This document shows, in pieces, positions 1-43,644 of a DNA stretch of 43,644 nt (position 1 is its first letter; each line of letters opens with the position of its first letter). The DNA is from Granulosicoccus sp. Lineage in GTDB: Bacteria; Pseudomonadota; Gammaproteobacteria; Granulosicoccales; Granulosicoccaceae. Under the pieces are notes generated by a model that ran no database searches, was not told the origin of the DNA, and saw only the letters and a program-made list of their open reading frames with translations. Made by a program: the position numbers and the translations under genes. The stretch is from contig JABDKN010000029.1 in the NCBI GenBank assembly GCA_013002205.1, forward strand, positions 1-43,644. The letters are read 5' to 3'.

Positions 1-293
1 ACTTACGCACCGGGTTACTTGCAATGCACAGGCCACCCGCGGCATCTCCGCCACTGATTTCCAGAATTCCTGAAAACTTACCACCACGTCACAATTATGC
101 GTCACATAGGCGTCGATATTCTGTCGCAGCAGAATCTTGAATCATGGGATATGGAACTGGCCAGTGTGCAACGGCAATAATGCCAATCAGTTCACAAAAC
201 CAGCAACTACCCACCGCCAGCTAACCGTACCGGTTGAACCATGGGTATCGTCCCGGGTGCTGGCTGGCCTGTAGTCTCCGATCTCGGAGCGCG
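1..293. other. Left window edge, no supported gene
   Basis: I see no convincing gene here. One minus-strand frame is open from about position 155 to the left edge and could be the start of a small gene or a fragment cut by the window. It has no clear ATG with a ribosome binding site and I do not recognise the translation. The other frames are short or are antisense shadows of the OsmC-like gene. Confidence 0.3.
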
Positions 294-710
294 TCAGTCC
301 TCGATGATTTCCCAGGTACATGAGATCGTGGCTGTCTTTTCCAGCATCCTGGAGGCTGAGCAGTACTTCTCGGCCGACAGCTTGACCGCCCGTTCTACAT
401 GCCTGGCACTGAGTGACGAACCCTTTACCTTGAAATGCACAGTGATGTCGGTGAATACCTGCGGTATCTCCGCTGCGCGTTGCGCATCCAGCTCTACTTC
501 CACGTCCGTTACGTTTTGGCGAGACTTTTGCAACATCAGCACAACATCGAATGCCGTGCAACCACCCAGACCGATCAGGAGCATTTCCATTGGACGGATT
601 CCCAGATTTCGTCCGCCGTGCTCAGGAGAGCCATCCAGTACCACTGAGTGACCACTGCCCGACTCACCAACGAAGCTCATATGATCAAGCCATTTAACTC
701 GTGCGTGCAA
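294..710 (-). CDS. yhfA: OsmC family protein, YhfA-like
   Basis: The 138-residue protein belongs to the OsmC/Ohr fold family, whose members use a pair of cysteines in peroxide chemistry; E. coli YhfA itself has no settled role. Two cysteines sit in the family positions: C51 in the context LGGCTAFDVV and C117 in AEKYCSAS. The N-terminus (MHARVKW, then FVGESGSGH) and the PMEMLL segment resemble E. coli YhfA closely from memory, which supports the start at 710. The gene is divergent from crp with 167 bp between the starts, as in E. coli, and that shared context supports the YhfA assignment over Ohr or OsmC proper. The product is probably cytoplasmic. Its substrate cannot be read from the sequence. 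Confidence 0.88.
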   Translation of the reverse strand: MHARVKWLDHMSFVGESGSGHSVVLDGSPEHGGRNLGIRPMEMLLIGLGGCTAFDVVLMLQKSRQNVTDVEVELDAQRAAEIPQVFTDITVHFKVKGSSLSARHVERAVKLSAEKYCSASRMLEKTATISCTWEIIED

Positions 711-877
711 CGTTACCTATCCTCGTGTCAGAAACCGCTTGCGCGTATTGGTGCCGATTTCATTGAAGAATTCAAAAATTCCGCCGATCAATGTTTGACG
801 TTAGACAAAAACAGCCTGGACGGTCAACCCAGACCCACCCGGTTCTTGCGCAAACCTTGAGTACGGAGAGAGATAAA

Positions 878-1516
878 ATGCTGGCGCCACGTATCGCACC
901 GCCGCCTGTCGAATGGTTGGACTTGTTCCTGAGAAGCAGTCACCGTCGACAGTACCCGGCCAAAACCACCATCATCCATCACGGCGACGTTCCCGAAACC
1001 CTGTACTACATTGTGGACGGTTCTGTCAGTGTAGTCATTGAAGACGACGACGGTCGTGAAATTGTTCTTGCGTACCTGAGCGCTGGCGACTTCTTTGGTG
1101 AGATGGGTCTGTTTGAAGAGAACTCGGAACGCAGTGCATGGGTAGTTGCCCGTGTGAAGTGCGAACTGGCGGAAATGAACTACGACCAGTTCCGCAGGCT
1201 CTCGGCGGATCAGCCGGACATGCTGTACGCGCTGACCACGCAGATGGCCTCACGTCTGCGCAAGACCAGTATCAAGGTCCGTGACCTGGCCTTCCTGGAC
1301 GTTACCGGCCGCGTAGCGTCGACATTGCTGGACCTGGCCAAGATGCCGGATGCAATCACGCACCCGGACGGCATGCAGATCCGCATCACTCGTCAGGAGA
1401 TCGCACGTATCGTCGGTTGCTCGCGCGAGATGGTGGGCCGCGTGTTGAAAGAACTGGAAGATCGCGGCCTGATTCACGCCCGCGGCAAAACCATGGTCAT
1501 CTACGGCACTCGTTGA
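878..1516 (+). CDS. crp: cAMP receptor protein (CRP) global regulator
   Basis: The 212-residue product is a CRP/Vfr-type transcription factor that binds cAMP and then DNA. The cyclic-nucleotide domain carries GEMGLFEE (E75) and ERSAWV (R85, S86), which contact the ribose and phosphate of cAMP. T130-S131 match the adenine-contacting pair of E. coli CRP. The C-terminal helix-turn-helix around [15 protein letters not shown] keeps R183, E184 and R188, equivalent to the DNA-reading residues of E. coli, so the target site should be the usual TGTGA half-site. The ATG at 878 follows GGAGAG at a good distance and gives the normal family length of about 210. An in-frame upstream ATG at 791 would add 29 residues without family support. 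It is divergent from yhfA and convergent with trpC. Confidence 0.96.
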
Positions 1517-1685
1517 CAGCAGGGTTTCTCAACGCACCGTACGAGTAGACGCCCCAACGTCGCATTCCCGTTTCGCTGAGCAACTGCCGGCGCTTCGGGG
1601 ATGCGAACGATCATCACTCACACTGCCATGAATTGGGGCGGGCGGTCGCTCAGACTCAGCGTCGAGGCCTCCACGGCGCCGGTCG

Positions 1686-2495
1686 TCAGGTGTCGAACAT
1701 GGCGCGCAGAGCCGCTCCCGGATCCTGTGCCCGCATGAAGGCCTCACCCACCAGAAACGCCTGAACCCCGGCCTGGCGCATGCGCAACACATCGGCTGCG
1801 CTCATGATGCCACTTTCGGTCACGACCAGGGTCCCATCAGGTATGTCGCACAGCAGATTCTCGGTGGTCCGCAGGGATACTTCGAAGGTACGTAAATCCC
1901 GATTATTGATGCCCAGCAAGCTGGGGGAGAGGCGCAGACTGCGCTTGAGCTCGGTGGCATCGTGCACTTCCACCAGGACGTCCATGCCCAGTTCGATGGC
2001 CTGCTGATACAGCGTTTCCAACGCCCGATCATCCAGCACCGCAGCGATCAGCAGAATACAGTCGGCACCCATGGCCCGCGCCTCCAGTACCTGGTACGGA
2101 TCAACGATGAAGTCCTTACGGATGACCGGCAGGCTGCAGGCGGCACGCGCCTCCCGCAATGCCGATTCACTGCCCTGGAAAAAATCGACGTCGGTCAGAA
2201 CGGACAGGCAACTGGCCCCACCCGCCTCGTAACTGGCTGCTATCTCGGCCGGGACAAACGGATCGCGCAGGACTCCCCTGCTCGGCGAGGCTTTCTTGAC
2301 TTCGGCTATCACCGCATTGCGTCCAAGATTCACCCGCTGCCCGATGGCGCTGGTAAAACCTCGACAGGGATCTGCATCACAGGCACGCAGATGCAGTTCG
2401 TCCGTCGGCAACTTTGCCTGGCGCTCGGCAATTTCCTCGTGTTTACGCTCAATGATGCGCTTGAGAATATCCGGTACATCCACCGCCTTGCTCAT
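1686..2495 (-). CDS. trpC: Indole-3-glycerol-phosphate synthase
   Basis: TrpC closes CdRP to indole-3-glycerol phosphate, the fourth step from chorismate to tryptophan. The 269-residue protein is a monofunctional TIM barrel, not fused to TrpF. Recognisable family segments are [35 protein letters not shown] and VTESGI. The frame runs upstream to 2528, but the ATG at 2495 is preferred: it follows GGCGGAA, and it begins 22 bp after the trpD stop instead of overlapping it. It is the last gene of a leftward trpE-G-D-C operon and is convergent with crp. No trpF, trpB or trpA lies in the window, which fits the split trp organisation common in gammaproteobacteria such as Pseudomonas. Confidence 0.96.
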
Positions 2496-2517
2496 GATCG
2501 TTTCCGCCGGTGAGCGC

Positions 2518-3552
2518 CTATGCCGCATTGAAGGACTGTGAGAGTGTAACCAGCTGGGTCAGCTTGTCGGCAGCTGCGCCGCTGGCAATGGCCTGGGCTG
2601 CGCGCTCCACGCCCTCACCGATCGACGCCGAAACGCCCGCAACACACAAAGCGGCACCGGTATTGAGCACCACGATATCGCGAGCCGGGCCCGGCTCATT
2701 GGCCAGCACACCGCGGATTGTCGCAAGACTCTGGGGGGCACCCTGCACCTTGATGGTATCCAGCGGAGACAGGCCGATGCCAAACTGGGAAGGTTCCAGC
2801 ACATACTCGCTGATCTGCCCCTGCCTGAGTTCGGCGACCTCGGTCGGGCCGCTGATGCTGATCTCGTCCATGCTGTCATGCCCGTGCACCACGATGACGT
2901 GCGAGCTGCCAAGTTTACGCAGTACTTCCGCCATGGGCCTGACCCAGCGGCTGTCGTAGACACCCAGCAACTGGCTGCGGGCTCCGGCGGGATTCGTCAG
3001 TGGACCCAACAGATTGAACACCGTGCGCACCCCCATCTCCCGTCTCGGTCCGATTGCATGCTTCATGGCACTGTGGTGTCGCGGGGCAAACATGAATCCC
3101 AGTCCCAGCTCGTCAACACAGCGGGCCACCTGTTGTGGTGTCAGGTCGATATTGACGCCAGCCTCCTCGAGCAGATCGGCCGCACCGGATTTACTGGACA
3201 CGGAGCGGTTACCATGTTTTGCAACTCTGGCTCCTGCTGCTGCTGCAACGATGGCACTGCAGGTGGATACATTGAACGTACTGGTGGCATCGCCACCGGT
3301 ACCGACGATATCGATGGCATCTGCATGTTCCAGCGAAACCCCTGATGCCAGGGAGCGCATGACACTGGCCGCCGCCGCCACCTCATCCACGCTTTCGCCT
3401 TTCATGCGCAGGGCAATCAGGAAACCACCAATCTGGGCCGGTGTGGCTTCACCTGTCATGACCTGGCGCATCACCGACTCCATATCGGCGGACGGCAGGT
3501 CATGCCCGCTCAACAGATGCTCAAGTGCCTGCTGAATTTTCATAGTGCTCAT
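2518..3552 (-). CDS. trpD: Anthranilate phosphoribosyltransferase
   Basis: TrpD transfers phosphoribose from PRPP to anthranilate in tryptophan synthesis. The 344-residue protein shows the PRPP-binding motif [17 protein letters not shown], the [18 protein letters not shown] segment that binds anthranilate, and [11 protein letters not shown]. Length is normal for a stand-alone TrpD without an amidotransferase fusion. The start is ambiguous: ATG at 3552 or ATG three codons later at 3543. Either one overlaps the 3' end of trpG, by 32 or 23 nt, so translation is probably coupled. Neither start has a strong Shine-Dalgarno. Confidence 0.96.
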
Positions 3553-4159
3553 GCCTGATAGTTGGGAGCAGTCCGGCCCGTGTGAAAAAATTGCCTAGCA
3601 ACTCGTGACCATGTTCGCTGCTGATGGATTCGGGATGAAACTGCACGCCCTCGAGCAGGAAGTCGCGATGGCGCACGCCCATGATCTCTTCACGACCACC
3701 GTCGGCATTCTGCGTCCAGGCCGTCACTGCCAGCGTGTCGGGCAGCGTTTGCGCATCGATGACCAGTGAGTGATAGCGTGTTGCCGTGAACGGACTGGGT
3801 AATCCCTCGAATACCCCGGTATTGTCATGATGGATCGCCGATAACTTGCCATGCATGATCTGGCGCGCCAGCACGATGGACGCACCGAAGTGCTGACCGA
3901 TACTCTGGTGGCCCAGACAGACACCCAGGATCGGAATCTGGCCGGCGAACCTGTCCAGCAGTGGCAGGGAGATACCCGCCGTGTCGGGCCGTCCGGGACC
4001 GGGCGACACCAGTATGGCAGCCGGTGAGAGTGCCGCAAGCTCATCGCAGTCAATGACATCGTTGCGGTAAACCTGCACATCGCAACCAAGCTCGGCTGCA
4101 TATTGCACCAGATTCCAGGTGAAGGAATCGTAGTTGTCGATGACCGCCAGTGTGCTCAT
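3521..4159 (-). CDS. trpG: Anthranilate synthase component II (glutamine amidotransferase)
   Basis: This class I glutamine amidotransferase supplies ammonia to TrpE. The catalytic triad is visible: C81 in GVCLGHQ, and H175 and E177 in QFHPES. At 212 residues it is about 15-20 residues longer than typical TrpG/PabA. The extra length is a C-terminal tail after the LGNFF motif, and that tail is the part that overlaps the start of trpD. The ATG at 4159 overlaps the trpE stop in an ATGA arrangement, typical of translational coupling between the two subunits. It could also serve PabB in folate synthesis, as some TrpG proteins do, but the operon points to tryptophan. Confidence 0.95.
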
Positions 4160-5679
4160 GGCAGATCTCCGGGCGCGAACAGCTCTTCGAACATCGCCGG
4201 ACGAGCGTCCAGTCCTGCTTCAGCCATGGCCACGGCACGAAAGATGGCTCGCGCCTTGGAATGAGTTTCCTGCCATTCGCTGTCCGGATCCGAATCATAG
4301 ACGATGCCCGCACCAGCCTGGACGTTGAGTGTTCCCTCGCTGATGACGGCCGTGCGTATGGCAATGGCCGTGTCCATATTGCCGTTCCAGGACAGGTAAC
4401 CGACGGCGCCCGAGTACACGCCACGCTTGACGGGCTCGAGTTCCTGGATGATTTCCATCGCTCGAACCTTGGGAGCACCCGACAGCGTGCCGGCCGGAAA
4501 CGTCGCCTTCAGCACGTCCATCGGTGTCATGCCTGCTTTCAGCCTGCCAACCACATTGGACACGATATGCATGACATGTGAGTAGCGTTCGATACTGAAC
4601 TTGTCGGTCACCTCCACACTGCCTGTCTGCGCGATACGCCCGACATCGTTTCGCCCCAGATCGATCAACATCAGGTGTTCTGCCAGTTCCTTGGGATCTG
4701 CCAGCAGGTCTTTCTCGTTGGCCAGGTCGTGTGCCTCGTCGCTGCCCCGTGGACGAGTCCCCGCCAGCGGACGAACCGTGACTTCAGAATCTTCCAGCCG
4801 CACCAGGATCTCCGGCGATGCACCGACGACATGATGATCACCCAGATCCAGGTAGAACATGTACGGCGACGGATTCAAGGTGCGCAACGCGCGGTATAGA
4901 TCCAGTGGTGGTGCAGAGAACGGCACGGACAGGCGCTGCGAGAGCACCACCTGCATACATTCCCCCTGGGTGATGTAGTCGATGATCTTCGATACCGCGC
5001 TCTTGTACCCGGCCTCGGTGAATCCACTGTGAAAATCGGCCTCACTGACGGTGGACACACTGTGAGTGCTCTGCCGTGCAGCCAGGGGACTGCGAATCTG
5101 GTCATGCAGCTCTGCCACCCGCTGCAGGCCAACGAGCCGGGCCTCCGGCTGTTGCGGATCGACCAGCACGATGATGGTGAGCTTGCCGCTGAGATTGTCA
5201 AATACGACCAGCTCATCGGTCACCATCAACAGGATGTCCGGATTTCCAATCGGGTCCGGATGTGGATTGTCCCCCAGTCGGGGTTCTATGTACCTCACGG
5301 TGTCGTAACCGAAGTAGCCGACCAGGCCGCCGGTGATACGTGGCAATCCGGCGATAACCGGAATGCGGAACTGCGACTGGAAGCGTTCGATCCAGTCCAG
5401 AGGCTCATCGATGTGTTCGGGTGGTGACTCGACGCCGTCCACCTCGACGGTGACCTGTCTGGCGCGAATCCGCACGACGGTACGGGCGGGCAGTCCGATG
5501 ATCGAATAGCGCCCCCATTTCTCCCCGCCATGCACCGACTCGAACAGGAACGTGTACGGCTGGTCAGCCACTTTCATGAACGTGGACAGCGGGTTGTCCA
5601 GATCTGCAATGAGCTCACAGCTCAGCGGGATACGGGTAAAGCCAGCGGCGCGGTAACGCTCGAATTCAGCGGGGTTCAT
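4156..5679 (-). CDS. trpE: Anthranilate synthase component I
   Basis: TrpE converts chorismate to anthranilate with ammonia from TrpG. The 507-residue protein has the N-terminal domain with [16 protein letters not shown], corresponding to the LLES tryptophan feedback site of other TrpE proteins. The C-terminal chorismate-binding domain includes [41 protein letters not shown] and [11 protein letters not shown]. These distinguish it from PabB and from isochorismate synthases. It is the first gene of the trpEGDC operon. I looked for an attenuator leader in the 5680-5946 region and found no short reading frame with clustered Trp codons, so control is probably not by classic attenuation. Confidence 0.95.
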
Positions 5680-5720
5680 GATGGTCGACTCTCAACACGG
5701 TAATCGAAGTGCGGGGGTTT

Positions 5721-5739
5721 GGAGCTGCAGATCAGCTCC
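5721..5739. other. Inverted repeat in the trpE-fumarase intergenic region
   Basis: A 7-bp perfect stem, GGAGCTG and CAGCTCC, is separated by 5 nt. It lies 42 bp upstream of the trpE start on the leftward strand. Neither side has a T-tract, so a simple intrinsic terminator is unlikely. It could lie in the 5' leader of the trp operon or be an operator. There is no direct evidence for either. Confidence 0.3.
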
Positions 5740-5848
5740 GGGGCGACAGGCAGGTGCGGCCGTTCAGCTTCGCCAGCGCCAGCATCGATCAACAGAGGCC
5801 TTTTCGTGTGAGAAATTCGTCATCGCAGGCAGATAGTGCCTTCAGCCA

Positions 5849-5890
5849 TTGCCACACGTCAAGCCTCTCGTATAATTCACAGCCTATAAT
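5849..5890 (+). promoter_or_regulatory. Probable sigma-70 promoter of the fumarase operon
   Basis: TTGCCA at 5849-5854 and a perfect TATAAT at 5871-5876 are 16 bp apart, giving a near-consensus sigma-70 promoter pointing into the fumarase gene. A second perfect TATAAT follows at 5885-5890, 14 bp after the first, without a good -35 of its own. Transcription would start near 5883, leaving a leader of about 65 nt before the ATG at 5947. Confidence 0.65.
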
Positions 5891-5946
5891 TCAGGCAGCG
5901 GTGACCTGCACCGTCTTCTTCTTCCACTTTGCACCGAGTCCATTCA

Positions 5947-7479
5947 ATGAGCATGATTCGCCAGGATGACCTGATAGACAGCGTGTGCGATGCCCTGCAG
6001 TTCATGTCCTACTACCACCCCAAGGACTACATCGACGCTGTACATGACGCATGGAAGCGCGAAGAATCCCAGGCCGCCCGGGACGCAATGGCGCAGATCC
6101 TGGTGAATTCGCGCATGTGTGCCGAGGGCAAGCGCCCGCTGTGCCAGGATACCGGCATCGTGACCGTGTTCATCAAAGTGGGCATGGGTGTGCAGTGGGA
6201 CGCCCGCATGAGCCTTACCGAGATGATCAACGAGGGTGTCCGACGTGCCTACAACCATCCGGACAACAAGCTGCGCGCTTCAATCCTGGCCGATCCGGCG
6301 GGTGCCCGCCGGAACACCGGCGACAACACACCAGCAGTCATTCACACGGAAATAGTGGAAGGCGAGACAGTCGATATCGAAATCGCTGCCAAGGGCGGCG
6401 GCTCTGAAAACAAATCCAAACTGGTGATGCTCAACCCCAGTGACAGTATCGTGGACTGGGTGGTGAAGACCGTACCGACCATGGGCGCAGGCTGGTGTCC
6501 GCCGGGCATGCTGGGCATAGGCATAGGCGGTACGGCGGAGAAGGCCGCGGTTCTGGCCAAGCAGTCGCTGATGGCCCCGGTGGATATCCAGGCACTCAAG
6601 GATCGTGGTCCGACCAGCCGCATCGAGGAGCTGCGACTGGAAATTTTCGAAGCCGTCAATGCACTGGGCATCGGGGCACAGGGCCTCGGTGGCCTGACCA
6701 CCGTGGTGGATGTGAAAATTCTGGACTTCCCGACTCACGCTGCCTCCAAGCCCGTGGCCATGATCCCCAACTGCGCCGCCACACGGCATGCCCACTTTGT
6801 CCTCGACGGCAGTGGACCGGCTCTACAGACGCCACCGTCCCTGGAGGAATGGCCTGCGATTACCTGGGATGCCGGTGCTGGCGCACGCCGTGTCAATCTG
6901 GACACCGTGACATCCGAGGACGTGCTGTCCTGGAAACCCGGGGAGACTCTGCTGCTCAGTGGCTCGATGCTCACCGGGCGGGATGCAGCCCACAAGCGAA
7001 TCCAGAGTCTGCTGGAAAGTGGCGAGGGCCTGCCGGAAGGCGTGGACTTCAATGGCAGGTTCATCTACTACGTCGGTCCGGTCGACGCCGTCAGGGATGA
7101 AGTGGTCGGTCCGGCTGGCCCCACCACCTCGACACGTATGGACAAATTCACCGAGATGATGCTGGATCAGTGTGGCCTGTTGGGCATGATCGGCAAGGCC
7201 GAGCGCGGTGAGGCCGGTATCAATGCCATCCGCCGGCACAAGGCGGTGTATCTGATGGCCGTCGGTGGAGCGGCCTATCTGGTATCCAAGGCCATCCGGC
7301 AGTCGCGTGTCGTTGCCTTCGAGGATCTGGGTATGGAAGCCATCCACGAATTCGTGGTCAAGGACATGCCGGTGACGGTGGCCGTGGACACCACAGGGGA
7401 ATCAGTGCATGTCACAGGTCCTGCGCTGTGGAAAGGCAAGCTGGACAGTGGCGAAGTGAAGCCGGTTTATTTCAAGTGA
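5947..7479 (+). CDS. fumA: Class I fumarate hydratase (4Fe-4S)
   Basis: This iron-sulfur fumarase hydrates fumarate to L-malate in the TCA cycle. The 510-residue chain carries the fused alpha and beta regions of class I enzymes. The three cluster-ligand cysteines are apparent at C66 (PLCQDTG), C184 (WCPPGMLG) and C276 (PNCAATRHAHF). The class II (FumC) signature is absent. It is slightly shorter than E. coli FumA (about 548). Start candidates are ATG 5947 and ATG 5953, neither with a strong ribosome binding site; 5947 is used here. The stop codon overlaps the start of the following lipoprotein gene (TGATG), so the two are probably co-transcribed. Such enzymes are oxygen-sensitive. I cannot separate FumA from FumB-like function from sequence alone. 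Confidence 0.93.
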   Translation: MSMIRQDDLIDSVCDALQFMSYYHPKDYIDAVHDAWKREESQAARDAMAQILVNSRMCAEGKRPLCQDTGIVTVFIKVGMGVQWDARMSLTEMINEGVRRAYNHPDNKLRASILADPAGARRNTGDNTPAVIHTEIVEGETVDIEIAAKGGGSENKSKLVMLNPSDSIVDWVVKTVPTMGAGWCPPGMLGIGIGGTAEKAAVLAKQSLMAPVDIQALKDRGPTSRIEELRLEIFEAVNALGIGAQGLGGLTTVVDVKILDFPTHAASKPVAMIPNCAATRHAHFVLDGSGPALQTPPSLEEWPAITWDAGAGARRVNLDTVTSEDVLSWKPGETLLLSGSMLTGRDAAHKRIQSLLESGEGLPEGVDFNGRFIYYVGPVDAVRDEVVGPAGPTTSTRMDKFTEMMLDQCGLLGMIGKAERGEAGINAIRRHKAVYLMAVGGAAYLVSKAIRQSRVVAFEDLGMEAIHEFVVKDMPVTVAVDTTGESVHVTGPALWKGKLDSGEVKPVYFK

Positions 7480-7829
7480 TGAGTGACAGTTTCATGCGAC
7501 ATTCGATTCCGGCCCTGTGCCTGTGCGCCTGGATGACCGGCTGCACCTCCGTGGGCGATACCGTGCCAGGTACCGCAGTTGCCTCGGGCAAGGCAGCCGG
7601 CAGCAGTCGCATCAGTGAGTGCAAGAGTACCGATACCCAGATCGACAGCAGCAGTCAGTGCCTGCAGGACGATGCAGCCTGTTATGAGCTCAGAAACGGC
7701 AAGTGGTGTACCGGTGAGCGTGGCAATATCTGTCCGGCAGGCTCCGTTGCCTTGCCGGCAGGACAGCCATGCCCACCGGGAAATCGCTGCTTTCGCGTCG
7801 GCGAGTCACTGGAGTGCACGATAAACTGA
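7479..7829 (+). CDS. Small Cys-rich lipoprotein of unknown function
   Basis: The 116-residue product has an N-terminal signal with a hydrophobic stretch (IPALCLCAWM) ending in MTGC, a plausible lipobox, so it is likely exported and lipidated at C22 (numbered from the ATG at 7479). The mature part holds eight further cysteines in about 90 residues, in short contexts such as ECKS, AACYE, KWCTG, NICPAG and NRCFRV. That even number would allow four disulfides in the periplasm. I do not recognise the family. The ATG at 7479 overlaps the fumarase stop; an in-frame ATG at 7494 would give a shorter n-region and is also possible. Confidence 0.7.
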   Translation: MSDSFMRHSIPALCLCAWMTGCTSVGDTVPGTAVASGKAAGSSRISECKSTDTQIDSSSQCLQDDAACYELRNGKWCTGERGNICPAGSVALPAGQPCPPGNRCFRVGESLECTIN

Positions 7830-7949
7830 TCACATAATCACCAGCAATCAGTGCACTGCCTCGCTGATCAGCCTACGCATTACCTGATTTTACTTACGAT
7901 TTTCCAGAGCAACGCCGATAAACGATAGACCCCTAGCGTTGATCTTCCG

Positions 7950-9239
7950 ATGGCTTTCGCCCTGTACGACAATACAGCCCTGCACAACGCCCCGACGTTC
8001 CCCGTCGCCCTGGACCTGGCCAGTGTGGCGAGCGTTTGCTCAGCAGACGAGCAGGTCCACTGGCTGACATTGTCCACCCTGGTTGAGGATGCCGTTCAGG
8101 CCCAGGCTGACGAGATCCACCTCGAACCGGACACTGACTGCCTGCGACTGCGCATGCGTTCGCCGTTCAGCTTCAACGAAATCCGCATTGCCAACCCGGC
8201 CGAGTACATGGCCAGTCTGGCACTGCTGGAAACTTACCTGTGGAGTGAAGTGGCCCGGGGCACGGCACGGCGTGCCTGGTTCAGCTACACCCTGCAGTCC
8301 GGGCCGAGACTCCTGCAACTCGACATCGTACCGACCTCGCGGGGTGACACCTACCTGATCACACTGCTGCACCAGCTCAAGTCTCCCCCGGCGAGGATTG
8401 ACGAACTGGCCATGAACAGGTCTCAGCAGAACCAGTTGCGTCATATTCTGAAAGGTAAATCAGGGCTGCTGCTGCTGGCCTGCGACCATCCACAGGCGCG
8501 CGCGCGGACGGCGCGGGCCATTGCCCAGGAGCTGGTTGCACCGGATCGCAAGATCGCCTGTGCCGACATTCCGGGCCACCCGCTACTGCCCCGTGTGACA
8601 CAGGTGGCCATGGACAACGTCGCAGCACCGGCACAGCAGCAACTGTGGCCGGCCATCTGCGAACTGGGTTGCGATGCCATCGTCAACTGGCACACGGGCA
8701 GTGACCAGATGGTGCAACAACTGGTCAGGCAGGCGAGCACGTGCAGCCTGGTGGTACAGGGCCTGGAGGTCAATTCGGCTGCCCAAGCGGTAGACCAGTT
8801 ACTCACCAGGGGCGTTCGCAGTGAAGCAATTGCCAGCTCGCTGTCGGCGGTGGTGATTCAACGCCAGTTGCAATGCCTGTGTCCTTATTGCCGTGTACCG
8901 CAGGCGCCTGACGATCAGGGCACAGCCTGGCTGGCTGAATACAGCCCTATTCGGGCCGGCAACATCAATGACTGGCTACGGCATCGCATGCGCTCATCGT
9001 TCAGTGTTGCTGAAGGCTGTGACCGCTGCCATCAATCGGGCCGGGGAAACACGCTGGATCTGTACGCCATCGTCACGCTGGACGAGGACATTACCGATGC
9101 CCTGTACAAGGGCGACATCCGCATTGCGCTGAATCGCCTGCGGCAGATCAACCCCATGACCCGCGACCTCATGCGGCTTGCCCAGGAAGGCATCATCGCC
9201 CTGGCGGAGGCCCGGCGAATCGCACCCGCACAAGCTTAA
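7950..9239 (+). CDS. GspE/PilB-family protein lacking ATPase motifs
   Basis: The 429-residue protein aligns by eye with the secretion and pilus assembly ATPases GspE/PilB. An Asp-box-like segment (DEIHLEP, 54-60) is followed by LRLRMR of the N2 domain. The C-terminal zinc element is kept (C311-x2-C314 and GCDRCHQSGR with C357 and C360), and RNTLDLYAIV-like sequence follows as in GspE. The nucleotide site is gone: where GPTGSGKTTT should be, residues 177-188 read ACDHPQARARTA, and the Walker B and Asp/His boxes are replaced by GCDAIVNWHTG. It is therefore probably a non-hydrolysing relative. No GspF, pilin or other secretion gene is nearby. The neighbours are the lipoprotein upstream and the convergent kpsS. 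Regulation of a machine encoded elsewhere is one possibility; a role in capsule is not supported. Confidence 0.75.
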   Translation: MAFALYDNTALHNAPTFPVALDLASVASVCSADEQVHWLTLSTLVEDAVQAQADEIHLEPDTDCLRLRMRSPFSFNEIRIANPAEYMASLALLETYLWSEVARGTARRAWFSYTLQSGPRLLQLDIVPTSRGDTYLITLLHQLKSPPARIDELAMNRSQQNQLRHILKGKSGLLLLACDHPQARARTARAIAQELVAPDRKIACADIPGHPLLPRVTQVAMDNVAAPAQQQLWPAICELGCDAIVNWHTGSDQMVQQLVRQASTCSLVVQGLEVNSAAQAVDQLLTRGVRSEAIASSLSAVVIQRQLQCLCPYCRVPQAPDDQGTAWLAEYSPIRAGNINDWLRHRMRSSFSVAEGCDRCHQSGRGNTLDLYAIVTLDEDITDALYKGDIRIALNRLRQINPMTRDLMRLAQEGIIALAEARRIAPAQA

Positions 9240-9242
9240 CGC

Positions 9243-9267
9243 GGATCCGGAACCGGGTTCCGGGTCC
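9243..9267. terminator. Hairpin between convergent genes
   Basis: A 10-bp stem (GGATCCGGAA with TTCCGGGTCC, one G-U pair in RNA) closes a 5-nt loop. It lies 3 bp after the stop of the GspE-like gene and 38 bp before the end of the convergent kpsS gene. There is no good T-tract on either side, so efficiency as an intrinsic terminator is uncertain; the position suits a shared bidirectional terminator. Confidence 0.5.
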
Positions 9268-9305
9268 TTCGACGAGCCGGCCGCGTCCTGGCCCTGAAGC
9301 CAGGC

Positions 9306-10619
9306 TCAGGCCGCTTCGGCCCCGCTGTCGCGCTCCGGTCCACGCGCCGAGCCTGCCCCGCCGTTGATGACCGTCAGTTTCGGTGCACCGACCTGCTCCA
9401 CACGATCAGCGTCCCAGATGTGTTCGCCACTGAGCTGGTCGGACCAGACGATCCCGGTGGCGCCGTGATTGCTGATGCGCCGGTACAGGTTGCCATTGAG
9501 CTGATTGTGTTGTACCAGGTGATCGCGGAATGCCTGGAAGAATGCCTTGTCGACGAATCGTTCGCAGCGCCAGAATTCATCGAGCGATGTCTGCGCGGTC
9601 AGACCCGGAATATCGTAGACCGCATCGCCGAGTGTCTTGACCGGTGTGCCGTGAAACAGTGACGATATACCGACGGTGCTGTTGATCAGGACAGTCCCCT
9701 GTGCATGGCGCAGCAAGGTAGGCAGGCACACGTCGTGAACGTAGTATACGCGGCCCTGCAGACCCAGTTCAGCAACCATATTGGCAAGCAGTGTCGAATA
9801 GTCCGTGTAACCCCGGTCCAGCGGGTGATGCTTGAACACGATCGCCTTGTTACTGGGCGCATGTTCACTAAACGAGGCCAGCACGTCACCCACGAAGTGT
9901 TCAATCGAATTGAAATCCGAGTGCACGACGACCTGCATGTCGCAATGCACCTGCAGAGGGCAGACGAAATAGTTCTGGTTGAACTGCGGGATCAATTCGT
10001 TGAGCACGTCGCGCTCGCGCCGGGAGTAGCGCCATTTACGATAGCCGGAGTAAATCCAGCGTGACCCCTCCGAGAACCATTCCAAGGGGCGATGGTGGCG
10101 GTAATGTGCAAATCGTGATTTGCGCGCAGCACTGGCCCAGTAATAGAGAATTGAATAAAGCGCAGTGAGCTGGAAGACGTTGCCTGGCTGCTGGTATTCC
10201 TCGGGCAATTCGCTGACATTGACGCGTATATTGAGATTGCCGTTCATCATCGTGGAGTGCCCGTTGACACCATTCTCTTCCAGGGTGATGAAGTTGGGCC
10301 GGATGTAACCTTCCTCGAAAACGAAAACGCGTGCGTCGAGACGCATGGCCACTTCGCGAGCAATGCGATGATAGGACCGGCAGTCGCCAAACAGGTAGAT
10401 GCGGCCGATATCCCGATTGACCATCAATCGCTCAAGCCAGGATTCCCAGTTTTCAAGCTTGCCGGTAAAGTCGATAGCACCTGGTCGTTGATAGAAAAAC
10501 CGATCTCCACCATTGAAATTGATTTTCGTGACCTTGAAACCACGCTCTTCCAGATCATCGGCAAAACGGGAAAAAAACGGACCGATCGGGCCTTGCAGCA
10601 ACAGCACGTTACGGCGCAT
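9306..10619 (-). CDS. kpsS: Capsule beta-Kdo transferase KpsS
   Basis: KpsS starts the poly-Kdo linker on lyso-phosphatidylglycerol that anchors group 2 (ABC-dependent) capsules. Family motifs are FEEGYIRPNFITLE, FKHHPLDRGYTDY and INSTVGISSLFHGTPV, followed by LGDAVYDIPGLT. At 437 residues it is somewhat longer than E. coli KpsS (389). The enzyme is cytoplasmic and membrane-associated. The ATG at 10619 lies 11 nt inside the 3' end of kpsC, so the pair is translationally coupled. It is the last gene of the leftward capsule locus and ends near a hairpin. Confidence 0.92.
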   Translation of the reverse strand: MRRNVLLLQGPIGPFFSRFADDLEERGFKVTKINFNGGDRFFYQRPGAIDFTGKLENWESWLERLMVNRDIGRIYLFGDCRSYHRIAREVAMRLDARVFVFEEGYIRPNFITLEENGVNGHSTMMNGNLNIRVNVSELPEEYQQPGNVFQLTALYSILYYWASAARKSRFAHYRHHRPLEWFSEGSRWIYSGYRKWRYSRRERDVLNELIPQFNQNYFVCPLQVHCDMQVVVHSDFNSIEHFVGDVLASFSEHAPSNKAIVFKHHPLDRGYTDYSTLLANMVAELGLQGRVYYVHDVCLPTLLRHAQGTVLINSTVGISSLFHGTPVKTLGDAVYDIPGLTAQTSLDEFWRCERFVDKAFFQAFRDHLVQHNQLNGNLYRRISNHGATGIVWSDQLSGEHIWDADRVEQVGAPKLTVINGGAGSARGPERDSGAEAA

Positions 10620-12753
10620 AGCGAAGTCCCTTCACAATGTTCACCACTTTGTTCATCTGCTTACCGGACCAGCTGTCGTAATTTTTCACGGCTTGCTGCT
10701 TTTGTCGCTGGATCGCCCGAACCATCTGCTCCGCCGTCACGAATTCTCCAGTGACTATGTCGACGTAGCGCGGGTACATCACCAGTACCATGAACACCAG
10801 TTCGTCCAGTGTACGGCATCGACTTCGCCGTTCTATCCTCCGGTAATCCTGTGTCAATCCCCAGCCCGCATAGAACGGCGCGCCATAGGTGACAACCTGC
10901 TTTTCCCGCAACAAAGCCTCGAAACCTGACAGTGAGGTCATGGTGTGCAGCTCATCACATGCTTCCATGCATTCGATGATCGATGAATCCGTATCCACGA
11001 CATCGGCACAGGATTGCTCGGTAAACGGATCCACCTTGCCCCGACGATTGCCCGTCTGGACATCCGGATGCGGCCGATAGACGATCCACGCATCGGGCCT
11101 TGCCTTGCGTACGGCCCTGAGCAAGGCGGCATTGGTCGTGATGTCCGAACAACCCCGTTTGATGGATTCATCATCCTCGACCTGACCAGTTACCAGTACA
11201 CACAATTTATCGGCAGATTCGTGAATTGTTTGACCCGGAGTCACCACATCGTATTTGGACACTCCTGCCGCGATGATCAGGCGACGTAACTCCCGGGCTT
11301 GATGCAGCTCGTGTTCACTACAGTTGTGATCGTTGAGCAGGGTTTCCAGATCGCTGGCCGCATCCGGATCGAAATACAAGCCCTGCCCGTCCACGACCAG
11401 CGAGCCGGGAGCTGTGTAATCCGACCCCAGTCCAGCAGAACGGAGAAAACCATCCTCCAGGCGCCAGAGCGGCAGTGCGGTATTGTCAGCCGCGATCGAC
11501 GGTACGGTATCGGTCCCGCTCCTTGTGACTGGCGGTTTCAGTCCGGCGTGTTCCCCTTCGCAATACCGGCGGAAACCCCAGGTAACCAGCGTGTCGGCAT
11601 CCTTGACATCATGCTCATCACCAAACACGACAGTCCCGTCAGGAGAGCGCAGAAACTGGCGTATGTAACCTCGCTTCCAGGGTGTTATGCCGACGCAGTG
11701 AAAGCGCCTGGCATTGCGTCGGAAATTCTGTTGCTGCAGACAGACATGATCCAGGGTCTCATGCAATTGCCAGCGCCTGCCACTCATCGGTGAGCAGTAC
11801 CTGGCAAAGCGCACATGTGTGGCATGGAAAAGTTGATCGATGCTGCGCTTGCGGATACGTCGCCCGATCGACTGACGATCATCACTCAGCCCCCAGCCTG
11901 CATAGAACGGCAGGCCAAACACGGACACGGCTCTTTCGCACAGCAGCGCCTCATAGCCCAGCTGAGACGTACCCACATAAACCCGATCTGCCTGCTTGAC
12001 CCACGCGATGGGATTATCCGTACCTGCCACTACCTTGACCCCGCGAGTGGCTGCGTAATCGGCCAGATAACCTTTGCGGCGTCCACACACGACATCCGGA
12101 TGCGTGCGCACGATAACCGAGGTTTGCGGATTCTCGTCGATGGCACAGTCCAGCATGTGCAGGAAGTCCTGCTCATCCATCGCGCCGAATCTTACCGATG
12201 CATCATCGAGCGTCTGGTCAACGACCAGCACATACGGGACGGCACTTGCCTGCCATTCCGGCAATCGAGCACTGCAGTAGTTGTACTTCGTAATCTGGTT
12301 GTCCACCAGTCGTCGCCGGCAAGCCAGGGCGTATTTGAGTGCCTCAGGGCCGCAACTGTTGCTGAAGAGCTCCTCTGACTGGTTCAGGTACTGCTCCAGT
12401 TCCGAAGTCTGCGTACTGTCGTAGTAGACCCCGGCCCGATCGATCGTTATGGAGTAGCAACGTCGTGAGTGAGTCTCGTCGCTCGAGGTTCTGATCCAGC
12501 CATCTTCCAGATACCAGAGCGGCAGGGCACGTCGTTCGGCGTACTCGATGGCGGCCTTGCAATTGTCCTTGCGACCCCAGACCAGCACTACATCCACAGG
12601 CAGAGCCTGGCGTCGTGCTTCGCGCGGGGACAATACATGACGAACGCCAAGAAATTCCGGCAGATGCTCGATTGCCCGAATGCCCGGTGACAGGGCGACA
12701 GCCACCTGCGGATCGCCCGACAGGTTTGTTGCGCGAGTCAAAGGACCATCCAC
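10609..12753 (-). CDS. kpsC: Capsule beta-Kdo transferase KpsC
   Basis: KpsC extends the poly-Kdo linker with two glycosyltransferase modules. The 714-residue chain shows both: the first has LPLWYLEDGWIRT, VRTHPDVVCGRRKGY and LPFYAGWGLSDD, and the second repeats them as LPLWRLEDGFLRSAG, YRPHPDVQTGNRRGK and APFYAGWGLTQDY. Length is slightly above E. coli KpsC (675). The start is a GTG at 12753, overlapping the end of the upstream membrane-anchored protein gene by 16 nt. Together with KpsS it predicts a capsule on a phosphatidylglycerol-Kdo anchor. A CMP-Kdo synthetase (KdsB/KpsU) must be encoded elsewhere. Confidence 0.93.
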   Translation of the reverse strand: MDGPLTRATNLSGDPQVAVALSPGIRAIEHLPEFLGVRHVLSPREARRQALPVDVVLVWGRKDNCKAAIEYAERRALPLWYLEDGWIRTSSDETHSRRCYSITIDRAGVYYDSTQTSELEQYLNQSEELFSNSCGPEALKYALACRRRLVDNQITKYNYCSARLPEWQASAVPYVLVVDQTLDDASVRFGAMDEQDFLHMLDCAIDENPQTSVIVRTHPDVVCGRRKGYLADYAATRGVKVVAGTDNPIAWVKQADRVYVGTSQLGYEALLCERAVSVFGLPFYAGWGLSDDRQSIGRRIRKRSIDQLFHATHVRFARYCSPMSGRRWQLHETLDHVCLQQQNFRRNARRFHCVGITPWKRGYIRQFLRSPDGTVVFGDEHDVKDADTLVTWGFRRYCEGEHAGLKPPVTRSGTDTVPSIAADNTALPLWRLEDGFLRSAGLGSDYTAPGSLVVDGQGLYFDPDAASDLETLLNDHNCSEHELHQARELRRLIIAAGVSKYDVVTPGQTIHESADKLCVLVTGQVEDDESIKRGCSDITTNAALLRAVRKARPDAWIVYRPHPDVQTGNRRGKVDPFTEQSCADVVDTDSSIIECMEACDELHTMTSLSGFEALLREKQVVTYGAPFYAGWGLTQDYRRIERRSRCRTLDELVFMVLVMYPRYVDIVTGEFVTAEQMVRAIQRQKQQAVKNYDSWSGKQMNKVVNIVKGLRYAP

Positions 12754-13505
12754 ATGACCATGGCGGTCAGCGCCAGACCAGCCAGAATATTCTGCCCCAG
12801 CTCGATTAAATACCCGCTGTTGTCTGCCTCATCCTCTCGCGCTATGTCCGGCAGCACGGATTTCGGGCCGTCGCGAAACTGTGCGCGTATGTCATCCAGC
12901 CGATCCAGCGGAACTCCAGCTGCATCGGCGTAGGCAACAAACGTGTTGATGGCCTGTACGCCACCATCACCCGGATTCAGGCGCATCAATTGCGTCAGGT
13001 GATTGAGCGCCTGCATGTGCACACCCTGCTGGCTTGCAACATGCCGTACATGACGTAAATCCTTTTCCAGCGTGACGATAGCGCTCAGATGAGATTCCAG
13101 CTCCTCGCGCTTGATTGCCTGCGGGCCATGCGCCTTGACCGATGCCTCGACAGCCGTGTCGATCATTGTCGCCTGTTCGTCAGGTTTGTCGTGGACACCC
13201 AGTTCGATCAGTGCATTGAGCATGTGAAACTGCACACCATGCGCCAGGAGCTCCTCCCGGATTTCATGGACATCGGCCATCAGTGCGCAGATTTCATCGA
13301 CCGTTCGTTTGATCAGATTACTGCTGTGATCGTGTGTCCCTGCATCGTTGGCAGCCGACTGCTTACCCGTTGACACCGGTGCTGCCGGAGTGACGGCCAT
13401 GGCTGTCGATGAGCCCTGCATCGCCGGTGACTGCGCAGGGTTTCTGCTGGACTCAGTGGGTGTGGAGTCGGGCGATTCGGCAAGCGCTCCGGTTCGGGCG
13501 GACAC
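12738..13505 (-). CDS. Unknown tail-anchored protein in the capsule locus
   Basis: I do not recognise this 255-residue protein. The first 60 residues are low-complexity (rich in Ser, Ala, Pro, Thr). The middle, about 65-220, looks helical with regular Leu/Ile/Ala heptad-like spacing. The last 20 residues (GQNILAGLALTAMVMWMVL) are a single hydrophobic helix ending exactly at the C-terminus, so it is probably a C-tail-anchored inner membrane protein facing the cytoplasm. The start is a GTG at 13505 preceded by GAGAAGAGA. It lies between rfbA and kpsC and overlaps kpsC by 16 nt, so it is likely made with the Kdo transferases and could tether or organise them at the membrane; that role is inferred from position only. 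Confidence 0.7.
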   Translation of the reverse strand: MSARTGALAESPDSTPTESSRNPAQSPAMQGSSTAMAVTPAAPVSTGKQSAANDAGTHDHSSNLIKRTVDEICALMADVHEIREELLAHGVQFHMLNALIELGVHDKPDEQATMIDTAVEASVKAHGPQAIKREELESHLSAIVTLEKDLRHVRHVASQQGVHMQALNHLTQLMRLNPGDGGVQAINTFVAYADAAGVPLDRLDDIRAQFRDGPKSVLPDIAREDEADNSGYLIELGQNILAGLALTAMVMWMVL

Positions 13506-13528
13506 GATTCAGTCTCTTCTCGATGACA

Positions 13529-14461
13529 TCAACCGGCTTTGCGAAACGGCAGGACATTGTCGTGCTGCTCGTGTACCAGGCTGGCGAGGTCGTGCTGCTC
13601 CTGTACCAGGCTGGCGAGGTACTGACCATAACGATTCTTGATCATGGTATCGGACAGTTTCAGTAGCGCCTCATCGCCGATCCAGCCATTTCTCCAGGAC
13701 ACCTCCTCCGGGCAGGCAACTTTCATCCCCTGGCGTCGTTCAAGGGTCTCAAAAAAACTTCCCGCTTCCAGCAGGGATTCGCAGGTGCCGGTATCCAGCC
13801 ATGCGTAGCCACGCGACATCAGTTGCACATGCAGGTCACCACGCTCCAGATAGGCCTTGTTGACATCGGTAATCTCGAGTTCGCCTCGAGGAGAGGGCTT
13901 GACCTGCTTTGCGATATCCACGACGTCATTGTCGTAAAAGTACAATCCTGTAACCGCAAAATTTGATTCAGGTTTGTCCGGTTTTTCCTCGATTTTCAGT
14001 GCTCGACCCTGCTTGTCGAAAGTCACCACGCCATAGCGCTCAGGATCACTGACTCGATAGGCAAACACACTGGCACCTGATTCGTGGCCCGAGGCATTGG
14101 ACAACAGGCCGACAAGATCGTGACCATAAAAGATGTTGTCACCCAGGATCAGCGCGACGTTGTCATCACCGATAAAGTCTTCGCCGAGGATGAACGCCTG
14201 CGCCAGACCATCCGGAGAGGGTTGTACCGTATAACTCAGGCTCATACCCCACCGACTGCCATCTCCCAGCAGCTGCTGGAACAGCGGTACGTCCCGGGGA
14301 GTGGAGATGATCAGTACTTCTCTGATACCCGCCAGCATCAGGGTGCTCAGCGGGTAGTAGATCATGGGCTTGTCGTAGACGGGCAGCATCTGCTTGGAGA
14401 CGGCCTGGGTCATGGGATGAAGCCGGGTACCGGATCCACCGGCTAGTACGATGCCTTTCAT
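13529..14461 (-). CDS. rfbA: Glucose-1-phosphate thymidylyltransferase
   Basis: RfbA (RmlA) makes dTDP-glucose from dTTP and glucose 1-phosphate. The 310-residue protein starts with the nucleotide-binding signature [14 protein letters not shown], followed by [26 protein letters not shown] and [10 protein letters not shown]. It is about 15-20 residues longer than usual because of a C-terminal extension after NRYGQYL that contains a duplicated decapeptide, LASLVxEQHD. No rfbB, rfbC or rfbD follows in this window, so either dTDP-glucose itself is the donor or the remaining steps are encoded elsewhere. ATG 14461 has AGGA about 10 nt upstream. Confidence 0.95.
13561..13620 (-). repeat. 30-bp tandem duplication in the rfbA 3' end
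   Basis: Two adjacent 30-bp units, 13561-13590 and 13591-13620, are identical except for one base (13571 versus 13601). They lie in frame in the rfbA C-terminal extension and encode two copies of LASLVxEQHD with Q or H at the variable position. The single mismatch implies a recent duplication. Confidence 0.95.
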
Positions 14462-14590
14462 GGGGGGCTATTCCTGTCAACAATGGTTCTGCATCACGCA
14501 AGAACCAAGCCCACCACAGACAGAAAAGCACCTAAGAGTTCGCTAATTCAGTCCGGCTCGTGGTTCTGAGTACCCGTCACGCTCTGCATC

Positions 14591-14725
14591 AACCAGCGCG
14601 CCCGGGAATAAGAAGATAACCAGTAAGCCTGGGAACAAGTTACTTAACAGCAAGCCTGGGGACAAGCTAAAAACCAGCAAGCCTGGGGACAAGCTAAAAA
14701 CTAGCGAGCCTGGGAAAAAGCGTGA
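14591..14725. repeat. Five-unit 27-bp tandem repeat at the uxs 3' end
   Basis: Units begin at 14591 (degenerate), 14618, 14645, 14672 and 14699, each 27 bp with no spacer. The core AAGCCTGGG recurs at exact 27-bp spacing from 14625 onward. The last unit includes the final codons and TAG stop of the UDP-glucuronate decarboxylase gene, so the array probably grew out of that gene end. It fills part of the 239-bp gap before rfbA. On the leftward strand, units 1 and 3 contain a small CCAG/CTGG stem; only unit 3 is followed by T5. No other gene is seen in 14462-14700. Confidence 0.9.
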
Positions 14726-15711
14726 ACCTTGCTGTCCCCTGCATCGAGCAGGCCGGCAAAGTATTCGATCGTCTTTTCCAACCCCTGGTCAAGTTTCACT
14801 TTTGGTTCCCAGCCCAGCTCACTCTTCGCCATCGAAATATCGGGTCGACGCTGGGTAGGATCATCACTCGGCAGCTCACGGAACACCAGTTCGGACTTCG
14901 AATTGGTCATGGCGATCACTTTCTCGGCCAGCTGACGGATCGTGAACTCATCCGGGTTACCGATGTTGACAGGCCCCGTGAAGGAGTCGTCGGTGTGCAT
15001 GATGCGAACGAACGCCTCGATCAGATCCAGGCAATAACAGAACGAGCGCGTTTGCTGGCCTTCTCCGTAGATGGTGATCGGCTCACCGGTCAGCGCCTGC
15101 ATGATGAAATTTGACACGACACGTCCGTCACTCGGATGCATGCGTGGACCATAAGTGTTGAAAATACGGCCAACCTTGATACGCAGGTTATGTTGGCGTC
15201 GATAGTCGAAAAACAGGGTTTCTGCGCAGCGTTTGCCTTCGTCATAGCAGGACCGGAAGCCGATCGGGTTGACGTGGCCCCAGTAGTCCTCTCGCTGCGG
15301 ATGCTGGTGCGGATCGCCATACACTTCGCTGGTAGAGGCCTGGAATATCTTTGCCCCGGTACGCTTGGCCAGTCCGAGCATGTTGATGGCGCCGTGCACA
15401 CTGGTCTTGGTAGTCTGCACGGGATCATGCTGGTAGTGGATGGGAGACGCCGGGCAGGCCAGGTTGTAGATCTCGTCTATCTCGATGTAAATCGGGAAAG
15501 TGACGTCATGGCGCATCAGCTCAAATGACGGATTGTCCATCAGATGCATGATATTCTGCTTGTTGCCGGTGAAGTAGTTGTCCATGCAAACCACTTCGTG
15601 GCCATCGGCCAACAGGCGCTCGCACAAATGGGATCCCAGAAAACCGGCTCCGCCGGTGACGAGGATGCGCTTGCGCGCCAGATTACGCATACCTGACTGA
15701 ATGTTGTTCAT
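14701..15711 (-). CDS. uxs: UDP-glucuronate decarboxylase (UDP-xylose synthase)
   Basis: This extended SDR enzyme converts UDP-glucuronate to UDP-xylose. The 336-residue protein has the NAD motif [11 protein letters not shown] near residue 20, the UXS hallmark [13 protein letters not shown], then [10 protein letters not shown] and the catalytic Tyr-Lys pair in [11 protein letters not shown]. The [15 protein letters not shown] segment near the C-terminus is also UXS-like. These separate it from GalE and RmlB. It implies that xylose, or a product derived from UDP-xylose, is in the capsule or another surface glycan. ATG 15711 is used; the ATG at 15690 is also possible and lies just before the Rossmann fold. 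The last codons lie within the 27-bp repeat array. UDP-glucose dehydrogenase, needed for the substrate, is not in the window. Confidence 0.93.
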
Positions 15712-16002
15712 TCGACGACCGATTTTCCCGTTACTCTAAATTGCCAACCCGTGTGACATTTCACGTGCCCGGTTTCTACACACAGAGCATGGAGCTTTCT
15801 TGCGCTTTCTGAACGGTCGGCTGCAATTAGCACGCCAGCCGGTGACCGCCCGAAATTGTTCCTGAAGTCAGGTGAGGAAACTGCCGGTGTGAATTCTACA
15901 CCTTCCGGAAGGATCTCAATGCAGATGCCCTTCTTAACAAGCCGATCAGTATAGCGGCAAACGTAAGGCGATTCTGAGTCCGGTAAACGGCAGCTACACC
16001 AT
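15712..16002. other. Intergenic gap upstream of uxs
   Basis: This 291-bp gap separates the GT61 fusion A stop from the uxs start. No gene is supported; a 120-residue minus-strand frame here has no family resemblance. A perfect palindrome CCTTCCGGAAGG occupies 15901-15912. A TATACT on the minus strand near 15951 could be a -10 box for uxs, but no matching -35 is seen. The gap is large for this otherwise tightly packed locus, so a separate promoter for uxs-rfbA-kpsCS is plausible. Confidence 0.35.
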
Positions 16003-18138
16003 TTAACATTTAGCCGGCAAGGCTCCGATAGACTGCAGCACCTGTCGAATAGCCTCGACCGGTGCCTCAAAGCTCATTACCGCTGTTTCATGCTGCGTAT
16101 CGGCATGACTCTGGGCGATTTTACCGCTGACCAGTCGCGCATAGTCCTCTGCAGGATTCTCCAGAATGGCATGATACTGATGCCCGCAGTTCGCAGCCAG
16201 ACCGTAATAATACGGAAAGACATGCCGGCTGAACAGTTCGATGACGGTGATTCCCGGCCTGCAGAACACCATATTGGTCAATGCCCCACCGTGTGGCGAC
16301 ATCAGTACATCGGCGCGTGCCAGCAGGGCTGCCTGTTGAGCAACACTCATCCCTTCCATGGCCATGATGGTAAATCCGGCCTCGCGCAGCATCGGAAGAA
16401 AAACCTGCTCATTGCTGATGCCACGACGCACGCCTTCCGGGCGGCTGATGTACAACTTCAGGCGCGGCTGATTCGCCGTGTCGACCGGGTACAGGTGCTT
16501 CATCCACTGTGGAATGAACCGATGCATCTTCAGATTGATGCCGCAATTGAGATCGATGTGCAGTAAGCGTTCGCAGTTCAGGTGAGGTTGTTTCTCGGTC
16601 TCGACGATCCGGTTGTCGTGGATGCCAAAGCGTGCCAGCGTCTGTCGTTGCCAGTCACCGCTTATCCTGCGCACCAGAAAGTGATCGATGGAATCCAAAC
16701 TGATTCCCTCACGCTCCAGCAAACCCAATTTGGGCAGAATTTCCAGCATCCAGTGGTAATAGCAGTGTGCACCTGCGGAGCTGGCAAACATCAGGGTCAG
16801 GCCATTCAGGGTCTGCCGACGTGTCCATCGACCGGCATTCTGCTGCGAATCGGGTAACCCGTGCCTGAGAACCTCCTGACCGGATTCGTCGTGAACCAGC
16901 CATTCCGGACCGGTGAAATAGACCCTGGCCTGCTTGACTTCGGCCAGATGGACCTCGTTGCTGAGCATGCGGGTGTCCTGCTGCTCTGCCGGTGGATGCG
17001 CCTGCAATACCACCGGCGGTGGCAATTGATACTCCTCCGCGGGCAGAAGCCGGCGCGACAGGGTTGCGGCAGCGCTGCCCTCCGCCGTCGATTGCAGTTG
17101 ATCGCCACTGGGATTCGGGCTGATCAACAGCCCATTCTGCAGGTCTTGCTGCAGGTTCTGCAGCGACTGGGCAGCCTGCGCCGAAAATTTGACAGGCGCA
17201 ACGGGGGGGCGGGCCATCTGCAGTTCACTGGCCTGTGAAATCACCACATCGGGTCGTACCTGGTCGATGTAATCGAGATCGATGGCCTGACTCCAGACGA
17301 AGTGAACCTCCGAGAACGTTTCCGCGAGCATACCGCTCAGCAGTGTCCTGCTGTCAGCCGAATTTGCATCGCCAAACAGCATGACACATAGATCAGATGC
17401 ATCCGGGTGCCGGTTTTCGAAGACCACCTGCGCGCCCTGCCCGTATCGATCCTGTGACAAGGCGGGATGGTTGACCGGCAGCAGCTTCTCCCGATTGCTT
17501 GTCAGCTCATTGGCAAAACGGCGTCGTGAACGCAGATGCAGCCGGTAGGTGCGGATCAGTTGATCGTCTTCACCGGCCGGCTCGGAGGCCAGATTCATCG
17601 CCTGCACGGTTTCGTCAAAAGGGTAGCCGAGTAACTCCTTGTTCAGGTTTACGGAAAGCTGCCCGCAAAGCAGCTGGTAACTCATAAAGCAGGCCCACGG
17701 ACTCCAGCGTGAATCCCGCTTCCAGTACAGCGGGAAATTGTCCTGCTGTCGAGTCAGATACGCTGACGGATCAAGCAGAGCCGGCAATTGAGACTTGTAC
17801 CGGGCAGTGAGTAATCGCATCGGACTGATGTCAGTGGTGTCCAAACCCGCCGGACGCAAACCGTGCAGAATACTCAGTTTATCCGGCACACACAGATGGA
17901 TATGGCGTATTCCCCGCTGGCCAAGACTCGCCGTATCACTGAGTAGCCGCTCACGCCACAGCGCCACGATCGAATCGGAGCGTTCACTGACAGATTCGTC
18001 AGGGTTCCGGGTATCGGGCAGACCTGCAAGCAGCTCAAGCGCAGCGTGCTCGAACAGCCAGCCGTCACGCCCGTGAACGCTCCCTGCTGTGCGGCCATTA
18101 GTCTGGTGCGCCGGCATCGAGACGTGCATGGCTACCAT
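16003..18138 (-). CDS. AlgJ-like/GT61 fusion A, SGNH site degenerate
   Basis: The 711-residue protein is a paralogue of the one at 21781-23952. The N-terminal half (about 24-310) resembles the SGNH-like domain of AlgJ/AlgX acetyltransferases, starting with GRDGWLFE. The C-terminal half is a family 61 glycosyltransferase with HCYYHWMLEILPKLG, YISRPEGVRRGI, RADVLMSPHGGALTNM and FCRPGITVIELF. In the SGNH domain the paralogue's KTDNHW is here KRDSRW (H to R144) and its FGDSF is FGDAN (S to A258), so acyl-transfer activity should be lost while the GT61 half looks intact. The gene starts 2 bp after the WbsX-type gene stop. ATG 18138 is used; ATGs at codons 4 and 8 are also possible. There is no obvious signal peptide. 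Confidence 0.8.
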   Translation of the reverse strand: MVAMHVSMPAHQTNGRTAGSVHGRDGWLFEHAALELLAGLPDTRNPDESVSERSDSIVALWRERLLSDTASLGQRGIRHIHLCVPDKLSILHGLRPAGLDTTDISPMRLLTARYKSQLPALLDPSAYLTRQQDNFPLYWKRDSRWSPWACFMSYQLLCGQLSVNLNKELLGYPFDETVQAMNLASEPAGEDDQLIRTYRLHLRSRRRFANELTSNREKLLPVNHPALSQDRYGQGAQVVFENRHPDASDLCVMLFGDANSADSRTLLSGMLAETFSEVHFVWSQAIDLDYIDQVRPDVVISQASELQMARPPVAPVKFSAQAAQSLQNLQQDLQNGLLISPNPSGDQLQSTAEGSAAATLSRRLLPAEEYQLPPPVVLQAHPPAEQQDTRMLSNEVHLAEVKQARVYFTGPEWLVHDESGQEVLRHGLPDSQQNAGRWTRRQTLNGLTLMFASSAGAHCYYHWMLEILPKLGLLEREGISLDSIDHFLVRRISGDWQRQTLARFGIHDNRIVETEKQPHLNCERLLHIDLNCGINLKMHRFIPQWMKHLYPVDTANQPRLKLYISRPEGVRRGISNEQVFLPMLREAGFTIMAMEGMSVAQQAALLARADVLMSPHGGALTNMVFCRPGITVIELFSRHVFPYYYGLAANCGHQYHAILENPAEDYARLVSGKIAQSHADTQHETAVMSFEAPVEAIRQVLQSIGALPAKC

Positions 18139-18140
18139 GC

Positions 18141-21100
18141 TCAGGCGACCTTGCGGGTGATGACAGGAAGCTTGAACTGCGCTCGCAGCTCAGCTTCGTA
18201 GCAGCACTGAGCCTTGCGAACCTGCTGGCCCTCGACACGCTCATCGACGGACTCATCGGCTGCGAGTATGTCCCGGGCACTGGCGTGCATGGCCAGGATC
18301 TCATCCAGGTGGTGTTGCAGGTCCAGTGCATGGGTAACGCTGGTGGCATGCCTGCGATGAATATTCAAAGATTCATTGATGTAGGCGATCGATGCGTCCG
18401 TATCATCCAGGCAGGCCAGATACAGCCGCCAGTCGCCCACCAGGGATAAGCTCTTGATCTCTGCGTCCAGACTGGCCAGTGAATTCACCAGCGTCTGCCG
18501 ATCCCAGACGACGGCGCTCACGTTCAGGATGACATTGCGCACTGCGAGGGCCTCGCGCACGAACTCGCGACCATCCAGCACAAAGGACGTGTTGAACAGA
18601 TCTGGATGCACTGACCGGTAGTAGTAATCATAACTGTCTGCCAGGTGGTGCCCCTTGCCGTCAATCTGTGCAGAATCGGTGAAGCTCAGACGGGTGTCCT
18701 TTTTGAAGCTGGCCAGCGATCGTGACAAAAAGGATGGAGCTGCCAGATCGTCCGCCTCTGCGATCCAGACTCTGCGCCCGCGGCTCAGCGACAGGCCCAG
18801 TTCCCATTGTTTGAATACGTTGCCACTGTTCTCGCGGTTGGCAACGAGCCGAATAGTGCGTCCGCACAGATCGGCACATCGTTCAATTACCTTCAGACTA
18901 TGATCGCTCGAACAGTCATCCAGCACGATCACTTCGAACACTGGCATGTCCTGGCCGAAAATGGTGGACAAACGCTCTGGCATGTATTTTTCGTAGTTGT
19001 AATTGGGCACCACCACTGAGACTTTTTCCAGCTCGGGGTGCAGAAGCTGCAGCAGATTGAAGCAGTAGTCATCCAGCTGGCAATTGGTCTCGACAAAACT
19101 GATACGACCCTGCCTGGCCTCCTCAGTATCATTGTCCAGCGCATCGCTCAGCGCGAATTCCAGCGCCCGCGCATCACCGCGCGGCACTGCATAGCCATGC
19201 TCGCGCATGACGGCATCGAATCCGGTAGAACCTTTGAACAACACCACGGGCACGCCCACGTTCATGGCCTCCAGCACCACCGTAGGGTACGGATCCTCGC
19301 GCGAGGTGAGGAACAGTACATCACAGGCAGAGTAGTAGTCTGACATGCAGGAGGTGAAGCCGATCAGATGAATGCGTCCGGCATAGTCGGAGTGTACGAG
19401 ATCGGACTGGACCCAACGCTCCATGTCCTGCGACAGAGCGCCTGCCCAGACAAAATGTACGTCATCACGCCGTTGCATCCATTGCTCGGCTGTCTTGAGA
19501 AATACATCGAACCCCTTGCGCAGATCAGCGTAACCGACATTCAGAATCATCTTGTCGCCACTCTGCAAACCCAGCTCGTCGCGAATACGTTGTCGCGCAG
19601 ACTCATCCATGCTGATCTGTTTGTAGGTACCCTGCGGCAGGATATGTTGCTCACCAGCATGCGTTTTCGAGTACTGGGCAAACCCACGCTGTACGATGTG
19701 GGAGGGGAAGACGACGTGATCTGCCTGCTCATCGATACTTCTGACCGCATCCTGCAGTTTAAACTCCTCGATGAGCATGGGCATTTCATGAATCAGGCTC
19801 ACCACCGACAGTCCGGCACCTTTCAGTACCGGCACCAGATCACCGGTGACACTGGTATTGCAAATAGCTGCATCGAAGCGCCGTTCTGCCAACAGTGCAT
19901 GCAGCGCCTCCCATCCCATTTCATCCAGGACATACGTTTGCGCAATGTCCTGATATTCCTTGAGCAAGGTACCACCGGATTTCAGCAGCACACTCACCTG
20001 CATACCGAACTGCTTGCGAAACACGCTGGCCAGCGAAAGCAGCAGCATCTGTGCACCATGCTTATGGGCGTCATGCCCTACCAGCAGCAACTGCCCGCAG
20101 GATCCGGCATTGGCATCGCCGTTACGATGTTCAGTCATTCCACTGAGTCCCTGCACGGCACGTTGGGTGGCATTCAGGTAGGCATGCCCATAGTGAACAT
20201 CCGGCTCCAGGTAGGCGCTTTCTGCCCATTCATTCCAGGCATTGATGAAGACCAGTGATGCCTCATGAAAGGGATTCGCCAGAGAATAATCGATGACGCC
20301 ATTCAACCAGTGTTCGTATTTTGCAGGCGTCGAACCGTGAAGCACCATCCCACGACCCTCACGTCGGGCATCATTATCCCAGTGTGGCGAGACGGTTTTG
20401 ATCAGTGGGTAGGCAGGCGCCGGTTCGCCGAGAGACTGCGCGATGACGGAGTCGTAACATCTGACATGCCCGGCAAACGAAGGATCGAACAGCGGCAGTT
20501 CGTCGTTGACGTCCGGCAAATCGGCAGCCAGTTTGTGCGGCGGAAACTCGACTGCTCCATCCAGGCCAAATACTCTGGGATCGTGATCACCGAACCCCTG
20601 CACCATCAGGATCAGCGGACTGACACCCAATGACTTCTCCCACAATCCACGCCATCGTTCCAGGGTCTGTTTGGGCTGTGGCAGAAGCCCTGGCCGGTAG
20701 AGGATGAACAGTGGACGGCCATCCACTTGCAGATAGCGCGGATTGGCCATGTAGCGAGAGGTGTCAGCGATGAAGTCCGCTTCATCAGATTGCAGATAAT
20801 CCTGCTGAATCAGCACCTCGCTGTCGTGACCATCCCAGGTACGCGTCCAGTTTTCATTGGCCCACATGATGCAGAAATCCTGCTTGATCTGATCATCTTC
20901 GGCAAACTTGTTGAGTGGCATATCCATCAGCCGTTTACCGTTGAACCAGTAATAGTAGAAGCAGAATGCCTCGATACCGTGACGTGTCGCCATCAGCGAC
21001 TGTGCACGTATGGTCTCGATCGAATTCAGGTCATAGTAACCAAGGTCTCGTGGAATTCGCGGCTGATAGTGACCGTCGAAGCGTGGTGTGCCCCGTCCCA

Positions 21101-21668
21101 CGTTGCGCCATTCGGAAAAGCCGTTTCCCCACCACTCGTCGTTCTCTGCAAATGCATGAAACTGTGGAAGGTAGAAGGCAATGGCGCGAACCCGTAGTGA
21201 AAGATCGCGCGAATCGAAGCCACTGGATTGTTCGAAATCCGGACCGGCATTGGCAAAATACTTGATGCTATGCAGAACACTGCTCGCCGGCATGACCGAG
21301 GGGGCCAGCTGAGCAGGACTGGCTGGCGCCTCCTGAACAGGGCTGGCTGGTGCCTCCTGAGCAGGACTGGCTGGCGCCAGCTGAGCAGGACTGGCTGGCG
21401 CCGCCTGAGCGGGACTCTCGCTGCAGTACGATGTCACTGCAACTCTGTCCGGATCACCGCCATGACTCACCGCAACCGGCAGCTGCATGACGGCTTCAAG
21501 GTCGAATTTGCGCACTAGAAACTGCTTGCTGCGACGTCGATAACGCGCACCCAGTTTGGCAATGCGCCTTCCCGACGGCGTCCCCTTTGTCCACACTCGT
21601 GCAATCTTTCCAAGTCCCCTGAAGGGCCAAAGAGCTGCTAGACGCATTGATCTCATGAAACGGTTCAC
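18141..21668 (-). CDS. Three-module glycosyltransferase (WbsX-GT4-GT2)
   Basis: The 1175-residue protein appears to join three glycosyltransferase modules. Residues about 161-520 match WbsX-type proteins (AFYLPQFHAFAENDEWWG, GFSEWRNV, FCFYYYWFNGKR, MWANENWTRTWDG). Residues about 530-880 resemble GT4 (LLVGHDAHKHGAQ, LNVGYADLRKGFD, FLTSREDPYPTVVLEAMN). From about 885 there is a GT2 module (VSVVVPNYNYEKYMPERL, VLDDCSSDHS, and AEADD as the metal-binding motif). A basic N-terminus of about 60 residues and a PASPAQ repeat (85-123) precede them. It probably builds several linkages of the capsule repeat unit in the cytoplasm. ATG 21668 is used; an alternative ATG lies at codon 5. It lies between the two GT61 fusions. 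Confidence 0.82.
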   Translation of the reverse strand: MNRFMRSMRLAALWPFRGLGKIARVWTKGTPSGRRIAKLGARYRRRSKQFLVRKFDLEAVMQLPVAVSHGGDPDRVAVTSYCSESPAQAAPASPAQLAPASPAQEAPASPVQEAPASPAQLAPSVMPASSVLHSIKYFANAGPDFEQSSGFDSRDLSLRVRAIAFYLPQFHAFAENDEWWGNGFSEWRNVGRGTPRFDGHYQPRIPRDLGYYDLNSIETIRAQSLMATRHGIEAFCFYYYWFNGKRLMDMPLNKFAEDDQIKQDFCIMWANENWTRTWDGHDSEVLIQQDYLQSDEADFIADTSRYMANPRYLQVDGRPLFILYRPGLLPQPKQTLERWRGLWEKSLGVSPLILMVQGFGDHDPRVFGLDGAVEFPPHKLAADLPDVNDELPLFDPSFAGHVRCYDSVIAQSLGEPAPAYPLIKTVSPHWDNDARREGRGMVLHGSTPAKYEHWLNGVIDYSLANPFHEASLVFINAWNEWAESAYLEPDVHYGHAYLNATQRAVQGLSGMTEHRNGDANAGSCGQLLLVGHDAHKHGAQMLLLSLASVFRKQFGMQVSVLLKSGGTLLKEYQDIAQTYVLDEMGWEALHALLAERRFDAAICNTSVTGDLVPVLKGAGLSVVSLIHEMPMLIEEFKLQDAVRSIDEQADHVVFPSHIVQRGFAQYSKTHAGEQHILPQGTYKQISMDESARQRIRDELGLQSGDKMILNVGYADLRKGFDVFLKTAEQWMQRRDDVHFVWAGALSQDMERWVQSDLVHSDYAGRIHLIGFTSCMSDYYSACDVLFLTSREDPYPTVVLEAMNVGVPVVLFKGSTGFDAVMREHGYAVPRGDARALEFALSDALDNDTEEARQGRISFVETNCQLDDYCFNLLQLLHPELEKVSVVVPNYNYEKYMPERLSTIFGQDMPVFEVIVLDDCSSDHSLKVIERCADLCGRTIRLVANRENSGNVFKQWELGLSLSRGRRVWIAEADDLAAPSFLSRSLASFKKDTRLSFTDSAQIDGKGHHLADSYDYYYRSVHPDLFNTSFVLDGREFVREALAVRNVILNVSAVVWDRQTLVNSLASLDAEIKSLSLVGDWRLYLACLDDTDASIAYINESLNIHRRHATSVTHALDLQHHLDEILAMHASARDILAADESVDERVEGQQVRKAQCCYEAELRAQFKLPVITRKVA
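21300..21416 (-). repeat. 24-bp in-frame tandem repeat (PASPAQ)
   Basis: About five 24-bp units encode an eight-residue period, (A/V)Q(A/L/E)APASP, at residues 85-123 of the WbsX-type protein. The units differ by a few bases, mostly in the codons for the third residue. The segment forms a Pro/Ala linker between the basic N-terminus and the first catalytic module. Copy number could vary without breaking the frame. Confidence 0.92.
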
Positions 21669-21780
21669 TTTGTCGTGCGCGACGAATCTGTCAGGAGTTC
21701 CGCCGGCTGGTTTCCATTAATCTGGGTAATGCAAAATCACGGCCAGCAAGTGTACCGTGCAGGTCTGGCTCAACAGCGAT

Positions 21781-23952
21781 TCAGAGAAGCGCAGGAAGCT
21801 TCGACATCATGGCCTCGACAGCCTCGATATCCACACTGAAGGATTCGTTCTGGGTTTGCCATTGCAGGTTGGCATCAGCGTAGGCCTGGGCAATACGATG
21901 ATTGACCAGCCGACCGAAGTCGGCTTCCGGATCCTGCAGGATAGCGTGATAGCGGTGACCACACAGCTCGGCTAATCCATAGTAATACGGATACACATGT
22001 CGACTGAGCAACTCGATCACCGGTATGCCAGGCTTGCAGAACACCATGTTGGTCAGTGCACCGCCATGTGGTGCCATCAGCGCATCGGCACGTGATAACA
22101 GGGATGCCTGTTGAGCAACACTCATGCCTTCCATGACTACCATGGTGAAACCGGCCGCCTCGACGATGGGTTTGATCTGTGCTTCATTGACTATGCCGCG
22201 ACGCACACCTTCTGGCCTGCCGATATACAGGCGCAACGGTGCAGAGTCAGGAATGTCCAGGGGTATGGATGTTTCATTCGCCTGCCCGGGCAGAAACATC
22301 TGCTTCAACCACAGTGGTACGAAGCGATTCATTTTCAGATTGATGCCATTATTCATGTCCACATGGAGCAGGTTCTCGCATCTCAGGTACTGACGGTCGA
22401 TGGTCTGCACGATTCTCGATTCATCGATTCCGAGACGTTGCAGGGTTTCCAGCTGGAACTGACCGGTTATCTGGCGAACCAGAAAATGATCGATGGAATC
22501 CAGGTCCACGCCCTGTCGCTCCAGCAAACCCAGCTTGGGCAGTATGTCCAGCATCCAGTGGTAGTAACAATGCGCTCCTGGTGTCGGCGCCAACAGAAAG
22601 CTCCTGCCGGGCAGTGATACGAAGTCCTCATGCCATAAGCGGGCCTCACGCCGTTCATCCACGGCATATTCCAGGACTTTTTGCCCGTTGGCGGCACGCA
22701 GCAGGCAACGCTCACCACTGAAGTACAGGCGTGACTGGTCCAGATCCACCAGCGAAACCGGATTGCTGCACATGGCAAGTTCCTGGTGAGCAGCATCACA
22801 GCCCTCCTGAACAACGACCGGCGCCTCGAGCTGGTAGGTTTCAGCAGCCAGCAGGTCTGTGCGGCGAATGCGTATGCCCGGTACGCTTGGCGTCGACAGC
22901 TCGACCAGCAATTCGGTTGCCTGCTCCACTGCTGCCTGAAGAGTAAACAACTGACTCTCAGCCCACAGATGCACATTACCCTGATCAACAGGCACAGTCG
23001 TCATACTGGCTTCGGCCGCTTCACTGATGACGATATCCGGTCGTACTTGTCGTATATACTCGTGATCCAGCTCATGACTCCAGATGAAATGCACTTCACG
23101 GACAGTCTCTGCCAGCATACCGGTCAGTAATTGCGACCTGTAGTCGGCAAACGAATCACCAAACACCACTACGCGCTTGTCTGTTGAGTTGGCTGAATCA
23201 TTGCGGAAGATCACGTGCGAGCCATGTTCACCTGCGAGTGAGCCAGCCAGTTGCTCCAACTCCAGCCGCGTTGCGGCGCGCTTTGCCTCAGCTGCCTGTT
23301 CCCCATCCGGTTTCGGCAACGCCTCGTCGACGATAAGCGGTGCCAGACGGTCCAGGTCCATATTCTCGCGAAAACGCACGAGCTGATTGGCATACACCCG
23401 TCGTGAATACCGGTTCAGCTGATAGGTACGCACGGTTTCGGGCTGCCTGTCGTGATCGAAACGGCCCAGTTGCAGGACCGCTTCGCGTTCAGAGTAAGGG
23501 TAATTCAGGATCTCGGTGTTGGTAGGAATCTTCAGGCGACTGCATACCAGCTGGTAAGCCATGAAGCATCCCCAGGCTGTCCAGTGATTATCCGTTTTCC
23601 AGAAAACCGGGTACTTGTCTATTCCCTCGGATAGATAGGGAACGACATTAAGCAGATTGGGTAACTGTGCCTCGTAAGAGGACACCAGCTGCCTGATTGG
23701 ACTGCCATCTGGATTTTCCAGCGCTTCGCTGTAGTGGCGATTCAGCAGAGTCAGCTTGTCCGGCGCAGCCAGGTGAATGTATTCGATCCCCAGCGCATTG
23801 AGACGGTCCGCCCGTTCACGAAGCAGTTCCACCCAGCCAGTTGCCATGGCAGATGTGAATGCGGATTCGGCGCGGTATAAATCGATGACACGGTGCTGAC
23901 CCCCGGTCAGAAACAACCAGCCGTCTTCGCCTGTCTGAACATCAGTGGCCAT
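21781..23952 (-). CDS. AlgJ-like/GT61 fusion B, SGNH site intact
   Basis: The 723-residue protein fuses an AlgJ/AlgX-like SGNH domain (about 1-320) to a family 61 glycosyltransferase (about 455-680). Catalytic residues of the first domain are present: the D-x-H pair in KTDNHW (D121, H123) and the Ser nucleophile in FGDSF (S267). The GT61 half shows HCYYHWMLDILPKLG, YIGRPEGVRRGI, RADALMAPHGGALTNM and FCKPGIPVIELL. AlgJ-type domains act on exported alginate and normally have a signal or anchor; none is visible here, so this form would act in the cytoplasm or has another role. It might acylate a sugar as it is added. ATG 23952 follows AGGA by 11 nt and begins 15 bp after the kpsD stop. The intact copy is the one nearer the export genes. 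Confidence 0.82.
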   Translation of the reverse strand: MATDVQTGEDGWLFLTGGQHRVIDLYRAESAFTSAMATGWVELLRERADRLNALGIEYIHLAAPDKLTLLNRHYSEALENPDGSPIRQLVSSYEAQLPNLLNVVPYLSEGIDKYPVFWKTDNHWTAWGCFMAYQLVCSRLKIPTNTEILNYPYSEREAVLQLGRFDHDRQPETVRTYQLNRYSRRVYANQLVRFRENMDLDRLAPLIVDEALPKPDGEQAAEAKRAATRLELEQLAGSLAGEHGSHVIFRNDSANSTDKRVVVFGDSFADYRSQLLTGMLAETVREVHFIWSHELDHEYIRQVRPDIVISEAAEASMTTVPVDQGNVHLWAESQLFTLQAAVEQATELLVELSTPSVPGIRIRRTDLLAAETYQLEAPVVVQEGCDAAHQELAMCSNPVSLVDLDQSRLYFSGERCLLRAANGQKVLEYAVDERREARLWHEDFVSLPGRSFLLAPTPGAHCYYHWMLDILPKLGLLERQGVDLDSIDHFLVRQITGQFQLETLQRLGIDESRIVQTIDRQYLRCENLLHVDMNNGINLKMNRFVPLWLKQMFLPGQANETSIPLDIPDSAPLRLYIGRPEGVRRGIVNEAQIKPIVEAAGFTMVVMEGMSVAQQASLLSRADALMAPHGGALTNMVFCKPGIPVIELLSRHVYPYYYGLAELCGHRYHAILQDPEADFGRLVNHRIAQAYADANLQWQTQNESFSVDIEAVEAMMSKLPALL

Positions 23953-23967
23953 AAGTATCGTGTCCTG

Positions 23968-25776
23968 TCAGATCTTCAGCGCTACAGAGGTGGCAATGGC
24001 AACCTTGTAGAGGATGTCTGCCAGAATGGATGCCAGTTGCAGGTTCTTGGTCGGCACCCTGGGCATGACGATTATCTCGTCACCGGGTCGTATACGCGGA
24101 TTTCGATCCGTGGTGACCTGTCCATTGGCATGCACCACCACTAGCCGATCCTTGAGCGCCTGCTGAGTGAAACCACCTGCCATCTCGATGTAATCCCTGG
24201 CGCGCCTGCCCTGGCTATACAGCATGGCTTGCGTAACGAACACTTCACCACTGAGCAGCACCGAATCGCTGCGCCGGGGTATGGATATCGTATCGCCCTG
24301 CTGCAGCAGGATATCCGCAACCTGTCCGCCACTGGCCACTACCAGCCGGCCAGAGGGTTCCACTTCACGAGCCCGCTGTACAAACTGCGAGACGAGTTGT
24401 GCTTCCTGCGAGCGGATACGAGCCTCCGCATCTGTCTGCGACGAGGCGGTCAGATAGCGTGACTCCAGACGCCGCAGACTCTCTTCCAGCGACTGTTTCT
24501 GGCGTAGTGCAACGGACTGTCGACGCAGTGACAATGCACCGACATCGGCGAGTACCGGATCCACTTCGATATAGTCCAGTACTTCCTGCAAGCGGGTATC
24601 TCGCGGTACTGCATAGCGCGAGGGACCAAGGTGCGAACCTTCCACTTCGACGACGATGACCGTATCGTGCTGGTCTGCACTGAAGTTGACCAGGTCGCCA
24701 TCCTGTAGCCTGAAGTCCTCGAACTCTGCAACCGGCAGATAGATCGAGAACGGTTTTCCTTTTCGAATTCCCGAGACCGCTGCGTAGGAAACACCCGGCT
24801 TGAGCAAGGCCTGTTGAATGAGCTCAGCACCGGAGGCCGTACTCTGTGCAAGCTCGAACGTGGCGACATTGCCAACATCACCGGTCACCTCGACTGCGCT
24901 GTTGCGCACGCCCACCACGATGGTGTCGCCGTCCTGGAACTGCAGTACAGGCAGGATGCCGCTCAACAGAAAATCGTAGAGATCGATGTGCGCCAGAGCT
25001 TTGCCGTCTCGCATCACCGAAATGTTGCGGTAGCTGCCACGAGCCTCATCGATACCACCTGCCCGGTCAATGAAATGCAAGGCAGAATTGGACGGTATCC
25101 CACTGAATCGACCAGGCTGTGCCACGTAGCCGGTGACAAAGACCGCCACGGGTTGCGAACCATTCAGACTGGTGTACACCCGGACATTGTCGGTAAATAC
25201 GGAGCGGACTGAACGAGTCACGCGCTTGTTGAGGTCCCTGTTCGGCACCCCGCCAACCAGAACTGGCCCGACCTTGGGGATGAAGATATTACCCCTGGCA
25301 TCCACCGTCAGTGATTCGTTGAACTCGATGGCTCCCCAGACGCGCACCGCAACCTGATCACCCGGCTGGATGATGTAACCCGGGTTCAGTCCGTCTTCAC
25401 GATCATTGCTGAATCCACCATCAAAGAGGTTTGCACCGAACGGACGAGGATTACCTGCGCTTGTAACTGCCCGGTTACCCACTTGCGGCTCTCTACCGCT
25501 TTGCTGCAGGAGGTCAGCGGTGGCCGCTTCATCAACCAGATTGTTCAGATCAGCCCCCTGCAGCGACTGCCCGTGAGCAGGCATAGCCCCCGTAAACAGG
25601 ATCACTGACAGGCAAAGCGTCAGGAATAAACCGACCGAGCGTGGTCCGACCGAGCGTGGTCCGACCGTACGTGGTCCGACCGTACGTGGTCCGACCGAGC
25701 GTGATCCGACCGAGCGCGGCCCGACCGTATGCAGTCCTTCGAGAAATCGATAACACGTGGTGTGCACAGAAAGCAT
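23968..25776 (-). CDS. kpsD: Capsule export protein KpsD with SLBB domains
   Basis: KpsD is the periplasmic/outer membrane component of group 2 capsule export. The 602-residue protein has a polysaccharide-export domain (YIIQPGDQVAVRVWGAIEF, then DARGNIFIPKVG) and SLBB repeats (VFVTGYVAQPGRFS; VLLSGEVFVTQ with ARDYIEMAGGFT). The C-terminus is hydrophobic. Unusually, a 49-residue basic n-region with six VG(P/S)R(S/T) units precedes the signal hydrophobic core (LFLTLCLSVILFTGA), with likely cleavage after AHG. No lipobox is seen, unlike Wza. The ATG at 25776, with CAGGAC just upstream, is preferred over a TTG at 25818. No start codon exists between the repeats and the core, so the repeats are translated. 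It is preceded by kpsE with an 84-bp gap. Confidence 0.9.
   Translation of the reverse strand: MLSVHTTCYRFLEGLHTVGPRSVGSRSVGPRTVGPRTVGPRSVGPRSVGLFLTLCLSVILFTGAMPAHGQSLQGADLNNLVDEAATADLLQQSGREPQVGNRAVTSAGNPRPFGANLFDGGFSNDREDGLNPGYIIQPGDQVAVRVWGAIEFNESLTVDARGNIFIPKVGPVLVGGVPNRDLNKRVTRSVRSVFTDNVRVYTSLNGSQPVAVFVTGYVAQPGRFSGIPSNSALHFIDRAGGIDEARGSYRNISVMRDGKALAHIDLYDFLLSGILPVLQFQDGDTIVVGVRNSAVEVTGDVGNVATFELAQSTASGAELIQQALLKPGVSYAAVSGIRKGKPFSIYLPVAEFEDFRLQDGDLVNFSADQHDTVIVVEVEGSHLGPSRYAVPRDTRLQEVLDYIEVDPVLADVGALSLRRQSVALRQKQSLEESLRRLESRYLTASSQTDAEARIRSQEAQLVSQFVQRAREVEPSGRLVVASGGQVADILLQQGDTISIPRRSDSVLLSGEVFVTQAMLYSQGRRARDYIEMAGGFTQQALKDRLVVVHANGQVTTDRNPRIRPGDEIIVMPRVPTKNLQLASILADILYKVAIATSVALKI
25630..25725 (-). 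repeat. 15-bp tandem repeat in the kpsD 5' end
   Basis: Six and a partial 15-bp units, each close to GTCGGACCACGCTCG on the coding strand, encode VG(P/S)R(S/T) at residues 18-49. Variants are mainly TCG versus ACG in the last codon. The repeat lies wholly before the hydrophobic core of the signal peptide. Confidence 0.95.
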
Positions 25777-25860
25777 GTCCTGAAAGTTCACAGAGCGAAC
25801 GTGAAAATAGCTGAGCAATTAGAGTGCCGGAGGGACGTAAGTGCCGCGGCCCGAGTCAGG

Positions 25861-26949
25861 CTAGTGGCCCATGTGGTCCTTCAGCGCAGACCACAGCAGT
25901 CCGAAAATGAGGTAGGCAAGAAAGGAGTAGACCATCACGGTAATGGTCTTGATAAGCCGACGCGGCTCACTGGCCGCATCCGGCAGATTCGGTTCGACGA
26001 AGGTGATCAGGTACTGTTTCTTGCGCTGGGCGTCCATGCGTGCTGCCTCGAACGAGGCCAGCGAAGCGGCATATCCCTGTTGCGCAATTTCCTGCTCCAG
26101 CAATAGCGGCTGGAAGTTCTCGACCAGAGAGCCGAGGTCCTTGTCACCTGTACCTGTCACCCGGCCTTTCTCCAGATTGAGCTGGCGTTCCAGTGCCTTG
26201 ATACGGTTTTTCAGCACGACGACATCTGCCGAATCCTCGCGCATATAGGCCATCGTTTCGGACAGGGTTGCCTGGGTTTCGCTCAGGCGAGACTCGATGG
26301 CGGTAACCCGACCGAACAGGGCCAGTGACTCGTCCCTGGGGCTTACTGAGTCATTGGCCGTCTGAAAGCTGTTGATGTCCTGTGCTGTCTGGCGCAGGTT
26401 GGCTACCGCCCGATCCACTTCCTGACGTGCCGAGGCAATCGCATCCTGCTCCATCCGGCTGGACAGTTCGTTGACCAGTTGCTCATTGAGCTCGATGATC
26501 AGGGACGCTATCTCCTGCGCCATCTGCGGGGTAAACGCCCGCACCTGGACGGTCAACACATCACTGACCATGTCGCGCTTGATATTGACACGCTCCCGAA
26601 AATATTCGAGCACCTCCTCCTGCGTGGCATCGGCTTGCAGACGTGACAGCCAGTCGATATCCGGATTGCTGTAGTGACCCACGAAATCCACTCGTTCGCG
26701 CAGTGCCTCGACGATGTCCAGTGAGCTCGAGTAATCCATGACCACCAGAGAGTCCTGACCACCAGAGGATAAAACCGGAGAGGCCAGCAGTGCAGTCAGG
26801 CCATTACTGCTCAGGCCACTTTTGGCGGAACGTACAGCCACCTTGGCCTCAGAGACATACATGTCCGAGGCGATGAGGCCAAAGTAGATGGCGGCGACCA
26901 GGGTAGGTACACCTACCACCGTCGCCAGTGTTTTCAGAATGGACTTCAT
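25861..26949 (-). CDS. kpsE: Capsule export inner-membrane protein KpsE
   Basis: KpsE is a polysaccharide co-polymerase-like protein linking the ABC transporter to KpsD across the periplasm. The 362-residue chain has one TM helix near each end (about 8-27, VVGVPTLVAAIYFGLIAS; and about 335-355, MVYSFLAYLIFGLLW). Between them lies a Wzz-like periplasmic domain with a long coiled coil (about 165-270). The motif EPNLPDAASEPRR just before the second helix is typical of this family. It lies 24 bp downstream of kpsT, in the usual export operon. Confidence 0.92.
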   Translation of the reverse strand: MKSILKTLATVVGVPTLVAAIYFGLIASDMYVSEAKVAVRSAKSGLSSNGLTALLASPVLSSGGQDSLVVMDYSSSLDIVEALRERVDFVGHYSNPDIDWLSRLQADATQEEVLEYFRERVNIKRDMVSDVLTVQVRAFTPQMAQEIASLIIELNEQLVNELSSRMEQDAIASARQEVDRAVANLRQTAQDINSFQTANDSVSPRDESLALFGRVTAIESRLSETQATLSETMAYMREDSADVVVLKNRIKALERQLNLEKGRVTGTGDKDLGSLVENFQPLLLEQEIAQQGYAASLASFEAARMDAQRKKQYLITFVEPNLPDAASEPRRLIKTITVMVYSFLAYLIFGLLWSALKDHMGH

Positions 26950-26973
26950 CGATGCTGTGAACGTTGTCGATAA

Positions 26974-27636
26974 TCAGCGCGGCTGGTTCTGCAGGATGTT
27001 GTATTCGTGCAAAGCCTCTTTGAGGTCTTCGTACAACACGAGACTGCCTTCATGCAGGATTGCGGCCATATCGCAGTTGCGTCTGATGGTCTGTTCGTTG
27101 TGCGAGACGAGAATCACCGACGCATTGGCACGGCGTTCCTCGAAGGCCATGCGGAATTTTTCCCGATACCGGGCATCGCCAGTCTCAAGTGCTTCATCCA
27201 CCAGGTAATACTCGAAATTGCAGGCCAGACTGACGGAGAAGGCAAAGCGACCCTGCATACCCGCCGAGTAGCTTTTCAGCGGTTCATCGAAATACTCACC
27301 CAGTTCCGAGAACTCGCGGGTGAATTCCTCCACATAGCGCGTGCTCTCGCCGTAGATTCGAGCCACGAATCGGGCATTTTCTCGGGCCGTGAGATTGCCC
27401 TGGAAGCCACCTGCATAACCCAACGGCCAGGATACGCGCTGGTCACACAGGACCTGCCCGGAATCCGGCGGTTCCGCATCGCCAATGATGCGAATCAGGG
27501 TGGACTTGCCGGCGCCGTTGAGTCCCAGTATGCCCACACTCTTGCCAACCGGGAACTCCAGATTCACATCATCGAGCACGACACGGTAGCCCGCTTGGGT
27601 CCGGTAGCGCTTGCAGACGTTTCGCAGCCTGATCAT
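26974..27636 (-). CDS. kpsT: Capsule ABC transporter ATPase KpsT
   Basis: KpsT drives export of the lipid-linked polysaccharide through KpsM. The 220-residue protein, the same size as E. coli KpsT, has Walker A GLNGAGKS (38-45), the signature YSAGMQ (123-128), Walker B YYLVDE (143-148) and the switch histidine H179. The short length without a C-terminal carbohydrate-binding domain matches KpsT rather than Wzt. The ATG at 27636 overlaps the kpsM stop as ATGA. The frame extends 30 codons further upstream inside kpsM, but the shorter start fits the family. Confidence 0.95.
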   Translation of the reverse strand: MIRLRNVCKRYRTQAGYRVVLDDVNLEFPVGKSVGILGLNGAGKSTLIRIIGDAEPPDSGQVLCDQRVSWPLGYAGGFQGNLTARENARFVARIYGESTRYVEEFTREFSELGEYFDEPLKSYSAGMQGRFAFSVSLACNFEYYLVDEALETGDARYREKFRMAFEERRANASVILVSHNEQTIRRNCDMAAILHEGSLVLYEDLKEALHEYNILQNQPR

Positions 27637-28475
27637 TTCTTGACGATGGCGCGTTTGTGGACGGCCTGATGCGTCAACAGACCGACTGCCAATGTGGTAA
27701 ACGACCACATGCTGGCGTAGAACCAACTCCCGTAGGCGGTCTCGAATTCGTGAAAGAACTCACCACGCACCAGTTCGATCATGTGCAGCACCGGGTTGTA
27801 CAGCAGGTACTCACGTATCGGTGCAGGCAGGCTGTCGGCACTGAAAAAGAGCCCGGAACCGAAATACAGCGGACGCCCGAGTACTTGCGTGCCAAATTGC
27901 TTGATGGACGGAATCAGGGGTTCCAGACTGGCGAACAGAAACCCCATACCCAGCCCGAGAATGCACAACAGTAAGCATACGAGGAGCACGCCCAGCGGCC
28001 TTTCGCAGCGCACTTCGAATCCGGCGAGATACGCCATGTACAACAGAAAACCCAGTACGAAGAAGGTCACCAGCACCTCCAGAATTCCACGCGCCAGGAT
28101 CACATCGAAGGTGGTTACCTGCGGAAAGGTCAGCAGGTTGCGGCTGTTGCTGATCGCACCCTGCATACAGCTCCAGGGGTCACGGAACAGTCCGTAGCAG
28201 ATGAAGCCCACCAGCATGAAAGGTACCAGTGGCATGCCACCTGGACTATCATTGCGCAGATTGGCAAAGATTGCCACGAACACGCTGACGCCCACCAGCG
28301 GTTCGATCAGCGCCCACAGAAACCCGATCTTGTAGTTACCGTAACGGGTCTTGGTTTCACGCAGGACCAGTGCATTGATGACACGCACCTGGGTCGACCA
28401 GGCAAGCAGGATCCTGCGAGGTGTAATGCCTTGCCCGGGTTCGCGTGCGGCAGTCAGTGATGCCAGCATGGACAT
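27633..28475 (-). CDS. kpsM: Capsule ABC transporter permease KpsM
   Basis: KpsM is the membrane half of the capsule ABC exporter. The 280-residue protein has about six hydrophobic helices, the ABC-2 type segment RETKTRYGNYKIGFLWALIEP near residue 40, and the conserved YNPVLHMIELVRGEFF near residue 230. The N-terminal 35 residues are longer than in E. coli KpsM. It begins 1 bp after the stop of the LysM lipoprotein gene and overlaps kpsT by 4 nt, so these genes form one operon. Confidence 0.94.
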   Translation of the reverse strand: MSMLASLTAAREPGQGITPRRILLAWSTQVRVINALVLRETKTRYGNYKIGFLWALIEPLVGVSVFVAIFANLRNDSPGGMPLVPFMLVGFICYGLFRDPWSCMQGAISNSRNLLTFPQVTTFDVILARGILEVLVTFFVLGFLLYMAYLAGFEVRCERPLGVLLVCLLLCILGLGMGFLFASLEPLIPSIKQFGTQVLGRPLYFGSGLFFSADSLPAPIREYLLYNPVLHMIELVRGEFFHEFETAYGSWFYASMWSFTTLAVGLLTHQAVHKRAIVKK

Positions 28476-28476
28476 G

Positions 28477-29133
28477 TCAGTGCATGCCGGAATACAGGTC
28501 TGCCGGTATTTTCAACAGCGCGCCACTGTGCATGGTGGCTACATCCCCGATGCCATTGAATTCGGCAATGCGTTTCCAGTTTTCCGGATTTCCCGTCGTG
28601 CGTCCGGCAAAACGCCACAAGGTCTCGCCTTCGCCCAGGCGCAACTGGACAGGCGGCGCTGATGTGGCGATTTGCTCCTGGCTTTCGTCTGGGGGCAGCA
28701 GCAAAGTCTCATCGGGTACCAGCACCTTGTCGTGATCATCGACGACGCTCATGGCAGCGCTTCGGCCGTGTATCCGTTCATTCATGCCGGTGCTGATCAG
28801 TGCTCTCGTAAATGTCCACTGACCGTTGCTGCGTTCGCACATGATTCGTATGGAATCACTTGCACGGGGTAACTGCACCCGGCGACACCTGCGTCCACTG
28901 GCAGCCTGGTACTCATCCAGCACCTGTACACGTGTCACGTCCAGGGAGTTGCCTGCGGGCAACTCCACCGTCGAACCTGCTTCCGCCGTGACCAGCGCAG
29001 CATTGGGCGACACGTTAACCGCCAATTGCGAACCCGGCAACTGACCCTCATTGCGCTGAGGATTACTGCTGCAGGCACCCAGTACCATGGCAAAGCATAG
29101 CGGTGCAAGACGAACGAGCGGGAAGCTGTACAT
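28477..29133 (-). CDS. LysM-domain lipoprotein in the capsule operon
   Basis: The 218-residue protein has a lipoprotein signal ending in the lipobox LGAC (lipidated Cys near residue 21). The middle part, about 60-120, contains a conserved-looking region with SGRRCRRVQLP and IMCERSNGQWTF, similar in style to small outer-membrane lipoprotein domains. The C-terminal 50 residues form a LysM-like domain (LGEGETLWRFAGRTTGN, then WKRIAEFNGI and HSGALLKIPADL) that should bind peptidoglycan. It lies between kpsF and kpsM with 1-21 bp gaps, so it is probably made with the exporter. It could anchor the export complex to the cell wall; that is inference. No E. coli kps counterpart is known to me. Confidence 0.8.
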   Translation of the reverse strand: MYSFPLVRLAPLCFAMVLGACSSNPQRNEGQLPGSQLAVNVSPNAALVTAEAGSTVELPAGNSLDVTRVQVLDEYQAASGRRCRRVQLPRASDSIRIMCERSNGQWTFTRALISTGMNERIHGRSAAMSVVDDHDKVLVPDETLLLPPDESQEQIATSAPPVQLRLGEGETLWRFAGRTTGNPENWKRIAEFNGIGDVATMHSGALLKIPADLYSGMH

Positions 29134-29154
29134 TGAGTTGATGATTGCCCTGAG

Positions 29155-30156
29155 TCATTTCTGGTGGTTTGCAAAGATCTCAAGCAAACCGCATACCTGG
29201 TCTTCCTCACCTTCCCGGACGCCGGTCACTATCAGCGCGCGAATCTTGTACTTTCGCATCAGGATCTCGGCATCACTGACCATGGCATCTGCGGCGATGG
29301 TGACCGGTACCGGTGTCATGAAATCCCGAACACGCTTGTCCAGCATGGTGGGATCCATGATCAGGGCACGCCGCAGGTCACCATCGGTCAGGATGCCGAG
29401 AAGGCGATCGCCCTCGACGATGATGGCCAGACCCAGCCTGCCGGATGTCATGCAGAAAATGGCGTCTCGCACCGTCTCTTCAGGCCCGATCAGGGGAAGG
29501 TTTTCCGTGATCATGGTATCGGCAACTCGCGAGAGCAGGCGCCGGCCCAGCATACCGCCGGGATGAAACTGGGCAAAATCGGAGGGCTTGAAATCACGCG
29601 CGCGTATCAGGCAGACTGCCAGCGCATCGCCCAAGGCCATGATAGCCAGTGCAGACGTGGTGGGCGCCAGATTGTTAGGGCAGACCTCGCGTTCGATATC
29701 CACGCGCAGCGTGACGTCGGCCTGGCGTCCCACGGTTGTATTGTCAGCGCCCACCATGGCAATGATCTTGTTGCCGAAATACTCCAGCGAGGGCATCAGT
29801 TTGACCACTTCTTCGGTTTCTCCACTGTAGGAGATCATCACGATCAGATCATCTGCCGTGATCATGCCCAGATCACCATGAATGGCCTCTCCGGGATGCA
29901 CATAGAAACTCGGCGTTCCTGTGGATGCGAAGGTGGCCGCGATCTTCTTGCCGACGATCCCCGATTTACCCATGCCGGAGACGATCACCCTGCCCTTGCA
30001 CCCGAGAATCAGACGTACCGCATCGTCGAACTCCGCCCCCAGGCGTGAGGCAATCGACGACAGGGCTGTGCTTTGAATGGTCAGCGATTCGACTGCAGTG
30101 GGAACAAAGCTCGACGAATGATCGCTTGAGCGGGTGGATCGTTGGGTAAGGCTCAT
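29155..30156 (-). CDS. kpsF: Arabinose-5-phosphate isomerase KpsF/KdsD
   Basis: The enzyme converts ribulose 5-phosphate to arabinose 5-phosphate, the first committed precursor of Kdo. The 333-residue protein has an N-terminal SIS sugar-isomerase domain (VIVSGMGKSGIVGKKIA, VMISYSGETEE, QFHPGGMLGRRL) and two C-terminal CBS modules (about 210-325, LLGILTDGDLRRAL). The capsule context favours the KpsF paralogue; if it is the only such gene in the genome it would be kdsD, which cannot be decided here. ATG 30156 has only a weak A-rich ribosome binding site. Confidence 0.92.
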   Translation of the reverse strand: MSLTQRSTRSSDHSSSFVPTAVESLTIQSTALSSIASRLGAEFDDAVRLILGCKGRVIVSGMGKSGIVGKKIAATFASTGTPSFYVHPGEAIHGDLGMITADDLIVMISYSGETEEVVKLMPSLEYFGNKIIAMVGADNTTVGRQADVTLRVDIEREVCPNNLAPTTSALAIMALGDALAVCLIRARDFKPSDFAQFHPGGMLGRRLLSRVADTMITENLPLIGPEETVRDAIFCMTSGRLGLAIIVEGDRLLGILTDGDLRRALIMDPTMLDKRVRDFMTPVPVTIAADAMVSDAEILMRKYKIRALIVTGVREGEEDQVCGLLEIFANHQK

Positions 30157-30162
30157 GTTTTT

Positions 30163-30234
30163 TCAGTTCTGCGAAAAGTGAGCAAGCTCGATTGACTTGG
30201 GTAGTGTCTTTGCGACCAGACTTGCGAGTTTCAT
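30163..30234 (-). other. Possible 23-residue upstream ORF before kpsF
   Basis: A short reading frame (ATG 30234, TGA 30165-30163) ends 6 nt before the kpsF start. No strong ribosome binding site precedes it. It is either chance or a coupling leader peptide. The remaining bases of the 129-bp gap up to 30285 hold nothing I can support. Confidence 0.2.
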
Positions 30235-30285
30235 ACCATCGCCATGAATCAGTTCACAGCTCAGGCAAATAAGGCGAAAACTGCG

Positions 30286-31383
30286 TTATCCGGTTTTTCC
30301 AAGATGCTGCTTGACAGCCTGACCCATCCGACCGGCCACACCATGACGCCAGCTCGAAAACGAACCGATCAGCTCATCCAGCCGCTCATCGATACCCTCG
30401 AGTTGCGGGATCTCGATTGCCTGTTCCGGGTACTCCGAAAACGACTGATCGAAGCCCTGACCCTCCAGCCAGTGATCGGCAATCCACTGGTTGTCCGCTG
30501 CAAAATGCTCATGAAAGCTGATGGCCTGCGCGCGACCAGGCAGCATCCTGCCCCACTCATCGTCAATCGCCTGCACCCTTTCAATCAGAAACGGGCGCAA
30601 TTGCTGCTTGCCCAGACCATTGAGCCGAGGATCATTCGCTGCCAGTGAATTGAATCGCCTGAGTATGGCCAGCGCAGTCTGTGACAGCGCTTCATTCTCC
30701 GGTTCCGGCATCTCCAGCCCCGGTGAGTCATTGTCGATGCCGGCAATCCGGCAGAAATCCGACACGACATCACCACCGCACAGGCGACTCCGTTCGAATA
30801 TATGCACTGTCAGCGCCTCCTCGCCAAACACCTCGCTCCAGTTTTCCAGCAGCTTCCGGTAGTTGTAATAAGGGCCTGCCGCATCGATGGCCTCGAACGC
30901 AAAGTCCTTTACATCGCCCCCACGTACCGAGGTGCTATGCGCACTGAGCGCGTACTTGTCCTGTCTGCGCAGGTACACCACGATGCGCAGGTCATCGAAC
31001 ATGGGTCGCAACAATCGCGCAATACGCTTGATTTCGTCGACCGAGGTCAGTCGTGATTGCAGGTGTTCGGATGAGTAGATGACGGTGGAATCCGCAGCCT
31101 GTCGCTGATGAAACGCCATGATCTCAGCACAATGCTCCTGGACGAATTGCTCCTTCCACTGAGCCAGCGCAACCGGATCGTCGACATCCAGCGACGGGCC
31201 GGCCAGGTCGGCTTCTGGTGCGTTCTTGCCGTAGACCACCAGTCGCTGATTACTGATGAAGCCGGCTGTGGCCGGGAACAGGTTTCCGCTGAGCAGCAAT
31301 CTGCTGCGATTCTGGAACAGAAACTTCTGGATGGAGGTCGTGCCGGTCTTTTCAGTACCGATGTGCAGGATGGCTTTTTTCAT
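30286..31383 (-). CDS. Sulfotransferase family protein
   Basis: The 365-residue protein opens with HIGTEKTGTTSIQKFL, the 5'-phosphosulfate binding loop of PAPS-dependent sulfotransferases. The later VVYLRRQDKYALSAHS segment matches the 3'-phosphate region (Arg and Ser). It probably transfers sulfate to a capsule sugar, since it is placed at the head of the kps locus. The acceptor is unknown. The ATG at 31383 follows AAGGAC; the frame extends 13 codons upstream, but the sulfotransferase loop should start near the N-terminus, so the shorter form is chosen. It lies 102 bp downstream of purK on the same strand, so it may be transcribed with purEK or from its own promoter. No PAPS-synthesis genes are in the window. 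Confidence 0.82.
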   Translation of the reverse strand: MKKAILHIGTEKTGTTSIQKFLFQNRSRLLLSGNLFPATAGFISNQRLVVYGKNAPEADLAGPSLDVDDPVALAQWKEQFVQEHCAEIMAFHQRQAADSTVIYSSEHLQSRLTSVDEIKRIARLLRPMFDDLRIVVYLRRQDKYALSAHSTSVRGGDVKDFAFEAIDAAGPYYNYRKLLENWSEVFGEEALTVHIFERSRLCGGDVVSDFCRIAGIDNDSPGLEMPEPENEALSQTALAILRRFNSLAANDPRLNGLGKQQLRPFLIERVQAIDDEWGRMLPGRAQAISFHEHFAADNQWIADHWLEGQGFDQSFSEYPEQAIEIPQLEGIDERLDELIGSFSSWRHGVAGRMGQAVKQHLGKTG

Positions 31384-31485
31384 CAACGACGGGGGTCCTT
31401 GCGTGCAGCGGGCACGGATCATTACCCACGCTGTGCAAGATTTCCGCCAACCACCTGTCCAATCACCGGCCGTGCAGCGCCCGGG

Positions 31486-32652
31486 TCAACGCTCCAGCAA
31501 GGACAGACATTGCACTGCCATGGCAGTCGCGCTATCTGCACTGTCTGCCAGACAGTTTATATGCCCCATCTTGCGTCCTGGTCGCGCGACGTGTTTACCG
31601 TACAGATGCAGGTGAGCTCCCGCCTGCTCGAATACACGATGCCAGTCCGGCGTCCCGGAACTCCATACATCCCCCAGGAGGTTGATCATGCACACGGGGG
31701 ACAGCAGCGTGGTACTGCCCAGTGGCAAGGCACACAAGGCACGTAACTGCATTTCAAACTGGGAACAGACGGTGGCATCGAGTGTGTAATGGCCACTGTT
31801 GTGTGGTCGTGGCGCCATCTCGTTGAAATACACCTGCCCGCGTTCATCGATGAAAAATTCCACGGCCAGCACACCGTGGTAATCCAGACCCTCGGCGAGC
31901 CTGATGGCCTGTGACTCGGCACTGGCCAGGATCCCGGCCGATACGTCTGCCGGCACGGTCGATGTCGAGAGGATGCCGTTGACATGCACGTTTCGGGAAA
32001 TGGGAAATACGGCTATCTCGCCGGAAAATCCACGCGCCAGCACCACGGAGATCTCGGCCGCCAGCGTGATGTGTCGCTCCAGCACACAGGCGGCATCCTG
32101 CAGGACGAGCAGGGCTTCGAACACCGCATTTTCACTGTCGCAGACGATCTGGCCCTTGCCATCATAGCCGAGCCTCGAGGTTTTCAGAATGGCCGGCAGA
32201 CCCACTGCGGCCACAGCTGCTGCGACATCGTCGGCACACTCGACCGTGGCGTAGGGCACTGGCCGCAGACCCTGTGCTTCAGCGCTGCGCTTCTCCAGAT
32301 CGCGATCCTGGGCCACACGCACGACCTCCGCCGACGGTGCCACTCGCGTTCGATCCGCCAGTAGTGCAAGACTTCTCGCCGGCACGTTTTCGAACTCGAT
32401 GGTGACCGCATCACAAGCCTCGGCCAGCGCTGCCAGTGCCTCGGCATCGTCATACGCGGCGACCAGTGCATGCTCTGCCAGCTGCATGGCAGGAGCCTGG
32501 GCATCAGGGTCCAGGACCCAGGTCACATAGCCCAGCCGCCTGGCTTCCAGCACCAGGTAGCGGCCCAGCTGTCCACCACCGATGACGCCGACCGAGGCGC
32601 CCGGCAACAAGGCCCGTACCGTTTGCACGTCACTGCTGGAGGGCGTCTTCAT
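31486..32652 (-). CDS. purK: N5-CAIR synthetase, ATP-grasp subunit PurK
   Basis: PurK makes N5-carboxyaminoimidazole ribonucleotide from AIR, bicarbonate and ATP. The 388-residue ATP-grasp protein starts with [12 protein letters not shown] and shows [35 protein letters not shown] and the C-terminal [17 protein letters not shown]. The ATG at 32652 overlaps the purE stop as ATGA. Confidence 0.96.
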
Positions 32653-33149
32653 GTTGCTGCCCCTGGCGGTAATTGCATGGCCAGGGCATGCGCCTGCTGT
32701 TCCTGGCGATACAGGGTCAGCAGCCTGCCCAGCTCCGTATCATGGAGAGCCAGCAGGGCTATGGCAAACAGGGCTGCATTGGCCGCCCCCGCCTCCCCGA
32801 TGGCAAATGTGGCCACGGGTATTCCCCTGGGCATCTGGACGATGGAATACAACGAATCCTGTCCGCTGAGATAACGGCTGGGGATGGGCACTCCCAGCAC
32901 CGGAATGGTCGTCTTGGCCGCCAGCATGCCAGGCAGGTGCGCGGCACCGCCAGCACCTGCGATGATGCAGGACAATCCACGCTCGAGTGCCTTGTCCGCG
33001 TAGTCGAACATCTGGTCCGGCATACGGTGTGCGGACAACACGGCTTTTTCGTGCGGCACGGCAAAGCGCTCCAGTAGCTCGACCGTCTGGCGCATGACCG
33101 GCCAGTCGCTGTCGCTGCCCATTACCACACCCACCTTCACATCACTCAT
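32649..33149 (-). CDS. purE: N5-CAIR mutase PurE
   Basis: PurE rearranges N5-CAIR to CAIR in purine synthesis. The 166-residue protein has the class I motif [12 protein letters not shown], the catalytic SAHRMPDQM region, [14 protein letters not shown] and PVLGVPIPS. The ATG at 33149 is preferred over the in-frame GTG two codons earlier because GGAAAG stands at a good distance. Divergent from purC with 90 bp between the starts. Confidence 0.95.
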
Positions 33150-33195
33150 CGTCACTTTCCGTCATCCGGTGCACAAACCCCTGCAAGGCGCGCAG

Positions 33196-33201
33196 TATAC
33201 T
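33196..33201 (+). promoter_or_regulatory. Candidate -10 box upstream of purC
   Basis: TATACT at 33196 lies 39 bp upstream of the purC ATG. The -35 region around 33173 is poor. The assignment rests on the hexamer and its position only. The short divergent region holds no riboswitch-sized structure. Confidence 0.3.
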
Positions 33202-33239
33202 GGAGCCTCTCACAAAGCTCTGGCGAATCGTTCAATCGC

Positions 33240-34142
33240 ATGAACTCCACAACGGTGGCTGAAGACGGCCTGCACACCAGTACCATCCAGTCACTGACGC
33301 TGCACTATCGGGGCAAGGTTCGCGATATCTATGTCATCGATGATGCCCACTGGCTGATCATAGCCACCGACCGTGTGTCCGCTTTCGACGTGATCCTGCC
33401 GGACGTGATTCCCGGCAAAGGCAAGCTGTTGACGCAACTGTCCCTGTTCTGGTTCAACCGGGTGCGCGCCCTGATCCCCAACCACCTGGTCAGCATGCCG
33501 CTGGAAACCCTGTTACCCGATCCTGGCGAACGCGCCCAGGCTGAAGGCCGCTGCATGATCGTCAAACGGCTCAGGGCGATACCTGTGGAAGCCGTAGTCC
33601 GTGGCTACCTGATCGGAACGGGTTGGAAGGACTACCAGCGCAGCGGCGCCGTCTGCGGCCATGCCTTGCCAGCGGGCTTACAGCAGGCGGACAAACTGCC
33701 CGAGATACTGTTTACACCGGCCACCAAGGCTGATCTGGGAGATCACGACGAGAACATCAACTATGCAGCCATGGCGGCCGCCATTGGCGATGAACTGGCC
33801 AGCGACATTCGCCGCGTAAGCCTGGCTCTGTATCGGGACGCGGCCGCCTATGCGCTGGAGCGCGGAATCATCATCGCCGACACCAAGTTCGAGTTCGGCC
33901 AGGATGCGCAGGGTAATCTGGTGCTGATGGATGAAATACTCACGCCGGATTCGTCCAGATTCTGGGAAGCTGACACCTGGCAACCCGGTACCAGTCCGCC
34001 GAGCTATGACAAGCAGTACGTGCGGGACTGGCTGGAGACCCTGGACTGGGACAAGCAACCGCCAGGCCCGTCACTGCCGCAGGACATCATCGACGGCACG
34101 TTGGCCCGTTACCGCGAAGCCGTCAGCAGACTGACCAGTTGA
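33240..34142 (+). CDS. purC: SAICAR synthetase
   Basis: PurC joins aspartate to CAIR with ATP, the step after PurE. The 300-residue protein has [12 protein letters not shown] near the N-terminus, [37 protein letters not shown] and [14 protein letters not shown]. It is of the longer (about 300-residue) class. Its placement opposite purEK means all three genes around CAIR are clustered. It is convergent with fbaB. Confidence 0.96.
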
Positions 34143-34214
34143 CGTGGAGTCGATTGGCGTGGACGGTGCGCACAAGGCACCCCGGCGTGACAGCCGCGTC
34201 GATACGACAACGAC

Positions 34215-34236
34215 AGCCTGACGGATGCGTCAGGCT
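34215..34236. terminator. Perfect 9-bp stem between purC and fbaB
   Basis: AGCCTGACG and CGTCAGGCT flank a 4-nt loop (34224-34227). The right arm includes the fbaB stop codon. There is no clear T-tract on either strand, so it may be a weak or Rho-assisted bidirectional terminator of the convergent genes. Confidence 0.5.
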
Positions 34237-35279
34237 ATCGTGATACGTTCATCGAGGTAGGCGTCCTGGATGGCATGCAGGAGGGCGACACCATCCTTCA
34301 TGTCCTTCTGAAACGCCTTGCGGCCGGAGATCAGGCCCATGCCACCTGCGCGTTTGTTGATCACCGCAGTGCGCACTGCCTGAGCCAGGTCGTGTTCACC
34401 CGACCCCCCTCCGGAATTGATCAGACCGGCACGACCCATATAGCAGTTGGCGACCTGATAGCGAACCAGGTCCACAGGGTGGTCAGTGGTGAGGTCCGAG
34501 TACACCTTGGGGTGCGTATTGCCGAAACCGATGGCGGTGTAGCCGCCATTGTTTTCGGCCTGTTTCTGCTTGACGATATCGGCCTGGATGGTCGCCGCCA
34601 GATGATTGGCTTGACCCGTCAGGTCAGCCGCGACGTGGTAGTCCACCCCGTCTTTCTTGAAATCGGGGTTTCGCAGGTAGGCCCACAGGACCGCAACCAT
34701 ACCCAGTTCATGAGCCCGATGAAACGCATCGGATATTTCCTGGATCTGTCGGCGCGAATCCGCCGAGCCGTAATAGATGGTGGCACCCACCGCCAATGCG
34801 CCGAGATCAAAGGCCTGCTCCACCTGAGCGAACAGTGTCTGTTCGTAAATTGGCGGCAGGGTGAGTGTCTCGTTGTGATTGAGCTTCACCATGAAGGGTA
34901 TGCGATGGGCATAGCGACGCGACACTGAACCGAGTACGCCCAGCGTGGATGCAACGCAATTGCATCCGCCTTCAATGGCAAGTTCGACTATATTGGCTGG
35001 ATCGAAGTAGATGGGATTAGGGGCGAAGGACGCACCGGCAGAGTGCTCGACGCCCTGGTCCACCGGCAGCATGGACATGTATCCGGTTCCGGCCAGGCGC
35101 CCGGCATTGAACAGTTGCTGCATGGCTCGCATGGTACCCGGACCCCGGTCACTGACACCAATGACCCGGCTGACAAAGTCCGGACCCGGCAACTGAAACA
35201 TGTCTCTTGGCAATCCCTTGCAGGTGTGATCAAGAAGATACTCCGCTTCGTCCCCCAACAATGAAACCGTATCAGTCAT
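34230..35279 (-). CDS. fbaB: Class I fructose-bisphosphate aldolase FbaB
   Basis: FbaB interconverts fructose 1,6-bisphosphate with DHAP and glyceraldehyde 3-phosphate. The 349-residue protein belongs to the DhnA-type class I aldolases and follows E. coli FbaB from memory: [47 protein letters not shown] and [16 protein letters not shown]. Lysine Schiff-base enzymes of this type need no zinc. The ATG at 35279 matches the E. coli start (MTD...LLG) and has AGGA 8 nt upstream; an ATG three codons earlier has no room for a ribosome binding site. It is the last gene of the tkt-gapA-pgk-fbaB set. Many gammaproteobacteria have class II fba after pgk; here a class I enzyme takes that place. Confidence 0.95.
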
Positions 35280-35343
35280 AACGTCCATCCTGTGTTGTGC
35301 TTATCAAATGACCATGCATCGATGTCCGGTGATCAGCGCCCGT

Positions 35344-36516
35344 TCATGCACTGCGCGAATTCAGCATGGCAACCGCGGGTAGTGTCTTGCCTTCAATGAA
35401 TTCAAGAAAAGCGCCACCACCGGTCGAGATGTAGGACACCTGATCCTCTATACCGTACTTGTCAACCGCTGCCAATGTATCACCACCACCTGCTATCGAA
35501 AACGCATCTGACGCTGCCACCGCCTCTGCGATCACCCGGGTTCCGTTGCCAAAGGCGTCAATCTCGAATACGCCAACTGGACCGTTCCAGACGATGGTGC
35601 CGGCCTTGCGCAGGATAGCGGCATAAGAGGAAGCAGTTTCAGGGCCAATGTCGAGGATCAGGTCCTCGCCCTGGACATCACCGGTGGCTTTCGTGCTGAC
35701 AGGTACATCATCGGCAAGCTCCGGTGCGCAGACCACGTCCACCGGCACCGGTATGGCTGCACCACGAGCCTCCGCACGACGCATCAGGGCTGCCGCATCA
35801 CTCACCAGATCAGGTTCGTACAACGACTTGCCGACCTCATGACCGGCCGCAGCAATGAACGTGTTGGCTATGCCACCACCGACGATCAACTGGTCGACCT
35901 TGTCGGTCAGCGAGGCCAGTACCTGCAGCTTGGTCGATACCTTGGAGCCGCCCACGATGGCCACCAGCGGCCGTCGGGGATTGTCCAGCGCCGCATTCAG
36001 GGCATCGAGTTCAGCCGCCAGCAAGGGACCGGCGCAGGCTACCGGTGCATGCAGGCCCACGCTGTGAGTAGAGGCCTGGGCCCTATGAGCCGTGCCAAAG
36101 GCATCCATGGCATACACATCACACAGCGATGCATACCACTTGCCCAGATTTTCATCGTCCGATTTCTCACCTGTATTGAAGCGCACGTTCTCCAGCAGCA
36201 CCACCTCACCCTCGGCCACATAGGGCTCGCAGTCCAGGTAGTCGGTCACCAGCCGTACCGGCTGGCCGAGCAGCTCACTCAGGCGCGTGGCAACGGGTGC
36301 CAGAGACGATGCATCATCCGGCTGACCTTCTGTTGGCCGGCCCAGGTGTGACATCACCAGTACACGCGCACCAGCCTCGATGGCATACTGCAAGGTTGGA
36401 ACCGATGCCCGAATACGCTTGTCCGACGTGATCGCCCCGTCTTTGAGTGGTACGTTCAGGTCCTGGCGTATGAGGACCCGCTGACCTGCCAGCGGCAACT
36501 CCTTGAGCAACTTCAT
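35344..36516 (-). CDS. pgk: Phosphoglycerate kinase
   Basis: Pgk transfers phosphate between 1,3-bisphosphoglycerate and ADP. The 390-residue protein has [14 protein letters not shown] at the N-terminus, [35 protein letters not shown] and the C-terminal [17 protein letters not shown], which ends with [17 protein letters not shown]. Two adjacent ATGs (36519 and 36516) overlap the gapA stop, so translation is coupled to gapA. The frame reaches 36573, but that part lies inside gapA and has no family support. Confidence 0.96.
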
Positions 36517-37520
36517 CATTGGGCGTTCATGGCAGCCAGTGTGGTGTCCAGCATGCGGCAGGAAAAGCCCCACTCGTTGTCATACCAGCTGCATGCCTTG
36601 ACCAGGTTGCCACTCATGACGCGTGTCATGCCGGCATCGAAATTGGACGATGTGGATGTGTGGTTGAAATCGATAGACACCAGCGGCTTGTCGTTGAATG
36701 CCAGAATCTTGCCGTCTGCTGCCTTCTGCATGATGCTGTTTATCTCCTCGACAGTGGTATCCCGACTCGCGGTGAAGGTCAGGTCGACGATCGAGACATT
36801 GATGGTGGGCACACGCATGGCAAAGCCATCGAGCTTGCCATTCAATTCCGGTAATACCAGGCCCACGGCCTTGGCCGCACCGGTGGTAGTCGGGATCATG
36901 GACATGGTTGCCGAGCGAGCCCGACGCAGGTCCTTGTGATACACATCGGTGAGCACCTGGTCGTTGGTATAGGCGTGGATCGTGGTCATCAACCCATGCA
37001 CGATACCGACTGAGTCATTCAGGGCTTTGGCCATCGGTGCCAGGCAATTCGTCGTGCACGAGGCATTGGAGATTATCTGGTCAGACGCCTTGAGAACGCC
37101 CTCATTGACGCCAAAGACTATGGTGGCGTCGACATCCGGCCCGCCTGCCGTGGAGATGACCACCTTCTTGGCACCGGCGGTCAGGTGCATGCCTGCCTTC
37201 TCGCGGTTGGTGAACAGGCCGGTACATTCCAGTACTACATCTATGTCCAGTTCACCCCAGGGCAACTTTGTCGGATCGCGTTCGGCGAACACTTTCATCT
37301 TGTCCCCATTGACGACCAGATCGTTGCCCTCAACCGAGACTTCACCAGGGAATTTCCCGTGAGCCGTGTCGTATTGCGTCAGGTGCGCATTGGTTTCAGC
37401 ATCACCCAGGTCATTGATGGCCACGACATCAAACTCGCCGCTTCGACCAAGCTCGTGTAGCGCGCGAAGGACGTTGCGCCCGATTCTGCCGTATCCGTTG
37501 ATTGCAATCCTGACTGTCAT
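36516..37520 (-). CDS. gapA: Glyceraldehyde-3-phosphate dehydrogenase
   Basis: GapA oxidises glyceraldehyde 3-phosphate with NAD and phosphate. The 334-residue protein has the Rossmann motif [13 protein letters not shown], the catalytic C155 in [13 protein letters not shown]182 in [10 protein letters not shown], and D37 in INDLGD, consistent with NAD use. It is a type I enzyme, not erythrose-4-phosphate dehydrogenase, though Epd shares these motifs and Epd lies next to pgk in E. coli. Its stop is shared with the pgk start. It follows tkt by 113 bp, which hold an inverted repeat. Confidence 0.92.
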
Positions 37521-37566
37521 TTCGATATCCCCGATTTCATATTCAATTCAGATGGTTTTTCTGGCA

Positions 37567-37597
37567 AGACCTGTGAGCAGGTGGTAACTCCAGGTCT
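37567..37597. other. Alternative inverted repeats between tkt and gapA
   Basis: The arm AGACCTG (37567-37573) can pair either with CAGGT at 37578-37582 (TGAG loop, five pairs) or with CAGGTCT at 37591-37597 (seven pairs). The two pairings are mutually exclusive. No T-tract follows on the leftward strand. It lies about 50-80 bp upstream of the gapA start and could regulate readthrough from tkt to gapA. Function unproven. Confidence 0.3.
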
Positions 37598-37633
37598 CGT
37601 TGCAACACATTGCACACTATAGCCGTACAGCTG

Positions 37634-39637
37634 TCAGTCATGCACCCCGACCAGCGCCTGCACACGCTTCGCCAGTGCCTCGGCGGTCAGCCCGAAATGT
37701 CTGAAGACCTCTCCAGCAGGCCCCGATTCGCCGAATGTCGATATTCCCATGACATCGCCCTCGAGTCCTACATATTTACGCCACAGGTCGGGGATTCCCG
37801 CCTCCACGGCCATCCGCGCCTTTAAGCCTGGTGGCAATACGGAGTCCCGGTACTGCTGGTCCTGGGCGTCAAACCGGTCTGTGCTGGGCATCGAGACCAC
37901 ACGAACGGCAGTGCCACTGTCGGTCAGCGCAGCGGCTGCCTCCATGGCCATACCGACCTCGGAGCCGGTGGCGATGATCAGCGCTGCCGGCGTATCTGCA
38001 GGTTCGTACAGGATATACCCGCCGCGGGCTATGCCGTCCATCTGTTCGCCGCTTCGCGGCTGGTGCGCCAGAGCCTGACGACTGAAGATCAGGCACGACG
38101 GGCCATCCTTGTGTTCGATGGCCAGCTTCCAGGCAACAGCCGATTCAACCGCATCACAGGGCCTCCACACGGACATACCGGGCATCAATCGCAGCGTCGC
38201 CGTCTGCTCGACGGGCTGGTGCGTGGGCCCATCCTCGCCCAGGCCGACGGAATCGTGAGTGAAGACAAAAATGTTCGGCAACTTCATCAGTGCGCACATG
38301 CGCAGGGCATTGCGACCGTACTCGGAGAACATCAGGAACGTAGCGGTGTATGGCCTGAAACCGCCATGCAGGCAGATACCATTACTCATGGCCGTCATGG
38401 CGAATTCGCGAACACCGTAGTTGATGTAGTTACCCGCCGGGTCATCGTGCACCACCTTCGAGCCACTCCAGATCGTCAGGTTCGAGCCCGCCAGATCCGC
38501 CGATCCGCCCAACAGCTCGGGCAAGTGAGGCCCGAAACCGTTCAGTGCATTCTGCGATGCCTTGCGCGACGCAATCGTATCGCCCTTGGCGGCCACTGAC
38601 TGGATGAAGCCCTGCGCATCCGCCTGCCAGTTTTCCGGCAGTTCGCCTGCCAGGCGACGCCTGAATTCGCTGGCAAGCTCGGGGTTGGCACTGGCATAGG
38701 CTTCGAACATGGAGTTCCACTCAGCTTCACGCGATGCGCCCTTTTCACGCGCATTCCAGCCAGCGTAGATCTCCTCAGGAATCTCGAAAGCGTCGTATTT
38801 CCAGCCCAGTTGCTCCCTGGCCAGCTTGATCTCATCACCGCCCAGCGGAGCACCGTGGCTGCTCTCCTTGCCAGCCTTGTTTGGTGATCCGAAACCAATG
38901 GTGGTCCGTGCACAGATCAGCGTCGGTCTGCCGGTTTCGGATCTGGCGGACTCGATGGCCGCCGTGATGGCTTCACTGTCATGTCCATCGACCGCCGGGA
39001 TGACGTGCCAGCCGTAGGACTCGAAGCGCTTGGGTGTGTCGTCCGTGAACCAACCTTCGACTTCGCCGTCTATGGATATGCCATTGTCATCATAGACGGC
39101 AATGAGTTTGCCCAGACCCAGGGTACCGGCCAGTGAGCAGGCCTCGTGCGAGATGCCTTCCATCAGGCAGCCGTCACCCAGAAATACCCAGGTGTGGTGA
39201 TCGACGATGGTGTGATCGGCGGTATTGAACTGGGCGCCCAGGGTGCGTTCCGCCAGCGCCAATCCCACGGCGTTGGCAATACCCTGACCCAACGGGCCGG
39301 TGGTGGTCTCGATACCTGGCGCATACCCGTATTCGGGGTGTCCCGGGGTCATGGAGTGCAACTGGCGGAAGTTTTTCAGTTCCGCGAGCGGCAGGTCGTA
39401 TCCGGTCAGGTGCAGCAGTGAATACAGGAGCATCGATGCATGGCCGTTGGAGAGCACGAACCGGTCTCTGTCGACCCAGTGAGGATTCCCCGGGTTATGC
39501 CGCAGAAAATCGTTCCACAGGACCTGCGCAATGTCTGCCATTCCCATGGGCGCGCCGGGATGCCCCGAATTGGCCTGCTGGACGGCGTCCATGCTCAAGG
39601 CTCTGATCGCATTTGCAAGTTCACGGCGGCTGGTCAT
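37634..39637 (-). CDS. tkt: Transketolase
   Basis: Transketolase moves two-carbon units in the pentose phosphate pathway using thiamine diphosphate. The 667-residue protein has [19 protein letters not shown] near the N-terminus, the ThDP motif [18 protein letters not shown], and the pyrimidine-domain segment [20 protein letters not shown]. Length is typical (about 665). The ATG at 39637 follows GAGGAG. It heads the leftward tkt-gapA-pgk-fbaB set, linking pentose phosphate and lower glycolysis, and is divergent from rpoD. Confidence 0.96.
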
Positions 39638-39722
39638 GTGACAACGGTCTCCTCGATCTGGGCGCGAAGTATAAGCGACGAGACACCTTTAAATCGAAGC
39701 AGTCGGCAATATCTTGGTTGCC

Positions 39723-39751
39723 AATGGGCCGACAGGCGCCTGGCGCCCATT
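39723..39751. other. Inverted repeat upstream of rpoD
   Basis: AATGGGC (39723-39729) and GCCCATT (39745-39751) form a 7-bp stem around a GC-rich centre that also holds GGCGCC. It lies in the divergent tkt/rpoD region, about 60 bp upstream of the rpoD -10 box. It could be an operator or hairpin; there is no further evidence. Confidence 0.25.
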
Positions 39752-39811
39752 AATTTTATTGGAAATCAGTCGGAAACGACATTTCCCTCTACTAATCAGC
39801 GCACCTCCGAG

Positions 39812-39817
39812 TATAAT
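39812..39817 (+). promoter_or_regulatory. Candidate -10 box of rpoD
   Basis: A perfect TATAAT stands 29 bp upstream of the chosen rpoD start. No convincing -35 is seen 16-18 bp upstream. A transcript from here would have a short leader containing CAGGT, a plausible ribosome binding site for the ATG at 39846. Confidence 0.45.
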
Positions 39818-39845
39818 AAGGGGTTACGCTGACCGCAGGTACTTT

Positions 39846-41660
39846 ATGACCGCTCGCATCGCAATGGACAAGTCACAACAGTCCAGCCTGAAAGAACTCA
39901 TTTCAAAAGGCAAGGAGCAGGGATTCCTGACCTATGCCGAGGTCAATGACCACCTGCCTGAAGGGATCGTCGATCCCGAACAGGTAGAGGAGATCATTGC
40001 CATGATCGCCGACATGGGTATCTCGGTCGGTGAGGTAGCACCTGAAGCCGATTCCCTGATCCTGTCGGATAAAAGCTCCAGTGCCGACGATGACGCGGCT
40101 GATGAAGCGGCCGCTGTGCTTGCCACGGTCGACGGTGAATTTGGCAGAACCACCGATCCGGTGCGCATGTACATGCGCGAGATGGGAACGGTGGAACTTC
40201 TGACCCGTGAAGGCGAAATCGAAATCGCCAAGCGTATCGAGGATGGCCTTAAGCAGGTACTGCGGGCACTGGGCACTTACCCCGAAACCATCAATCTGCT
40301 GCTGGAGCGCTATCAGCAATTCCAGGAAGAGCAACTGCGCTTTACCGACATCATCGTCAATTTCATGGAGACCACGGACGAGATCAGAGTCGCCAAGCCG
40401 CCGTCCGATGATGATGATGATGAGGAAGTCGTCGACACCGGTCCGGACATGGAAGAGATCCAGCGCCGTATGCTGGCCATGCAGAAAGCCTATGCCAAAG
40501 CCCTGAAGGCAATCGATAGTGCCGGCGGCGTACAGGATGCCAGGGGCAAGGCGGAAATGGAAAAGGTGTCTGCCATCTTCCTCGAGTTCAAGTACGCACC
40601 AGCCTTCGTCATCACGCTGGTCAGCGGTCTGCGAGGCCAGGTGGATCGCATCCGCTCGCTGGAGCGCCAGATCCGTGACCTGTGCGTCAAACAATGCAAG
40701 ATGCCTCGCAGCACGTTCATCCAGTCATTCCCGGGTCATGAGACTGACCTCAAGTGGCTGGACTCGGTCACCAAGGTCAAGAAGCCCTACGCCAAGGCAC
40801 TTGAAGAGCACCGTACCGAAATCGAGCTGCTGCAGACGCGCATCCAGCAGATTTGCGTCAGCAGCCAGCTGCCGATCACCGACATCAAGGAAATCAATCG
40901 AAAGATGTCCATCGGCGAGGCGAAGGCTCGCCGTGCCAAAAAGGAAATGGTGGAAGCCAACCTGCGACTGGTCATTTCGATTGCCAAGAAGTACACCAAT
41001 CGTGGCCTGCAGTTCCTCGACCTGATCCAGGAAGGCAATATCGGACTGATGAAGGCGGTGGACAAGTTCGAATACCGTCGTGGCTACAAATTCTCGACCT
41101 ATGCCACCTGGTGGATTCGCCAGGCCATCACCCGCTCGATTGCGGACCAGGCCCGTACCATCCGTATCCCGGTGCACATGATCGAGACCATCAACAAGCT
41201 CAATCGTATCTCCCGGCAGATGCTGCAGGTCATGGGTCGCGAGGCCACCCCTGAGGAGCTGGCCGAGAAGATGGAGATGCCCGAAGACAAGATCCGCAAA
41301 GTGCTGAAGATTGCCAAGGAGCCGATCTCCATGGAAACGCCGATCGGTGATGATGAGGACAGTCATCTGGGCGACTTCATCGAGGACAACAATATTCTGT
41401 CACCGGTGGAAACGGCCACAGGACTCGGGCTCGGTGAAACCACCCATGAAGTACTTGCCAGCCTCACGCCGCGGGAAGCCAAGGTGCTGCGGATGCGCTT
41501 CGGCATCGACATGAACACCGATCACACCCTCGAGGAAGTCGGCAAGCAGTTCGATGTCACCCGCGAGCGTATCCGGCAGATTGAAGCCAAGGCACTGAGG
41601 AAATTGCGCCACCCTACCCGCTCGGAGCAGTTGAGAAGCTTTCTGGACAACCAGGAGTAA
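39846..41660 (+). CDS. rpoD: Primary sigma factor RpoD (sigma-70)
   Basis: RpoD directs RNA polymerase to housekeeping promoters. The 604-residue protein has region 1.1 ([19 protein letters not shown]), region 1.2 ([15 protein letters not shown]), an acidic stretch in the non-conserved region ([11 protein letters not shown]), region 2 ([36 protein letters not shown]), region 3, and region 4 with [17 protein letters not shown]. Start choice: the ATG at 39846 has CAGGT upstream, while the ATG at 39864 ([10 protein letters not shown]) aligns best with the E. coli N-terminus but lacks a ribosome binding site. The window lacks the rpsU-dnaG genes that precede rpoD in many relatives; here rpoD is divergent from tkt. 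It is followed by a 42-bp repeat array and a tRNA. Confidence 0.98.
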
Positions 41661-41674
41661 CCGGCAGGGCAGCG

Positions 41675-41776
41675 ACTCTACGCGTGTAGAGTGAAAACTG
41701 TGAGGCAGTGCCAGTGACTCTACGCGTGTAGAGTGAAAACCGTGATGCACTGCCAGTGACTCTACGTGTGTAGAGT
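41675..41776. repeat. Three 18-bp palindromes at 42-bp spacing after rpoD
   Basis: An 18-bp near-palindrome, ACTCTACGCGTGTAGAGT, occurs at 41675-41692 and 41717-41734, and with one change at 41759-41776, exactly 42 bp apart. The intervening bases are also repeated with a few changes. It starts 15 bp after the rpoD stop. Each unit can form a 7-bp hairpin, without a T-tract. It may help end the rpoD transcript, protect its 3' end or bind a protein. The rest of the gap to the tRNA (41777-41943) shows only a T6 run at about 41852 and a candidate promoter. Confidence 0.92.
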
Positions 41777-41926
41777 TACAGCAGCTATTCGCGCTCGATA
41801 ACTGCCCCGCCACCCGGCTTGGGATACCGCGACCAGGGCAAGGCTGCAGGTTTTTTGACGCACGAGTCAGCGTGCACAGATGCCTGCACTACCCTAAAAA
41901 CAACAGACGTATCAACCTCCTTGATG

Positions 41927-41932
41927 TAGAAT
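41927..41932 (+). promoter_or_regulatory. Candidate tRNA-Ile2 promoter -10 box
   Basis: TAGAAT is followed by TGCGCACT, a GC-rich discriminator typical of stable-RNA promoters under stringent control. The -35 at 41904-41909 (CAGACG) is weak. Transcription would start only a few bases before the tRNA at 41944. Confidence 0.45.
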
Positions 41933-41943
41933 TGCGCACTTGT

Positions 41944-42273
41944 GGGCCTGTAGCTCAGTTGGTTAGAGCAGGGGACTCATCTTATAATGGTGCGTTCATA
42001 TCGTAAGATATGGAATGAACGGGATGAATTCAGGGAAACCTTAACGCTCAGTGAATAACTGGGGCTGATGGCAATCCTGAGCCAAGCCAAAGGTACACCT
42101 TTGGACGGTGCAGAGACTACCTGAGAACTACAGTGTTCTTGATAACAGGCTAGAGCGTCCCGCACCCCACCAGTCACTGGCGACTGAGGGTGATGAGATA
42201 GTCCACTCCGTACAGAAATGTTCGGGACAAGTGAATCCCTTGGTCGCAGGTTCGAGTCCTGCCGGGCCCACCA
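41944..42273 (+). tRNA. ileX: tRNA-Ile2 (CAU), split by a group I intron
   Basis: Exon 1 is 41944-41980 and exon 2 is 42234-42273; joined they give a 77-nt tRNA with CCA encoded. All arms pair: acceptor GGGCCTG with CGGGCCC (one G-U), D stem GCTC/GAGC, anticodon stem GGGGA/TCCCT, T stem GCAGG/CCTGC. The loop is CTCATAA with anticodon CAT. C4-G69 and C5-G68, known recognition pairs of the lysidine synthetase TilS in E. coli, point to tRNA-Ile2 reading AUA rather than elongator Met. A tRNA of this type after rpoD is also seen in Pseudomonas, from memory. The intron must be removed for function. Confidence 0.93.
41981..42233 (+). ncRNA. Group I self-splicing intron in tRNA-Ile2
   Basis: The 253-nt insert lies between U36 and A37, just after the anticodon. 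Group I signs: the last exon base U and last intron base G; an internal guide GTG (41990-41992) that can pair with exon CAT to give the U-G splice pair; P7 strands GACTA (42115-42119) and TAGTC (42199-42203) in the conserved contexts GTGCAGAGACTA and GAGATAGTCC; P2 (41993-42021) capped by GTAA and P9 (42208-42225) capped by GAAA, both GNRA tetraloops; and P/Q-like elements AGGGAAACC and ATCCTGAGCCAAG. Size, site and guide match the Azoarcus tRNA-Ile intron (subgroup IC3, about 205 nt). No homing endonuclease ORF is present. Confidence 0.93.
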
Positions 42274-42343
42274 ATTTTCTCGACCTCGTGTCCTCACCGC
42301 AGGCGGCTACGGGTTTCAGAAATACTTACAGCTCACATCATTG

Positions 42344-43090
42344 TTAAACAACCACCCCGCCATTGATCTGCAACAACTGTCCGTTGACAAATCCACCTTC
42401 ATCACTCACCAGATAAGCTACAGCGGAGGCAATATCTCCAGGAGTACCGAGCCTGCCACTTGGGTTGGCTTCCTTAAGCGACGCGTACTTTGTGCTGAAA
42501 GCTGGATCAGCTACCTCACCCACGATGGTACCTGGTGAAATAATATTGCAGGTAATGCCGTTGCGGCCAAATTCTTTGGCGATAGATTTGGTCAGCCCCC
42601 AATTGGCATGTTTGGCGATGCTGACTGCAGACTTACCAATAGAACCTTGCTGTGCGTTCATGCCGCTGAAATGGATGATGCGCCCCCAGCCTTTTTCAAT
42701 CATGCCCGGCGAGCAAGCGCGCATAAGCCAAAAACATGAGTAAAAATTAACATCCATGACCTTCTGAAATTCCGCTTCATCACCGTTTAGAAGATCAAAG
42801 TTAGGTCGAATTGCAGCGTTGTTCACCAACACATCAACCGCACCGTATGCATCGATTGCCTGCTCTACAATGGCGTGCGCCTGTTCGCGATTGCCGATGT
42901 CACCCATAGCGACAACAGCGCTGCCGCCAGCCTCGGTTATTTCATCTGCAACGCGTTGGCATGCGGCTCTGTCCGATGACCCATTGACCGCGATCGCGTA
43001 CCCGCGTTCAGCCAGCTCAAGCGCTATCGCCCGGCCAATGTTTCTGCCTGAGCCCGTAATCAACGCACAACGATTGATTCTGGCATCCAT
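42344..43090 (-). CDS. SDR-family oxidoreductase lacking the usual Tyr
   Basis: The 248-residue protein is a short-chain dehydrogenase of the FabG-like type: cofactor motif TGSGRNIGR (12-20), NNAA (90-93), Ser142 and Lys160. The Tyr of the YxxxK motif is replaced by Val156 (GKSAVSIAKHANWG). Some SDRs such as 2,4-dienoyl-CoA reductases also lack this Tyr, so it may use a different proton donor. The downstream tail INGGVVV is typical of SDRs. It lies 2 bp after the enoyl-CoA hydratase-like gene, so both are probably one operon acting on acyl-CoA substrates. The exact substrate is not readable. Wording in databases as 3-oxoacyl-ACP reductase would be uncertain for this protein. Confidence 0.8.
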   Translation of the reverse strand: MDARINRCALITGSGRNIGRAIALELAERGYAIAVNGSSDRAACQRVADEITEAGGSAVVAMGDIGNREQAHAIVEQAIDAYGAVDVLVNNAAIRPNFDLLNGDEAEFQKVMDVNFYSCFWLMRACSPGMIEKGWGRIIHFSGMNAQQGSIGKSAVSIAKHANWGLTKSIAKEFGRNGITCNIISPGTIVGEVADPAFSTKYASLKEANPSGRLGTPGDIASAVAYLVSDEGGFVNGQLLQINGGVVV

Positions 43091-43092
43091 TG

Positions 43093-43644
43093 CTATCGTC
43101 CCTTGAACTTCGGTGGACGCTTTTCCATGAATGCGGTGCGGCCCTCTATATAGTCTTCACTGGCAAAACAACGATCAACCATGGCCTGGCAGTTTTCAAG
43201 GTCGCGCTCATCAGGGTCCATAAATACATTCGCATAGATGTTCTTCATGGCACTGACAGTGAGCGGTGCATTATTCGCTATTTTTTCTGCGGTTGCCAAC
43301 ACATGCGCTTCCAGTTCTTCATCCGCTAGTATGCCATTGACTAACCGCATGTCTTTTGCAGCTGCAGCGTCATAGATACCACCGGTAAAAGTGATTTCTT
43401 TTGCATAGGCCGGACCGACAATGTCGCTTAATCTTTTCAGACCGGCGTACGGATAGCCGAGCCCGAGTTTGGCAGCTGGCAATCCGAATTTCGAGCGATC
43501 GGTGCAATAGCGAAGATCACATGCAACTGCCAAACCCAGCCCACCACCGATGCAGTGGCCCTGTATAAGTGCGATAGTCGGTTTAGGTGCATGGTAGATA
43601 CCGCCATAGACTTCAGCCGTTTTGGCATTGTATTCCAGCACTGC
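43093..43644 (-). CDS. Enoyl-CoA hydratase/isomerase family protein (5' end cut)
   Basis: At least 182 C-terminal residues of a crotonase-fold protein are present; the gene continues past the right window edge. The oxyanion-hole segment IQGHCIGGGLGLAVACDLRY is clear. The usual Glu after FGxP is Ala here (KFGLPAAKLGLGYP), while a Glu in the second catalytic position (AKEITFTGG) remains. The C-terminus EGRTAFMEKRPPKFKGR is typical of enoyl-CoA hydratases. It is transcribed with the SDR gene. Without the N-terminus I cannot assign the substrate. Confidence 0.85.
   Translation of the reverse strand, partial: AVLEYNAKTAEVYGGIYHAPKPTIALIQGHCIGGGLGLAVACDLRYCTDRSKFGLPAAKLGLGYPYAGLKRLSDIVGPAYAKEITFTGGIYDAAAAKDMRLVNGILADEELEAHVLATAEKIANNAPLTVSAMKNIYANVFMDPDERDLENCQAMVDRCFASEDYIEGRTAFMEKRPPKFKGR

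Follow-up and report, generated by a model that had tools for sequence, protein, structure and literature searches.

An IC3-like group I intron with an additional P7.1-like helix in the tRNA-Ile2(CAU) gene next to rpoD in Granulosicoccus sp.

The closest described relative of the intron reported here is the group I intron of Azoarcus tRNA-Ile, in which the anticodon CAU serves as the tag, the guide has three nucleotides and the ribozyme is about 200 nt long, according to the accessible part of the description (PMC6274277). Group I introns in the tRNA-Ile2 of Acidovorax and Burkholderia are also in print; in the excerpted text of the tRNAscan-SE 2.0 paper (PMC8450103) they are only named, with no insertion site given, and what they have in common with the present case is the tRNA. 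For Thiomargarita and a Beggiatoaceae genome related to it, putative group I introns of tRNA-Arg and tRNA-Leu have been described (PMC4853749, in the portion available). Two tRNA reviews, in their accessible portions, give cyanobacteria, alpha- and betaproteobacteria as the only bacteria with tRNA introns (PMC4033280, PMC11408192), and an earlier note on the DNA studied here, which took its owner for a notable host, agreed with these statements. As for phages, the available text of a 2014 review places all phage introns known to that date in protein-coding genes (PMC3984707), and our searches of the open-access literature turned up no phage tRNA described as carrying a group I intron.

We analysed a 43,644-nt stretch of Granulosicoccus sp. 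DNA (contig JABDKN010000029.1; hereafter the window), in which the earlier note, written from the letters alone, had placed a group I intron directly after the CAU anticodon of tRNA-Ile2. The Rfam model search that it had proposed returned RF00028 at 41971-42225 on the forward strand with 75.7 bits (gathering cut-off 50 bits, E 1.3e-17), the match covering the full length of the model (1-253). This was the sole Rfam match in the window at gathering score and, at E 0.001, the single RF00028 match in the whole genome. Joining 41980 to 42234 gave one 77-nt CAU tRNA in ARAGORN with every stem paired, two of the pairs being G-T, and the claimed position was thereby confirmed: the insertion lies between positions 36 and 37 of tRNA-Ile2(CAU). 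By BLAST, the joined exons were identical to uninterrupted genes over 77/77 nt in the congeners G015 and G016 and over 74/74 nt in G017 and G003. The uninterrupted congener genes fix both splice sites without reliance on any model.

ARAGORN found no tRNA in the window when introns were disallowed and, when they were allowed, spliced the gene wrongly to a tRNA-Gln. A standard tRNA finder misses this tRNA-Ile2 because the intron splits the gene, which is also the cause of missing annotation given for the Acidovorax and Burkholderia introns in the accessible text of PMC8450103. No endonuclease gene is present inside the 253-nt intron, which therefore does not qualify as a homing intron. Two open reading frames of at least 80 aa occur at the intron, one antisense over the split tRNA and one in sense that starts within 16 bases of the intron's 3' end. 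The antisense frame (106 aa, 41977-42297, minus strand, opposite the split tRNA) carries a WARQDSNLRP motif, which we take as a common mark of spurious protein predictions over tRNA genes. The features of the locus are collected in Table 1.

Table 1. Coordinates of the split tRNA-Ile2 gene, its neighbour and the helices of the intron (window positions; cell counts refer to the 74-intron alignment)
Feature	Position	Strand	Remark
rpoD, directly upstream	39714..41660	+	longest open reading frame; first start codon may precede the true one
5' exon of tRNA-Ile2(CAU)	41944..41980	+	ends in anticodon C34-A35-U36; identical to intact congener genes
Group I intron of 253 nt with terminal G	41981..42233	+	RF00028; boundaries from tRNA reconstruction and empty sites
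P1: exon CAU 41978-41980 / guide GUG 41990-41992, plus C41981-G41989	41978..41992	+	
P2 hairpin, GUAA loop 42003-42006	41995..42014	+	both-side changes in 8/8 pairs
P3 5' strand; 3' strand 42156-42162	42020..42026	+	98.5% of cells paired; both-side changes in 4/7 pairs
P4-P5-P6/P6a domain	42029..42108	+	98.6-100% of cells paired
Strands within this domain: P4; P5; P6a	42029-42034/42076-42081; from 42039; 42087-42104	+	
P7 5' strand GACUA; 3' strand UAGUC 42199-42203; G-binding helix	42115..42119	+	invariant, 74/74
Extra P7.1-like helix between P7 and P3	42120..42149	+	unaligned insert relative to the Rfam consensus
P8	42163..42192	+	99.2% of cells paired
P9, GAAA loop 42215-42218	42208..42225	+	both-side changes in 6/6 pairs; 90.9% of cells paired
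3' exon of tRNA-Ile2, CCA encoded	42234..42273	+	tRNA reconstruction and empty sites

The tRNA was identified as tRNA-Ile2, with a predicted lysidine, by its CAU anticodon, by being neither elongator nor initiator Met, by its place beside rpoD, which it shares with the intact genes of relatives, and by the presence of TilS in the host genome (170.7 bits, cut-off 93.6; the TilS model also matches 14/14 control genomes, archaea included, and lies above the cut-off in 10). The earlier note had named an intact second tRNA-Ile2 as the finding that would speak against it, and we looked for one in the assembly (4.46 Mb, 316 contigs) and found none. The 77-nt query detected the two exons and, where most of the query was covered, other tRNAs at 79% identity or less; a pseudogene accompanied by a second intact copy in this assembly is thereby ruled out. 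The two other CAU tRNAs of the assembly are the elongator and the initiator Met, as read from their sequences. There were 31 tRNA matches in total, all named except one (C223), and among the named tRNAs of this fragmented assembly those for Ala, Phe and Ile(GAU) are absent and none has the anticodon UAU. Since the assembly is fragmented and 16/48 family genomes contain neither form of the gene, the missing second copy is no proof.

The split gene could accordingly be a tRNA pseudogene with a decayed intron, AUA being read by another tRNA-Ile2 in the unassembled part of the genome, and the fragmentation and the missing tRNAs would suit this. So would a genome of another family, G159, which has both forms, so that an intron copy is not always the sole copy, and a truncated extra copy in G048. 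Nevertheless, we consider it highly improbable: every core element of the intron is intact, the exons are identical to the intact genes of congeners, a UAU tRNA is absent from the named set, and the one-contig relative G023 carries the intron and has no intact copy.

The earlier claim that the tRNA adjoins rpoD also stood (Table 1), and the arrangement recurs: an RpoD-like gene on the same strand (any match above 45% identity, 47-2,821 bases upstream) was found at 97/139 intron loci and 10/11 intact loci, with none within 4 kb of the intact copy of G017. Among the 42 intron loci without an RpoD-like gene, 23 have less than 3 kb of upstream sequence and 19 have more than 3 kb, and in these 19 the tRNA is truly located elsewhere. 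No sigma-70-like promoter was matched in 41650-42400 (0 matches, mean of shuffles 0.7). Between rpoD and the tRNA, a palindromic 19-mer (GACTCTACGYGTGTAGAGT) occurs three times at 42-base spacing (41674-41776), with no further exact match in the genome. Contigs of two relatives (L209 and L243 of G015, L215 of G030) terminate inside or at the end of tRNA-Ile2, and the two G015 contigs have 55 bases of it in common; the locus thus seems to break assemblies.

To assess the fold we aligned 74 introns, chosen as greedy representatives at 82% of 132 distinct introns and extended by 10 and 7 exon bases. The 60 pairs that were scored were drawn by hand on the window sequence while the remaining rows of the alignment were visible, a procedure that favours the structure, and 97.3% of the 4416 cells were paired, against 83.1% when shuffled and 35-42% when slid. 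Changes on both sides were found in 39/60 pairs (24.6 in shuffles), the covariation score was 0.405 (0.127 in shuffles), and on each of five measures the real alignment exceeded all 500 shuffles. The core of P3, P4, P6, P7 and P8 with the P3/P7 pseudoknot is present, with 98.5-100% of cells paired in these helices. As P5, P6 and P7 are invariant, they have no say either way on the structure, and covariation in the core is carried only by P3, P4, P6a and P8.

The details read at the locus by the earlier note (a GUG guide, a U-G splice pair, a terminal G, the P7 strands and GNRA loops on P2 and P9) all hold, and the relatives follow the same plan. The exon-guide pairs C34-G, A35-U and U36.G of P1 are formed in 73/74 introns and the C-G pair in 74/74, counts that are partly built in, the search pattern itself having demanded CATC and a GTG. 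At the 5' splice site U41980 pairs with G41990, and the terminal base is G42233; the U.G pair is found in 73/74 introns, but the splicing scripts demanded T and G at the sites, so U.G and terminal G in the relatives are not independent. The P7.1-like region folds into two helices, with 95.3% and 100% of cells paired and both-side changes in 7/8 pairs. Its pairs are formed in 69-71/74 rows, the exceptions being mainly L092, L093, L145 and L193, and the inner helix has gaps in 4-5/74 introns.

The absence of a P5abc extension (P5 closes on about 29 nt, 42041-42069) and the small size agree with subgroup IC3, from which P5(a-d) is absent according to the accessible part of PMC11835236. Intron length at the tRNA-Ile2 site ranges from 225 to 334 nt over 139 introns, a size that would hardly accommodate an endonuclease gene in the relatives either. 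The covarying helix at 42120-42149 does not agree with IC3, which to our knowledge has no P7.1/P7.2 between P7 and P3. Elements of the P7.1/P7.2 type help to define group I classes (PMC3984707, available text), and because of this helix we label the intron IC3-like rather than IC3. Compared by the available description, the IC3 intron of Azoarcus tRNA-Ile(CAU) has the same tRNA, CAU tag, three-nucleotide guide and core helices, and differs in the size of its ribozyme, about 200 nt against 253 nt here. A further difference is the P7.1-like helix of about 30 nt, which is extra here; we know of no such helix in the Azoarcus intron. With tag CAU and guide GUG in tRNA-Ile(CAU), the earlier assignment to an Azoarcus-like type is upheld, and the window intron appears to be a newly found representative of the Azoarcus kind that carries an additional covarying helix. 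Among introns inserted after position 36, those of Lys(CUU) and Thr(UGU) showed a comparable insert by eye, which was absent by eye from 8/8 Leu(UAA) introns after position 34 and from both CAU introns after position 33. The tRNA-Leu(UAA) introns resemble the window intron in their IC3-like core and anticodon-loop site and differ from it in the lack of the insert and in the position, which was after 34 in the 8 class loci spliced.

An intron that is real but spliced only with the aid of a host protein is unlikely in our view. For some group I introns, splicing in vivo depends on proteins (PMC3984707, in the part available), and the P7.1-like helix could conceivably be a protein or tertiary contact; on the other side, all core helices are present, and the compact Azoarcus relative is 'self-splicing' by the title of Tanner and Cech 1996. 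Taken as a whole, the evidence very probably describes a functional, ORF-less group I intron of the Azoarcus type, which is IC3-like and bears a P7.1-like helix. It interrupts the one tRNA-Ile2(CAU) gene that we detected in this genome, at an rpoD-tRNA-Ile2 locus.

The expectation of a notable host, in contrast, was not borne out. We found RF00028 matches in 47/192 relatives, and a tRNA-Ile2 intron after U36 is present in 21/48 family genomes, which are all the family genomes with a match, as well as in 9/144 other genomes of the class, each from a different family. We therefore reject the reading of an unusual host, as the intron is widespread in related bacteria. The relatives yielded 56 matches, of which 51 were spliced and second or weak matches in G087, G164, G048, G074 and G143 were left out. 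Splicing gave a tRNA in 42 cases: 30 tRNA-Ile2 after position 36, 8 tRNA-Leu after 34, one Thr, one Lys and two CAU tRNAs after 33. The remaining 9/51 gave no tRNA, five of them lying in or beside 23S rRNA (L052, L065, L069 and L077 twice) and four (L076, L084, L085, L087) giving neither a tRNA nor another placement. The five matches at 23S rRNA genes belong to four class genomes (G087, G074, G082, G164), in which the group I introns were seen again as L247-L250. The CAU tRNAs at L075 and L088 are tRNA-Ile2-like by sequence and carry a different group I intron after position 33.

Scanning named genomes with a sequence pattern yielded at least 119 stretches, of which 109 splice to an intact tRNA-Ile2; ten could not be spliced, nine having the match less than 280 bases from the end of the stretch and one a run of N before it. 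The pattern needs C as the first intron base and a nearby GTG, which biases the scan to this intron type. The 139 introns include seven pairs from the same genome taken twice, giving 132 distinct ones. Named hosts among the matches listed are Lysobacter, Luteimonas, Dyella, Rhodanobacter, Pseudoxanthomonas, Variovorax, Rugamonas, Woeseiaceae, Extensimonas, Piscinibacter and an Azonexus MAG, which has its intron at the same tRNA-Ile2 site (L104). Variovorax, Extensimonas, Rugamonas and Piscinibacter are, we assume, hosts of the same kind as Acidovorax and Burkholderia, which we take to be Burkholderiales. Records named Cytophagales or Splendidivirga (L138, L145) and Opitutia, Opitutae or Verrucomicrobia (L113, L207, L179) also carry introns, at most 68% identical to the nearest outside their own group. 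Two more, from MAGs labelled 'Halobacteria archaeon' (L199) and 'Actinomycetes' (L125), share 88% and 83% identity, respectively, with introns under other names and may be binning errors.

The same pattern applied to IMG/VR returned four contigs. L261, L262 and L264 splice to tRNAs with CAU (RF00028 92.2, 94.2 and 87.8 bits, respectively); in the fourth, L263, the stretch searched ends within the intron and has no Rfam group I match. Terminase was matched in L264 (97 kb, E 4.1e-57) and L262 (55 kb, E 3.6e-19), by a family that also matches 13/14 control genomes, and was not matched in L261 (10.8 kb). On one strand of L264 (10273-11306), a tRNA-Leu(CAA) is followed by tRNA-Ile2 with a 238-nt intron and then by tilS (TIGR02432 117.6 bits, cut-off 93.6). 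Relatives of this TilS were found in 41 viral loci, one being the same contig, and TilS relatives occur in 33 named phage records, including PA5oct and MIJ3, the latter being the phage for which TilS has been reported (PMC6892783, accessible part). Most of the 41 loci have no CAU tRNA in the flanks searched, and intronless CAU tRNAs near viral TilS were either, by eye, tRNA-Ile2-like (L396/L397, L412/L413, L417) or odd-shaped (L390-L395). At L389:225-560 a tRNA-Ile2-like gene near tilS is seemingly split after position 33 by a group I intron whose match is weak and, at 39.2 bits, falls short of the cut-off.

Two complete jumbo phage genomes, those of the Klebsiella phages Muenster and RCIP0023 (about 347-350 kb), each have a tRNA array with a gap that carries no annotation; RF00028 matches there with 104.1 bits, and removal of 231 nt leaves an 80-nt CAU tRNA (L429:2511-2821 and L430:2511-2821). 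Neither genome has a TilS match, so the phage tRNA, if working, would need the TilS of the host, and the proposition that a phage tRNA-Ile2 intron always comes with tilS was rejected. The introns of L261, L262, L264, Muenster and RCIP0023 share with the window intron the site after U36 and the CAU/GUG P1 (RF00028 87.8-104.1 bits); they differ in residing in phage-encoded tRNAs, with tilS directly downstream in L264 and no TilS match in the two Klebsiella phages. Endonuclease-like open reading frames lie beside the tRNA in L261, L262 and Muenster. Among phage records, 87 matched the window query, none over more than 80% of it, and the best 20 of the 87 were intact tRNAs or pieces of intron core; 34 matched the L262 query, again none over more than 80%, and the two that were opened, Muenster and RCIP0023, both had a split tRNA-Ile2. 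A viral intron-core scan gave a tRNA by strict script at 5 of at least 123 loci, L261 being added by direct check. Other phage tRNAs that are split by group I introns, according to the script, are a tRNA-Asn(GUU) in a 543-kb record, a tRNA-Lys(UUU) and possibly a tRNA-Val (L335, L350, L288).

We then considered gain and loss. The family of 48 divides into 21 genomes with the intron, 11 with an intact gene, 16 with neither, some of these at least 90% complete, and none with both. On the rpoD tree, built from the 22/32 family loci with more than 250 RpoD residues in one match, intron presence changes 7 times, with 6 changes forced by starred branches. Recent arrival by lateral transfer, on a phage or an integrative element, rather than inheritance is a possible but doubtful origin. 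The 7 changes, no fewer than with shuffled labels (229/500 as low), are in its favour, as is the intron of G045, which belongs to another genus and is the nearest to the window intron among the 12 family introns compared; however, that of the congener G023, outside those 12, is nearer. Phage tRNA-Ile2 genes with such introns exist, and in G159 an intact tRNA-Ile2 lies next to rpoD and the intron copy 12 kb away, with a Tn7-like element (TnsA-TnsB fusion, TniB, TniQ) and type III restriction-modification genes between them (L246, G159:C10:262000-280000). Against recent transfer, the distances between introns are correlated with those between the RpoD proteins (Mantel 0.57 for 82 loci and 0.49 for 12 loci of the family), the rpoD neighbourhood is kept, and the phage introns of L261, L262 and L264, the three that were compared, reach no more than 73% identity with their closest bacterial counterparts. 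The nearest intron came from one of the three nearest RpoDs in only 46/82 loci. These comparisons are best read as vertical inheritance in which the intron was often lost or replaced and sometimes transferred, and the Tn7-like element of G159 is possibly one vehicle of replacement. Among 12 intron-bearing genomes checked for an intact copy, G159 was the only one with a CAU tRNA more than 90% identical. The truncated extra copy of G048 (L241, G048:C149:6700-7500) consists of the 3' part of the intron and the 3' exon of tRNA-Ile2 after unrelated sequence and is perhaps an integration scar. A second 3' part was observed at a contig end in G036 (L242). In plasmids the search found nothing but 37 nt of the 5' exon, matched by two records.

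From the fold, a route to the mature tRNA can be proposed, in which splicing would presumably be essential. The transcript would fold so that the guide GUG pairs with C34-A35-U36, an exogenous G bound in P7 would cut after U36, and the terminal G would then take the G site, with A37 being joined to U36. The mature tRNA would be released, receive lysidine at C34 from the cell's TilS and read AUA. Lysidine does not pair with G. Because C34 is one of the three exon bases paired with the guide, lysidine before splicing should weaken P1, and the P1 pairing thus suggests that TilS should act after splicing. Since P1 is the anticodon itself, we tentatively suggest a checkpoint: a lysidine-bearing precursor could not splice and the unspliced precursor would hide C34 from TilS, so that the intron would force the order of maturation and the unmodified CAU tRNA, which would read AUG, would stay low. 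Phages with an intron-bearing tRNA-Ile2, in one case directly upstream of the phage's own tilS, might then decode AUA and carry the intron with them, and along with transposons at the tRNA-Ile2 locus they could explain its fast gain and loss in bacteria.

The intron is ordinary in kind, and the earlier reading was wrong only about its rarity. Its value lies in the order of splicing and modification, in the rapid turnover at one site and in the link to phages. The turnover and the occurrence in phage tRNAs bear on how such introns spread, and two of the phage cases are complete genomes of cultured phages in which the intron is unannotated. In the bacterium, the tRNA that reads AUA seems to require an RNA enzyme first and TilS second, the latter acting two positions from the splice site, and the order of splicing and anticodon modification is thereby directly testable.
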